From Paramyrothecium sp. XJ0827 (Eukaryota > Ascomycota > Sordariomycetes > Hypocreales > Stachybotryaceae): a stretch of 64,000 bases of DNA. The notes under the pieces were generated by a model. The model saw only the letters and a program-made list of their open reading frames with translations. It searched no databases and was not told the origin of the DNA. The position numbers were made by a program, and so were the translations under genes. The DNA is taken from assembly GCA_020881915.1 (NCBI GenBank), contig JAJFPB010000008.1, forward strand, positions 3,286,001-3,350,000, read 5' to 3'. This document shows, piece by piece, positions 1 to 64,000 of this stretch; position 1 is the stretch's first letter, and the number at the start of each line of letters is the position of its first letter.

Positions 1-471
1 AATCTAGGGGAAGTTCAAGAAAGGAATTAGCAATGATCATGTTGTGTTAGTTGTTGACCCTTTGCCCATCTTTTGTGCCTCTAAATCTTGCACGTTCATG
101 ATGTCCTATGCCACACTGTACCGGGTAGATGCTGTGTAATGCAATGCTAGGGCTCATATTTGAGGGCACTGTTCTGTCCACCTCCAGGCACTCTTTGTTA
201 GTTCAATGACTAGGACAGATTGACCTCATCCTGTACAACATGAGGTCCATGTGCCCAACCAATCGATGCTCCAGGCATGGTCCTTGATTTCGGGACAGTC
301 TCACGGTACATAATAGTAGAGGCACGAGTTCAAAACAGGGAACATCTGGGTAACCAAAGGTGGACCGCGACACGGAATGGTATTATAAGACCACTGCTAA
401 GAGCTTTCAAAGTCCCCACGATTTCCTTTGAACAGCATGTCTGTCGAACAAACCCTGTCAAGACTCACAAC

Positions 472-978
472 ATGAAGAAACTCGCTTCACTTTGCCGATT
501 TATCGCTTTCGTAGAAGGTCACATGAAAATGAATGTCCCTATTCCCTACGGTAGGTCAACTTTGAATAACAGCCCCTTGTCGCTTGATGGTGCGGATTTC
601 CCTTGCAAGCAGAGGCCAGGGGTATTTGCGACCGAAGATGCTTCGAATGTGTATTCCTTGGGATCAACCAATCCCATAAACTTTACTGGCACAGCTGTCC
701 ACGGTGGTGGTTCATGTCAAATATCGATGACCTATGACGTAGAACCAAACAAGAATTCTGTATGGAAAGTTCTTGCTTCTATTGAAGGAGGCTGTCCAGC
801 TCGGAATCAACCAGGTAACATGGGCTCAGATGCGAATGCAGCGGATCCCTTTCAATATGAATTTACTATTCCATCTAGTATTCCTGCTGGTAAGGGGACC
901 ATTGCTTGGACATGGTTTAATAAGGTGTTGTTCAGATTACGCAGTGGTGCTGAATGCACTTGGATAAAATGTAATTGA
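472..978 (+). pseudogene. Truncated secreted AA11-like / chitin-binding type 4 LPMO-like protein
   Basis: The reading frame is open from further upstream (277), but the ATG at 472 gives a short signal sequence of about 16 residues followed by HMKMNVPIPYG. A histidine at the mature N terminus is the first half of the copper His-brace of lytic polysaccharide monooxygenases. A second histidine lies in AVHGGGSCQ. The segments DFPCKQRPGV, SVWKVLASIEGGCPA and GKGTIAWTWFNKV match a family of secreted fungal LPMO-like proteins. Family members normally continue after NKV with a Cys-containing segment and a Ser/Thr-rich tail. Here the frame continues for only 14 unrelated residues and stops, so the 3' end appears lost. 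No intron that would repair it was found. The family call is fairly safe; activity is unlikely because of the truncation. Confidence 0.65.
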
Positions 979-1239
979 TGTTATGATGATTGTAATTATT
1001 CTTGGTTAAGTTGTTCTGATCTCAATGAGATGCCTTCGGACCATTATATATCTGAGTGAACCCATCTAGGACTTTGAACCTTAATCGTAGGACTTGAACT
1101 TTAATATTGGTCCTTAAGTCACGGGGGACTCAGTTCTTCCAACATCGAATAGAGACATTCTGCGCTCGATCCCAACGAAATAGCTGGTCTGAATTCAGGA
1201 AAACGTGAAGAAATTGCTCCAACCTCTCAATTCCAGTTA

Positions 1240-2340
1240 TTACTTGTGCACAGTATCGAACCCACATTCTTTCACATCCTGTAGTCGTTTCGGACTCATC
1301 AGTTTCCCACTGACCCAGTCCTTATAACATGGCATCTGGCCATGCCAATGAATCAAGTACTGAGGCTTGCCTGCTTTCATTCTTGATTTCAATACGTCGA
1401 TTCCGGTGTCAAATCCGTCATAGTTGGCCTCGAACTTGGCAACCATTACTTCGTCGATGTTCTTCCTAGGTTCCCATCCAGTCGTACCGTCTGCCCACTC
1501 CAAGAAAAACCGTCCCCTCCACCGAGCATGAATGCGATTCACGTTGAATACACCAGACTCATTGTCTGCGAGCATCCGCTCAGATGTGGATTCAACATTC
1601 TCATTGCTGCGCTCAGCCTCTTCGACAATATTTTCGCAATCTGCTCTCCAGCCCGCAGTTGAGTCTGAAACTTCATGGCCGTTCTTACGTCGCTTCGCCC
1701 CTGGCATTGCTTTCGTCTCATGAGAGCTAGGCTTCGTTCCTTCTCCCCGAGTTCTTTTTGTAGGCTGTTGAACATATTGCATGGTATCTGAATTTCGATC
1801 CATTTGCTGTGATTCTGTGGATTCATCATGAGACAGTATTGTGCCTCTTGTTGATACCGCACAGATTCCCGATTCATGCTGACTGTTTTGTGTATCTGGA
1901 TTTGCCTTTGTGAGAATAGCCGTAGAGGGCGATGGCCGTGAGGTATCGACAACTCTGGATTTAGTTGGAGTGGTGGAACCGTTTGTTACTTTGCTGACCA
2001 TGGCGAAGACTGTGCCTATACCCGGCAGCTTACTTCTTTCTGGATAAAAAGATGAACCAAGAATGATGGAGGAAGATGAGGCGCTGCCTAAAGTCTTGGG
2101 ACCAGCCGCATCTGCCTTCCATTTCTCTAGCAGCTCTTCCACGGTTGGAAACTCTTCATCTGACGATATCGAGCCACTCCTCGACTTATTGCAAGCTTTC
2201 TGATTGTACTCGCGTGTCTCTCCATTTTGATTCGAATCCAAATTCGGCGAGATCGAAGTTTCATCGCCATCCATGATGTAAGCCGCTCTTGCGAATGGAA
2301 GATCCTGGACTGTATGGTTTTGTGGACTTTGGCACTCCAT
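1240..2340 (-). CDS. Tandem chromodomain protein, 366 aa
   Basis: Single-exon frame from ATG at 2340. The first two thirds are Ser/Thr-rich and disordered, with basic patches (PTKRTRGEG, GAKRRKNG) that could be nuclear localisation signals. The C terminus, about residues 265-355, carries two chromo-like units. The first is NVNRIHARWRGRFFLEWADG followed by TTGWEPRKNI, which is the aromatic strand and W-E-P helix entry of a chromodomain. The second is GIDVLKSRMKAGKPQYLIHWHG followed by an aromatic DWV. Chromodomains bind methylated lysines on histone tails, so a chromatin-bound nuclear role is likely but inferred. No catalytic domain is visible. A second protein of the same layout lies at 31707..32985. 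The chromodomain of a Ty3-type integrase is an alternative origin, but no integrase motifs are present. Confidence 0.7.
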   Translation of the reverse strand: MECQSPQNHTVQDLPFARAAYIMDGDETSISPNLDSNQNGETREYNQKACNKSRSGSISSDEEFPTVEELLEKWKADAAGPKTLGSASSSSIILGSSFYPERSKLPGIGTVFAMVSKVTNGSTTPTKSRVVDTSRPSPSTAILTKANPDTQNSQHESGICAVSTRGTILSHDESTESQQMDRNSDTMQYVQQPTKRTRGEGTKPSSHETKAMPGAKRRKNGHEVSDSTAGWRADCENIVEEAERSNENVESTSERMLADNESGVFNVNRIHARWRGRFFLEWADGTTGWEPRKNIDEVMVAKFEANYDGFDTGIDVLKSRMKAGKPQYLIHWHGQMPCYKDWVSGKLMSPKRLQDVKECGFDTVHK

Positions 2341-3339
2341 GATAAACGTTGCAAGCGTCTTCTATACGGTAAAACTAGGTTGAATGATCTTGATGATGAA
2401 GTCCATTGGGTGATGCTCCTGCTGAAAGAATAAGGTCGTGGTCGTGGAGGGAGGTTCAGTTTAAGTATTTGATAATGTGTTTGACTGAGTGAGGAGAAGA
2501 AATCAGGGGCAGCGTGCTTAAATGCCCCCGAGGGGAAGCGTCTCACTCGAATGCTGCCTACCTCCTGGGGCCACCATGCTCTCCTGAACTCGCGTCCCAC
2601 GGACCGAGATCTATGATCTCCGCCACGCCACCTAAGACGGCATCCCCGAAGCTATCTACTAACAAGGTATACAAGATAGTGGGATCAGCATACAAGCCAC
2701 GGGCAACGTACGCGCTTAGACCCTTCTTGGAAGGTGAGCCATCAATGCGACTCGAGAAAGGAACCTAGTTCTCGGGTTTGTGGAGCCTGTCACGTCGTCG
2801 AGGCTGATTGTCTACTATTATTAGGTCACCAAGCACTTCGTTAGTCGCTCCTTCAAACCAGCTTCTCCACACAGGAAGAGGCAGTGTGGAACTTCATGGG
2901 GGCAGTGTTCGGTTTTGCCACCTGCCTCCACGCTCAGGAGGCCATCAAGGGCCTGGGTACTACAGATGATAGCAGCTGGCGATGGCAAAAGACCTGTAGC
3001 GCAAGGCAGATAAGACGACTGACTGTTCAGCCGGGTTGTCATAGCATCACAAGCAGGGACATCATTCGTCCCCCTTAATTGCCGAATCGATGACAACGCT
3101 AGGCGAAAAGAGTGCAAGGGAAGGAAAGCTGGGGGTGAGTCCAGGGATTCAGATAATGACGAAGAGTGAAGGTTCAGGTTCGGAAAGAGGAGGTGCTGAT
3201 TGGAGTCTAAGAGTGTTCAGAGCCGCTCCCATTGTTTCGATACTATCGATACGCCCAATTTCCACAATGATGACGACTCCTTTCTTATTCGGTCTGTCCA
3301 ACTGGTCGATTATCCTAGTCATGGCGTCTTGGTCATGGT
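2341..3339. other. Intergenic, no supported gene
   Basis: Only short overlapping frames without splice logic or recognisable motifs. It contains the presumed promoter of the chromodomain gene that starts at 2340. I see nothing else that I can support. Confidence 0.4.
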
Positions 3340-3480
3340 TTAGGTCACTTCAGCGAGACGCCGAAGCAGGGTGGCATGGCTTAATGAGTAGTCAGAGGCT
3401 ATGGCGCGGCAGCATGCCATCGGACTGACCATTATGCACACTCTCAGGGGCAGCGGGCAGTGGCGCGCTGAGGGTCAACC
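3340..3480. repeat. Dispersed repeat, copy 1 of family R1
   Basis: The stretch around GAGACGCCGAAGCAGG, continuing to an ATGCACA...CTCAGGGG motif, recurs at 12630..12745 with many substitutions. Shorter related pieces (GGAAGCAGGATGACATG) occur at about 10015 and 11765, and inverted at about 44430. No coding capacity or clear terminal repeats are visible. This is probably a decayed transposon fragment. Confidence 0.5.
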
Positions 3481-3514
3481 GGGGGACTGCGGTGATACAT
3501 TTGGTCATGGAGTA

Positions 3515-3605
3515 GTTTGGGGCTGATGATGCCGAAGGCTAATCCGCCTCAGGCGCTTCCTTCATGTCACGCGGCTCAGTAATTGGCACAACTGGCTGGC
3601 ACAAG
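3515..3605. repeat. Dispersed repeat shared with 27490..27580
   Basis: The sequence GATGCCGAAGGCTAA followed by CTCAGGCGCTTCCTTCAT and an AGT(A)ATTGGCACA(A/G)CTGG segment is present in the same order at 27490..27580, with about a dozen differences. The downstream flanks differ. It is non-coding and of unknown type. Confidence 0.5.
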
Positions 3606-3901
3606 AGAGGGCATGTGAAATGACACAGCCCGCTTCAAAACAGCCAACCACATGTCCAATCCCTCCACACGCGCCAGATGAGGATGTCTTGAAAGGGGGC
3701 GGCCATGGCATGCTCAGCTACGCCCCTAGCACCTTCTCATCCTCCGAAGCCGGATTGTTCTCTCAGCTCCTATTGGTCTCGGCGTTGGTGGCACCTCTAT
3801 GACAAGAGAAGCTAGGGCAAGATATGACAGTGAAGTTTTAGATAAAACTGGTCTTTGGGTGGGTTGCGTAACGTAACGGTTTCTACTCAATTGAGTGTAT
3901 C

Positions 3902-4877
3902 TCAAGGTGTGAAAGAGGATGGTTGTTGGCTTATCCAGTTCCCAAAATTGTCCCCGAACTTGACGTCTGCCTCCTCCTGTGTTAGAAAGAATATTGACGA
4001 CGAGGTAGCGGCACGAGGTACATTCGCAAGAGACGTTGGAGAGGTTACTGGACTCAGCCGTCTCCGTACCACATTAACCATATGAGCAGATGATGGGGCC
4101 ATCTCAATGTCCTTTCCATTGCGCCGGCCTGAGGGCACAGAAAATACTCTTTCGTCTACATTGTCCGAATCGCTGGTAAGGTCTATGACAATTGGTGGGC
4201 TCTCGGGTACCACATTGCTCGGCGTATCAGTCGACGAGGGAGCTAGAGATGCTCTGCTTGTTTGAGATATTGCCTGAACACAATATGTCAGAGCGGCCGA
4301 GGATAAGGACGTTGATGTTAGGTTTATCTCTTACCAGACGACCACTGATTGCACGAGCTTTGGATATGCGCAGAATAGCTTGACCATCCACAGGCATCGA
4401 GAGATCATCGCCAATACAGAATGACTTCGAGACGCTTTGGAACGGGTCGTGCTTCCATATTCTTCCAGGCTTGATTTTAGTTTGTTTGGCGCTCAACATT
4501 GCACTGATCTTATTGCGGCTCGTTATCCACAACACTTGCTCCAGGATATCGACTCTTTGTTTCCTCTCGTCCTCAGTGATTGGTTCAATATTGTTCTCCC
4601 GAGGCCAAAACCAGGTTTTCCACTTGTCGTGGAACGCCGACGCCACCTCATAACGACGGAAAAGGGCATCTCGGTTGTCTCGCCTCCGAGACTCGGATAG
4701 GGCTGATAGGGCCTTCTCGGCTTCATCCGCACTAAAGGGTTCAGTGATTTTGTTGATCATTTGATCCCTGGCGGCATAGAGTTCCAGCATGAATTTTGTG
4801 TATCGCATGGAACGACTGTTCGTTAAATGGAGCCGTCGAAGTAGTGTTTGAATTGGTGGAACTTGTTGCTTTGGCAT
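3902..4877 (-). CDS. Two-exon hypothetical protein with a SUMO-interacting motif, 304 aa
   Basis: Exon 1 is 4335..4877 (ATG at 4877) and exon 2 is 3902..4273, joined by a 61-nt intron. The donor is CTG|GTAAGA, the acceptor TTCAG|GCA, and a CTCTGACAT branch site lies near the 3' end. Both sides are in phase 0, giving 304 residues. The N-terminal half is charged and helical (PKQQVPPIQTLLRRLHL, then a KWKTWFWPRENN aromatic cluster). The C-terminal part contains PPIVIDLTSDSD, a textbook SUMO-interacting motif: a hydrophobic V-I-D-L core followed by acidic and serine residues. This suggests recruitment to sumoylated, often chromatin-associated, partners. I recognise no enzymatic domain. The SIM is seen directly; the function is inference. 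Confidence 0.65.
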
Positions 4878-6420
4878 TGTGTTCGTTGTTGTAGAACATT
4901 AGCCCATTCCAGGCGCAAGGTGCCTCCGCAGACGTTTTAAGTTGACAACGGCCTGTTACTGCGTCCAGGGGCTGCCCAGTGACTATTAATCACGAAAAGC
5001 AGACATAATTCTGGCCCGCACAAAGCTGCAGGTTCATCTCCGGGCCCCTTTTGCCGACCAGGATGGACAGCAGCAGAGGGCTTGACAGGGAACAAACGGG
5101 CTCAAAAGGGGTCAGCCGAGAAACGACGGGGACCTCCGTGACCGACTACGGCTCATAGATGTCTTTTAGCAAGTACACTGAGTCGATCTACAGCTTGGGG
5201 AATTCGAAATGAATACGCCGAGGCTAATGTGGGCTCCATCGCGCAATATACGATGCGCCGCGGCGGTGATATGACAGGCCTAGATCCGGTTATGCCAGCG
5301 CGGAACCGAGGTGGAGGAGATTATCCCTTCGCTCAAGGGACAAGGGAACAGTTTTCAGGAGGCGACACTCAGGGGCTGCGGAATCACGCCAACATCAAGT
5401 CAGCCTAGGCTGTGTTCCTTATGGCGATTGCCTCATTTACCGGGGCGTGCGCTATCTGAAGTTCGGTAACTCCGAGTACGACCAAAAGAAGATGATCTAC
5501 TCATAAGTTACCAAGATAGTCCCAACGACGGAGGCACCGGGATGAATGCGAGGACCAGGCTTGGATGCAAGGTCCCGAATATTACCTGAAGGTTGCCATG
5601 TCAGCCTTCGTAGGTTCCAGAGAGGGTCTAGATGGAGTTCCTGACTTCCCATGAACTGCATGGGATGGGTGGCTGTGCTCGAGCGGGCTTTTGGCACCCT
5701 CGTGCACATTATGGTTGTCCACACCTGCTGAGCCTGTCTTTGGTTCAGCCGTGGGAGGCCAGAGGATAGACCAAATTACCGTCGCGTGGAGGCGATGTTT
5801 AAGATCTGCTTAAAGCCTTCTAAGCTGACCAACAAGGTTAGGGCAATCTCAGCCAACTGTGCTGGGGGCGATGACGCCGCGAATAAGGATAGACGACCCA
5901 ACCTTATCGTAGGAAAACGCCTCGTTACGAGCTTACAAGAGCTTACGTGGAATCAGCGGACACGCCGAGACTAGTGCGGGTTCTTGGTTCCATAGAGCCT
6001 CCTGAGACGCTCGTAATGCAGAGGGTAATGGCGGTAGCGGCGGCAAGAGAGATCAATGCCTGTACATGCCAGCGTGGAGTCGAGGCGGAGCAGATGATCC
6101 CTTCGGTTCTCAGGGGTTGAGACAATTATCTACTCCAAAGTTGCCTAGGATAGTCTCGGCGACGGAGGCACCGACATGAACGGGAACTCACAGGTGCTTG
6201 GGACCTTCCTATTGACAGCCCCAAAGATACGGGGTGATACAAGGGGTTCTTCTGTGCCACACGGGCCGCGTGTACAGCCCATCAGGCTTTCCTCTGCTCG
6301 GCAACTCCAATGAGATAAGTCCTTCACGCCTTTGCTGGTAACAAGACGCTGCCGTCTATACACACCCCCTCTGACTTTCGACCCCTGAGATAGGCTGGCA
6401 ATCCCTCACCTTCCTCTTTA
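4878..6420. repeat. Repeat-rich gene-free DNA, family R2 copies
   Basis: No supported gene. Two partial copies of a dispersed repeat lie at about 5180..5560 and 5940..6200, and a third at about 34430..35000. Shared landmarks, in order, are CGCCGAGGCTAATGTGGGC, GGCGGAGCAGATGATCCCT, CGACACTCAGGGGCTGCGG and CGACGGAGGCACCG. The copies differ by substitutions and internal gaps and encode no protein, as expected for an old mutated element. Confidence 0.55.
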
Positions 6421-6470
6421 TCACCAAACAATACCTATTAATTTTCCTTCAAAGTTATACTCTCGCCCAG

Positions 6471-6816
6471 ATGGCAGAATTCGTTTTGGAAACTATTGGT
6501 ATGTATCCTTGTTGAGTGGTGAATCTGGCTGATCATTAGGTAGCCGATGAGGGCACAGAGGAGGGCACTGTACTCCATGATAATGGATACAGCATTGTAT
6601 TTCATCCAGTATGCCTTACCTTTCATCGAAACGTGAAGATACAAGCTTATTTAATGTTAGGAAATAGCTGTGATTCTTCCTCCAAGTTTCGGTGTCACGC
6701 TCAACAAAGTAGGCACAGTCTGTCGACCTGGAACTGAAATGTTACTAACGTTGGATGCAAGGTCTTCATTATGGTGCGAAGCGAGATCGATAATACGGAA
6801 CGTGTTGTGGTCATGA
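6471..6816 (+). CDS. Small three-exon hypothetical protein, 82 aa
   Basis: The model is built from splice signals rather than an open frame. Exon 1 is 6471..6498 (MAEFVLETI), exon 2 is 6544..6608 (DEGTEEGTVLHDNGYSIVFHP) and exon 3 is 6661..6816 (EIAVILPPSFGVTLNKVGTV and onward). The introns are 45 and 52 nt, start with GTATGT and GTATGC, and end in TAG. All three phases agree, and the joined protein reads without low-complexity sequence. The antisense frames over this stretch lack good starts. The 3' end may be incomplete: a further donor-like AG|GTCTTC lies at about 6763. I do not recognise the family. Confidence 0.4.
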
Positions 6817-7101
6817 ATAACAAAGAAATTAAGAGCTGGAGGAAGAACTACACCTTGGCTTTTGCTTGGGAAAAATCCGCCGAGCAGGGGGAATGTTGAG
6901 ATCAGTTCAGTATTCATAGGATATCTTGAGGAACATTATGAAATTGGGTCATTTTCGAGCAAAGGTTCTGAGGCACACCTTGATACCGTTTGCGAGCTCT
7001 ATCTCTTGGATGGGCCTGTCTCACATCATTCGTAAGCAGGGCAAGGTGGACAAATAACAATTATTTCGTCCTGGTGCTCAGGGCTCCCACCAGGATGAGA
7101 A

Positions 7102-7172
7102 TATAAAGGCTTCATCCCTTTCCTCTTCTCGTTTCTTCTTTCTCTTCTTCTTCTTTTTTTTTTCTTTTCTTC
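7102..7172 (+). promoter_or_regulatory. TATA box and pyrimidine tract before the RBR gene
   Basis: TATAAAG at 7102..7108 is followed by an almost pure CT tract at about 7121..7172. That combination is typical of fungal core promoters, where transcription starts at the end of the CT tract. The RBR start codon follows at 7331. Confidence 0.5.
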
Positions 7173-7330
7173 AGGCGAGCTACTACGTGCCGTTATTTGT
7201 GGTTTTCACATGTGACTCGCAACGACGGCTTCTTTCCTGCCTTTTCTTTTCTTTATTTCAGTCCAACGCGTCCATCCCACTTACCTTCTCATTCGTGCTG
7301 GTTGCGACTAGGCCCTGCCCGGATTCGACG

Positions 7331-9680
7331 ATGCCCGCGCACACGAATGTTCCTATCGAAGCCTTGAAATACGTGAAGAATGAAGTACCTATCGTCGGTC
7401 ATGGGATTGGATCCGAGACAGGCCTGGACCAGAAATGGCTGGGCGACCAGTTAATAGAGTTGAGAAGTCTGAACCAACCAGATCACTCTAAGGCGAGAAA
7501 GCGGCCAAGAAATGGCGACGATGACGACGACGAAAACGAAGGCGACGACGGAGGTATCCAGGATGGGAAAGAAGAGGGAAAGGGGGGGGGCACCTAAAAC
7601 AAAACAGCGCAAAGGGAGAAAAAAAAGCAAACTTGGAATGAAGCCGGCCGATACCATAATCTTCGACGAGTGTCAAGGAGAGGATACCGTCGATGAGGAC
7701 CGTAAAGGGATCGAATACTATCTATGGAAGAAAGCCCCTGAACGCACGCGATGCGCGAGAAAGAATGTGTTCGTTTCTCCCCGTTGCTATTCAATTACGA
7801 GACACAAGACTGACGATAGCGTTCGTAGTTTGAAGCAATTTAAGGTGCTAGTCCCCGGGCTAACTGCCGTGACGGCCGGCAAGACCCTTATCAACAACAC
7901 GGTATTTCACGCATACATTCAGCTGCACAACTGGAAAACCAGAAAATTCAACATGGCGCTGGAAGACGATGATGCGACCAAAGCCATACAGCGCGATGAC
8001 TCGGTGGCGGATGAGGTTCGCGCCGCGAAAAGATACCTCCGCAGAATGGACAAGACCCTCATCAAAGAAAGTGTGTGATGATACGCAGGAGGCGAAAGAA
8101 GATACATTCCTGAGTTTCTTTTCGGCTGACTTGCGTGACCATTTTAGGAGAAAAGGACACCTTCGCCACTATGCCCGCTCCTAGCGCTCCTCCCATGGAG
8201 GATGTGGATTTGAATGGCGACAATAATGTGCAGATGGTCGGCGAGCCGGCTGGGGCCCAGCCGGATGACGCGCCTGACCAGCCAGATAATGAAGAGGCAC
8301 CGAAAATTATGTGGTACGTCCTCAGCTTCCGGATACCCGAGCCTGGTCGCGGTCCGCAACCGCGAGAGACAAAGCGTGCGTGCTAATGAAACATTTACAG
8401 TTTGGTTTGCCGGGACGACACCCCAAAGGCTGATGTCGTGCGGTGTAGGAGAGACGAAGAAGACGAGAAAACTGGCACGAGAATTATGAACACCGCCATA
8501 CATGCGATATGCCGCCCGTGTCTCCGGGAACTAGCCCAAAACGCTATGACAACACCGGCAAAACGAGCCAGATGCCCAGGCGAGAAGTGTCCGGCGTTCT
8601 TCCCGGTGGAACAGTTCCAATTTCTCATCGAGCCGCAGTCCAACCTCTACGACTTCGATCTGTATAGCAACCTGTTGCGAAAGGAACTAGTGGACGATGT
8701 CCTGGGAGCGAACCCATACAACGAGGCTTGCCCCTTCTGCGACTACATCGAGAATTTCGAGGGTCTTTCCAAGAACGAGTACCCACGCTTCGAGTGCCAG
8801 AACAGCGACTGTGGCAAGCTCAGCTGCAGGTTGTGCCTAAGCTGGACTCATGATGGCAAGACGTGCGGAGAGGCCAAGATGCCAGACCTGGCAGAGGATG
8901 CAGAAGAGCAGACGCGACAGCTGACCCAGCTGCTGGACAACGCAAAGTCAGAAGCCCGGGTGCGCAGTTGCGCCCGCTGTAAGGCCGGCTTCGAGCTCGA
9001 GACCGGGTGCAACAAGATCCGATGCAAGTGTTATCACTATCAATGGTATGTATAGGCCCTGACCGCATTGCACTCCACCATCTTTGTATGCTATAGATTT
9101 CATTTACTGATGAACCGTGTGCCCCAGTTACTACTGCAGGGAGTCGCTAGTCGCGATCGAGGATGAGGACGAGATTAGGGCGCTGCAAAAGGAGAAGGAG
9201 GAGGCGAAAGATGCACTCAGGAAATTGTGCGCTCACCCCGAACGTCTCAACGTCAGCGACCACGAAGAGCAGTGTCGGCTCTTGGAAGCGGAAATCGGAA
9301 GGCTGAGGGGGGAACTCGCGTTGAAGAAACAGTTGGCAGGGGACAGGGCCTACATGCACTTCGATCGCGGCGCTCATTCGATTTACAAGAAGGACAAGAG
9401 ATGCCCTTTGTATTCCAACATTCACCAGCTTCATACCCTGAACCAGGTACAAGGCATCCTGGAAATGAAAGATTGGATCCTGGAGCACCACCCGGAACGC
9501 GTCAACAAGATTGTCTTGGATCGCCTAACGGAGAATCTGATGAGCGAGCAACACGACAGCTGGGTCGAGCTGATCTGCGAGGCTAAGTTGGACCTCGCAA
9601 AACATCCCTTTCCGGGGCCAGTACCGGCACAGGCACAGGCACAAGCGGCACAGCCGCCACAGCTACGAGGTGGAGTATGA
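7331..9680 (+). CDS. RBR (RING-IBR-RING) E3 ubiquitin ligase, four exons, frameshifted in exon 1
   Basis: Exons are 7331..8070, 8148..8313, 8401..9045 and 9128..9680. The introns (77, 87 and 82 nt) all have matching phases. The splice 8313/8401 creates a TGT codon and completes CLVC, the first RING1 cysteine pair. The splice 9045/9128 likewise completes a cysteine in CYHYQCYYC. RING1 starts near residue 302, the IBR (CPFC...CRLC) near 412 and RING2 (CARC...TGCNKIRCKC) near 492. The TGC in TGCNKI is the position of the catalytic cysteine in RBR ligases. A coiled coil (LQKEKEEAKDALRKL) and a proline/alanine-rich tail follow. Exon 1 has a poly-acidic stretch and a run of nine G (7582..7590). Reading continues only if one G is skipped, giving about 700 aa. 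That is either a sequencing error or a real disabling change. Confidence 0.75.
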
Positions 9681-11003
9681 CACCAGGAGCGGCTCCAGGC
9701 AATGTTGATGACGGCAGCAGCAGGCACCGTCGAGCAGGGGGAGGGGCGGCGATGCGGGTTCCGCCGTAAAACAACTACGCCACGCACGGGGAATTAGGAA
9801 TGCAGGGCCAGCCGGCGGCGAACCAGGCAATTATACACTAGCCCCCCCTCTCCCCTTGAACCGCGCGATTGCCAAACCCGTTGTGTACATGGAATTCATG
9901 GGCGCCGACGGCGCAAAGGCGGCCGCCCAACTTAACCAATGAGAGGAGACGACCGGAGGTCGAGGCTTATCTTTGGTCCCTATCAGTACCGGAGGGGCCG
10001 AAATCAGCGACGCGCGGAAGCAGGATGACATGTCTGGATGCCGCGTAGCCTCAGGGCCTTCGGGGCAGCGTCTCGGTGTTGCCTTAAGCCCAATTTCTTG
10101 TGCATCCCTCGAGGCTGCCTTGTACCTGACGACGTACACGAGAGTCGCCTCTCTATACGCGATGATGATCGTCATGACAGCCGGATCAGCCTACATAGCC
10201 ACGTGCGCGCCGCAAACTTCGTCCGCCCTATGTGGTTTTTAGATTGCCAATAGCTCCGTCCTTCACGCCCATTTCGGGATAGGGCCGTGTCAAGTCCTCC
10301 AGAGATACGCTCTGCAGGCCCCCAGTTACCAAATATGAGTTCCACAGACGGCGTAAGGCGGGCACGCGTCTCGCACGCATCAACTTCGTGTCTTCGTACA
10401 AGGTGGGGGTGCAATGATACGATGGCCTCATAAGTACGGATCAATTACTAGCTCCTCTCTACACAGTTGTTGATATGATGAGCTAGTGGGTATAGATGCC
10501 ATAGATAACCAATTTATCTCCTCCTGCCAAACTTGAACCTCCTCAACTCTTCGTCACTGTCATCATCCTCTGTGTCACCTCCATCTTCGCCCTTTCGACC
10601 CGCCCCTGCCATTTCAAATGTTCGCTTCTGGCCTCGGGTATTATACCGACAGACACTATTCGTTCTTGGAATACGACTTTCGTCTGTGATTTGCTGTTCC
10701 GATACCTTGGCTGGTTCAGAGCGCGTTCCTGGATCGATTTGCGTTTCCTTCTCAGTGGTGACTTGTCTATATATGTTGCGAATCTCAGGCACGGAGATGA
10801 AGGAGATATTCACATCATATCGTTCCTTGTCGATTCCCTTCATTGCAGTAGCGAGTTCTTCCTGGACAGACTTTGATGGTTTGTTTGCTTAGATCTTTGA
10901 GGATATCACTGAGAGCTCGCAGTGATTTTTGGTCAAGGCTTTCGAGCAAATCCCTGAATGAGGATTCGGCAGCGATAACCTGTATGCGGTTTTACTCATT
11001 AGA
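7706..11003 (+). repeat. Left arm of a large inverted duplication
   Basis: This block reappears in reverse orientation at about 43696..47140. It begins inside exon 1 of the RBR gene (at AAAGGGATCGAAT) and ends inside the intron of the H3-mimic gene (at TCTAATGAGT on its coding strand). RBR exons 2-4 are nearly identical between arms, with about eight amino-acid changes. The converging gene differs at roughly one residue in seven. The left arm lacks two stretches of about 200 bp that the right arm carries between the two genes. Confidence 0.85.
9681..10513. other. Intergenic between two converging genes
   Basis: No gene. This is the shared 3' flank of the RBR gene and the H3-mimic gene, and it includes an R1-type piece at about 10010..10080. 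A CAGTACC motif at about 9987 marks one edge of sequence that is present in the right arm and missing here. Confidence 0.5.
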
Positions 11004-11132
11004 GGAAGAAACCGATCAGCGGGTTCGACTTACTTTGAGGTCTCGCGGGGCGGCTTTACCTCCAGTTGATTGCATGTTGTCCCGCTTCACGCCGCCTCTT
11101 GATGCCCGAGGTGTCTGTTTGGTTCGCGCCAT
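10514..11132 (-). CDS. Histone H3 N-terminal tail mimic, two exons
   Basis: Exon 1 (11034..11132) encodes 33 residues starting M-ARTKQT-PRAS, then GGVKR, then STGGKAAPR. ARTKQT is identical to residues 1-6 of mature histone H3, including K4. STGGKAAPR matches H3 10-17 (STGGKAPR) with one added alanine. H3 K9 is replaced (PRAS instead of ARKS). The 54-nt intron has GTAAGT, a CTAAT branch and ACAG. Exon 2 (10514..10979) encodes a helical segment (FRDLLESLDQKSLRALSDIL) but no histone fold. Relative to the inverted copy, a 4-bp duplication near 10880..10888 shifts the frame, so the current product would be 87 aa. The rest of exon 2 is the basic/acidic tail seen intact at 43720..44175. Function as a decoy or reader ligand is inference. 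Confidence 0.75.
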
Positions 11133-12825
11133 TACATCGGGAAAGGTGAATCGGGAGAAGTTGAGCATCTGGTACAGGAGGGCTAGTCATGGTCTTTTGT
11201 AGGAACCGACATCAAGACTGACCCAAACCTAAATAGAAACGTTGCAGCCTGCCCATTAGCCAAAGCCCTGAACCTGCAAGAATCCTGAATGAAAAGGATC
11301 GTCTGCTCCACCCGCTACGCAACCCCCAATCCCCTTGTTATCATTCATGCCAACTGGCCTGAGAACCCATGTAAATCCATCCCCTATAGGTCCAACACAA
11401 TCACACGATCATCATCTATTGGATCTTACGCGGCCTGTCCGACTGGCATATCGGCCTTGGGAACAGGCCGACCTAGTCCAAACTAGGGTGACATGTCCGA
11501 GTGTAATCAGTCCCGCCTGTGGCTGGTTCTGAAACTCCATTAGTTGATGGCGCCAGTCAACTCCAGGTCCCCTTGTGCAAGCATCAGGCTCCTATCGGAG
11601 GCCCGACGGCTACTCCGGTTGTGTTGCTGGCGTGTAGTTCGTATTGTCCAAGTGGAGTGAGCTGTTGTCTGACTCATAAGATTAGGCCGACTCAGTAAGG
11701 GGTTCGGGTCAGTGTGGCATATCTTGATGTAACGGTGTAATCCTAGGGGCCAAGGTGCAGCGCGGCGGAAGCAGAATGACATGCCTGGATGTAATGGCAT
11801 AGCCTCGGGGGCGTCTCCTATTTCTTTTGGTCTGTCCCTGATGACGAATACGAGTCGATTAGTTTCGATCCGCGATGACGATCGTTAGTCCAGGGGATGT
11901 GATCCACAGAAAAGTGTCAATCTAACATTTCCGCTTCGGTTACTCCGGTACAATGGCTATTTGCGTGTGCGTAGGACTTCATCAGGCAGAATTGCACATG
12001 GGGGATCAACCGACAAGCGGATCGTCTGATCTTAATGCCTGAACCACTAAGACTACCTCCTATCCGGCATGGTTCCGTCCCCTTGCATTACGCCTAATCG
12101 CGTAAGAATCCATGTTCTAGGCATGAGGTCACGATGAATGGGTAGTAGGATGATGCACAATCTCAGGGGCAACGGCCAATACGGCCGTTATGATTACGCC
12201 CATCCATCCAGCCATCTAATGGAGTGTTGTAGTCTCAGGGGCTATTGGCCGGCAGCTTGCCGTTAGATTCGCTGTGATGCACCGGGCGAATGCGGTGAGG
12301 CTTTTCGCCCTCATTCCAATCCTTCCTGTCAAATGCATTCTATTCGGTACCCCTCCTTCATCCTTCCACCATTCACCGTCCACCCATCTTTACGTCTTGC
12401 AGCCAATCAGTATCAGCAGGGAAAGAATTAAAAGAAATCCGTAGGCAACCATAAGCCAGCATATCGTGAGAAGATTGTTCGAAGTCGTGATGTTGCTCCC
12501 AGCCACCTCTGCTGAACCGGTCTGAAGCTCGGAGTCTCGGTGGCTATGCTCATGATTCACGGTGCACAGGAAGGGGTTAGAGCGCGTACGTGGCCTGTGG
12601 CTTGGGAGAGAGAAAACGGTTCATCATCCTGGCTCGCGCCATTTCAGCCAGACGCCGAAGCAGGATGACATGCCGTCGGATTCAACATGATGCACAGACT
12701 CAGGGGTAACGGGGCAGCAAGGACTTCGCCGCTCTGGTTCAAGAGCTGAGGGCGTGTACCTAAACTGTCAGTCAACACCGTTCACTCCTTTTCCACAATG
12801 CTGCGCCCGTCCCCTCCTGACTTAT
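11133..12825. other. Gene-free repeat-rich interval
   Basis: No supported gene. It contains R1-like pieces at about 11760..11815 and 12120..12260 and a fuller copy at 12630..12745. Repeated CTCAGGGG and GATGCAC motifs occur throughout. The short frames here have no splice partners. Confidence 0.45.
12630..12745. repeat. Dispersed repeat, copy 2 of family R1
   Basis: Matches 3340..3480 in the order AGACGCCGAAGCAGG, ATGCC(G/A)TCGGA, ATGCACA and CTCAGGGG(C/T)AACGGG. It lies directly upstream of the small gene at 12826, so it may contribute to that gene's promoter region. Confidence 0.5.
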
Positions 12826-13305
12826 ATGAACCACTTTTCTGCAACTTTCAAAATCCTGAACTGTCTCCTACGACAACGAAACCGCGAGTCCTTTCATCTC
12901 TTCGCCGTACTCAGCAACACTATGTACTTAGAGCCATCTTCTCAGCAATTGGCTCATGTTATAGACATTACACCAGTAAGAACCCGGTTCTAAAACGAAA
13001 CTGCTGAGTATGGTCTGACTCTCTAGATTGAGTTGAAACGCAGGATTCTGGATGAACTCATCAGAATTTTTGGCAGCAACATACCGTCTCAATGGATGGA
13101 GAACAGCACAGAATTCTCCGATACACTTATTTCCAAGATAAAGAGACCAGAAACGACCGAAAAAGATGTCAGATTGCTCTCAGAACTTCTGTGCAGGTGC
13201 CTATTATTGGAGACATTCTTGGCGACAGCAGAGGATATATTGAATCTTAAGCAATTCCTAGGTCTCCATGGCGGTCCGGTTACTTCGGACGGCACATCAG
13301 CATGA
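12826..13305 (+). CDS. Small two-exon hypothetical protein, 142 aa
   Basis: Exon 1 is 12826..12975 and exon 2 is 13027..13305. The 51-nt intron starts GTAAGA and ends CTGACTCTCTAG, and both sides are in phase 0. An upstream ATG at 12798 is in another frame and does not fit the splice. The product is mostly helical (IELKRRILDELIRIFGSN, KDVRLLSELLCRCLLLETFL) without recognised motifs or signal peptide. An alternative start is the in-frame ATG at 12922. Family unknown. Confidence 0.5.
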
Positions 13306-13708
13306 AAGATTCTAAAGGAGATCTCGAGCGATGGTGCGGACTGAATATGTGGGGTGCAAAAATGATAAGAGGCCGAATTGGGGCCAAGCAAGCAGCCGCA
13401 ACGAAGGAGGTTTCGAAGAGGAGGTTAACAAGAAATAGCGTTGAAGATATCATATCTCCCAAGTACACCGTCAAATGATTTCCGGCTCTCCTTGTTCTTT
13501 TCCATGTGTATTTCTCGACCTTCGTTATCAGATGATTCCCAGCTATCCTCGGCTTCATAGAAGTAAACAAGAGCTCTAAGAAATAATACGAACTTCGCGT
13601 TTATTTACTTCCCCCTTCTATAGACCTCCTCTCCATGGTAGCATCTGTCCAAAAGTGATCCTATCTATGATAGTTAAAAATTGCGCAAGCAATTTGGTAC
13701 AGGACAGG
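13306..13708. other. Intergenic, no supported feature
   Basis: This stretch lies between the 3' ends of two small genes that face each other. I see no motif or gene in it. Confidence 0.4.
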
Positions 13709-14111
13709 TTATGCCCCTGAGTCTTTGGTCTGCTTTATAGAGCCAGTCAGGTAACCAGCAATAGCCGTAAGACGACACAACTCGACCTCACATTCTTGCT
13801 GATGAGCAATCATATTGAGAATCTCCTTATCGGCAAGCTTCCGACGAACTGACTCCTGTCTAGCTTGATTCTGCCACTTTGCCAGCTCCCTTTGGAGTCT
13901 TTTATTGTCTTCCACAAGATCAGCGCTTCTTGCGGTGACGAGTTCGGGTTCGGAGTAAGTCTATAGATCGATTAATTACGGAACTAATCAAGAAGACTGC
14001 TGGCATTTGTCTTACCACGCTATTATTTTCAATGTTTCTCTCAGTAGGCGCCATCATAAAGCCTTGAATGGTCGAAGTATGGAAGGGCACTTGACATGGG
14101 CATGCACTCAT
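13709..14111 (-). CDS. Small coiled-coil protein, two exons, 115 aa
   Basis: Exon 1 is 14016..14111 (ATG at 14111) and exon 2 is 13709..13960. The 55-nt intron starts GTG|GTAAGA and ends CTATAG, both sides phase 0. Exon 2 encodes a heptad-like stretch (LVEDNKRLQRELAKWQNQA) running on to a Cys/Glu-rich segment (HQQECEVELCRL). The layout suggests an oligomerising protein. There is no basic region ahead of the coil, so it is not an obvious bZIP factor. Family unknown. Confidence 0.5.
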
Positions 14112-14774
14112 ATAGAAGACCTAGAAGTAGTCACATTAATGGTAAAGGGTTAAGAAGAAGCTTTAATAATCGTGGTCCCTAGCAAACGTCCATGGCGATG
14201 ATCAAATTTCTAGGACTGGTCAACTTCAAGGACCCAAAATCGGGAACACGGAGTTACCCACACCACCATTTTTCCCTTGCCCACCGGCGTTCCTTGACCT
14301 TTCGCCAGCGGCATCGCTCGCATCTTTGTGATCGGGGCTTCGGTACCCTAACCGCAGGTGGAGCTGCCTCGTCCTGTTGCATTATCATCAATGCTTGGAT
14401 GCTGGGGTCCGCCCTGAAGCAGGCGAGAATGCTTGTTAGCGTCAATAAGTCGCACTCAACTTCTAGTAGCTTGTTGGTCGCGGACTCTCTTCACGTTGTG
14501 AAGCTAGACCGCTCAAGAAAATCAGCGGAAGCATGACTGCCTCGAACATCTCTGTAACCCTTGCAGTTAGCTAGATCTGGCATAGCTCGAAATGGAGCGG
14601 GCGTCTATTCCAACTTCGGCCACTCCTGCTAAGGTGAGCGCGCAGTTGCTGCGCCCACATGAAATGGGGTTGACGACTCGGCGCAAATGTCCCTGCTTCT
14701 GGTTAGACAGTTGCTGACCTTCGTAGTAGATAAAAGGTTAAGAGTCTCAATCCAGTTTATGATCCTTTCTATGC
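14112..14774. other. Intergenic, no supported gene
   Basis: Short frames only. A minus-strand frame at 14254..14445 contains CERCRWRKVK, which resembles the start of a Zn2Cys6 cluster, but the remaining cysteines are absent. Confidence 0.35.
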
Positions 14775-15165
14775 AAGTCACTAGTCCTTACGTCATTAGG
14801 CTCGTCAAACTATACCTTTCAAGGCAGTAACACCTTGGCCTCCTATCCGAACCACCGTGTGCGCATTTTAGCCGTTTTGGGACGGTTGCTCTACGGGATT
14901 AAAGTTGCTAAGAGGTACTGCCTTCTGGTCATTATAGGGGTATACAGATAACCTCTACAATAAAGTACAGACTAACTGTCTATTTCTTACGTGACTAAAA
15001 AAAACTAATTATTCTCCTCTATTAGTATCCTAGTTCTGGTCCCCTATTCCACCATATCTCACACTCGTTAATAACGAATTTTCTGCCGTGTTCCCATTTT
15101 TGGAACTTCGCAAACTTCTGCAAAGGTAGCCAGTTGAGGCCTCCCGAGGATTTGCCTACGACTTG
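14775..15165. repeat. Dispersed repeat, copy 1 of family R3
   Basis: Shares ordered segments with 33265..33965: TGTGCGCATTTTA(G/A)CC, CCTAGTTCTGGTCC, AATTTTCTGCCGTGTTCCCA and GAGGCCTCCCGAGGA. On the minus strand both copies can encode KWEHGRKF(V/I)I(N/D)EC(E/W)IW, so a decayed gene or transposon ORF may underlie the repeat. I do not recognise the family. Confidence 0.5.
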
Positions 15166-15265
15166 ACTGGTCATGGGACTGGATCCGAGAGAGGCCTGGA
15201 CCAGAAATGGCTGGACGATCAGATGCGAGAGTTGGATAGTCTGAACCAACCAGACTATGACGGAC
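15166..15265 (+). pseudogene. Relic of the RBR ligase N terminus
   Basis: About 95 bp here match 7395..7490 in the first exon of the RBR gene. The translation reads GLDQKWLDDQMRELDSLNQPD against GLDQKWLGDQLIELRSLNQPD. The match starts immediately after the R3 repeat and ends about 200 bp from the GH16 gene. No RING domain follows, so this is a fragment. Confidence 0.6.
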
Positions 15266-15470
15266 ACCCAAGCATCAATTGCAAGTTTCTCAACTCTTTC
15301 AGACATGACATTATCTCGTCCTGATATTTCATTCATCCATTTGATTCCCTCACTTTTATATTCGCACAATAGCTCGCGTCTTTGCATGCGGCCGTTGTTC
15401 AAACCTCACGCTACCCTAGACCCCTCCATTCGTGGAGCAGGTTGGAGTGGCAGAACTACCCTGAAGCTAA

Positions 15471-16411
15471 TTATGTCGAATAGTGAGCAACATATCCATA
15501 TTCAACCATAGATCCATAACCGTCTTTCGTCTCATCATTTGGATTGCCTGGCTATCACACTATGTCAGCGAATTTTAACATTTACATGATTTGTTTCCTT
15601 ACCCATTTTCCACCTACTGCCATGTTGAGGATGAGGAACAGTTGTGAATGTGCAACACGGGTCCAAATATCTTCATCGCCAACCGAGCTTCCTTGTATTT
15701 GATGAAATTCGACACCATCAAGAAGCCAAGCAATACTCTCTTGAGCGATGCTGCGAGGTCTGCCATCGATCTCAACTCGCCACGTGTGCCAACCCTGATC
15801 GGGCAGTTCCGTCTTGGCCGTGATACCTGGTTTTCTCTCAAAGTGCAGCGTTCCATGGCCAATTGCTTGACCATTGATGTTCTCCATGATATCGATCTCG
15901 CCACAGAATGGCCAGGGTGTGGCTTTTCTAATAGACGCGCCTAGCATCCAAAATGCGGGCCAAAGGCCTTGCTTGTTTGCTCGCGCATGATCACCGAAGC
16001 GGATTCTCGACTCGACCCGTGTTAGTTTTCCGGGCTGGGGAGTTAGAGTGCTAAATAGTGATTATTGTTAGCTCTCTCCATACTATCCAAGCAGTTAATA
16101 CTATCGTACTAAGTACTTTCGACGCGACCGGAGGTCCAACCTCTACGCGCGCTACGGTCTTTCCACGGCACTAGCTGCAGAGTCTCCCCGCCGCTTAACT
16201 GAACATTCCGCGAGTCTTTCTTATAAATTTGCAGCTCGTTATTCACACCAATGTCGGCATCAATTACATTCCAGTTGGAGGTATTTGGAAGAACCCCTTC
16301 ATCGCCCAGGAAGTCCTCATACCAGATCCGATTAAACCCACAGTACTGCGGCGCCTCCCAAGCAAGAGCTGCAGTTGTAATCAGGGCTACGAGGAGGTAC
16401 CAGAGTAGCAT
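15471..16411 (-). CDS. Secreted GH16 beta-1,3-glucanase-type enzyme, three exons, 276 aa
   Basis: Exon 1 is 16110..16411, exon 2 is 15603..16050 and exon 3 is 15471..15551. The introns are 59 and 51 nt (donors TTA|GTACGA and TGG|GTAAGG; acceptors TTTAG and GATAG), and all phases agree. The ATG at 16411 gives a signal peptide (LLWYLLVALITTAALA); the longer frame upstream has no ATG. The mature enzyme starts near EAPQYCGF. The catalytic E-x-D-x-x-E motif of family 16 is GEIDIMEN, with E at about residues 152 and 157. Flanking family landmarks are GWTSGRVES, KQGLWPAFWMLG, ILNMAVGGKW and YGSMVEYGYVAHYST. GH16 enzymes of this type cut beta-1,3- or mixed-linked glucan outside the cell or at the wall. 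The gene looks intact. A copy of its last exon lies at 31257..31337. Confidence 0.85.
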
Positions 16412-17249
16412 ATCTACGGCTCTGTCCCAGTGCAAATCAAAATTTGATACTAAAGAAAATGGTTGTATTTTTCATTGGCAGTATAGTGATCGCGTCCACG
16501 CGCGTCACCTCATCATCATTTTAATGGATAATAGCGTCTCAGACCCAGATCTGGTCCGACAGATTGCTGTGCGTGATGACTACAATGTTGGGCCAATTTC
16601 TGGGACCTCTTAGAGGCCTCCAAGAGTGACAGATCGAGGCCGAGGGCACAAAAAGGAAACCCTATTTATAAGTCGGTGGCCTACCCGAAAGCTCTTTTTC
16701 TCATCTTTCTTCGATTCACTCGACTTGAAAAGAAAGAGATGCAGTTCAATTACAGTTTATTACCTGATTAGATAGCATGCGCGTAAGCACACCAAATTTC
16801 TCAGTTGGCTGAACACGTCGCTTACACATGTCACCTGCATCGAGACACGTGAAAATCATGTTGGAGATAATTTGCACGTGTGACGTGGCCCAGCAGGCCA
16901 TAACTGTCTCCCGGACCGGCAAGTAAGAATTTGCCCAAAAGAACTTCGAGCCTGTAAGCCCCCATCCATTTCCTCCTTTCCCTGGCCACAGGTGGGATGT
17001 GGAACAAGCGAAAGATTGTCGACAGAGTGTTGATCGAGCTTGAGCATTACAAAGAGGCTTCGGATGATGAGGTTTGAACGGGGAGATTGATCATTTGAAG
17101 ACGAGGATTGAGAGAGTTGACGATATAGAACTGGTTATCGTCGTCATCGATTACATTCAAATTGAACTAATAAAATTGAAGATGTAGCAAAGCCTTGGAT
17201 GAAATGAGATATGCCCACGATAGATCGAATGACGAAGTTTTGTATGATA
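16412..17249. other. Intergenic with probable GH16 promoter
   Basis: CTTATAAATAG on the minus strand at about 16662..16672 could be the GH16 TATA box, about 250 bp upstream of its start codon. No gene is seen in the rest. Confidence 0.4.
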
Positions 17250-18190
17250 CTAGGGATGGTTGGTATAGAGAGACTGCATATGCGCTTGCGTTTGACGCTT
17301 TCTTTCCATTTTCGCATATCTCAAGCCGCAAGCATTGCATAGAGTCTTATCACCATTTGGACCCCTTCGCCATTCAGGTGTATCTGTTTTGTGGCAGCTG
17401 TAACATGTTCTAGGAGGAACGCGCAGCGCTACGCAAGATTAGTAGGCTGTTTTTACCTAGGTCGCTATGCACTCACCTTTCTCTTGCGCGCTTTGCCCTC
17501 TCTTCTACCAGAAGACTTGGGTAGTCCACCCACACAACAGTCTGCCATTTCTCGTTGATCGATCAACTTGCTATCTTGTACTTGATGCATTTGCCTCGAG
17601 AAATCCCCAACTTGTTTGACATGATGCTCAATAACGTCAACCTGAGCTATCATATTAGCCACTTCTCCTTCCGTTGGTAATTTGTCGGGAAGAAGACTTT
17701 GGTTGGAGGCAAAGTCATCAAGAGCTTGGGAGGTTGACTTGATCTGTGTAGCGTTAGTGGTCTTATTATGAGCGATAACAGCCGCATTGGACAGGCCTAC
17801 AGTGATCAATGACTGTCGATAATTCCAATTCAAGATTTGTATATCAACGGCTGAAGGTCTTGTATCGTTGTCCTCGGGGACTTGGATTTGCGTAAGAGGC
17901 AACTGACCACGATGATGCGAACCTATTAAGAGAGGATTTGACGGCTGAGGATGCGCATGATTACCGTTCGAAAAGTCTGACGTACTTGCGGGCTTTTGTG
18001 CAAGATCCTGAGGTAGGTCATTCTGACCAGGCCCAAAAGAGAATATTGATGAAAGAGGTGGCAATGATAGCTTTGTGGAAACTCCACCAAGCTCAAATTT
18101 TCTGTGCTCAAGTGTTGAAATCATCTTGGGCATGGCAGGACAAGAAGAAGGGCTTAGATCATAGTGATGGGAAAGGGGTAGTGATTCCAT
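17250..18190 (-). CDS. NsdD-like GATA-type zinc-finger transcription factor
   Basis: The open frame 17465..18190 encodes the N-terminal 240 residues: a Ser/Pro-rich start, [17 protein letters not shown], a helical middle, and a basic [11 protein letters not shown]. It ends at a GTGAGT splice donor. The downstream exon, 17250 to about 17428, encodes [16 protein letters not shown], then [16 protein letters not shown], then a basic tail. This is a complete GATA finger, C-x2-C-x17-C-x2-C. A single C-terminal GATA finger after a long disordered region is the layout of NsdD, a regulator of sexual and asexual development in ascomycetes. The acceptor at about 17429 (GCGTAG) fits the finger frame only if a donor 4 nt downstream of GTGAGT (A|GTGCAT) is used, so the exact junction is unresolved. 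Confidence 0.7.
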
Positions 18191-18784
18191 GTATCTAATG
18201 GAAGTAAGTCAGCAAAACAGGTGGCTGACATGGCTTGGGTCCTATTCTGAAATACTAGTGGGGCGATACATAAATGTACGCACCAGACGGATCCGAGTGC
18301 CTTCTACAGGGAGGAGCCTTGTTGACCACAGTATGAGCGGACGTCGGACATAAGCTCCATTCCGAGTTATTGTTGCAACTGGCTGCAAAATGACCCACAG
18401 CGGCAAGGGATTATGGGTTGCAAGGGGTTGGCTCTAATAGGAAGGGGGAATGATAGGGGTGGTGACTTGGGGTGAATCGAGACTCACATGGGAGGGGTGA
18501 AGCGTAAGTCGAAGCCCACATGCAATCTAGACGCCTCCGCTTATTGCTTGCCCTTCCGCCAAGGTTTGCACGGAGCACCACATGGATGCTTTGCTACCGG
18601 TCCATGGCTTAGACCGTACCTTGTCTCCTTGACATGGCCTGGATGCTTTCGGGCTCTCTGAGTCTCATTCTAACCTTATTGATATCGACATGTTACAGGC
18701 GAGACGATAACGTTTTACGTTCTTGGGGTAAGTCCTAAAGCTCCAAACAACTTCGGTGATCATATCTAACTGCTGAGTAACCCT
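18191..18784. other. Intergenic, no supported feature
   Basis: It contains the presumed 5' region of the GATA gene. No repeat or gene that I can support. Confidence 0.35.
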
Positions 18785-20590
18785 TTACTCAACATCTCTG
18801 ATATAGCAAAGGGGCTCACCAATCCCAGAAGACCTCTCCAGCCTGTCACAACGTCCGTTCCCAATTCCGCAAAACGTCAGCTCAAACAGTTCTAGCCGAA
18901 GCCAGTTCTTGCCTCCCAGCCCGGACGCATGTGCCTCTTCGATCGTTGGGGCGTAAGACATAGTAAGCACTTCAACCATGGTAGTTTCACGCTTGACTCT
19001 AAGCGGATGCCATTTATCTTCATGCTGTTGACGTACTTCCAGAACTCCAGACGTTGCGTTCTCCATGACCGCCATGAAGATAAACTTGTGCGGCGATTCT
19101 TGCAAGACATACTTTCCAATACATTCGGCGTACTCCTTAGCTGGAGCAGGATCTCTATGGTAATCTCGAGAAAGCGCTAAACAATAGTTGCCGACCTCAT
19201 GTAGGTAGTAGGCAGCGGAGTGTTCTGCGGTGGCTTGAACACGATACATTAATGCTGTGAGTTCAGTCAGAGTTCTCTCCATGTACAAACTATCGGCCAA
19301 GGAAAGGACCATGAGATTCGGGGCGTCGACGAAGAAACTCCTTGCCGGGCAAATGGCCACAACAGCTATGTTCACTTTTGGTATGAAAAAACGGCCGAAG
19401 TAGCCCCAACCATGTTGCCGCCATGGAAGAAGAAGGCCTGATTGCGTGGCAGTCGCTCCTGACTTTCTGAAAGAAAAAGGGCCAAAGTTCCAAGTTGCTC
19501 TTGGCATGGCCGAGACCCATGATTGCTTGGGCCCTGCCAAAGTTCTCGCCGTCTGCACCGGGAGCCCGTTGCACCAGGTCCTATGGTACGACAATCGGGT
19601 TCAAGCCGCCTGCATATGCACAAGCCTCGTCCTGGATCTTGTTCTTAATATGATCCCAAATCTTGAGACACCCTGCTTCTAACCCTAGCACGTCTTTCCT
19701 CGTTTTCCATTCGCCACATCCATGATGAGCTGAATGAATTTCAAGTAATCCGAAGTAGTTGATATGACTCCCGCAGCACCTGCAATAGATGTTTTCCCAT
19801 CTGTACTCCTCGAAGGATGGACAGGTTGTTCGACGCTGAGTACATCTCCGGCTCGAACTTTCCGAAGAAAACGCTCATGAGCGGCTTTTGGGTCTTCGTT
19901 GAGCTCTGCAAGCTCTCGACATTCGTCTCCTCCGTCGATCAAAGAGCAGAATGCGACACCGTTGACAATACCTCTTGGTCTCTCGGTCAAGTTTGCAGTT
20001 GTCTGGGTCATGCCCAATGGTTTGAAGATCTTCTCGTACGTATAATTGTCATAACTCATTTCGCTCAAGATTTCAATGATAACTTGCAGGAGTCGATAAC
20101 CGTCGTTGAGGTAGTTGCGCTGGTGGTGAAACGCATTTTGCGTAGTGTATCTTGGATCCTGAGGTAGACATCCGAAGAGCTCCAGATCCTCACCTCTATT
20201 GTGCCCATAGGCGATATTCCCTTCCCAGCTTTCCCATAGCATGTCCAACCGAGCCCAATCTGTGCGGTGATCAAGAAGGTGGACAACCTTAAGACGAGTA
20301 CCGTTGCGATGCTTTATCGTCAGACCAGGGATATCGTCAAGATAGGTATCAAAGCTGATTTTACCCTCTGCAATCAGTAAACCGATGGCAATGGCAGTTA
20401 TTAGCTTTGACATCGATGAAATCAACCCTGGAGTATTCTCCGGAGCCTGTTCAGTTGATGCGTTCCCCACGCGAAGATATTCGGTTATGCCGTCCTTCAG
20501 GATGCCGATAGAGACACCATAGTTCGCGTACTTGGTTGCCAACTGTTCAAAGAGCTCTTTCCAAAGTGACAGAACTTTGCTGAGCTCCAT
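18785..20590 (-). pseudogene. Beta-lactamase/transpeptidase-like (class C fold) pseudogene
   Basis: The intact 5' part, 19685..20590, has the serine beta-lactamase signatures S-x-x-K (SSMSK) and Y-x-N (YLNDGY). It also has the usual fungal segments GVSIGILKDG, HLLDHRTDW and YEKIFKPLGMT. These proteins are hydrolases of the beta-lactamase/esterase superfamily, often linked to secondary metabolism. After GKRGKTC the frame stops. Expected downstream pieces are spread over all three frames: GRAQAIMGLGHAKSNL, then FFHGGNMVGATSAVF, then VNIAVVAICPARSFFVDAPN. The long last frame 18785..19594 supplies the C terminus. At least three indels are therefore needed and no introns explain them, so the gene is dead or the sequence is poor here. 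Confidence 0.75.
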
Positions 20591-20701
20591 GATGAGGGAG
20601 TAAGTAATGAAGATTGGAGTAGATAATATGGGAGAACTTCAAGTTGATGGTGAAGTTTTGAGGTCCGAGTCTGGAGGAGACCCAGACCAAGATGGAGCGA
20701 G

Positions 20702-20709
20702 TATTTATA
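20702..20709 (-). promoter_or_regulatory. TATA box of the beta-lactamase-like gene
   Basis: GTATAAATAC on the minus strand, about 110 bp upstream of the start codon at 20590. It matches the core promoter consensus and spacing used by fungal genes. Confidence 0.5.
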
Positions 20710-20862
20710 CCCAGGTTGGTAAATAAAGATGACCAGGGACAACCTTACTGCATATCACCGTCTGCGGCTAGATCTGGCTATTCATTATCGAAACATACCG
20801 CCAAAGCACCTTGGCTATAACACATTGGCAGGTCGAACATCTCGTGTATATAATTATCTCAA

Positions 20863-21871
20863 CTACAGTCTACTTCTAAGGACACCGGTTCTGGTCCTCC
20901 TCATAGCATCGAAAACCCTCCCTATTGCCGCAGCATCCAAGCCAGATGCAATCAAAGCACGAAGCAGTACACAAGCCCGAGCTGGCGCGAGGTCGCCGGC
21001 AGATATTGTCCAAGACGGCAACCCGTATTTCTCATCAACCAACCCAGTTGCGGTACGGAAGCTAACAACTACGATGGGTGCCTTCCTTCATCTTTCAACC
21101 GCTGCATGATATTACCCCCTCCGTGGTCCAGCTGCCGGCTCCTGAACCTGCAAGGACGATGCCGCGAACTCTGCTGGCAGCATACTCGAATAAAGTTTCG
21201 TCCTGATCAAGATGCCCATAAAGGATAATGACTCGTGGTAGGCTGCGCCTATTGGAAATATCGTGAAGTGCTGACTGATATGGACGTCCAGGCGGATAGT
21301 AGAAGCATGGCTTGTTGCCCCTGATTTCTCCAATCTTGATGCCCTTGAAAGCGTTGACCGAAGTGGTTGAGACTTTGATAACGGATAACGGATCAAAAAT
21401 GTAGTTTTGGCAAACATACATAACATGCCGATCCTTAGCTTCCGGAGAAACCACAACACACGCGGTGTTATAAAAGTTGATCCGTCCATCGGAGCTGAGA
21501 TCCGTCATACGTCTTATGGCACCTGTGACTCCGAATGTATGCGAAGGATCGATGGTAAGACTAAGAAGCGTCATAGTCTCCTCCGTCAAGTCAGTTCCGA
21601 AAAGAGCCATACCAGCAGTGTAGAGTCCTGTAGCGAGATCGTCATTGATGCGTCGAATAGCCGCCAAGAGGATCTTATCAGTCAAGTCTGGACTACCTCC
21701 TTTAAAAATTGTTTCGCATTCGATCTGGGCGATGTCTTCCAGCCAGGGGTACTGCTTGATCAAGTCTTCTGCGGCCAAAGTGCCATACTTAACACCGCCT
21801 TCGCCATCGACAGAGGTAATCGTGCCACCAAAGTCATAAATCTTGATCTTGAGTCGAGTTTGACGCAGCAT
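20863..21871 (-). pseudogene. L-asparaginase (type II-like), frameshifted near the 3' end
   Basis: The frame 21095..21871 (258 aa) has asparaginase landmarks. GGTIT carries the nucleophile threonine. FGTDLTEET keeps the second-site Thr-Asp but has Phe where His is usual. SSDGRINFYNTA and IKVSTT supply further matches, including the catalytic lysine. It ends about 70 residues early. The missing C terminus is present downstream in other frames: NIMQRLKDEG, then PIVVVSFRTATG and SWTISAGDLAPARACVLLRAL, ending at 20863. The first shift is at a run of five C on the plus strand (21116..21120). The enzyme family converts asparagine to aspartate and ammonia. No signal peptide is visible. This is either a recent pseudogene or an intact gene with indel errors. 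Confidence 0.7.
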
Positions 21872-21923
21872 GATGCTTTAGCCACCGAACCTGCAGCCAT
21901 TCCAATTCTGAGGATACCACCTC

Positions 21924-21932
21924 TTATTTATA
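21924..21932 (-). promoter_or_regulatory. TATA box of the asparaginase gene
   Basis: TATAAATAA on the minus strand, about 50 bp upstream of the start codon at 21871. Confidence 0.5.
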
Positions 21933-22895
21933 CCTTTGATTTCTGTATGTATCCATCAGCTCACCCGGCTTCGCTCGGCCAAGTTGACAGATCATTTTGG
22001 TGTTTAGAGTTCAATAAGATTTCTCGACGACCTGCGTACATGATGGGTTAGATGGCTTCGCAGAACATACTTGTTCGGAAATGACAGACAGCGGTATAAG
22101 GCCAGCATCCACTGAGTTGAGACCAGCTAAGCATACTTAACGGAGCATACTTAACGGAAGATCACTTGCAGTTGTCCCCTCGAATTCTTAAAGCTTATAT
22201 TAAGACACCCACTCAGCGGAGGATGCGATGAAGTCTTCTTTGATGGACTAGCAGTCCTCATGGAGCCTTGAACCTCCGACTCGCCTCATTCATCAGTCTG
22301 AAGTTTGAGCAAAGACATACATGGGCTCTTAAATGTGTCAATGTATCACAAGACATACGTCATCGTGGGTGCACGCCGCGGACCACAGGACAAGGCAGAG
22401 TTAATAACTGTTGGGCAGCAATGACGAGCTGAAACCGCTTTAACCCTACCCTCGAGATCAGCTACAGCGTGACTCGTATACGGACTTAGCAGCCAACTAT
22501 CACAGCTTTGCAATGCTAACAGAAACCTTTCTCGTTGGTAACATGATACGTTGTGCTATTGCGATTTCTGGAATAAGTGGGATGAAGGCGGCTGCTGGCG
22601 GTTGATTAATGAATCGCAGTATTTCCTCCATTGCTTCACAAAGATAGTGTGGTGGATCAGAGCCCGACGGAACTCAAGCGCCAATGAGCCCATACCGATC
22701 GACTCCTAGGGGGGAGCAGTGTGATATTTACTCAAGCTCCTCCGCTGCCGTAATGCCTGCGCCCGGAGCCCCAGTCCCAATCGCAAAAGAGACCGCCTGA
22801 ATCGGACACGCAGATTAATCCTTCATCTCTGATATTATCCAGTAGAAGTCCGAGGTCTGGGAATCATAGGTTTCCAATGCATCTCGAGATCATCG
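21933..22895. other. Intergenic, no supported gene
   Basis: A short tandem repetition (GAGCATACTTAACGGA, two units) lies at about 22130..22160. No frame has coding support. Confidence 0.35.
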
Positions 22896-23150
22896 TTAGC
22901 TTCTTATCAGTGAGCCGAAAGGGCAGCCTACTTCTGCGAGCAACTTTGTGAAATAGGCACGCTCATCCTCAATTTTCCTCTGGAGTTCTTTGCATCTTGC
23001 ATCCAAGGCTTCGTTCTCTTTTCCAAGCTGCTCAAGTTTCCAGTTCGAACCCAGGGTTTCGGGAGGTACTAGCCGCAATCGTTCGTTCTCGAGCGTGAAG
23101 GAAGCAAGTTGATTTTTAGGAGTTCCTGTGACTCGACTAGATAATCATAA
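22896..23150 (-). pseudogene. Coiled-coil / zipper-like fragment
   Basis: An open frame without an ATG encodes LENERLRLVPPETL, WKLEQLGKENEALDARC and KELQRKIEDERAYFTKLLAE. The heptad pattern is strong and resembles a leucine zipper or coiled-coil tail of a fungal regulator. The basic region and start are not visible upstream. It may be the last exon of a gene whose other exons I cannot place, or a relic. Confidence 0.35.
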
Positions 23151-24147
23151 TGCTGAAGGAGTTTTGTCAAAAGGACCGGATTCCCTATCAAATCTTTAGC
23201 ATGCGGACGACACTTTGCCATCTCGAACAAATGTGTATGCTAACAGAAGAGAAAAGATCACTTGAATATGGGGGAGTGCTCAATATGTATGCAAGCCGTG
23301 AAGGCAGGTGTGGCAACATGGACACGCGGACAATAGTTTCCGGCCTCAGCGAGACGAATCCCTGGTCGACGCGTCCTTGGCGTGCAAGGAACGACCGGCG
23401 CAGGGACCTATTTATGTGCTGAACAGTGGAGAGTGAGTGCTTATCTCTAGCAGGAATAAGTGCTGCACGCTCTAGTTTGTCAACGCGCTAGGCAAGGAAG
23501 CCGAGGGGGTGGCGGACGCATTGTCTCGTGCGAGCTGCACTGAGATTGGGGGGGGAGCTACAGAACTCCTTTTTTCAAGAACTGCGCGAAGACAATATTC
23601 CTCCAGGGATCATACGTCCTGGTACAGCTTTAGACCGCGTTTAATCGTTACATGCACCAATTTGCCCCATTGAGGGATGGCTGGTTCCTGTTTCTCAAGG
23701 CATTGACCTGATGATATGAGCTCAATTTCGACCGAGAGTAAGGATGAAACGTACCACAGATATCGTTGCCCCAGTATTGCTTGGCTACAATGGTTAGAGG
23801 GCACACTCTTCCTGTCTCTGTGTACTTCGGACACCATGACTCTACCAAATGATAATGATGTTGGCAGCTTAGCTCTTTCTGGTTTAATATGTTAACAGGA
23901 TGATAAGTCAATGTATGCACAAGACTGACGTGCTGTAGTTCAAGGTCGATGCTGGGTCTATGCATGCTTATCCGAACATGGCGAGGCGCTGCCGCTTTAT
24001 CCCACCCCCAGCTTGTAATAGGTTAAGAGCTTGAAATGGTGTGAACGGCACATGGACCACCAACGCAATATATTAACCAGGCACCTTCCATGTTTAGCCT
24101 TGCGGATGGGCTACAATCAAAACAATACGGGTTCTAATCAATATTCT
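23151..24147. other. Intergenic, no supported gene
   Basis: Only short frames with no recognisable product. It ends at the junction with the SUR7-derived fragment. Confidence 0.35.
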
Positions 24148-24704
24148 TGAGTGGGGTACTGCAAGGTCTGTTTACTTTCTACGTGCTGACTATTCTCTTC
24201 ATCATGGTGAAAATTGTTATGATCGTTATTGCGTTCATACCCAGGCCTCTGTTTCGTCGTCCTGTGTGGCTCATGATAGGCCTCGTGAGCTCCCTCTTGG
24301 CTGTAATTAGTGGCGCTGTGGCTAGCATCATGGCAACTGTAGTCTTAAATCGTGGCGTGATCACCCTCAACAATGTCGGCGAGAAGTTTGGCGTCCACGG
24401 GGAAAGAGGTGGCCGGTTTCTCGCTCTTACCTGGATTATGTCTTGTTTCATGATTGCGGCTTTCGGTTCACACGTCATGAGCATGCGGAGACGTGGACGA
24501 GATGAGACCATCCAGTGGAACATGGCAGTAGCGGATGTGTCCCCAGCTTCAGATGCACGAGGAAATCCAATTGATCGAGCCCCACAAACAACGCCAAATT
24601 ATTATACCGAATAAGACAAGCATACGTTCACGACACCTTCTCCTCGTACTATTGAGTCTGAGCTAGGACGGCTGGCAGTTTGGTTACGAAGAAATAGTTT
24701 ACTT
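24148..24704 (+). pseudogene. 3' fragment of a SUR7/PalI-family gene (direct duplicate of 54004..54563)
   Basis: About 557 bp are nearly identical to the 3' half of the full gene at 53335..54425; I count about seven differences, including one 3-nt gap. It encodes the last three membrane segments (FYVLTILFIMVKIVMIVIAF, PVWLMIGLVSSLLAVISGAV, FLALTWIMSCFMIAAFG) but no start region. It keeps a C-terminal extension, PIDRAPQTTPNYYTE, that the full copy has lost to a premature TGA. The similarity starts abruptly at TGAGTGGGGTACTG and also covers about 90 bp of 3' flank, so a DNA-level copy is likely rather than retroposition. Confidence 0.8.
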
Positions 24705-24902
24705 TAGACAAACAATGTAAAACACGCTCTACCAATTTCATTGTTTCAGGCAGAATTTCTATACACATTTGTTCTGGAGCTGCTAAGATGAAACGAACCC
24801 GCAATTTCACGCTTGACTCGTGGTATTTGTATCATTGATTTATTCTATGGCAATAGCAATCTCTCTTCTTTGAGCAACAACCAGGAACTAGGACACTACT
24901 TC

Positions 24903-25783
24903 TCAGCTCTGTTCATGAACATCAGCTATTCTCCAACTGGTAATCTGCATCTTACTGTTCCGCTTCGAAACTAGGCTGATGGGAATCTTATAGCCCGTGT
25001 GAATAACACGTGGTATGCGTGTACCATTGCCCAACATCATGGGAACGGAGCATATATCCCTAATGCGCCTCATTCCTTCATTTGCGTAATTCTCTACTCC
25101 ACCAATCTGGTCCGGCCTAATTATGTCAACTTGATCGCTCTGATAGTATTGCACGGCGGTTTGGATATGTCCGCGCCTCATTCCAAAGAGCCTTCTTGGG
25201 TCTTTCATCCTGATCCACTCGTGGCCCATAATTGCATCGCTAATATTGAGGACCAGACCAAGCAACTGGGCTACCTGGTACTTAGGTTAGGCGAAGAAGT
25301 CTATCCACGTTGACTCTAACATTTTTCGAACGCTCTTGCTCCTTCAACCATTGCTCCGTTACGGAGAGCATTGCACTAAATTGGATCAACGCTTCCAGCA
25401 TGCCAAGGCTCCGCACAGTTGGCAGTGTGTTTGTTTGGCCATCGTTTTCATCACAATCCTTCAATGCCACAACCAGATCATCCGCTATTTGTTTTTGTCT
25501 CTCGGAGAAGTCATGAGAATGGCTGGTCAAGATATTTCGTGCTTTATCGAAGTCAATAGATGCCATATTTTCTAGTATCGTCGGCTGGTTGATCTACGAG
25601 AATGTAAGCTTTCTGGTGAAGTGGAAAGAGGTTCAGACTTACTCGTACGCAATGACTTCGGGTTAGGGCTTGGAGTCGCGATGAAACTTCTTCTCGGATG
25701 GATATCAGGACCAAACACGAGAGTATGGCTGGGCCTATATATGTTGCGACAACCCATACTACAGTATCGGTATGTATGGGCAA
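24903..25783 (-). CDS. Hypothetical protein, spliced, at least 205 aa
   Basis: From the ATG at 25566, exon 25321..25566 joins 24903..25274 across a 46-nt intron (AAT|GTTAGA ... CTAACCTAAGTACCAG|GTA, phase 0), giving 205 aa. The frame also stays open upstream through another good intron (CGA|GTAAGT at 25642 to GTAG at 25594). That adds an exon, 25643 to about 25783, with a membrane-type segment (VVATYIGPAILSCLVLISI), but no ATG was found for the longer form. The soluble part is helical (FSERQKQIADDLVVALKD, LIQFSAMLSVTEQWLKEQE). The C-terminal part reads WIRMKDPRRLFGMRRGHIQT. I do not recognise the family. Confidence 0.5.
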
Positions 25784-27040
25784 GTCGCCATTTCTCGGAC
25801 CTACTAATCAGTTATTAGACACCGAGACTAGGAGACCGAGACTAGTATGGGCCTGAGCGAGACCACATCTCCTGAAACCGGCTATAATCCTTGCAGGTAT
25901 GACTAGCGGATGTACACCCATCTGCTGTATCACCTCGGCGAGCTCATATGGACTGCTCGAGCCATCGAGCTTATGTTCTATAACCCAGCGAGGTATGGAA
26001 GCAGTAAGCGAGTATGGAGTGGCGTGAGGATATGGACAGACCCCCCTGTCCCGGAGAAGGATTCACGGCGAACGGCACAATGGATGGTTCAGACGAACAT
26101 TTGATTTCTAAGCGACCGAAGTCTATATCTTGCCGCATATACCACATTCGCCAAACAGGGAACAATCCAGGGTACGATCTTTCTTTCTGGAGCCGGTCAG
26201 GGTGGTGAAGAGGTAGTGGAACTGGTCTGGTGACTTCAACTTGTTGGTTAATCTGTTCCTTACGCCCTGACCTCAAGATTGAAGACAGGGTCCATCTTCG
26301 GGCTCCCTTGGACGCATCCCAAGCCCCAAGATGCATTATTCTGGTCCCACAATCGGGGACGAGGGCACAAGAGCGGACCAGATCATGCATATCTAGTAGC
26401 AAATTTTCCATCTCGTCGTTATGGAAGAGGCCAGGGGGATGGAATCATGTCTGAATGAAAAACGGGTGACATTGGGTTGAATCTAGAGGCAAGAAAATCT
26501 TGTAGATGTAGCACATCAGTGATGCCCAATCGCTTCCTCTTTCTCCTCGAACGGCAGCTACCTTCCGGTCTCTTACCTCCGACCACTGTTTTCCGGACGC
26601 CACATCATCCCCTAAGTATCTCCCGGCTTTCTACCCATTCACCGTCCAGCGGGGACTCACATTACACCGGCCTCTCAGCATGCAGGGGCATGCAGAAAAT
26701 GATTATGCGCCACGCCCTCCTCTCGAGGACAGCTCGGGAGTGATCCCATGTTGTCTCTTGGCGGCGTCAGATCCTGTCCCAATTCAGACCTGAGTCATAT
26801 CTCGGTTTGATTGCCAATCTTATGACACATCACTTCTTGGCTCTCACTTTTGGAGTGGTGGCAAAATAGCTATGAACAGCGGAAATAAGGGGTCTTAGGC
26901 CTATAGGATGTATTTTAAACACGAGCTTGGTCTGTCAAAGGAAGCAGCCAGTGCGAGATGGGTGAGCGTCTCGGATGAAACAGCAAGTAACAATTGGAAC
27001 ATATCTTAGAACTGATACTTAATTGGTACAAAAAGTCACC
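25784..27040. other. Intergenic, no supported gene
   Basis: Overlapping short frames on both strands, none with motifs or matching splice sites. A 12-bp duplication (GACCGAGACTAG, two units) lies at about 25820..25845. Confidence 0.35.
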
Positions 27041-27496
27041 CTACCAAATCCGATGCCACAATCTCCTGAACCAACCGATTCTCTCCGATGCTTCCTCCAG
27101 GCTTTCATTGTCTGAGTTGGTACTGGCGGCATTGGCAAGTTTGACTACTGATGAATAGCTTGGAGGTTTCAGCTGCTGCGGTAGAATTGTTGGTTCTCGT
27201 GGTGGTGGCAGCCTGTTCAAGCTATTGTTCCACTTTTCGTGCTGACGAACGATTAAATACCGATATTGTTGTGAGATGCTGGCAGCATTATTGATGTAGT
27301 AACCGTTTTCCCTGGCCAAGCAGCCAGTAAATGCAGCTTGGATACAGCTGAGGCTTTCAATCGTCATCTGGTACAACAGTTCCAGGCCATTTATTCGGAA
27401 CGGATAGGATCTGAGCTCATTGATGAGTGCTTCTCGGTTAAGATCACCAGCCTCCTCGAAGGCTTCCACCTTGTGCCTAGCGTTGTAACTGATCAT
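27041..27496 (-). CDS. Hypothetical protein, 151 aa
   Basis: Single open frame from ATG at 27496 to the stop at 27041. It starts MISYNARHKVEAFEEAGDLN and has a helical N-terminal half, a Pro-rich middle (LPPPREPTILPQQLKPPSY) and an aromatic C terminus (IGWFRRLWHRIW) that could form an amphipathic membrane-contacting helix. The start codon lies next to a dispersed repeat (27490..27580). Family unknown. Confidence 0.4.
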   Translation of the reverse strand: MISYNARHKVEAFEEAGDLNREALINELRSYPFRINGLELLYQMTIESLSCIQAAFTGCLARENGYYINNAASISQQYRYLIVRQHEKWNNSLNRLPPPREPTILPQQLKPPSYSSVVKLANAASTNSDNESLEEASERIGWFRRLWHRIW

Positions 27497-27580
27497 TGAG
27501 ACTGACGATGCCGAAGGCTAAGCCATCTCAGGTGCTTCCTTCATATCACACGGCTAAGTGATTGGCACAGCTGGGGGCCA
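27490..27580. repeat. Dispersed repeat shared with 3515..3605
   Basis: Contains GATGCCGAAGGCTAA, CTCAGGTGCTTCCTTCAT and TGATTGGCACAGCTGG in the same order as the copy at 3515. It overlaps the start of the gene at 27041..27496, so that gene's first codons may derive from the repeat edge. Confidence 0.5.
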
Positions 27581-27619
27581 TGAGATCTTCCCCTGCCAAC
27601 ATAGCCTTTATGATTACAC

Positions 27620-27775
27620 CCAGCCATCCACTCACCTCCCATCCATTCACCTCCCACCTCCCATCCATTCACCTCCTACCATCTGCCTCCTACCTCCCAT
27701 CCATCCACCTCCTACCACCCATCCACCTCCCACCTCCCATACACCTCCCACCTCCCACCTCACATCCATCATTCA
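27620..27775. repeat. Degenerate CCTCCCACCTCCCATCCA minisatellite
   Basis: An almost pure C/A/T array of irregular units (CCATCCATTCACCTCCCACC and variants) with almost no G. It is followed by an AT-rich segment of about 70 bp. Open frames across it are low-complexity artefacts. Confidence 0.7.
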
Positions 27776-27830
27776 TAGATTTCAATATTCACTCAACTTA
27801 GCTAATTTAAATATAAATTTAAATCCTAAA

Positions 27831-29315
27831 TTACACACTTCTAATACTATTAAGTTTAGCCAGCTCATTCTTGACGTTCGTTCCTCTGTCCTTACAAAAG
27901 CTTTTAGCTCGATAAAGCGGCTCTAACGACAACGAGGCTTCATCCGCCTGTCTTATAATCCTTTCTAACACCTCCTCTGCTGCTGCTATTGATTCCTCGG
28001 TATCTCGTAGTCGGCTAATTAAAGACTTGATGTGTTCTCTTATCTGACATATGAAATCAGTTGACGAATTGTAGGAAAGGGCGTGTTCTGTTGAGGTATG
28101 GAGAGGGTCTAACGGACGCCCCAAGAACACAGCCAACAGTTCTCTCCAAAAATCCAAAGTAGTGTCTGAGCTCACTGGACATTGCGCCACGAGAAAGAAA
28201 ACCGTGACCAGAGCACGTACTGCGGAGTCAGAACTCTCAGATTCACCCCAGACATGGGCGCATTTGATGCGGTAATTTTGGACTTCATGACTGAGCAGCT
28301 CGTCGAACTGCGACGAGACTCGACAGCAGAGCCCATAGACAGTAATAAGCTCTTTGTCGTTTTCGATGGTATATGCTATCCAAGACTCATCCCTCTGCAG
28401 GAACAAGTACAACGCAACTTCGTGGTTTGTCATGGTGGCAAAACTCGGGCTTAGAGATACATGGTGTTGAGGTGTGGCTGCCCCCAGTATGGCCAGCACA
28501 GCCGTAACGACGCTCTTATTCAAAGAAGTTCTCGGCTGTAGGGTCGCTATCTCTTCATCGGATAGACAAATTGCAGTATGGGTGCTGTTGCTGCCTGAGT
28601 CCGAAGAGGCCTCCTGTTGGGCGAGCGGTGCGCCTGTAAGCTGTGCTGTTGACTGCGCGAGGCAAGTTGAAGTCTGTTCTAATGACTGTTGAGTGTTCAC
28701 ATCGCAACCTTTCGATCCACATTGTTTCTTTTCCAGTTAGAGGTCAATGAACAGAATGACCAGTTCAAGCAGACTTACCAGCTTCTCCTCGACTGCTTTG
28801 ATGCCTGCTGGCATCAGCCGACCCTCGCTCGACAATGAATCCAATTCTCTCTTGACATCCTCAAAGTTGAACCTCCTAAGCTGGAGGTAGATCATCTTCA
28901 CCGTATTCGTAGAAATATGTTGGAATAATTTTCCAAGGTCCTCCTCCGGTACATTCCAATCTTTGGCTAACCTGCGTGCATAGCTCTGCTTATCTATGCA
29001 GCGTTTGCGTTTTGCACCATTCACCCTTGCAGTTGGCTTTGGCTGCGTGTTGGAACAAAAGCAAGGATAATCGAGGCTACCCTCTTTTAACATGGCTATG
29101 AACCGGTTTTTGTCGAACTTGTCGCCCGGAAATAGCCATGACTCAAGTTTGCGAAGACTTTCGAAGTGCTCCCTGGAGCAGAATTTCTCCACATGTTCTA
29201 TCCTTTCACGAATCCAAGCCTCTGTTGTGCTTGCACGGATGACCTGTTGGCAGGATATTGGTTCTCGCGCTGGGGATACACGCAGCAACTGACTGATATT
29301 CAGAGTGTTAGCCAT
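27831..29315 (-). CDS. Two-exon hypothetical protein, 477 aa
   Basis: Exon 1 is 28779..29315 (ATG at 29315) and exon 2 is 27831..28727. The 51-nt intron starts CTG|GTAAGT and ends CTCTAACTGGAAAAG, phase 0 on both sides. The N-terminal part is helical and charged, with a basic ARVNGAKRKRC stretch. Exon 2 starts Cys/Gln-rich and contains LNKSVVTAVLAILGAAT and several long helices ending in a coiled-coil-like EESIAAAEEVLERIIRQ. There is no signal peptide or known catalytic motif. The gene is transcribed divergently from the HSP70-like gene, with a shared 475-bp upstream region. Family unknown, but the structure looks intact. Confidence 0.6.
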
Positions 29316-29790
29316 TGGCGATCTTGATATGAAGACTGATGAGATCGTGTCAAGGATTTGGAAGCCGGCAGGTCTCGGAAAACATACTTATATACGTGAC
29401 GCACGCAGGGGCGGAGTAAATGCTCGGCCATGCCGGCTGAAAAGCAAGGATGCACTCACCACCACCCCCCCTACTCCCATACTCCCCTATCCCCCTACTC
29501 CCCTACTCCCCTACTCCCATACTCCCCTACTCCCATACTCGCCTACTCCCATACTCCCATACTCCCATACTCCCATACTCCCCTACTCCCCTACTCCCCT
29601 ACTCCCCTACTCCCCTGCTTTCCTCTCCCCTGATGTTTGCGTATATAAACCACAGGAGTTTCCCCCTCGCTTCATTGACCTTCACTTCACTTCTTTTCTC
29701 AACATAGCCTTCCGATTACAAACCTCTTACAGTTAACCAGTAGCCTGAAAGCCTCCTTCTTTGTCTTTTACCACAGTTTCTATATTCACT
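29316..29790. promoter_or_regulatory. Divergent promoter region with two TATA boxes
   Basis: TATATAAG on the minus strand (29388..29395) lies 73 bp before the start of the 477-aa gene. TATATAAA on the plus strand (29642..29649) lies about 140 bp before the HSP70-like start at 29791. The octamer array at 29471..29616 sits between them. Confidence 0.55.
29471..29616. repeat. TACTCCC(C/A) octamer array, G-quadruplex prone
   Basis: About 18 units of the 8-bp motif TACTCCCC or TACTCCCA in tandem. The minus strand therefore reads (T/G)GGGAGTA repeatedly, with G-runs of three to four spaced by short AGTA loops, which fits the G-quadruplex consensus. There is no G on the plus strand except one variant unit. 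Frames through it are artefacts. Confidence 0.85.
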
Positions 29791-31242
29791 ATGCAAGAAG
29801 CTGCAGATGTTTGGGTTGGTATTGACCACGGGACATGCAACTCGGCTGCTGTCTGTAATGGTCAAGTCATCCAGTACCAACACGGCCATCCAACGACACC
29901 CACAATCGTTCGCTATAATGAAGGGCAATTCAGCGTAGCGAACGGCCTAGCTGATATGGCGGATTTCGATATGAAATTCTACAAGCGTGTCCTTGGCCGT
30001 TTAAAGCATGAAGCTGGGCTCGATCAGGATTTGAACATCGTCCCGTTCGCAAAGAGGAATCCCCATGGCGGTGGTGTTATCCTACAGATCGGTGACGAAT
30101 GTTTTTATCCAGAGGAGATTGGTGTAACTTTTGTTGGCAATCTTTATTGCGCAACCCAGGAGATGTATCTATCCTGTTGCAAAGCAGTTATTGCTGTACC
30201 GGCGCATTTCAGCAAACGATAAATTAATGCCACTAAAAACCTCGCATTTATGGCAGGAGTGAAGGATATTAAAACCATCCCCGAGCCTGTTGCAGTTGTT
30301 TTGCACTTGATGAATACTATGTCCCCTGGTGATGCTGAATTTCTTCTTGTTGTAGATGGGGGGGCAGGAACATGGGATCTTAGCGCCGTTACCTTCGGCC
30401 TGGCTAATGGAAAGAAAAGATTTACTGTTAAAGCAACAGCGGGCAATAACCACTTGGGTGGCCTCGACGTCGATAAAGCCCTCTGCGACATCGTCATAAA
30501 AAAGGCAGAACGTTCTGTCTCCAAGCCATCCTCTTTATCAAAACTCTTGAACAGATGTGAAGGAGCCAAAATACGGATGTCACAGCAGATGCAGGCGGAG
30601 CCATCAATCCAAGTTGAATGCGATGATGGTACCAGGCTTACTGTTAAACTGACCCGGGACGATTTTAATCAAGCTTGCTTATCGCTTGCTCGCGGCATCG
30701 GGAACCTTTTCCGAGAAATCTTTCACAGAGATGAGACGATGAAGGAAAGAATCGACATGATTGCCTTGAATGGTGGGTCTAGTCACCTGCCTTGTGTGGA
30801 AGAACTCTGTCAACGCTATCTTCCGAAGATCCCAATCGTCCGGCGGGATGGAGATATGGCCGTCGCTTTTGGTGCGAGCATATTTGGATCTGACCCATCT
30901 GTGGAAGTCATGGACGTGTTACCGAAATCAATCGGCCTCCTAACATCCAAACCCAAGCTTGGCAAGGACGAGGTTTCCAGGATCATGAGGCGTAATGTAC
31001 AGCTACCGACACAAGCCACCACAAAATTCTGCACAAAGGGCCCACGTGGAACAAAGTTTGAGCTCTTCGAAGGCGAATCTCAGGAATTGCTGCCACAGAC
31101 AACAAATTCAGTTGATTTGAAGGCTGCAGAAGATACCGGGCCGCAATTGACGAGAACAATTGAAGCACAAGGCCTCCACACCGCATCACGACCAGGAAAC
31201 CTGCCCTGCTTTCCACCCTACCCTAGACTCCAGCTACCCTAG
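29791..31242 (+). pseudogene. HSP70-like (actin-fold ATPase) gene with an in-frame stop and altered 3' end
   Basis: The ATG at 29791 starts a frame with HSP70 ATPase-domain landmarks: phosphate-1 GIDHGTCNSAAV, FYKRVLGRLK, VIAVPAHFSKR, a connecting NLAFMAGVKDIKTIPEP, phosphate-2 VVDGGAGTWDLS, GGLDVD, and LNGGSSHLPCVEELC. An in-frame TAA at 30220..30222 replaces the codon after FSKR, where the family usually has Gln (DRQ or RQ). CAA to TAA is a C-to-T change in a CpA context. The frame continues intact for 340 codons. The substrate-binding domain is cut short after KFELFEGESQELLP. The last 20 or so codons run into sequence next to a GH16-derived fragment. Chaperone function is doubtful. Confidence 0.75.
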
Positions 31243-31256
31243 ATCTGATCGTCACC

Positions 31257-31337
31257 TCAGGTGGAATAATGAGCAACATATCCGTATTCGACCATGGAAC
31301 CGTATCCATCTTTTGTCTCACCATTAGGGTTGCCTGG
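31257..31337 (-). pseudogene. Copy of the last exon of the GH16 gene
   Basis: An 81-nt stretch has the same length and almost the same product as GH16 exon 3 (15471..15551). It reads GNPNGETKDGYGSMVEYGY then VAHYST and stop, and it is preceded on its strand by the same GATAG acceptor. The upstream exons are absent. It abuts the end of the HSP70-like frame and points the opposite way. Confidence 0.8.
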
Positions 31338-31706
31338 CTATCATACATTATGGACCATGGTTCAATGATAAGCAGAGACTGCATGGAAATGGTCTCAACA
31401 CGGAGTTCCGGCGGGATCCGCTCTTACGGCTCACGACATCGGAGCAATACGTACACAGCCGGGGTGAAGATCTGCACAGAGCCTTGCCATATCCAGAAAT
31501 TGCCTTTTGGAGGAAGTCTCTCGCTTAGCACCGAGGAGCAGTGGTCTGGGATTTTCCGGAAAAGGAAATTGCTAGATACGGAAAGAGTTGAGTCTGGCGG
31601 TGCGTTGGCGGCTTCAGAATCTCACAATATAAGACCCTGCATCTTGACCTCACTGTCCCAAATGTGCACTTGGTAATTGTAGAATAGCCCATTTACGAGA
31701 GTTATT

Positions 31707-32985
31707 ATGGATCTCAAAGTCAAAGCCTACATCCCGACCACGGGCAAGTTCAGTCACGATATTTTGCGAAAGAAGATTTTACGACCTATACCAAGACCTC
31801 CAAATCAAATCCATAAGTTGAGCGGTTATGAGTGTCCTTTTCCTCAGCCTTCTGCTGCTACTAGCAAGTTGGTTGACTTAACTGGAGACTTTAATGTGCC
31901 GCTCTCAACTCCAGAGTATAGCCAGCAACAGCCAATCAATAATATTCAAAACCAGCTACGTATATTTTAAGATGCTGTTTCGCCGACAAATACTAAACTT
32001 CACAGATACTCAAGCGGATACAGTTGCACGCGAGGCTACACCCGACCCTACCGTATGCTGTAGTCAGGAGAGCCGTGCATTACAACAAAATGCAGAGGAA
32101 GCAATCATCGGCGACACAGGGCTACGTTCAAATGTACACAAAGGAGAGGAAACAGTCGGAAGCTCTATACCTGCCGAGCCACCGTCCTCATCCGCACACA
32201 AACCAGACCAAACTGTTAAGATTACAGACAACCATCAGCCATCCCATATAACTTCGTTTCAAGAACATCTACTACAGGCGGCAGGAGCGAGCCACAACCC
32301 TATGGAACAAACTTATTACTCTTTAGCTACAGCAGAGGAATCTCTCAATAGCTTACAAAAGCCAGCAATTCAAGATTTTGATCTACACCAATCACCCACT
32401 ATAAGAACAATCAGTCCGACACCGGGGTTTGATGCTTCCTGTGAAGTAACATTCCTAGAACAGAAGAAGCGAAAGAAGAGAATCCGCTATGGGCTGGATT
32501 TCAAGAAAAAGAAATCAGCTAAAATCAGTAAGTAGAGTTTGTCGCAATATATACCTTGTTATTGATTATATATAGGCCGAACTTGCGATCAAAAAGAAAT
32601 CAATTACAATATAGCAAACCCCGGGGCAAGCTGCGCAAATGAAGGAGAGACCATGGACCTCGATAGTTGTATCACTGTCTCAGTCATCAAGACTCATGCT
32701 CCTCCTGAGGAGAGCCAACCTATTTCATCAGTAGCCCCTATAGACGAAAATTGGGGAATTGACGCTATAATAGGCAAGGAAATTATCGGCGGCGTTAGTT
32801 TCTATTTGGTTCGTTGGAAATCAACTCTGGTGCCTGAGCATGAGGTCCACCACCTGGTAGAGCAGTGGGACATCGATGGTGAACCGACAAAAGAAGTAGT
32901 CGATGCGGTCCAGTACTACCGAATCCACTGGAAACCAACACTTGAGAGCCGAGAACGAAATCGACGCCCCGGAACTTATTCATAA
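31707..32985 (+). CDS. Tandem chromodomain protein, three exons, 394 aa
   Basis: Exons are 31707..31959, 32006..32527 and 32576..32985. The introns are 46 nt (GTATAT ... ATACTAAACTTCACAG) and 48 nt (GTAAGT ... TATATAG), and the phases match throughout. The N terminus is basic. KLVDLTGDF near residue 55 resembles a SUMO-interacting motif. A long disordered middle ends in a strong nuclear-localisation-type cluster (KKRKKRIRYG, FKKKKSAK). The C terminus, about residues 315-385, has two chromo-like units: GKEIIGGVSFYLVRWKSTL and TKEVVDAVQYYRIHWKPTL. The two units resemble each other, suggesting internal duplication. A nuclear, chromatin-reading role is likely from the domain type. The layout parallels 1240..2340, but the sequences are diverged. 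Confidence 0.75.
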
Positions 32986-33264
32986 ATTTGAGAATATGTT
33001 CAAAAGCAGCAGAAGATAATGTTGGGTCCAACTGAGAGTTTGGAAAATACTAGCGTTTATTATCTAGAGACGAGTGATTTTAGAGCTGTGTTGAGTATAT
33101 CTTATAGCAGCAATGAGTATGTACTATATAAAATGAAAGAAAAATGTCATTAAGTTTCACAAAAACGTATATCCATGGTGAATAAAGGGTTAATGATCTC
33201 AAAAGTCCAGCATATAAGAACGAAATCCTTTCGACGCGGTATGTTACAAGTCCTGTAGACATGC
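32986..33264. other. 3' flank of the chromodomain gene, no feature
   Basis: AT-rich non-coding sequence. Confidence 0.35.
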
Positions 33265-33965
33265 TACGTCATTCGGCATATCAAGCTATACTTTGTTGGG
33301 CAGCAAGACCTTGACATGCCATCCAGAGTAGAACCTTAACTCGGACTAAACTCAGTTTGTTCCTGTGAGTCCACTATGTGCGCATTTAACCATTTCGGGG
33401 CGGTTACTCCCTACGTTACGGCACACTACAACCGTCTATTGCTGCTTAGGTCAGCTTCAAACCAGGGTTTAATTTTTTCCCATTGGCTAGAAGAAAGAGA
33501 GGGTATACCTATTCTCCACTGGACATATGTGCGCATTTTAACCATTTCAAGGTGATTATAGGTTGCTGCTAGTTACCATACTCTACGGTGCTGATGCTGG
33601 TAGTTACAAAAATGCAAGGGTGTGCAGACAAGCCTATACGACTAAATACATCCTGACCATCTCTTTGCCACTTTGTTTTCTCCATTTCAAGATCAAGCCA
33701 AAGTAGCTCAAAGTCCCAGCACCATGGCCAAGCGCTCACGATGCGTAGCCGTTTCTGCCATTCGATCCAGACTAGGTACTGTTTTCTGCCGGACAAAAAC
33801 ACCTACCATTCTTCTCTATTGGTGTTCCTAGTTCTGGTCCTCCATTCTGCCATATCCAACATTCGTCAATAATGAATTTTCTGCCGTGTTCCCATTTTTT
33901 GGTACTGATGAACCACACGTCAGAGAGAATGGGCTGCTTTCTGCATTCAAAAACCACTTGGAGGC
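33265..33965. repeat. Dispersed repeat, copy 2 of family R3
   Basis: Ordered matches to 14775..15165. The motif GTGCGCATTTTAACCATTTC occurs twice inside this copy (about 33380 and 33530). The minus strand has two frames, 33772..33957 (KKWEHGRKFIIDECWIWQNGG) and 33569..33802 (YLVWIEWQKRLRIVSAWPWCW). These may be pieces of one decayed protein. Family unknown. Confidence 0.5.
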
Positions 33966-34069
33966 CTCCCGAGGAACTGCTTAGAACTCGAGGACAGTGT
34001 ATGACTCTCCCAAAATAAACTACACCAAAGACTGCTGAGTTTTGGCAAATACCAAACGGGAAAAGATGA

Positions 34070-35000
34070 TTTGCTTATGAGTTGCCCAAAGTGATTTCGC
34101 CGACGGAGTCACCGATATGAATAAGGCTTCCGGCTGTCAAGGATGGACAGGAGGTGAAAGGAACAACGAGTGGCATGAGTCGGGCGTGGACCGGCAGCGC
34201 TTGGCATCGATTTAGGGGCATTTGGTGTATTAGCTCGTCAACAGGCATCCATGGATCAAGGTCATACCACACCTGCGAGGACGAGGCCAAGGTCAAGGGA
34301 TGGGCCGAGTTGTCATCAGGAGAAGACAATGTTGGCCTACATGAAGCCCATCAACGGTAATCAACAAGGTCAGCGCGATCTCAAACGTATGTAATAGGGT
34401 TAGCGACGCCGCGATTGGTGGTCCAACATTACCTTGGAAAATGCCTCATCATGAGCTCACGTGGAATCGAATACGCCGAGGCTAATGTGGGCTTTTGACT
34501 CCATCGCTCATTCTACGACTCTCAAGATGCATACGGCAAGGTCGGCAGCGGTGACGAGAGAGGCCAAGACTCACTCATGCATGTGTTGGCCAGCAAGGAG
34601 CCGAGGCGGAGCAGATGATCCCTCGTTCAAGGTTCAAGGGAAGAGTTTCTCAGGGTGCGACACTCAGGGGCTGCGGCGTCACGCCGACGTCAAATAAGCC
34701 TGATGGGTAAACAGGAAGCTTCAAAATGTTTTGGTATAGCCACTCCATCGTCAGCCTGCGCCATGTTTCTTGCATCATCTCACCGAAGCATGCGCTAGAT
34801 CCTGGTTTCAGTAACTCCGCGTACGAAGACAGAGTTCTTCCGATCAAAAAGCCAAACACTATACGCAGCTTAGACTTGGCAAAAGCCTGACAGATGGTGA
34901 TCTGCTCACAATTTACCCAAGATAGTTCCGCCGACGGAGGGACCGGGATGAATGCACAGCTGAAGACAATTAGAGCCTTCTCAACCCCTTGGTCTCGAAC
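34070..35000. repeat. Repeat-rich DNA with a family R2 copy
   Basis: The segment at about 34430..35000 follows the same order of landmarks as 5180..5560, including CGACACTCAGGGGCTGCGG and AGATAGTTCCGCCGACGGAGG. A further CGCCGACGGAGTCACCGATATG piece lies at about 34090. No coding support. Confidence 0.55.
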
Positions 35001-36403
35001 GCCAAGGGTGGCAGGGACGTGGACGGAAGGGCGACGCTATGGGATCAACGGCCATACCTAAATGCTAGGGAAGCAGTGTTCAGGGGCTGCGCCTCGGTTG
35101 TTGGATGGAAAATCCAGATTTCGACGCCATCTCAACTTACCGATGGCTTAGGCATCATGAAGGAGGAAGGGTAGCTGTGTGGGACCAGAAGGACCAGCAT
35201 TAATGGCTCACCAGAAAGCCTCTCAAGCATTGCCATTACCCGAGATTTGCTCTGTCAGCCTAGGACAGAAGCCGCGATGGGGGCTGAGATAATGTGGCGG
35301 CACCAACATATCCACCATCCTCCAAGAACGCTAGTAAAGTGAAGCGGAGCCGGGCAAAATGCCATGGTGGAGCGCACCAATAACAGCATGGAGCCGTCTT
35401 CGTTGGTGAAAAGGGCCTGGTCTGTCAAGGCCTCGCCCTCAAGACCTAGTACAGGGCCTACCGCAAACCAGGATTGGACGGTTCACACCAGTCATGCCAA
35501 CCAGGATACTGCATCGATTCCAAAATTTCCACCAAGAATGTCACCTAATTACGGCGCAGCGCTTACGTCTTCATGCTTTAACAGCAAGGCTTCTGTCTTT
35601 AACCATAGGCCATAAGTAGCATAATTCTAAATGGAAATGCTTTATCTCCTCGGATTAACCATCTAAAAGAATTTCAATGTCAATCGGAGAAGAATGACTG
35701 ATTTCCCACGGTAAGCTGTTAATGATTGCCTGGAGTTACTTCAGTGCACAGGCTGCAGCCTGAACTACGGCGCCCACTTTAAGACTCGACAGGGATTTGC
35801 AGACTGCCTAGTAGTGGTTGATGTGCATCACACACCAGTGGCACGAATGATAAGCGCGCGATTCCTTGTTACGGCATATGGCGAACTAACAATCGGCCTC
35901 CGACACGGGCTTGAGTCATTTGATCCCGGCCAGGTATCCTAGGTCTCTTCCGGTACCTCCTTTTTAAGCGCTTGTGATGGTCACGAAACAAGGGGTTTTG
36001 AGATCGCCGCGGCGCTAATGGCGGGGTTGGCTCGCTATCATTGGTTGGGGTCCAGACGCTCCCCAGCAGTCCAAGCCTCAACACCATCGAGGCCTGCCTG
36101 AAATGATCGTGATGACCTATTCTAAACACAAACTAACAACCAACATATCCCCAAAAGGGTCGAGGACAAGAATCGTCAGAACCAACACGGTATGGGTATA
36201 CAGGATGTAGAAACCAACATGACGAGTGTGTGCTGCGCTCTGCTTCATCGCCATGTATTTAAAGGCTGGTCTTTCCCAGTTACTTTGGAGATGTCAAGTC
36301 ACAGACGCATCATCTCAAGCTTCCACGCATTTTTTCACTACCCTTACTCATTTATCCTCTCACTCCTGCCCATAAACTTCAAGTCTTCAATCTTTTCACC
36401 GCC
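35001..36403. other. Gene-free interval
   Basis: Nothing that I can support. A TATTTAAAG at about 36255 is a possible TATA-like element for the gene that starts at 36404. Confidence 0.35.
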
Positions 36404-36833
36404 ATGTCTGTTCAGGATTGTAGAATTCTGCTTCAACAACTGGAGGTTCGCTACAACAGGAACAATACCGGTCTCAATGTTCAATCGGACTCCTACAGGC
36501 TGTTCCTCTGGACCAACGGTGGAAACGTGAGCCTTTCCGTCACTTACAATGGGAACTCCTCAAGCCGGCGACTCGAAGTGTATGGGAGAAAGAGCCTGAA
36601 GCGCACACTCGAGTCACTGGCCAACCTTGGACCAGGTCATGAGGGTTCCTACCGTGACGGAAACCATTACTTCACTTTCCAGTTCACGGCAGGTATGCAT
36701 TCCTTCGCAGATATCCGTGTGCGACGATAGGTATGCTAACCGAAGACTTTTAGAGAGAGCCATCGAAACATTTGATGATTTTTTCGACGGGGACGACAAC
36801 CAGCCAACGTCGTCTTACTACAACAATGTCTGA
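36404..36833 (+). CDS. Small two-exon hypothetical protein, 122 aa
   Basis: Exon 1 is 36404..36692 and exon 2 is 36754..36833. The 61-nt intron starts GCAG|GTATGC, has a TGCTAACCG branch and ends CTTTTAG; the phases match. Without splicing the frame stops 13 residues into the intron. The product has alternating beta-type segments (LFLWTNGGNVSLSVTYNG, HYFTFQFTAER) and an acidic tail (FDDFFDGDD). No signal peptide. It reads like a small beta-rich cytoplasmic protein. Family unknown. Confidence 0.6.
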
Positions 36834-37376
36834 TTGAGCATGCACAAGCAGCAATTTCGGTTTACAGTCTTCTTCATGGGGAGAAGGGAAGGGGCTTGGC
36901 TTTTGCTATGTTTGATTTGGCCTGTTAGTCTGTTGACAGATTTCTGGCTTGCTTTATTCTGTCTTTTTTGTTTTGTGATGGTTTGTCTTCCTCTCTCTCT
37001 TTGGAAGGCTTCAATAGTGTTTCCGCTGTGCGGAATTGCTTTATATCTTAAAGCCCAAGCATGTACATTATAAGCACGCTTTATGGGGGAAAACACACGC
37101 TGAGCTGCTCGTTCATCTGTGACTGATTCGAATCCGGTTCCTCAAAAGTAGAGGGTTTGCTCTCCTTCTCCAGGTTGTAGTGGCTACTAGTAGCTGAACT
37201 CGGTTTAATCACTATCGCTGAATTCTGCTTCGAGTCCAGGAGCATGAGCGGTCACACAGGACGATACGGTTGGCGCCTCCGCGAACTATCATTGGCGTGG
37301 GTGACTGAGCACTATGACTGGCAAGCTGGAAAACTTATTTCGTGTACTTCTACAAACAGGGCACTAAGTCAAGGCG
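36834..37376. other. Intergenic, no supported feature
   Basis: Downstream flank of the 122-aa gene. I considered a tRNA-like T-arm near 37120 and did not accept it. Confidence 0.35.
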
Positions 37377-37524
37377 GGGGAAGATGACATCCCTCAGAAG
37401 TGACACCCCCTATCATTTTTATCTTATTTTTTGAGATTTTTTCGAAGCTATAGGGTAAGTTAGTAAAACTAACGTAATAATTGACAGGGGGTGTCAGCTT
37501 CTAGGGGATGTTAGCTTTCTTCCC
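37377..37524. mobile_element. MITE-like element with terminal inverted repeats of about 40 bp
   Basis: The left end reads GGGGAAGATGACATCCCTCA then GAAGTGACACCCCCTATCA. The reverse complement of the right end reads AGGGAAGAAAGCTAACATCC then CCTAGAAGCTGACACCCCCTGTCA. The interior of about 70 bp is AT-rich and non-coding. The size, inverted ends and lack of coding capacity fit a miniature inverted-repeat transposable element. I could not fix a target-site duplication. Confidence 0.7.
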
Positions 37525-37742
37525 TCATTGACATACGGGCTAGGCGGTTTGGGATCCATTCCCAAGTGGAATGTGCACCGTACCGTGACTCTACTTTATT
37601 CGGGTTATTCGGGCGAAGATGTAGGATGCAGGTTGTTTGGGCTAAAAGTTCTCAAGCATCTCAAGACAATAGCGCAATGATCATCTACGCAAGGTATGGA
37701 TCCCAACGTTCTAGGAATGCGTTCTTTCCGCACCGAGAGGAC

Positions 37743-38435
37743 GGTTGATTGATTGATTGATGTATTTCCGTCCAGCGGCCTAAAAGGCCGCTCAGGTCCC
37801 CTATAGGGGCACAGGACGTGCTGAGCTACTAGTATCTACAGTCCACACGAGCAAAGGATCCCCGCATCTGCGTGGTCGAATCGCTCGTGGTACTCCGCGA
37901 AGTCGCCATGCCGCGATCTAGCGGCGAGGAGATGATGGAGCATGCTCCGCGAGAGCGAGAGCTCCGGCGGACATCTGGTTGTGGCTGAGAGCTCGAGTGC
38001 TTTGTACTTATCGGGTGCAGATTCTTCCCACCAGGCTTTGAAAGCGTCTTTGGGCCGCTGTTTAGCGGCGCGACGCAGATAAGCCAGCGTTGGGAGAGCA
38101 CCTGCAGGGACTGGCTTGAGGCATCCAGCTTTTGCTTGAGCATCTGCTTCTTCGTTTCCGGGGATCTTGGCGTGGCCGGGAACCCAACGGACCTTCGTGG
38201 CGCCGTGCGAAGCGGCGAGTGTCTGGAACTCGACGAAGACATCCTGTGAGGAGTCGGAGGGCTTGCCTCGGAGGCAGGTGGCCGCAGCGAGGTTGTCGAG
38301 ACAGACCATGATCGTCCGTTCTGAGCTGTCTTGGGTGCTAAGAGCTGCCTTGAGCCCCTCCAGAGCACCGGTAGCTTCGGCGTCGAAAACCTCGGCTGGG
38401 CCGAGGCGATCAGAACCTTGGGTGATTGTTTGGCT
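37743..38435 (-). mobile_element. 5'-truncated Tad-type LINE with RNase H domain (element A)
   Basis: The minus strand encodes an RNase H-like domain: LDNLAAATCLRG, WVPGHAKIPGNEEADAQAKAG, and a C-terminal tail AYLRRAAKQRPKDAFKAWWEE typical of fungal Tad/I-clade LINE proteins. The 3' end of the element is at 37743, where the strand ends in a (TCAA)n tail after a hairpin-rich segment (GGCCTTTTAGGCC, CCCCTATAGGGG). Only the last 700 bp remain, consistent with incomplete reverse transcription. The reverse transcriptase part is missing. Confidence 0.8.
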
Positions 38436-38449
38436 GACCGAAGGACGGC

Positions 38450-39657
38450 TTGATTGATTGATTGATGTATTTTCCGTCCAGCGGCCTTCGGGCCGCTCAG
38501 GTCCCCTATAGGGGCACAGGACGTGCTAGGCTAAACTATACAGAAGAACGAGCTGTCAGAGGCCTCACCCAGCGCTTCTTGCAAGACCTCGTAGGAAGGG
38601 CTGTCGAGCCCAACTTCTAGGAGGCGGCTTTACTACCTTTCCCCATAGGTAGGTTTTCGCTAAGCGCGCAGTACAAGTGTCTATGGCTACTCCTCCGCTA
38701 GCCGCCCCTCCGCCAGTCCATCTAGCATATCGTAGGCTCAAAGGCGCATTGTTCTGAGAGGGCATCCCGTCAGCGGGAACAGATCCCTCGCCAGCCGAGA
38801 ATTCTCTTGCACGGGTAGATCAAGTAGCTTCCACACCCTACGGTACAAAAACTATGTCCTCCACGGTCGCCAGCAGCTACGACCGAGGCCGCGCATCCTT
38901 AGGGGAAAACCCCTCGCAAGGGGAAAACCCCAAGGCGGCTGGAACGCTGCCCTGCGGGAGGAGACGATCGCCTCCTTCCGCGATCTCCAGGTAAGCTCTG
39001 TACCATTTTGACCCAGCGGTTTATGTCTGTGCTGTCTCGACGTAGCGAGACAGAATTGTCGGTCCCGGTTGCATTCGGGCAGCAGCCAAAGCTGCGGAAG
39101 AAAGAAGGTCTCTGGGTAGGATGTAACCGCAGAGGTCGGTCGGGGCAGCGCGAAGCTGCGAGTCAGAGCGAGGGCGCAACACCCCAGGAAAGTCGAGCGG
39201 CTGTGGCTGCAGAAGAGTGTCTGAGAGGCGTAGGGGCCCCGGAATATGTCGGGGGTAACAAGAGGGTCGAGCAGCAGAGTGCCGCGTGTGTCTGGGCAGC
39301 CAAGGCTGCAGAGGTCGGTCAGTCGGTCGGTCAGTCGGTCGGTCAGCTGGGTAGGAGAGGGCACCGGGCCCGGAATGTCGGATGGCGCGCGAAGCCAGAA
39401 AGTCGAGGCTCAGAAGAGCCGAAGGTAGTCAGTAGGAAGGAGCGCCCGAAGGCAAAGTTAGAAGCTCGCGAAGCTCAATGTCGTCGGCACCAGCATGGCA
39501 AAGAAAGGTCAACTCTCTGAATCCCTTTCTTGTGGCGGTTGTTAGGGTCCCGATAAAGCCCCGGTGGATTTGCTGCCAAATTTAGCCTGCGAAAGATTTT
39601 CCCCTAGCAAAACACTAACAGTCGTAGCCAAGGGAAAATTTTACAGGAGAGAGTTGA
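38450..39657 (-). mobile_element. LINE-type insertion with 14-bp target-site duplication (element B)
   Basis: Element B starts (3' end) at 38450 with the same (TTGA)n, GGCCTTCGGGCC and CCCCTATAGGGG segment as element A. It extends to 39657. It is flanked by identical 14-bp copies of GACCGAAGGACGGC at 38436..38449 and 39658..39671. Beyond the shared 80-bp 3' end the sequence differs from element A and has no RNase H domain. It is GC-rich and contains a GTCGGTCA tandem stretch at about 39315..39350. It may be a non-autonomous LINE derivative. Confidence 0.75.
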
Positions 39658-39925
39658 GACCGAAGGACGGCACGAAATAGTTTGATGCTGTAGGGTAAGA
39701 CTTACTCTTAAAGTACTAGTAGGCTAGCGTGCGAAAGTGAACTTTGACCAAAGTCACGTGTATCTTATCTAATCTCTCACTGGCTGTTTCATCCTCCTAA
39801 ACGTCTAGCGCTTAGGAAAGAAAGGAGCATCTGGCTCGTTTGCGGTGGCGACCATCTCGGCTTTGACATGTGCGAAGAGGCTCAACAGTTCGCCAAACGG
39901 CAGCGAGGTATTAACCACCGCAAGG

Positions 39926-42415
39926 ATGTCATCAACGTCGATCGACGACATACCTATTCCGGAGAGGTCCAGCAAGCGCCGCCCATCACTTTGGTCACAA
40001 AACACCCCTCAGTTTCCTCGACCCCCCCTTCCACCGCCCATCAGCCATCCGTCCGTTGGTTCAAACAACCGCGTCGTATTTCTCGCACGTCAGGCTTTTA
40101 AACGAGCTCTGGAAGATGGACGTGGCCGCTTTGAGGAAGATGCAAACCCCACCGCCAACCAAACTCCCACGGGCATCACGGTCGACCTCAGCCACAACGC
40201 CATTGCGAAGCTTCCCGCAGATGTCATCGACATTATCAATCACGACCTCGAACGGTACGCTATTCCCACAATCATTCGATGTCGCATAGCTGACTTATGA
40301 CCCATGAATGCAGGCTCGCTTTGTCTCACAACTTAATTGCGGCCCTCCCATCCCGCATGTCCACCTGCACATCCCTGCGCTATCTGAACCTTCGCCATAA
40401 TGCGATAGCCGAGTTTCCCGATGTGGTATGTTTGAGAATCTCCTGGGGAGACCCCTGAAGCTAAGCTATCGCAGCTCTCCGAGTTACCCACGTTAGAGAT
40501 CCTCGACCTAAGCAAGAATCGTCTCAGAAGTTTGCCAGAAAGCCTCATCAATCTGTCGTCGCTCAAAGTACTAGCTGTACAGAGGAATGCAATCCAAGTT
40601 CTTCCACTTTGCATTGCCGAGATGACAATACTTCGCGTGCTCAAGCTTGACGGAAATCCTGTTGAGCGACCAATTCAAGAGATTCTGCGAGAAAATACTC
40701 TGGATGCAGCAAGGAACGGTCGGGAGAATGAAGCTCTCGACGTCACCAACACTGTTCTTATCAAGCAATTTCTGAGAAGCAAAGCGCAACCGCCCACTTG
40801 GACCTCCTCTCCCGATACTGCAAGTGTGTCTAGTGAAGACACTCTGCTGTTCCGCCAGACCTCCAGGCAAAACCGTGGTGGCCGTTTCCCGGTCAAAGTA
40901 AATGGCACAGACATCGTGACATCGCGCCAACCTTCGATATCCAGCAAGTCACATGGCCTCACAATGTCACAACACAGTCTTGGTCTCCGAAGCCCCGAAC
41001 CTATGCGGACCTCACCGGGAGATGGTAGGAAGCACTCGCAAAGCGTTTCTGAGACATTAGGGCCACACGAAAGACGTGGGAATTACAGCGCCTCCCAGCG
41101 TGATGGACTCATATTGAGTCCCCATCCTGTTTCCCGAGATTGGCGCGAGACTCCATGCTTTGATCGATCAAGCCAACACCTCCGTGGCTTCAGTCTTAGT
41201 GCAGTAATGCCGCACACCTCGACAGCAAGGCCTGTGTCAAAGTCCGAGGGCATATCTGTTGAGGATCTACGTGCTATTATACCTCCCGAAGCCATTCAGT
41301 CAAATCCTCACAATCCATCCCTCGAAATATACCGATCTGTCTTTTTTTCACTGTATCAACTACACTGGCTAACCAAGTTACTTATACCCTTACTAAACGA
41401 TAACACAAGCAAGGAGCCAAGCGCTCAACTGCTTGCATACGATGCCGACTCTCATCTAAGCACGTTAGGAAGACTTATTGAGAGTGAGAATCGTTTGAGT
41501 CCGGATGGTACTCGGAGGGACAGTACTGCAGGGAATCTGCAACTCGTTTGTATGAACCTCACCAAGACATATGCATCCATCTGCTCACACCTGGCACGCA
41601 ATGTGGAACTCCTTGTTAATACCGCTGATTACCGCTATATTCGACACTTCATGTCTCTTCTATATAGTGGAATCACAGGTCTGCGCTCTGCGATTGAGGT
41701 ACCAGGGATGGAACGTGAATCTGTTACAAACACGATTACTCCAAAACGCCGGGGCGATCTATTTCGAGATGATCCACGGAACGCGCATTCTTCTTTAGCT
41801 CAGCGCAGGACAAAGAAAACGTCATCGAATGGACCTCCCGCGCTCTCCTTGAGAACGCCTTCTTTGCAACGCAATGAAACTGCCCCAAGTCTTCACTCCT
41901 CTAAACCAGACTCACAAGTCTTGCATTTCTATAATACGATCGAAAGGTCTTGCACACTTGTTCTCGACACCTTACCGACACTTCACAAACAATATTTAGC
42001 AGAACTGAGGAAGGCAGAGTCGCAACAGACACCATCCTTAGTTGCACAGACCTGGCGTGCAATGGTTCGAGTCTGTGTACAAACCATTCAGCTAGCAGAA
42101 ACACTACAAAATCGCACTCCGGCCACCCAGTCCTTTGTCCAGTACGCCAAAATGCCTCCACTGGATCTTTGCTATAATTTTGCGGCGGCATGGGCCGAGC
42201 TAGGCTCACAGTTTCAGCAATCTGCGCGTGTTATTCGGCCCTCCACCGATACCAAGAGGAAATTGCGAGAAATTCAAGTGCACATCAAAGAAATGATGAA
42301 TCATATGCTTGCTGTGTCACCGAACACTCCTCTGCATCCATTGTCATCATCGTTTCCCGTTACTCCAAAACAAGCTGCTCTGGGCCCGGCTGCTCGGGCT
42401 ACCGTGCCCGACTGA
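39926..42415 (+). CDS. SOG2: SOG2-like leucine-rich repeat protein of the RAM/MOR network, 793 aa
   Basis: Exons are 39926..40254, 40314..40425 and 40475..42415. The introns are 59 and 49 nt (CG|GTACGC ... TGCAG and GTG|GTATGT ... CGCAG) with matching phases. The start is the first ATG in the open frame; a frame without ATG extends to 39845. Residues from about 55 to 200 hold AFKRALEDGRGRF and several leucine-rich repeats (VDLSHNAIAKLP, LALSHNLIAALP, LNLRHNAIAEFP, LDLSKNRLRSLP). The rest matches the SOG2 domain: SLYQLHWLTKLLIPLL, VCMNLTKTYASICSHLARN and a conserved C-terminal helix bundle. SOG2 is a scaffold for the NDR kinase Cbk1/Cot-1 pathway of polarised growth. It is normally a single-copy core gene, which is unusual next to so many repeats. 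Confidence 0.85.
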
Positions 42416-42960
42416 GCCTGGTGTAAGGAAGGATGCGCACGCTTTAGCTCCGTATTTGTGTGGAATGCATGGAGTAAGCACCTGATATAATGCTTATTAG
42501 GTAGGGGGGTGGGGATGATGTTTATTTCTGTTTTAACCTTTTTGCGAGGAGTTCATTTTGAAGGTACCAGATTTGTCTTTCAATAGTGTACATGTACATT
42601 AAGTACGAGACGCATAATAGTTGGTTCTGCGTAAAGGGCAGCCCTTTATATTGTTACTGCTACCGGGCGTTGTGGATCTGATTTATTTTCGTGCAAAATA
42701 CTTACCGGACTTCACGGCCATCGGCGATGGCACATCTGTTGCAAGTTTCCATGGAGGCCTCTAGCATATCAATTTGAAAATAATGAACGATAACGACAAA
42801 ACAGCCCTGTTCGCTGCAGTTCATCGCACAATTTTGGGAGTCATGCTACCACAGTAAACTACAGGCTGGTGAATTATCAGCATCATCACAAACCCGTCCT
42901 AAGACATTGCTATCATAGAGCTGTATCGTTGAGTGGTCGAAAAACCAGACATCTTGGTAG
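42416..42960. other. Intergenic between converging SOG2 and carboxypeptidase
   Basis: 3' flanks of the two genes; no other feature seen. Confidence 0.4.
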
Positions 42961-43697
42961 TTACAAAGGCTTTCCAGTGGATACAGCCTCATCGGCTAGC
43001 ACCCTCTTGAATATCTCCAAGCTAGCAAGAGGTTGATAGAAGGGAACGTCATGGCCAGCGTCGTACAGTTTCGTGAAGCTGAAGTTCTTGTACTGACGCG
43101 CCTCGCCGTAGGTGGTCTCGTTGACGACCAAGGGCTCATAAGCGCTGGCTTGGAACTCTTTTGAGTATTTGGCCGTTAGCGAGATGGCCTCTCCGCCCAT
43201 CCAGTTGGCCACGTAGTCCTGCGTCTAGTGTCAGTATTTCATTCTTACTCAGGCTGATCCTTTGTGTTGGAGGGCGATGTGAACATACAGCGTCCCCGTA
43301 GATGAGAGCGACTTTGACACCCTTGTTCAGGAGATTTTGAAGCTCGGGCAATTTGGTATAGGCCCAGTCGCCTGACAATGCGAAACCTTCAAAAACCTGC
43401 AAACTGACCAAACTGGTGTAGTTGAGGTCGACACCGATTGCGTTCTGAACAAAAGGCAGGTTGAGGTAGTCGATCCAATAACTAGGCTCAGGGTCTGCTG
43501 AGGCGGATTCACGGATGTCGTAACGGTTGCGCCCTCCTAGGTTCGCAGCTGGACCCTCGACCATGATTCGACAGGCTGCACTGGCTTGAGCGCAAATTAT
43601 CTGCATCTCAAGGAGGCTGGGGTCGAGGGAATGGCAGATCTGCAAATAGTCCGAACAACCTGGGACATTTTAGTACTGGCATCGTTGAACAGTCTTC
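42961..43697 (-). pseudogene. Serine carboxypeptidase (peptidase S10), 5' part missing
   Basis: Exon 42961..43218 joins exon 43289 upward across a 70-nt intron (GCT|GTATGT ... CGCAG|GAC). The spliced sequence has the S10 landmarks around the catalytic Asp (ALIYGDA then DYVANWMGG) and catalytic His (FTKLYDAGHDVPFYQP). Upstream it reads GGRNRYDIRESA and YLNLPFVQNAIGV. The region with the catalytic serine (G-E-S-Y-x-G) is absent. A perfect intron end (TACTAAAATGTCCCAG) at about 43660 shows that at least one more exon existed. Beyond about 43697 the DNA is the inverted duplication, so the insertion or rearrangement removed the 5' half. S10 enzymes are secreted or vacuolar acid carboxypeptidases; this copy cannot be active. 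Confidence 0.8.
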
Positions 43698-43719
43698 TAA
43701 TGAGTAAAACCGCATACAG

Positions 43720-44175
43720 GTTATCGCTGCCGAATCCTCATTCAGGGATTTGCTCGAAAGCCTTGACCAAAAATCACTGCGAGCTCTCAGTGATATCCTC
43801 AAAGATCTAAGCAAACCATCAAAGTCTGTCCAGGAAGAACTCGCTGTTGCATTGAGGGTATTCGGCGAGGAACGATATAATGTGAATATCTCCTTTATCC
43901 CAGTGCCTGAGATTCGCAACATATATGGACAAGTCACCACTGAGAAGGAAAAGCAAATCGATCCAGGAACGCGCTCTGCACCAGCCAAGGTATCGGAACA
44001 GCAAATCACAGACGAAAGTCGTATTCCAAGAACGACTAGTGTCGGTCGATATGAGACCCGAGGCCAGAAGCGAACACATGAAATGGCAAGGGCGGGTCGG
44101 ATGGGCGAAGATGGAGGTAACACAGAGGATGATGACTGTGACGAAGAGTTGTTCAAGTTTGGCAGGAGGCGATAA
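43720..44175 (+). pseudogene. H3-mimic gene copy lacking the tail exon
   Basis: Starts at the same ACAG|GTT acceptor as exon 2 of the gene at 10514..11132. It keeps an uninterrupted frame of 151 codons: FRDLLESLDQKSLRALSDIL, SKSVQEELAVALRVFGEERY, a linker with ITDESRIPRT, a basic RGQKRTHEMARAGR and an acidic/basic end (EDDDCDEELFKFGRRR). It lacks the exon with ARTKQT, because the duplication starts within the intron. It shows what the body of the mimic looked like before the 4-bp insertion in the left copy. The first in-frame ATG is well inside exon 2, so a normal product is unlikely. Confidence 0.7.
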
Positions 44176-44875
44176 ATTGGTTATCTATGGCATCTATACC
44201 CACTAGCTCATTATATCACCAACTGAGTAGGAGAGGAGCCAGTAATTGATGCGTACTTATGAGGCTATCGTTATCATTGCGCCCTCAACTTGTACGAAGA
44301 CACGAAGTTGATGCGTGCGAGACGCATGCCCGCCTATCCTGCCGTTGATACCTCCTAGGTGATTCGCTCGTTGCCGCCATTAGTAACATGGTTAGTTACC
44401 TCCATTAGACCTGACACGGCCCTCCGCGGCATCCAGACATGTCATCCTGCTTCCGCGCGTCGCTGATTTCGGCCTCCCCGGCGCATCTGACTGATCAGAT
44501 GACGGTGCGCTGCGCCTCAGCCCCTGGGACTACATTCGGATATGCCTCCATGGTTCGACTTCCGGTACTGAGTCGACCCAGTCTCATGAGTAACACAAGC
44601 GGAACAAATACTAAGAGCTCATTACCCTTGAGCACCGTAGCCGGAGTTTCCATCGGGCTCCGGATAAGGGCATCATGCCTACAGCCTTGAGTACTGATAG
44701 GTGAGTAAAGGTAAGCCTCGGCCTCCGATCGTCTCGTCTCATTGGTTAATTTAGGCGGCCGCCTTTGCGCCGTCGGCGCCCATTAATTCCATGTGCACAA
44801 CGGGTTTGGCAATCGCGCGGTTCAAGGGGAGAGGGGGGGCTAGTGTATAATTGCCTGGTTCGCCGCCGTATGCTC

Positions 44876-45090
44876 CCCTTCGGTCGTGAATAGCACTGAG
44901 ACAATACCTTTCTGAACAGGCTTCATTCGGATGGCAAGACGTACATTGGCGAGTGGGCACTGAGGAATCAGGGTGCCTGCCAGCCCATCCAAGAGCTGAC
45001 GCCGGGGTCTTTCATGGCCAACACCAGCCTCGGCTACATGTATCACGTGGATGCGAAGAAGGAGGCGGTCCGTTTCCTCATTCCCCGTGC
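44876..45090 (+). other. Extra segment with a coding-like frame, only in the right arm
   Basis: Relative to the left arm, about 200 bp are added behind the RBR gene. One plus-strand frame reads SDGKTYIGEWALRNQGACQP, IQELTPGSFMANTSLG and YMYHVDAKK without stops. It has no start codon or splice context. This may be a captured gene fragment, or sequence deleted from the left arm. I do not recognise the family. Confidence 0.4.
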
Positions 45091-45172
45091 GTGGCGTGGT
45101 TGTTTTACGGCGGAACCCGCATCGCCGCCCCTCCCCCTGCTCGACGGTGCCTGCCTGGAGCCGCTCCTGGTG

Positions 45173-47140
45173 TCATACTCCACCTCGTAGCTGTGGCGGC
45201 TGTGCCGCTTGTGCCTGTGCCTGTGCCGGTACTGGCCCCGGAAAGGGATGTTTTGCGAGGTCCAACTTAGCCTCGCAGATCAGCTCGACCCAGCTGTCGT
45301 GTTGCTCGCTCATCAGATTCTCCGTTAGGCGATCCAAGACAATCTTGTTGACGCGTTCCGGGTGGTGCTCCAGGATCCAATCTTTCATTTCCAGGATGCT
45401 TTGTACCTGGTTCAGGGTATGAAGCTGGTGAACGTTGGAATACAAAGGGCATCTCTTGTCCTTCTTGTAAATCGAATGAGCGCCGCGATCGAAGTGCATG
45501 TAGGCCCTGTCCCCTGCCAACTGTTTCTTCAACGCGAGTTCCCCCCTCAGCCTTCCGATTTCCGCTTCCAAGAGCCGACACTGCTCTTCGTGGTCGCTGA
45601 CGTTGAGACGTTCGGGGTGAGCACACAATTTCCTGAGTGCATCTTTCGCCTCCTCCTTCTCCTTTTGCAGCGCCCTAATCTCGTCCTCATCCTCGATCGC
45701 GACTAGCGACTCCCTGCAGTAGTAACTGGGGCACACGGTTCATCAGTAAATGAAATCTATAGCATACAAAGATGGTGGAGTGCAATGCGGTCAGGGCCTA
45801 TACATACCATTGATAGTGATAACACTTGCATCGGATCTTGTTGCACCCGGTCTCGAGCTCGAAGCCGGCCTTACAGCGGGCGCAACTGCGCACCCGGGCT
45901 TCTGACTTTGCGTTGTCCAGCAGCTGGGTCAGTTGTCGCGTCTGCTCTTCTGCATCCTCTGCCAGGTCTGGCATCTTGGCCTCTCCGCACGTCTTGCCAT
46001 CATGAGTCCAGCTTAGGCACAACCTGCAGCTGAGCTTGCCACAGTCGCTGTTCTGGCACTCGAAGCGTGGGTACTCGTTCTTGGAAAGACCCTCGAAATT
46101 CTCGATGTAGTCGCAGAAGGGGCAAGCCTCGTTGTATGGGTTCGCTCCCAGGACATCGTCCACTAGTTCCTTTCGCAACAGGTTGCTATACAGATCGAAG
46201 TCGTAGAGGTTGGACTTCGGCTCGATGAGAAATTGGAACTGTTCCACCGGGAAGGACGCCGGACACTTCTCGCCTGGGCATCTGGCTCGTTTTGCCGGTG
46301 TTGTCATAGCGTTCCGGGCTAGTTCCCGGAGACAAGGGCGGCATATCGCATGTATGGCGGTGTTCATAATTCTCGTGCCAGTTTTCTCGTCTTCTTCGTC
46401 TCTCCTACACTGCACGCCATCAGCCTTTGGGATGTCGTCCCGGCAAACCAAACTGTAAATGTTTCATTAGCACGCTTTGTCTCTCGCGGTTGTGGACCGC
46501 GACCAGGCTCGGGTATCCGGAAGCTGAGGACCTACCACATAATTTTCGGTGCCTCTTCATTATCTGGCTGGTAAGGCGCGTCGTCCGGCTGGGGCCCAGC
46601 CGGCTCGCCGACCATCTGCACATTATTGTCGCCATTCAAATCCACATACTCCATGGGAGGAGCGCTAGGAGCGGGCATAGCGGCGAAGGTGTCCTTTTCT
46701 CCTAGAATGGTCACGCAAGTCAGCCGAGAAAAGAATTCAGGAATGTCTCTTCTTTCGCCTCCTGCGTATCATCACACACCTTCGTTGATGAGGGTCTTGT
46801 CCACTCTGCGGAGGTATCTTTTCGCGGCGCGAACCTCATCCGCCACCGAGTCATCGCGCTGTATGGCTTTGGTCGCATCATCGTCTTCCAGCGCCATGTT
46901 GAATTTTCTGGATTTCCAGTTGTGCAGCTGAATGTATGCGTGAAATACCGTGTTGTTGATAAGGGTCTTGCCGGCCGTCACGGCAGTTAGCCCGGGGACT
47001 AGCACCTTAAATTGCTTCAAACTACGAACGCTATCGTCAGTCTTGTGTCTCGTAATTGAATAGCAACGGGGAGAAACGAACACATTCTTTCTCGCGCATC
47101 GCGTGCGTTCAGGGGCTTTCTTCCCTAGATAATATTCGAT
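45173..47140 (-). pseudogene. RBR E3 ligase, second copy, 5' truncated
   Basis: Exon 4 is 45173..45725, exon 3 is 45808..46452, exon 2 is 46536..46701, and the rest of exon 1 runs from 46780 to about 47140. Introns are 82, 83 and 78 nt with the same junctions as the left copy. RING1, IBR and RING2 are all intact, including the catalytic cysteine position in TGCNKIRC. Differences from the left copy cluster in the RING1 region (for example T to I and F to S), with the next 138 codons identical. The original start codon, acidic region and promoter are missing. The first in-frame ATG would be well inside exon 1 or exon 2, so expression would depend on a new promoter at 47.1-47.3 kb. Confidence 0.75.
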
Positions 47141-47300
47141 CCCTTTAGGGAGTTAAGATAAGCTTTTATCGAATTTTTCTTGGTGCTCCTCTTCAGTACA
47201 TACAAACAAGGCCTTCTTCTGCAAAGTCTCTCGTAGGCCGCCCTCTTCTCATCTCCAGGATCAAAGGCGCACGTAGGACGGAGCCGAGTTCAGTTTAAAT

Positions 47301-48243
47301 CTACCTAGTTACCTCGTTGCACCAGGATCTTGATACCGACGCCTCCTTTTTATCGCGAAAGCAAGTCTCATAGTGCTGCAGAACAGACTCGATCGACTTT
47401 CGTTGGAGCTCTGTGACCTCACCTATCGGACGCGGCCTCTTAGGGCGGCGGTCCGGCCGCGTGTCCGGTGGGGTCAAAAGGTCCTCTGCTTCTCTTGGTC
47501 GTTTTGAAGAAGGCGTTCGGGGGGTACGTTGTATCTGGTCTGATCTGGTTGGCCGCGGCACTCGCGCAGTCGAGGGTGGTGTTTGGGGGGGAGGCTGGAT
47601 CCGGCCCGGTGTCGTTTGTCGCCGTGCTCCTGCAGCATTGGCCACCCTCTGGCGGGTTCGTTCTTCCCTACGCTGGCGTTCCAGGACCTCCAAGGTACGG
47701 TGCATCTCTTCTGGGGGACCACATCCGGCTTGTTGTGATGTTCAGTAATAGCGTCTGCCTGTGATGATTTCTTTTTGATCTCGTAGGCGCGTACCCGGGA
47801 GCGTTGACGCTCAATATCCTCCAAGGTACGGCGTATCTCTTCTGGAGAAACTGTGATGAGCTTGCTTCGGGCTCTAGCGGCGATGGCAGACCGTGAAGAC
47901 GACTGAGACTCATCATCCTCTCTTGAGGAGATGTGGCAAGCTGCCGCTCTTGCGGCTTTTGTTGACTGGTTGTCATTTGGCTTGCTTGTTGCCGTCGAAT
48001 GGCTCGTTCTTGGGCATGCCGGCGGTCTATGTCTGCCAGTGTGCGGCGCATCTCTTCGGGTGAAACCTTGATCGGCTCTTTTCGGGTCTGTAAAGCTTCT
48101 CCTAGTGTCAGAGATCTTGTAATGACCGGCCGAGACATCCGCGGTGTTGCCTGGGCTCGGTTATGTGCGCGTCTGCGATCTAGATCTTCCAGCGTACGAC
48201 GGATCTCCTCGTGAGGGACCCGGACGATGTCTTTGTCGGGCAT
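47301..48243 (-). CDS. Repeat-motif hypothetical protein (four PEE-RRTL units), frames shifted
   Basis: The ATG at 48243 starts MPDKDIVRVPHEEIRRTLEDLDRRRAHNRA with a second unit VSPEEMRRTLADIDRRHAQERA in the same frame. A third unit, VSPEEIRRTLEDIERQRSRVRA, is in the next frame, and a fourth, PPEEMHRTLEVLERQRREER, in the last. The C terminus (SSKRPREAEDLLTPPDTRPD, basic RRPKRPRP, then a helical LQRKSIESVLQHYETCF) is in the fourth unit's frame. Two single-base shifts are therefore needed, one near 47985 and one at a run of five G (47713..47717, plus strand). The units look like amphipathic charged helices. Family unknown. It is either a decayed gene or a gene hit by homopolymer errors. Confidence 0.5.
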
Positions 48244-48775
48244 GGTGATGGATTGTATCTCGGAGGGTTGCGTGAATGTAAATGCATCCAGGAGTCCGAA
48301 CAGGGGCTTACAAGAAGGAAGCGGGGACAGAACAGAATATCGCGTCTAAGACGAGGCTGCTCAAGGCGCGGTAACCCCTACAGAAGGAATACTTACCTTG
48401 CGGGCGGATGTAGCGATTCCGGTCAGGCCACGCCAGCCAGTGCCGGCGATACGACTCCATGCGTGGAGGCGTGGAGGCGTGGAAGAGTTCACGAACTCGG
48501 GTAGCATATGAAAGTGACCTCCTATACTGAGGTAGGCGATCATGCATTCGCGCGGGCTGCGACGAGCAGCTGTTTCATGCGGTAGCATTGCCAAAAAGTG
48601 TGGCAGTCGCATGAATCTGGGGATGTTCCAATCGCTATGATGTCTTCATTTGGCCAAGGGCAGTGGCTGTATAAGAAAGGCGGGCGATGCGGGTGTCCCG
48701 AGTTGGCTTTTCCATTCGAAATTCCCTCTTCCCTCTTCTCTTCTCTTCTCTTCTCTAATATCCGACTAGGAGTTA
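48244..48775. other. Intergenic, upstream of two divergent genes
   Basis: Contains a CTCTT pentamer run at about 48735..48760 just before the plus-strand gene. No other feature seen. Confidence 0.35.
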
Positions 48776-50032
48776 TGTACGCGCTGGTTCGCTTGGCACC
48801 CTCATTTCCCGTCGTTGCCGAATCTAGAAGTGAAGCAGCTGTCTATGGACTCCGATTTGGTCTGAAAATCGAGTATGATATCAGTCTCCCTTGCGTCCAA
48901 TATGGCAGGACGACCACCATCGAGCCAGGGCCACGGGCAAACTTCCCTGAACCCTCTGGGCGTACAGTTCTTCTCCAGCCTAGAAGGGCTCGAGGTAATC
49001 ACTTCGGCCGATAGGCAGCTCATTCGAGGTCACAATCTCGTCGGAGCGGTTCGCCTGCAGTTTGTTAGGCCGTCGTACTTTGACGAGCAAGGGGGAGCAT
49101 GCGGAACTCCTTGACGGGCGAAACGACCTCGACATACCATTGTCAATGCATGTGTACCCTTTCCCCAACATTGAAGAGTGGGACGGCCAATGGTTCTTCT
49201 TCGACGTGCAGCTCCACCCTTACCAACTGCAGTTCCGTCGCAAAGTCGTAGATGGGGACGAGTCGGTCGTCGGGTCGTGGGAAATCTCGTATGGAAAGCT
49301 GGCACAGGTCCGTGGACAGATGTGTTTCCAACCGTATGGATAGCCTCCATCTATGTAGCCCCTTCCAGGCTCTCCTCGTTTTAGGCACTAATTAATATCG
49401 CAGCGTTGCAGAGAGGTCTTTGAGGCATACGGGCAGTTTCTTCCCCACCATCGCTCCCCGCGCTAGCTTTCAAGGACCCATCGACACGACGACGTTGAGG
49501 TTCAAAGCCGGCTCTTTGTCGGAAGACCAGCTAAAGTGCTGCGGCTTTGTCCAATGCCAAACATACCTGGCGCCGCCCGTGACAATGACCCGCCTTTCAA
49601 GGGGGTCGGGCATTCCACATACTGGCGTACATGCCGTACAATCAACAACCATGGAAGAGTCGGATCGGCTGGATGAAAAACTCGGCCGAAGGTGGCTTTG
49701 TAGCCAGAAAGTGGGTGTACGGAAGGGGAAGCATTATCGGCGTGCTGAATGCCGCACTGCTTGAGAAGGAGCCAGAACCCGGACAGGACGTCTTGGTCGT
49801 TCTTGTTGACGAGTTTGGTTTTACCTCGAGGGCAACCTTCGACAGCGGTGGCAGTACCGGCAGCGGTCTTTCGCCGCAGAAGACGAGACCAGAGCCGGGA
49901 ATGGGTCGAAGCCCCTTCAGCAGCAGCCCGGTCGGCCCCTCCTCGAGACGACCCTCGGCGCCGCCCAGTGCTGGGAAGGTAAAAGAGAGATCAGGGGAGA
50001 GGCATTGGAGGAGGCGGAATCCTCAACAATAA
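48776..50032 (+). CDS. Hypothetical gene, interrupted frames
   Basis: Coding-like segments follow one another on the plus strand in changing frames. These include GVQFFSSLEGLEVITSADRQ and LVGAVRLQFVRPSYFDEQ, then, after a run of five G (49091..49095), EHAELLDGRNDLDIPL, MHVYPFPNIEEWDGQWFFF and VVGSWEISYGKLAQV. Removing one G joins the first two sets. Further pieces (SLSEDQLKCCGFVQCQTYL; KWVYGRGSIIGVLNAALLEK) follow after a possible intron at about 49310..49400. The exact structure is uncertain and I do not recognise the family. Confidence 0.4.
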
Positions 50033-50781
50033 CGAAGCGGCTCTTCGCATCGCAACAAGGTTCCACATTGGATAGCAAAAAGGGGATTGTATAGGTATGT
50101 GGTTAATTACAATGAGGAAAAGGCCCACTAAATAAAACTTACTCTCACCGGCAGAAACAGAATCGTCAGTGACGGTTTCGACAGGATCCGAAGAGAATGA
50201 GGCACCGAACCAAGGCGGAAATCCCCTGAAGCGAGGCACAGGTTCCGGCAGAGATGGCACGCCGAGGAAGAGAGTGAGCTCGTGGAAGGTGCAGGATGCC
50301 CATGAAACATAGGTTAGGGTGATTTCTTCCGCGCAATATCTCCTGCTGTGATACGAGAGAGAATTGATGACGGCCTTTGGGGGTAGGATAGGGAACCGGA
50401 GAGGGCGCAGGTCGGCTGGCTGTCGTTTATGACGCTCTCCTGGTTGTGGATCAGTGATTTGTGGCGTATACAGATTCTTGGTGGCTCTTCAGGTGTGGCT
50501 CTTCAGGTGCGGCGTAAGTGGCAGTGAAATTAAGGCGTCTTCTGTGGCGGTGAAGCTAGTGGCGGTGCTGGTGTGGCGTCAGGGGGTTGGCTTCCGAGGG
50601 GGCGGAAGGAAGAGCCTTTCGTCTCTTCGTTCCTCAAGGCATGGCAGGGCAACACCAACGTCGGCTCCGTCAAACATCCTGCCCGAGAGCACACAGTGGA
50701 TGATCTGTTTTGATTATTAGAACAAGACTGCGCGTCCCACCAGGTTAAATTTCGCGAAGCGACTCTCGACCGGCTATACAG
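50033..50781. other. Intergenic, promoter side of the kinase-like gene
   Basis: No supported gene. There are short GGCTCTTCAGGTG direct repeats at about 50482..50512. Confidence 0.35.
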
Positions 50782-53109
50782 ATGGATCGCGACCTCGAGA
50801 TCCAACGTTTGTTGAAGCAAGTTGCGGAGGCCGAGAGGCAGCGAGACGAAGCTGAGAGGCAGCGAGACGAAGCTGAGAGGCAGCGAGGCGAAGCTGAGAG
50901 GCAGCGAGATGCGACCGAGAAGGAACGAGAGCGAGTGCAACAAGAGAATGACCAACTCGAGCAACAAAACCAACTCCAGCAACCGACCAGCTTCCCGCAA
51001 TACCTTGAATACTGCCATCGTTTTCTGTATCGATCCCTTACTGTGCGACCCGACATATCCGGCACGAGTGTTACAAAGGTTGACGGCAAGTTTTATCCCT
51101 TTCGTCTTCGTCGCTGGGAAGAATTTCCACGTCTGCAACAACGCGAATACGACCATCTCGAGAGTGTGCTGAAGGACGAGTCACCTTTTACTTCGTATAT
51201 TGGAGTCCGCGAGATGGCACGACGTGCATGTGAGACTCCAGTAGCAAGCGAAGATGACATCAAACCTTTCGAGCATATCGCTGTGGAAGGACCTGTCGCG
51301 GACATTATTCGTGCATACTGCAAGAAGGCAGCATCGAATCCTACAGTCGCAAGTCTTAATACAACCAGCATATCCTTCGCGAATCATTCTCTTAGTATCA
51401 ATACATCAACCAACTACACCACTCAAAGTGATCCAAAGGAGAGCACCAATAAAAAGCGGCGTGACCCATCCCCAACGAAGCGAGTTGCTATCGAACCGAA
51501 AGAAATAAACCCCGACCGCCGGTGCCTTCGAGATGATACAGCAGGGAAGCGCACAATAGCCTACATCATCGAGTATAAGGCTATGCATAAACTACAGCCT
51601 AGTCGAGTACGTCGAGGGCTCAGCGAGCACTTGTTTGCGAATGTGATTAGGCGGCGCATGAGCTCCAAGTTAAACAACGACAGTACCCAGATCCTAGAAG
51701 ATAGATCTGATCTGACACTTGCGATGGTTCTAACACAAGCACACGATTACAAAATAAGATTGAAAATTGAGCACAGCTACGTAAATGTCAGCTCAGGGTT
51801 TCTCTTTTTGCACGTTGACCCGAACGACCCCACAACCTTATATTACCACTTGGCTCTTCCTGAGGAGGACGCCGAAGATGAGGACGGCAAAATAGTGGAA
51901 TCTAAAACTGCAGTTGCCCAGGTCGCCAGCTTCACTTTATTGGCGCTCCGAGCACGTGTACGCCCTCGAAGCTGGACAACCAAGGCCAAGGCAGGATTAT
52001 GCGAGTGGCCTATTCCCTACCCAGGCTACGCAGAAATGGGGTCCGAAACTACAGACGAGGAAGTGCTTACGCGGACCCTTTCACATTCATCCGATCTATC
52101 ATTTCGTGGTGATGATACTAGTCCTTCTTCACGCAAAATTGTACTGCGTTCGGAATCTACATGCAAGCCCATGGATGTTCGCGGTCGAAAGGAGGATGCA
52201 GATGATGCCGACGATGCCGAAGACGGCAATGGCTCATTCGGTCGCAATCCTTGGAGTGGTCCGAGTAATACTGGTGTTCAGTCAAAGCGAAAAACGGCAA
52301 TATCTTCGAGCAGTGGGGATTCTAGTTTTGAGGAAACTTCGCATGTCAAAGAACGACCCAGACAGTACTGCACCCTAGGTTGTCTCATTGGTCTTAAGAG
52401 AGGAAGAGAACTTGATGCTAGATGTCCAAATGTAGCATCTCATCGACTTACCGCCGAAAGCACAACACATCCGATTGATGCGAGGCGACTGGCTGAACTT
52501 CTGCAAGAGCAATTGGCATATTCTCAAGACATGATTTGCGAACCTCTTGAGATGAAGGGTATGTATGGAGCGGTGGGAACGCTCTTTAAACTCACACTGG
52601 CACCATACGGATATACATTTGTCGGCAAGGGTACAATACGGGAGCTCATCCCGAACCTCACACACGAAGCCAATAGCTATGAGCAACTCGAAGTGCTTCA
52701 GGGCGAACTCGTGCCTGTTTTTCTCGGCTGTATCAACTTAACAACACCATACAACCTCACGGCGCAAGATGCTGTCCATTTTGCCGGAACTGAGATTGTG
52801 CATATGCTTTTGATGTCGTGGGCAGGCGAGACACTCAAGCCAGAGGAGTTCCACGGTCTCGGAACTGAGATAGCAGCTTCATTACAGAAGGTGCGTGATG
52901 AAGGGGTAGCGCATCACGATCCGCGAAGATCCAACCTGCTATGGAATGAAGAACGGCATCGGGTTATGGTTATTGATTTCGACCAGGCTCAAATTGTTCC
53001 TCGTCCCAAATCTAAGCAAGTAGAACGGCTGGTTAGGGGGAAGAGAGGCTGGAGTGGTACTAATGTTGATGCCCAAAGGCGAAAGCGTATGTTCTTAGGA
53101 ACTGTATAG
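50782..53109 (+). CDS. Large protein with coiled coil, EYK motif and C-terminal kinase-like fold, 775 aa
   Basis: Single exon from ATG at 50782. Residues 1-70 form a coiled coil built from repeats of the heptad AERQRDE. The middle has KRTIAYIIEYKAMHKL (E264, K266), and further on GFLFLHVDPNDPTTLYYHLA. This E-x-K setting is reminiscent of PD-(D/E)XK restriction-endonuclease-like domains fused to kinase-like domains in a widespread fungal family. The C terminus has a degenerate kinase N-lobe (GAVGTLFKL...FVGKGT), QGELVPVFLG, and a catalytic-loop-like HHDPRRSNLLW (D713, N718) followed by VMVIDFDQA in place of DFG. The set of loop residues suggests a phosphotransferase-type fold, but activity is unproven. 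Such genes are expanded in many hypocrealean genomes. The nuclease reading is the weaker part of this call. Confidence 0.65.
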   Translation: MDRDLEIQRLLKQVAEAERQRDEAERQRDEAERQRGEAERQRDATEKERERVQQENDQLEQQNQLQQPTSFPQYLEYCHRFLYRSLTVRPDISGTSVTKVDGKFYPFRLRRWEEFPRLQQREYDHLESVLKDESPFTSYIGVREMARRACETPVASEDDIKPFEHIAVEGPVADIIRAYCKKAASNPTVASLNTTSISFANHSLSINTSTNYTTQSDPKESTNKKRRDPSPTKRVAIEPKEINPDRRCLRDDTAGKRTIAYIIEYKAMHKLQPSRVRRGLSEHLFANVIRRRMSSKLNNDSTQILEDRSDLTLAMVLTQAHDYKIRLKIEHSYVNVSSGFLFLHVDPNDPTTLYYHLALPEEDAEDEDGKIVESKTAVAQVASFTLLALRARVRPRSWTTKAKAGLCEWPIPYPGYAEMGSETTDEEVLTRTLSHSSDLSFRGDDTSPSSRKIVLRSESTCKPMDVRGRKEDADDADDAEDGNGSFGRNPWSGPSNTGVQSKRKTAISSSSGDSSFEETSHVKERPRQYCTLGCLIGLKRGRELDARCPNVASHRLTAESTTHPIDARRLAELLQEQLAYSQDMICEPLEMKGMYGAVGTLFKLTLAPYGYTFVGKGTIRELIPNLTHEANSYEQLEVLQGELVPVFLGCINLTTPYNLTAQDAVHFAGTEIVHMLLMSWAGETLKPEEFHGLGTEIAASLQKVRDEGVAHHDPRRSNLLWNEERHRVMVIDFDQAQIVPRPKSKQVERLVRGKRGWSGTNVDAQRRKRMFLGTV
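50830..50913 (+). repeat. 21-bp coding minisatellite encoding heptads
   Basis: Four units of GAGAGGCAGCGAGACGAAGC (plus one base), 21 bp each. They encode AERQRDE-type heptads, so unit gain or loss keeps the frame and changes coiled-coil length by exactly one heptad. Confidence 0.8.
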
Positions 53110-53278
53110 CTGTATATTGGCCTGGCAGGGACTCAAAGGACGCCAAGGGGGACAGAAAAGGGACCTCGGGCGATTGGCCGGTCTGTAGCTAGGCGATTCC
53201 TTCGGCCTTGGGACTTAAAGTTGGCCTTGACCTGGCTGTTCCTAAATCTGGCCCCCCGGCATTGGCTTATATAAAGAC

Positions 53279-53285
53279 CAGCTTA
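53279..53285 (+). promoter_or_regulatory. TATA box of the SUR7-family gene
   Basis: TATATAA about 50 bp upstream of the start codon at 53335. Confidence 0.55.
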
Positions 53286-53334
53286 CCCGTCCTCACATGC
53301 TCTTCCACTTCTTCACTTACCCACCACGCTTATA

Positions 53335-54425
53335 ATGCTCGCAACATTCTTTGCCGCCAAGTTGGCACTCATCGTGCCCTTGCTACTCTCAACCACCAGC
53401 GTTATCCTCTGTGCTCTTTGCCTCTCTGCCGGCCATAGCAAGGGCTTTTTGGAAGATTATGCCATTGCCAGAGTGAGCACTTTCTTGTTTGCTGACCGGA
53501 ACGAGCTGACTGTTGATAGCTGAACACGTCTGCGATTGGCCATACCTTGTTGGATTTTGTTGGCAAACACGCCGGTAGCCAGGAGAGTACCAAGAGCAAT
53601 GATAACAGCCCCCTTGGCATGATTGGTGAAGCCTTTGGCGATGGAAAACAGGACCTTTCGGATGCGGTGAGTGGTCTGGCCGACCGTGTTATGGACGAAG
53701 CTGCCAATGCTTTGGACATCTCAAAATGGTACTCTCTCCATGTTATGACGACGTGTGAAGGTTCATACCAGTCGAACTCTGAAGCGCAAGACGCTGAGTT
53801 GAACGTCACAAAATGCAGTGACGTGACATCTAATAGTAAGCATTGTAATGCTCTTTCCAGGATTTGTACTAAGCCAGCTCTATTAGACCGCCTAGACCTT
53901 ATTGATAGTCTGAATCATTACCTCTCAATCAGTCCAGTGAAGCTGGATATGGATATTGCTGATATGGATTGGCTGGAAGACATCCAGAACGCCATTAACC
54001 TTATGAGTGGGGTACTGCAAGGTCTGTTTGCTTTCTACGTGCTGACTATTCTCTTCATCATGGTGAAAATTGTTATGATCGTTATTGCGTTCATACCCAG
54101 GTCTCTGTTTGGTCGTCCTGTGTGGCTCATGATAGGCCTCGTGAGCTCCCTCTTGGCTGTAATTAGTGGCGCTGTGGCTAGCATCATGGCAACTGTAGTC
54201 TTAAATCGTGGCGTGATCACCCTCAACAATGTCGGCGAGAAGTTTGGCGTCCACGGGGAAAGAGGTGGTCGGTTTCTCGCTCTTACCTGGATTATGTCTT
54301 GTTTCATGATTGCGGCTTTCGGTTCACACGTCATGAGCATGCGGAGACGTGGACGAGATGAGACCATCCAGTGGAACATGGCAGTAGCGGATGTGTCCCC
54401 AGCTTCAGATGCACGAGGAAATTGA
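53335..54425 (+). CDS. SUR7/PalI-family membrane protein, two exons, 347 aa
   Basis: Exon 1 is 53335..53472 and exon 2 is 53520..54425. The 47-nt intron is AGA|GTGAGC ... GATAG|CTG, phase 0. There are four hydrophobic segments: one at the N terminus (LALIVPLLLSTTSVILCALC) and three in the last third. Between them lies a large loop with the family signature WYSLHVMTTCEGSY ... NVTKCSD. SUR7-type proteins sit in plasma-membrane eisosome domains, and PalI-type proteins act in ambient-pH sensing; the sequence does not decide between them. The stop TGA at 54423 interrupts a longer tail that is still open in the partial copy at 24148..24704, so the last 15 residues appear to have been lost here by two adjacent substitutions. 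Confidence 0.8.
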
Positions 54426-55584
54426 ATTGATCGAGCCCCACAAACAACGCCAAATTATTATACCGAATAAGACAAGCATACGTTCACGACACCTTCTCCT
54501 CGTACTATTGAGTCTGAGCTAGGACGGCTGGCAATTTGGTTACAGCGAAGAAATAGTTTACTTGTGAGTGACCTAAGCGCCACCGGTGGTGATGAGCCTG
54601 GATGGTACGCGAATCGGTGTGCAATCCATGTCCGCATGCTGCCACACAGCTATGTCCTCTTTACGTGTGCGCGCTTCGTCTCTGGAGTGACACGTCATTA
54701 TATCCACTTCCATATTTGCAAACAAATGCAAGCCTTGCAGACAAACAAGGCAGACCGTAATGATCTACCGTTCATTCACTTCCGATCTTCAGGAATCGGC
54801 GGCACAAGGGTTGGATGGGTTGGTCCATACTGTCAACGTCATTGAGATTGGCTAGATGCAACCAAGTGGGGTGTGGAGTGGGCCATCTGACAACATCCGT
54901 TTCAATTTATGGGAAAACGGCCGACTAAGAACAACAGCTTTTGCCTGGATCACCACCCGCCGCTCTTCAAATGCCAGCCATGCGAATCCTCTCTCTAAGA
55001 AATGCCTCATACAAAGCTGAACAATCTTTACTAAGCAAAATTATCGCAGAGCAACCTCCATTATGCTCTTGATGCCACGAGTCATCGGCCGAGGAGGAAC
55101 AGTGCGGTAATACTTGATTGGGATGACCAGATTACTGGTGCCTGACTTCCCGTCAGAACTCATGAAACATCGATCAGGACATTTTGGGTGCTCACCTATA
55201 TCGAAGCCTTCACTATGTACAACTTGGACACTTTACTTTCTTCCCGCCGACTTCGAGAATGCCTGCACCATGGCAATTTTCGCAGGTTGCATCGGACATG
55301 TTGGTCGTGTAGGGAATGTGAAGATAGAACGCTCGTTTCTGCGAAAGGATGAATGGCATATGATAAGATGGGAGCTCGGGGGTCGTATGTTAGGGCGAGA
55401 GTTGGCGCTTGGAAGCATTTTTAAGCCTGCGTGAACCGCTACTGACACCGTCTTGATTGCATCTCATAGAGCCCGTTTTGCTCCACCGTTTGGGAGGGAT
55501 CGGAATAACTAAAAGCCGAGATGTCAGTCACCTTCCGGAGCCCCCCATTATCCAATTACCTAGCATTTCAATGTTGGCAACAGC
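54426..55584. other. Intergenic, no supported gene
   Basis: The first 140 bp belong to the segment duplicated at 24148..24704. Open frames at 55114..55434 have no recognised product. Confidence 0.4.
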
Positions 55585-56456
55585 ATGTCTGTCGAGCACG
55601 CGAGATGTACGTGCCAGGCCATATTCGAATGCGAATCTGCTCTAGAAACCCATGTTAGAGAACAGCAGGTAGTTCTTTGCTAATTCAAACTGCTTCAACT
55701 TGATCGAAATAGGAGCTAATGTTATCCAGACGCTCAGGCGTGCTATATCTGCTGTTCTCGACGCATCTACCGTTCATGCGAAGTTACACGACAATGATGA
55801 TCCTGTGGAGGACGAAAACAACCCAAACGAAGCTATAGCGAAGCACAACGGTCCAAACGGTTATATTTGCCCGGACGACGACTGCGACTATACTGTGAAG
55901 AAAAGGGCGATTCTTCGGCGGCATTATGGACAGCGTGAGACTTGCTACCACTATCACTCAATGGCTGTTGACTGATTCTCCCACAGACATTAAAGGCAAC
56001 GACCCCTGTGTGATTTGTCCCTTCCGGGCGGAATCAGCAAGCGAGTTTCTTGGCCATTTTCCCAGGCACGAATATCTTAACAGGGGAGCAAAAGGCACGT
56101 ATATGATCAACCGGGCTGCAGAGCTACGCGAACTTGTTGAAAAGAAGCTGGCGGATGCACCTGCTAAAAAGAAACCAACGCTCATCCGTGACAACCCTGC
56201 AAAAAGAACACCGGCCATGGCAGGATTAGAATTGGATACACTCGACGCGCAACGAGTCAGGGTGCAAAACGATGAATTCACAAATCATGCTCAGGTTGCT
56301 TCAGCTCAGGATGCCTCAGACCAGCACGTGTTTTTTGCATCGCAGCAGCCGCTCATGCTTGAGGCGGTACTCCATGAGAATAGTGCTGGCGGCTCCGAAC
56401 TGTTCTGTCCAGTGCCACAATTTGCTCCCATCTTCAGCACGAAGAATTACCCTTAA
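55585..56456 (+). CDS. C2H2 zinc-finger protein, three exons, 252 aa
   Basis: Exon 1 is 55585..55668 (MSVEHARCTCQAIFECES...), exon 2 is 55730..55934 and exon 3 is 55987..56456. The introns are 61 nt (CAG|GTAGTT ... GCTAATGTTATCCAG) and 52 nt (CAGC|GTGAGA ... CCCACAG), and the phases agree. The exon 2/3 splice creates the last histidine of finger 1, CPDDDC...RRHYGQH (C-x4-C-x12-H-x3-H). Finger 2, CVICPFRAESASEFLGHFPRH, is also complete (C-x2-C-x12-H-x3-H). The preceding acidic linker (DDPVEDENNPNEAI) is typical of a fungal C2H2 family of unknown function. A helical KR-rich segment follows. Nuclear or nucleic-acid binding is likely; no target is known. Confidence 0.7.
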
Positions 56457-56503
56457 GAACATTCAGGACAACAGTAACGGTGGCACAGACGTATATACAT
56501 ATG

Positions 56504-57402
56504 CTATGTCATGGTATTTAAGCTTTGAGACTTATTTTGAGGTTCGCCATCAAATGCAAAGTTCATTCCAATAGACCCGCTTTCCTCTTCTATTTCGCGG
56601 ACCTTATCCCTCAACTCCTTCAAAGGGGGGAGAAGCATTTTGACCGGAGGAAGGAGGTGATATGGGAAGAACCCGTCCGCGATCATGTAGGCTTCCTTAC
56701 GTTCGAAGGCAATTCGGGCATCGGTAATAACCCTGCGGGACTGTTAGCAGATGCGCGAGGAAGCGGAAGGACAACTTACAAACCACCATCACTGAACCGG
56801 TATTCCTGGGGCGTGCAACCTGCCTCAAGTAGCGTCGATCTCTCAAGCTCGTACAAAGGTTCTCTGTCCTCGGCCGTGTCCTCCAAGAGAGGTAACTTGA
56901 GTTTATGTGAGCCGGTCCAGTATTCCACGCATGATCCTTTAGGCCACAGATGAACCATCAAAGGGTAGCCAGTTCCAGGTCCTCCGGGCATGAAGCAGAA
57001 TATTCGTCCCGGTTTCTTTCTATACCTCATCGAGTGTCCCAGAGCGCATTTACCAAACGATGCTTTGAGAATAGGTCGAATACGCTAGATACAAATTAGA
57101 CAGCCACTAGAGAATATCTCGTCCTAGCCTACCTCATGTAAGATAACAAATCTGCAGAAATCCAGTCCGAAGACCGTCGCAAAAGGGAAACTCTGGCGTT
57201 CCATCTCTAGGACCTGCTGACCTGCCGCGGAGTCTTGCAAGTCAAAGAATCCATTTTTCTCAAGTGTCTCCTTTGCAGACTCAACTGAGAACTCAGCTAA
57301 TGCCATACATGAGAATGTATTAGGCCCCATGAAAGTTTGTTGGTGCTTGTGAAATGTGTTCTTCTGGAATGAGGGGATCACTATGCCCATGTTGTCGGGC
57401 AT
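56504..57402 (-). CDS. Conserved fungal hypothetical protein, three exons, 267 aa
   Basis: Exon 1 is 57133..57402 (ATG at 57402), exon 2 is 56780..57084 and exon 3 is 56504..56732. The introns are 48 nt (GAG|GTAGGC ... TATCTAG) and 47 nt (TT|GTAAGT ... CCCGCAG), with matching phases. Landmarks are RIFCFMPGGPGTGYPLMVHL, WPKGSCVEYWTGSHKLKLP, a helical repeat region, and SDGGLVITDARIAFERKEAY. This H-x-W-P/GSH followed by DGGL-x-x-x-DAR pattern occurs in a family of uncharacterised fungal proteins with a probable beta-rich, cupin-like fold. The histidines could bind a metal, but that is a guess. The gene looks intact. It converges on the C2H2 gene with about 50 bp between the stop codons. Confidence 0.65.
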
Positions 57403-57550
57403 CAATCGGAATGCTACCTTCGGGCTACCTTCGGGCTACCTTCGGGAAAGGCTATTATCCGACTAAGCCTGAGCACATGTGTGTCACCAGACTTCCGTTT
57501 AATACGGCATCCTCAATTGGACAACGTTGCTCTTGGAAGTAACCAGGCCA

Positions 57551-57845
57551 ACCCTCCAAGGCTCATTGCGCTAATACCCTCCCAAGGCTCTCCAAGGATC
57601 ATTGCGCCGATACCCTCCAAGGCTCATTGCGCTGATACCCTCCAAGGCTCATTGCGCTGATACCCTCCAAGGCTCATTGCGCCAATACCCTCCAAGGCTC
57701 ATTGCGCTGATACCCCCCAAGGCTCATTGCGCTGATACCCCCCAAGGCTCATTGCGCCGATACCCTCCAAGGCTCATTGCGCCGATACCCTCCAAGGCTC
57801 ATTGCGCTGATACCCTCCAAGGCTCATTGCGCCGATACCCTCCAA
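57551..57845. repeat. 25-bp minisatellite, about 12 units
   Basis: Tandem CTCCAAGGCTCATTGCGC plus (T/C)(G/A)ATACC, with C/T and A/G variants at the same two positions. A 25-bp unit rotates through all three frames, so the long frame across it is an artefact. A shorter array, three units of CTACCTTCGGG, lies just before it at about 57415..57448. Confidence 0.85.
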
Positions 57846-57949
57846 AAGGATTATTGTCATCCTCTTCCCTTATTCCGACCTTTATCCGACTACCGGTAAT
57901 TAGCACACAGGTACATCGGCCTACCAACATCGCTTACTCTACGAAGTAA

Positions 57950-59094
57950 TCATCCAGAGTTGCAAGTAAGAAGCCTCGGAAACTTGATGTTCATTCACCT
58001 GGATACACACAATATCATTGTCATCCCCAGCAAACATGCATAAAGCAAAGTTTGACTCGTCATTGGATAGCTTGATGCAAAGGTCATTCCAAAACATAAC
58101 TGTATGTTAGTTATTCCAGTTACACACGATCTGTTTCAATGCTTATTGAAACATGGCAAAGACCAGTAACCAGGCTGCTGGGCTACATAAGACCACTCGT
58201 ATAGCTGCCACAGGTGGGTTGGCATATGGTCACCGATAGGGCAAGCTCGATGTAGGGCAATGCTCGTGTTGGCTGAGCGATGGCTGGTCAAGCTGGATGC
58301 GACCGTTCCCTGTCGAAGATGATGGTGTAGCCGCATATGGCTAATCCATGAATATTTGAATGGATGTGACCAAGACCTCTATCACCCCCAACAACTACAC
58401 CATGCAAAGGTGATTGAGAGCTGAGTTACGCTGAGATCATTTCTCAATCCATATGAAGCCAACCATATTGGCTGACGTACATTTTAGCAAGTGATGGTCA
58501 ATTGGCCAATGGATCGATGCCATGCCGTTCAGGATAAGAAGTATGCGTTCGACTAATGCTTGTCTTGGCTGTGCAATGGGTGGTCGAGCTGTATGCGACC
58601 ATCCCCTGTCGAAGATGATGAGTGCAACCGCATATGCCGGGATATCTGGCTGATCCATGAACGCTCAATGGAGACATGACAACTCCGACCAGTTGGCTGC
58701 CGTGGATGAGCTAGCTCGATGCTGTCCCCCACGTCCACGCTCATGTAACGGAGGTTGATGGTTTCGCGTATTCCGGTTCACAAAGTATAAAAATGCCCCT
58801 TTCCTCTCTCAAAGCAAGTAATGATCAGGCAGTTTTATCCGAAGCCATATCCAGCATATTTTGTGAATGTCCTGCGGCACAGCTCGGAGACTGTAGCTTG
58901 ATCTTATTCGCTCACATGTTTATCGAGTTAGCCGAAGCCATTCCATGACCGGCTATCAGTGTTATCGATAGTTTCTCTCTGGTCAGAAGCCTGGAATTAA
59001 TCAATTGTTTGTCCATTTACTGATCAATTTCTTAGATCGCCTACTATTCCGTGCTCACTAAGCGCCATTGACTCTCGTCTTCATCCACCGGAAG
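57950..59094. other. Gene-free interval with a local duplication
   Basis: A stretch of about 90 bp at 58268..58352 (GGCTG...GTCGAAGATGATG...GCCGCATATG...CTGATCCATGAA) recurs at 58564..58662 with substitutions and a short insertion. No coding support. Confidence 0.5.
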
Positions 59095-59298
59095 ATGTCT
59101 GAAAGTCAACAGAAGAACCGTAACGATCAGTCGACTAATGAAGGCTCTGACGATGCAGCAAATCACATACGGCAAGATGACCGGAGGTCCGATGAACACA
59201 CAGATCCGGTGAATGGTGGTGGGCCGGAGTCCCATCATCATAATATCGATAACTTCCCGACTGTTGATGTCTCGGACGAAGAGGCAAGGACGGTTTAG
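59095..59298 (+). CDS. Small disordered acidic protein, 67 aa
   Basis: The ATG at 59095 is preceded by CCGGAAG and starts MSESQQKNRNDQSTNEGSDD. The product is rich in D, E, N, Q, S and H (SDEHTDPVNGGGPESHHHNI) and ends in VDVSDEEARTV. Composition suggests a disordered protein, but a frame of this length could occur by chance. Confidence 0.3.
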   Translation: MSESQQKNRNDQSTNEGSDDAANHIRQDDRRSDEHTDPVNGGGPESHHHNIDNFPTVDVSDEEARTV

Positions 59299-59770
59299 CT
59301 AGGAGAAGTCCAAATGTTATCTAGAATGAACAATTACTCTCCGTCTAACCTAATCAATGAATGGCTTTTGGAACTTCAATCATGGTTTGGCCGATATCGG
59401 TAGTGTAGCTGAGTGAGGCGCAAGTGGTCAGCAATGGAATGTATCCCCTTGGCTGTGCTAAGGTGCAGGGTAAGTAATATACAAGGATCTAAGCAAATAA
59501 TACTAGAAATAAAGAGAGATACTTTAATATGTTAGTTATATTCTATGATTTTTAGGTACCTAATTTTCTTCAGGGAACTCCAAAGTTACTTAAGGCTTCT
59601 ACATTTTATAGCTATAAAGTAAGTAATTCTTTGTACGTGGGGGCTGATTAAGCTACATTGCAAAGTTTGTATTATGGCAAGCAGGAGAGGAAAGCGCGTC
59701 CTATTTATTGAGCGTAGCACCCGACGCATGTCATCGTTGTCAATCTCGCCGTAAGCTTGTTATAATTCTT
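59299..59770. other. AT-rich gene-free interval
   Basis: The block at about 59460..59640 is strongly AT-rich with repeated GTAAGTAAT motifs. It may be a decayed repeat. Confidence 0.4.
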
Positions 59771-60118
59771 CTATTCGCCTCCTACGCCTCGCCTCACAAG
59801 CCAGCCGCCCGGATGATTAGTCAATACTTTCCATACTATAAATACGAGAACAGTCGCAGGTAAAGTGAAAGCCCAATACATCCAGAACTTCTTCTGAATC
59901 ACGTTTGATTCGTCCCACTTCAGCAACGGCAAAGCGAAAAGGGCGGCGAAGAAAGTTCCGGGCAGAAACAACATAGTCATGATTGCGATTGTTTTCATTG
60001 CAGAACTATCTTCCGCTGCTCTTTGTGCAATTAAGGCGGATACACTGGTGAGCTTTATAGATTTGTTGGCGAGAGACATGCTCTGTGAAGCGCCCTCGTT
60101 TGCGAGTAAACTTTGGAG
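59771..60118 (-). pseudogene. Terminal exon of a CorA-like Mg2+ transporter family gene
   Basis: The exon starts after an AACATCAG acceptor at 60118. It encodes LQSLLANEGASQSMSLANKS, then SSAMKTIAIMTMLFLPGTFF and AALFALPLLKW, and a second membrane segment FWMYWAFTLPATVLVFIVW. The MKTIAIMTMxFLPGTFxAxLF block and two closing membrane helices are characteristic of the C terminus of fungal CorA-like proteins. The large N-terminal cytoplasmic domain is not found upstream within the next kilobase. This is most likely a 5'-truncated fragment, unless a long intron was missed. Confidence 0.6.
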
Positions 60119-62059
60119 CTGATGTTATTTGAGGCATAATCGGACCCCCACTGGACGGATGATTGTGCGCGTGTGTGGATGGGCGAATAACGAGGGTTGA
60201 CAAGCGACACGGGCCAGGCCATATCATCCCATTACTAAACAAAGTATTTCTCGTGCCATGATCGCAGAAGCGGCTGAATATGGGAGCTGAGCACCTGAAG
60301 AATATGGCTCCATGGACATGCTAGTGTCGTGTTCGCCTGCCAGAGTCGCAGTTGAGACAACGCTTGTAGCGGATGGGCGCAGCCAGAGAGGAAACTGCCT
60401 ATCTGTTGGACAGGAGAACCTGCATTCAGTTGTGCACAACCATGGACTTACCTGCTAATACATCTGGTGCTGGCTCACTGCTGCTTACCCCTATTACCAC
60501 CTGCAGATTTACCCCTCCCGCAGTTACGCCCCGGAGATGGACTCTTTCACTCGGCTGCGACGCGTCCCCGACATGAGCCCAGCTGAAACCCTACTCAGGA
60601 CCAACTGGAGGGCAATAGAAACGAGATTGGCATGTATTACCAGAGCCAGCGTCTTGTGTTGTCTACTCTGTAGTCAATGAGAAATGGAAGCCCAACTGAC
60701 CTGGAGCCAAGCATGGGCAACGATCTCAAGCAGTGACAACCAGCGGCAGAATGCAGGCCAGACCACCAGAAACCAAATCAGCTCTTGAGGGTGTAAACCA
60801 CAGTAAAACCGCCATCGTCGACGAGGTTCTATATTCGGTGTGGCTCCGCGTGCAGCTTATCGGGTTACCTGAACCTGAAGTGGATGGGAAATGAGCATAT
60901 ATCAAAGGAGATGAGTAACAGTCTGTGTGCCCGGCAGGACTTGGGGAGACCGCCACTCACCTGCTTACAATTCACCGGAGGCATGGAGGGAACGTCATGT
61001 GTCAACCCCCAGCCGGCTGATAGCCTGGTCCGGGCATTGCCACGGTCCTAGTCGAACGATGACGACGTTGGGGTCTAGAACCGCCCGAGTGTCCAATCTT
61101 GGCAGGGGTATAATACAGTGGGACGGCTTCAATGCACCTGACGAAAGCCTAAGATCGGCACCAAGGTCAACGATGAGGTAGCTGACCGGCACAGGCGGCT
61201 TGGTATCTTGCGCTGATTTAATTGCGGCAATGCAGTCAGAGGCTGCATCCATCAGTGACTGAAATGCTTGGTGCTGATGGTATAGTAACTGGCGGCCAGA
61301 TCGCAGACTGTTGATGGTCCTAGTTCTGGGGGAGATCGTCCGCCTCGGTGTACAAACGGCGATTGTACCCTGTCCTGTCCATAAGGTAGATTTGGCCGTG
61401 CTCAGGATTTCGCCAGCCCTCCGCCTTGGTCACGGAGATTGATTTACAAGTAAAAACCAAACATGCTGCTTGACTTCGTCCTGTCCTTGGTAACACAGCT
61501 TCAGCGGGGAGTCGAAAGCGTAGCGGCTTGGCATGTTCCCTGCCCATTTCCGCGTCCCGCTTATTGTGTCACACCATCCGATAATCAGGACCAGCGATCG
61601 ACGGACAGACGCTCGGACACCAGAGCAATATTCGTTGCGGCGAAGACAAGACGCTGTGCGACGGAGCCTGACAAAATGGCGCATTTATTCGGACGTCCGC
61701 CACATGGACGCCTTCTCCCGACCGCCCAAATATCTCCAGATCCCGACTCAGGCCAGACACAAGGTTGAGATGCGCCCTCCCTCTCGACGTGAGATTGAGG
61801 TTTCAGGTCGCACTGCATGCGCAGGGTGCTCCTGAGCCGCTGACATGGAGCCGGCGGATCTCCCATACATGCCAACGTATCTACTCGGAGATGCCTCCAT
61901 CTGTGCCGCCTGCCAAGTCTGCCTGCCATGCCATATTGCCGGTGGTAGCTGTTTCAGTTGAATGACCATGGGGAGCCGGGAGATGCTTGCCCCTCAACTC
62001 CTTTCCTAACCCTAGACCGTCCAACAGATCATGATGTGCCGTCACTGCAAACCAAGGGA
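60119..62059. other. Intergenic, no supported gene
   Basis: Many short overlapping frames. A minus-strand frame at 61320..61547 (GWRNPEHGQIYLMDRTGYNR) reads like a terminal exon but has no identifiable partner. Confidence 0.35.
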
Positions 62060-62065
62060 TATAAA
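62060..62065 (+). promoter_or_regulatory. TATA box of the AA9 gene
   Basis: TATAAA about 200 bp upstream of the start codon at 62268, followed by pyrimidine-rich leader sequence. Confidence 0.45.
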
Positions 62066-62267
62066 CTCCTCGTTTTGCTCTCAAAACCGGCCTAATCTGA
62101 GCTCTCCACCACCATCCATTACATTCTTTTCTGGTGCTTTCTTTTCGGCGTGACGCAGGCTATCTCGTCGCTTTCAAAGTTATTATTGTTCCTTCAAGCT
62201 CAACTTCTTGCACCATCCTCTCGTTTACAGAACGCCAACTTGCTGCAACCACAGCACTACATTCATT

Positions 62268-63270
62268 ATGCACTTCACGTCCACCGCCGTCGCCGCCATC
62301 GTGCTGGTTACACAGGCTTCTGCTCACGGAATTCTGGGCGAAATCATCACTGACGGCGTCCCTAACGCTGCTTTCCAGAGCGACTACATCTACCGCAAGC
62401 AAAATGGCAACCCGACCCCCGACCTCATCGCGTGGTCTACCGAGAGCCTGGACAGGGGCTACATCGAGCCTAACAACATGGACACCCTGGACATCAACTG
62501 ACCATGTGAACGCTGAGCCCGGCGCCCTGACTGCCAAGGTTACTGCTGGCGGCGAGGTCGACTTCTTCTGGCCCGACTGGCCGCACAACGTCAGCCCCGT
62601 GCTCACCTACATCGCTTCCTGCGGCGGGGATTGCGCATCTGTCGATAAGTCCACGCTCAAGTGGGTCAAGATTGACGAGGCTGGCTATGATGGAGAGTGG
62701 GCTGGCCAGAAGCTCATGAACAACAACTTCACCTGGACCACCACCGTTCCTTCGACCATTGCCCCCGGCAATTACGTCTTCCGCAATGAGATCATCAACC
62801 TCCACAGCGGCGCCGAGAAGAACGGTGCCCAGCTCTACCCCCAGTGCGTGAACATTGAGATCACTGGCTCCGGCACCGACACCCCCGAGGGTGTCCTCGG
62901 AGTTGAGCTGTACAAGGCCGACGACGCCGGCATCCTGTTCGACCCCTATGCGAAGGGCATGTCGACCTACCCTTTGCCGGGCCCAGCTCTCTACGTTGCC
63001 GGAGACTCTGCTCCTGCTCCCACTCCTGTCGAGGTCGCTCCTGTCGAGTCGGCCCCTGCCTTCTCCGCTCCTGTTGCCCCGGTTCCTATTGTCTCTTCTG
63101 TCGGCAACGGTACTGCCCCCGCTGTTACCTCAGTCGCACCTCCCCCCCCCGTCCCCACTACTCTCAGCACTCGTACCAGGGTTGCTGGCTCCCGCACTCG
63201 CACTCTGGGTACCCGTACCCGCACCCTGGGCACACGCCCCACTGCTGCTGCTGTCGACGCCAACTGCTGA
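62268..63270 (+). pseudogene. AA9 lytic polysaccharide monooxygenase, single-base frameshift
   Basis: The ATG at 62268 starts a signal peptide (STAVAAIVLVTQASA) cut before HGILGEI, giving the N-terminal histidine of the copper His-brace. AA9 landmarks follow: an LIAWSTESLDRGYI segment, then, in the next frame, HVNAEPGALTAKV, the second His in WPHNVSPVLTYIASCGGDC, NYVFRNEIINLHS and YPQCVNIEI. The frame breaks at TGA 62499..62501, where one extra A separates the two parts; the downstream frame is open to 63270. AA9 enzymes oxidise cellulose and related glucans outside the cell. The C-terminal tail is a Pro/Ala-rich linker plus RTRTLGT repeats instead of a CBM1. Third codon positions are strongly G/C-biased, unlike most neighbours, suggesting recent loss or an assembly error. 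Confidence 0.8.
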
Positions 63271-63719
63271 AGTAAGCACTGCCATCATGGAGAATACTTC
63301 CTGCCGATCTTAATGGGATGATCAGGGCGTCTGGTGGTATTGTATTAGTACTCCCGCAACTGCATCTTGCGATCCAAAAAGAGGTGGCTCGGTCTATTCC
63401 AGCACAGAACTGACTTCCGTGGAGGAGTGGCGAATCTGTGATTCATTTACGTTCACTGTACATATAACCTACTTTGTAGATGATTGTCCCCACATTCGTT
63501 ATTCAGCTACTAAACAGAAAGACATCATTGCAAAACAATGGGACACTCTAGAGCCGCTGCCCCTGTAGTACCGTTGATCGCTAATGATGATGGCTCAATA
63601 CTAGCCCCTGAAAATGCTCGAGGCTATAGCCTGGAGCAGATGACAAAAAGTGCAGAGCGGCAGAGGCAGGTGCTTGAGAAACAATGACGAGTCTGCTGGG
63701 GGCTCATCCTCGAGAGATT
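63271..63719. other. Intergenic, 3' flank of the AA9 gene
   Basis: No feature seen. Confidence 0.35.
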
Positions 63720-64000
63720 GATCGCTCTGGCGACCAACCTCCGCAGTGTCGGACTAACGTCTTTCTTTCCCGGAATCGTTCTTGGCCCTGACAAGGCAGT
63801 ACGAAGGACATGCATCCAAGCTATGAGGATTGGGATTCCAACAGGCGCACTTCCCAAACTAGCTTATCCACGTCGAGCTGCTAAACAGAGGCCAAGTGAC
63901 GCGTTCAAGGCTTCGTGGGAAGAGTCTGCGCCTGAGAAGTAGCGAGCTCTCAAGCTCCCAGCCACCACAAGATGCCCTCCGGAGCTGAAGCTCCCAGGAA
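63720..64000 (+). mobile_element. Relic of a Tad-type LINE RNase H tail
   Basis: The plus strand reads GALPKLAYPRRAAKQRPSDA then FKASWEESAPEK, a TAG, then RALKLPATTRCPPELKLP. This matches the tail of element A at 37.8-38.1 kb (GALPTLAYLRRAAKQRPKDA and onward) with an in-frame stop in place of a tyrosine codon. It continues to the window edge. Confidence 0.7.

Follow-up and report, generated by a model that had tools for sequence, protein, structure and literature searches.

A short exon on the minus strand of the 64,000-nucleotide stretch analysed here (hereafter the window) translates as MARTKQTPRASRGGVKRDNMQSTGGKAAPRDLK, a sequence that resembles the tail of histone H3, and is followed by an intron and a non-histone body (Table 1). 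The initial annotation described an H3-like first exon at 11034-11132; that exon is real and is joined to a body of this kind, but it lies on the minus strand, read from 11132 to 11034, and the gene copy in the window is broken. The plus strand over the same interval contains stops. The body reading frame opens at the intron acceptor, while exon 1 read without splicing runs into a TGA within the intron. The proposed 54-nt intron (GT-AG at 11033-10980) is borne out at the level of sequence, as the GT and AG are conserved in all three copies of exon 1 found in the genome, with intron lengths of 54, 54 and 55 nt.

Table 1. Features of the H3-like gene, its second body copy and the adjoining genes in the window.
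Feature	Position	Strand	Remarks
Exon 1, MARTKQTPRASRGGVKRDNMQSTGGKAAPRDLK, H3-tail-like	11034..11132	-	without 9 nt found in the C4 and C14 3.466-Mb copies
12-codon in-frame extension from upstream ATG (MLNFSRFTFPDV)	11133..11168	-	start codon ambiguous
54-nt intron, GTAAGT...CATACAG	10980..11033	-	aligned with two other copies
Exon 2 as translated in the window copy	10815..10979	-	premature TGA past frameshift; spliced product 87 aa
Remaining body, shifted to another reading frame	10514..10888	-	124 codons to TAA
Second body copy, without exon 1	43720..44175	+	frame intact; similarity from about 43693, inside the intron
IBR/RING-type gene, tail to tail with the H3-like gene	7700..9701	+	inverted-repeat arm
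IBR/RING-type gene, second copy, adjoining the body-only copy	45152..47150	-	inverted arms 97-99% alike

After a methionine that precedes ARTKQT, as it does in H3 itself, 10 of the 13 residues are identical to H3 1-13, and these are followed by a degenerate STGGKA(A)PR block beyond which the likeness has diverged. The equivalent of K4 is kept and that of K9 is lost, since H3 position 9 is occupied by alanine, in line with the initial annotation, which noted a kept K4 and a changed K9 context. Its view that K14 is kept holds only in part, as the second block reads STGGKAAPR where H3 has STGGKAPR, and this one additional alanine means that the K14 context is GKAAP instead of GKAP and is therefore not exactly retained.

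Within the assembled genome (51.8 Mb, 15 contigs) we identified at least three copies of exon 1 and at least four of the body, both counts being lower bounds. Relative to the other copies, the window copy carries a 4-nt insertion near 10880-10889 of exon 2, a frameshift that is visible only by this comparison; its spliced product stops after 87 residues, and its exon 1 is short by 9 nt relative to both other exon-1 copies. An intact member at G000:C4:691619-692233 encodes a protein of 187 aa, and a third copy, on C14 from 3466518, is open over 203 aa with Trp replacing Arg at H3 position 8. The expectation that homologues would begin with ARTKQT holds for all three exon-1 copies of the genome, but one body copy, also in the window and with its frame intact, has no exon 1 (Table 1). 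Between the C4 and C14 copies, similarity amounts to 96.9% over the upstream 375 nt, 95.4% in exon 1, 93.7% in exon 2 and 88.9% in the intron, the upstream flank being as alike as the two exons and the intron less so. The open exon-1 copies on C4 and C14 differ by 5 synonymous and 23 non-synonymous changes, giving a dN/dS of 1.385 that is not different from 1 (Fisher p 0.65), and over all pairs computed dN/dS ranged from 1.38 to 1.49. The gene in the window is best explained as one decayed copy within a small family that duplicated recently and has so far been found only in this genome.

The distance to the end of contig C14 is 218 kb for the window copy and 49 kb for the third copy; for the C4 copy, on a contig of 1.02 Mb, the distance to the contig end is 331 kb. 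In the last 10 kb, TTAGGG outnumbers CCCTAA by 26 to 0 on C14 and by 18 to 1 on C4; the excess at the C14 end places the C14 copies in a chromosome-end region, while the position of the C4 copy is less clear. A gene with an IBR-type RING match (24.0 bits, just under the Pfam cutoff of 24.3) adjoins three of the four body copies, and a fourth occurrence of this gene, on C8, has no H3-like gene within the flank examined. The two arms of the window that carry it (Table 1) form an inverted segmental duplication, which is also found on C4 and C8. An ORF upstream of the H3-like gene, at 13029-13306 on the plus strand, is part of a family with six matches, which are distributed over C12 and C14. Elsewhere in the window, an ORF at 1240-2361 on the minus strand matches the chromodomain weakly, at 20.1 bits where the Pfam cutoff is 25.1. 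The initial annotation had taken chromodomain and SUMO-linked neighbours as a hint of a chromatin-directed role; the chromodomain and IBR-type RING matches both fall below their cutoffs, none of the 15 window ORFs scanned matched a SUMO-related family, and the argument from genomic context is weak.

We next consider how far the likeness to H3 exceeds chance. Under a first-order model built from window composition, MARTKQT is expected 0.040 times per genome; for an ATG after which 10 or more of the next 13 residues agree with H3 1-13, the expectation is 0.00024. A degenerate MARTKQT pattern gave five matches in the genome and none in the reversed control: four fall on H3 and the three family copies, and the fifth on a further gene, located on C8. 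The looser pattern A[R/S]TKxT, which has no methionine anchor and leaves the Q free, is at chance level, with 120 matches versus 118 in the reversed control. The alignment of the intact copy's exon 1 with the H3 tail reached a score of 67, whereas the best of 2000 shuffled sequences scored 55. Taken together, these sequence statistics make chance a very unlikely origin for an exon of this H3-like kind joined to a non-histone body. At residues identical to H3, codons agree with those of the genome's own H3 gene at 2 of 10 and 2 of 8 positions (4 of 18 in total), a disagreement that makes recent capture of an H3 exon unlikely. The codon pattern would be better explained by convergence or by an ancient origin with selection at the peptide level.

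In the intact 187-aa protein, a basic, H3-tail-like segment of 36 residues precedes a helical bundle some 80 residues long, and the remainder is a charged, probably disordered tail. Pfam returned no family at E<=10 for this protein, the predicted structure of its body is a small helical bundle, and comparison of that model with known folds gave no significant match, in agreement with the earlier view that the body lacks a histone fold. A search of the genome with full-length H3 at E<=10 yielded 10 matches, none of them at the family copies. On C4, two H3-core copies (G000:C4:24170 and C4:489751) are about 75-77% identical to H3, and in both a long proline-/serine-rich stretch replaces the H3 tail. 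In a protein database that includes many fungal proteins, a search restricted to candidates of 0.55-1.75 times the query length provided 153 candidates for the H3-like family, none of them at E<=1.

The further gene on C8 (C8:685917) contains a 62-nt intron and encodes a 293-aa protein with the start MARTKQTAKR, for which 63 homologues were found in the protein database at E<=0.01, from sources that include Hypoxylon, Xylaria, Apiospora, Colletotrichum, Aspergillus, Podospora (P. comata and P. didyma), Trichoderma and unnamed metagenomes. The body of these proteins, here called ABM-like, matches the ABM family (PF03992) at 25.4 bits in P0030, above the cutoff of 23.1, with the C8 protein itself (18.3 bits) and P0002 (15.1 bits) falling below it. 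Twenty of the 63 were left out of the residue counts because they had no tail and [T/S]W[T/I]RF block near the start; these were short or different gene models and one longer protein. Among the remaining 43, the H3 residue is found in 42, 41, 32, 37, 25, 26, 29 and 24 proteins at positions 1 to 8, respectively, and in only 5 at position 9, such that the commonest residues at positions 1-8 spell ARTKQTAR, identical to H3 1-8. The start MARTKQTA occurs in 15 of the 43 and MARTKQTARKS in one. A diverged ABM-like stretch with the start MARTRKTAR and a stop codon inside the match is present at G000:C8:4204593. The initial annotation knew of no described fungal protein with an H3-like start on another body; our literature search agrees, although H3-like N termini do occur in public fungal proteins that have not been described.

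The H3 search of the genome also identified C10:4977853 (E 0.126), a long ORF containing LVTHAARKSAPSTGRVHK, whose own H3-tail-like segment, THAARKSAPSTGRVHK, is internal. Scoring of 7992 candidates provided 576 homologues of this protein, several of which are named reverse-transcriptase proteins by their source; the best match among the homologues listed is from Paramyrothecium foliicola, at 79%, and puts the host close to that genus, of the family Stachybotryaceae. A profile of 46 members of this family, hereafter RVT-like, matched RNA-dependent DNA polymerase with an E value of 7.3e-5 and H3 chains at about 0.03, and RVT_1 was found, below cutoff only, in 3 of the 11 members scanned. When each of the best 120 of the 576 homologues was compared with controls consisting of one shuffled and one reversed sequence per protein, the H3-tail score exceeded every control for 59 and did not for 61. 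In those 59 the segment occupies one site, starting at residues 393-481. Also among the best 120, 35 contain at least 10 consecutive H3 residues, and the longest identity to H3 is 31 residues, in the Clonostachys protein P0087. A literature search found no description of an H3-like segment in RVT-like proteins. The only other match in the genome to the pattern AARK[S/T]AP is at G000:C11:640026 (AARKTAP), with none in the reversed control. The name RVT-like recalls rvt, a class of cellular genes that includes one of Neurospora (PMC3520738); the two are likened by name alone.

Neither of these families contains the gene studied here. The [T/S]WTRF block of the ABM-like family is absent from the 187-aa protein, a search of the genome with an ABM-like protein gave four matches, all on C8 and none at the H3-like family, and Pfam revealed no reverse-transcriptase-like core in the 187-aa protein. 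The product of the H3-like gene is thus not a histone and stands outside both the ABM-like and the RVT-like families.

Where translation of the H3-like gene begins is relevant to any role for its tail. In the window and C4 copies, a second ATG lies in frame 12 codons upstream without an intervening stop, which renders the start codon ambiguous and means that the H3-like tail might be internal to the protein. The corresponding path in the third copy hits a TGA after five codons, and only the MARTKQT start yields a long frame; the MARTKQT start is open in three copies, two of which also have the upstream in-frame ATG. The bases at -3 and +4 are G and G for the inner ATG and C and C for the upstream one, and G at both positions is a favourable start context. 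An out-of-frame ATG TAA, ATGTAATG, overlaps the MARTKQT start codon at window positions 11130-11137 on the minus strand and is found in all three exon-1 copies.

The reading that we favour, tentatively, is that the family encodes a putative, lineage-restricted H3-tail mimic, probably aimed at readers of the H3K4 side. Were translation to start at MARTKQT, the intron to be spliced and the methionine to be removed, the protein would expose a free A-R-T-K-Q-T N terminus. In H3, A1-R2-T3-K4 is read by PHD fingers, LSD1-type demethylases and K4 methyltransferases, and an exposed ARTKQT may engage such binders of the H3 N terminus, in which case the mimic could act as a hook that recruits these proteins or as a decoy that occupies them. 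GCN5-type enzymes favour GKxP; with alanine at K9 and GKAAP around K14, the protein is unlikely to act through K9 methylation, and its acetylation at K14 is doubtful. This reading is supported by a likeness to H3 far above chance, by the intact 187-aa and open 203-aa copies, and by amino acids that match H3 while their codons do not, which is what retention of, or convergence on, the peptide rather than the DNA would produce. That the unrelated ABM-like family has the same pattern at its N terminus lends general plausibility to a fungal mimic of this type. Function is placed in doubt by the lack of any sign of selection on the protein, by the lack of a homologue in the database searched and by the upstream ATG in two of three copies, and further by the one copy without exon 1 and the one that is frameshifted; as no selection on the protein can be seen, we rate the hook or decoy model for this family somewhat below an even chance.

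A young, nearly neutral family of subtelomeric ORFs without function, in which the likeness to H3 is coincidental or inconsequential, would account for the dN/dS of about 1.4 in all pairs computed, for the broken copy and the copy without exon 1, for the absence of a homologue at E<=1 among 153 database candidates and for the chance-level count of A[R/S]TKxT without a methionine anchor. We consider this explanation somewhat less likely than the mimic. Against it stand the genome-wide expectation of 0.00024 for an ATG with 10 or more of 13 H3 residues, the alignment score that none of 2000 shuffles matched, and two copies with an open frame and open splice sites. The H3-like stretch may instead be used but internal, with translation starting at the upstream ATG (MLNFSRFTF[P/L]DV-MARTKQT...) and, as in the RVT-like segment, no free N terminus. 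The upstream ATG of the window and C4 copies and the precedent of internal H3-tail segments in another fungal family are consistent with such a product, which the early TGA in the third copy, the base context favouring the inner ATG and the want of a reason to keep the methionine of H3 make improbable.

Passive carriage of an exon captured from the histone H3 gene, or from another gene bearing an H3 tail, is quite improbable. The alignment with H3 1-30 is collinear, with the score of 67 given above, and the two H3-core copies on C4 with other N-terminal parts indicate that pieces of the H3 gene do rearrange in this genome. However, the codon agreement at only 4 of 18 shared residues would make any capture old, and an old, passively carried exon should not retain ARTKQT; the intron is in phase 0 here versus phase 1 for the first intron of the H3 gene, and neither the RVT segments (best score 64) nor the ABM-like starts (best 45) match exon 1 better than H3 does (67). 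The H3K4-side mimic remains our working interpretation; the function of the window family is plausible but unproven, and the wider fungal pattern is the stronger result.

Concerning that pattern, we see about an even chance that filamentous ascomycetes have repeatedly and independently made use of H3-tail mimicry, at the N termini of ABM-like proteins, inside RVT-like proteins and in the young duplicated family described here. ABM-like proteins share with this family the N-terminal residues of H3, a kept K4, a mostly lost K9 and a non-histone body, whereas their body is a different one (with a weak ABM match), they are widespread in Ascomycota and they have no STGGK block. RVT-like proteins also show an H3-tail resemblance in a non-histone fungal protein, but at about 970 aa they carry it as an internal and longer segment (up to 31 identical residues among those listed) in which K9 and K27 are often kept. 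N-terminal mimics that keep the K4 side and lose K9 could serve as hooks or decoys for H3K4 readers, while RVT-like segments that keep K9 and K27 could undergo methylation and be recognized in the manner of heterochromatin. In the literature surveyed, histone mimicry is described for viral proteins, for transcription factors of animals and for H3K9-type targets in mammals. If true, fungal mimics would provide genetically tractable cases, and in fungi other proteins might also be detected by antibodies or readers that were raised against H3 tails. The window gene, its own function being only putative, is an example of how an H3 mimic may arise in a fast-evolving duplicated region. Together, the two unrelated fungal families with H3-tail look-alikes suggest that fungal histone mimicry of undescribed kinds may exist.

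Among known mimics, those of the H3K9 type (ARKS), which are methylated by EHMT1 and EHMT2 (PMC10611923), resemble the fungal family in being H3-like linear motifs in non-histone proteins and differ in that their methylated lysine is absent from the fungal family, which has alanine at position 9. The histone mimic of influenza NS1, as summarized in a review (PMC12937675), resembles the H3 N-terminal tail around the K4 site and does so outside a histone; it is located at the carboxy terminus and acts in the host cell, whereas the putative fungal mimic is fungus-encoded and lies at or near the N terminus. The SNAG N termini of GFI1, SNAI1 and their relatives occupy the substrate pocket of LSD1 as mimics of the H3 tail (PMC5896174); in the fungal family, too, a non-histone protein started at MARTKQT would open with a short, basic stretch that stands in for that tail. 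SNAG segments are H3-like by structure and binding more than by sequence, while the first six residues of the fungal segment are those of H3; SNAG proteins are animal transcription factors, and the fungal family has an orphan helical-bundle body whose binding is only putative. If it is functional, the H3-like family may, by analogy, work in the manner of the H3-tail mimics SNAG and NS1.
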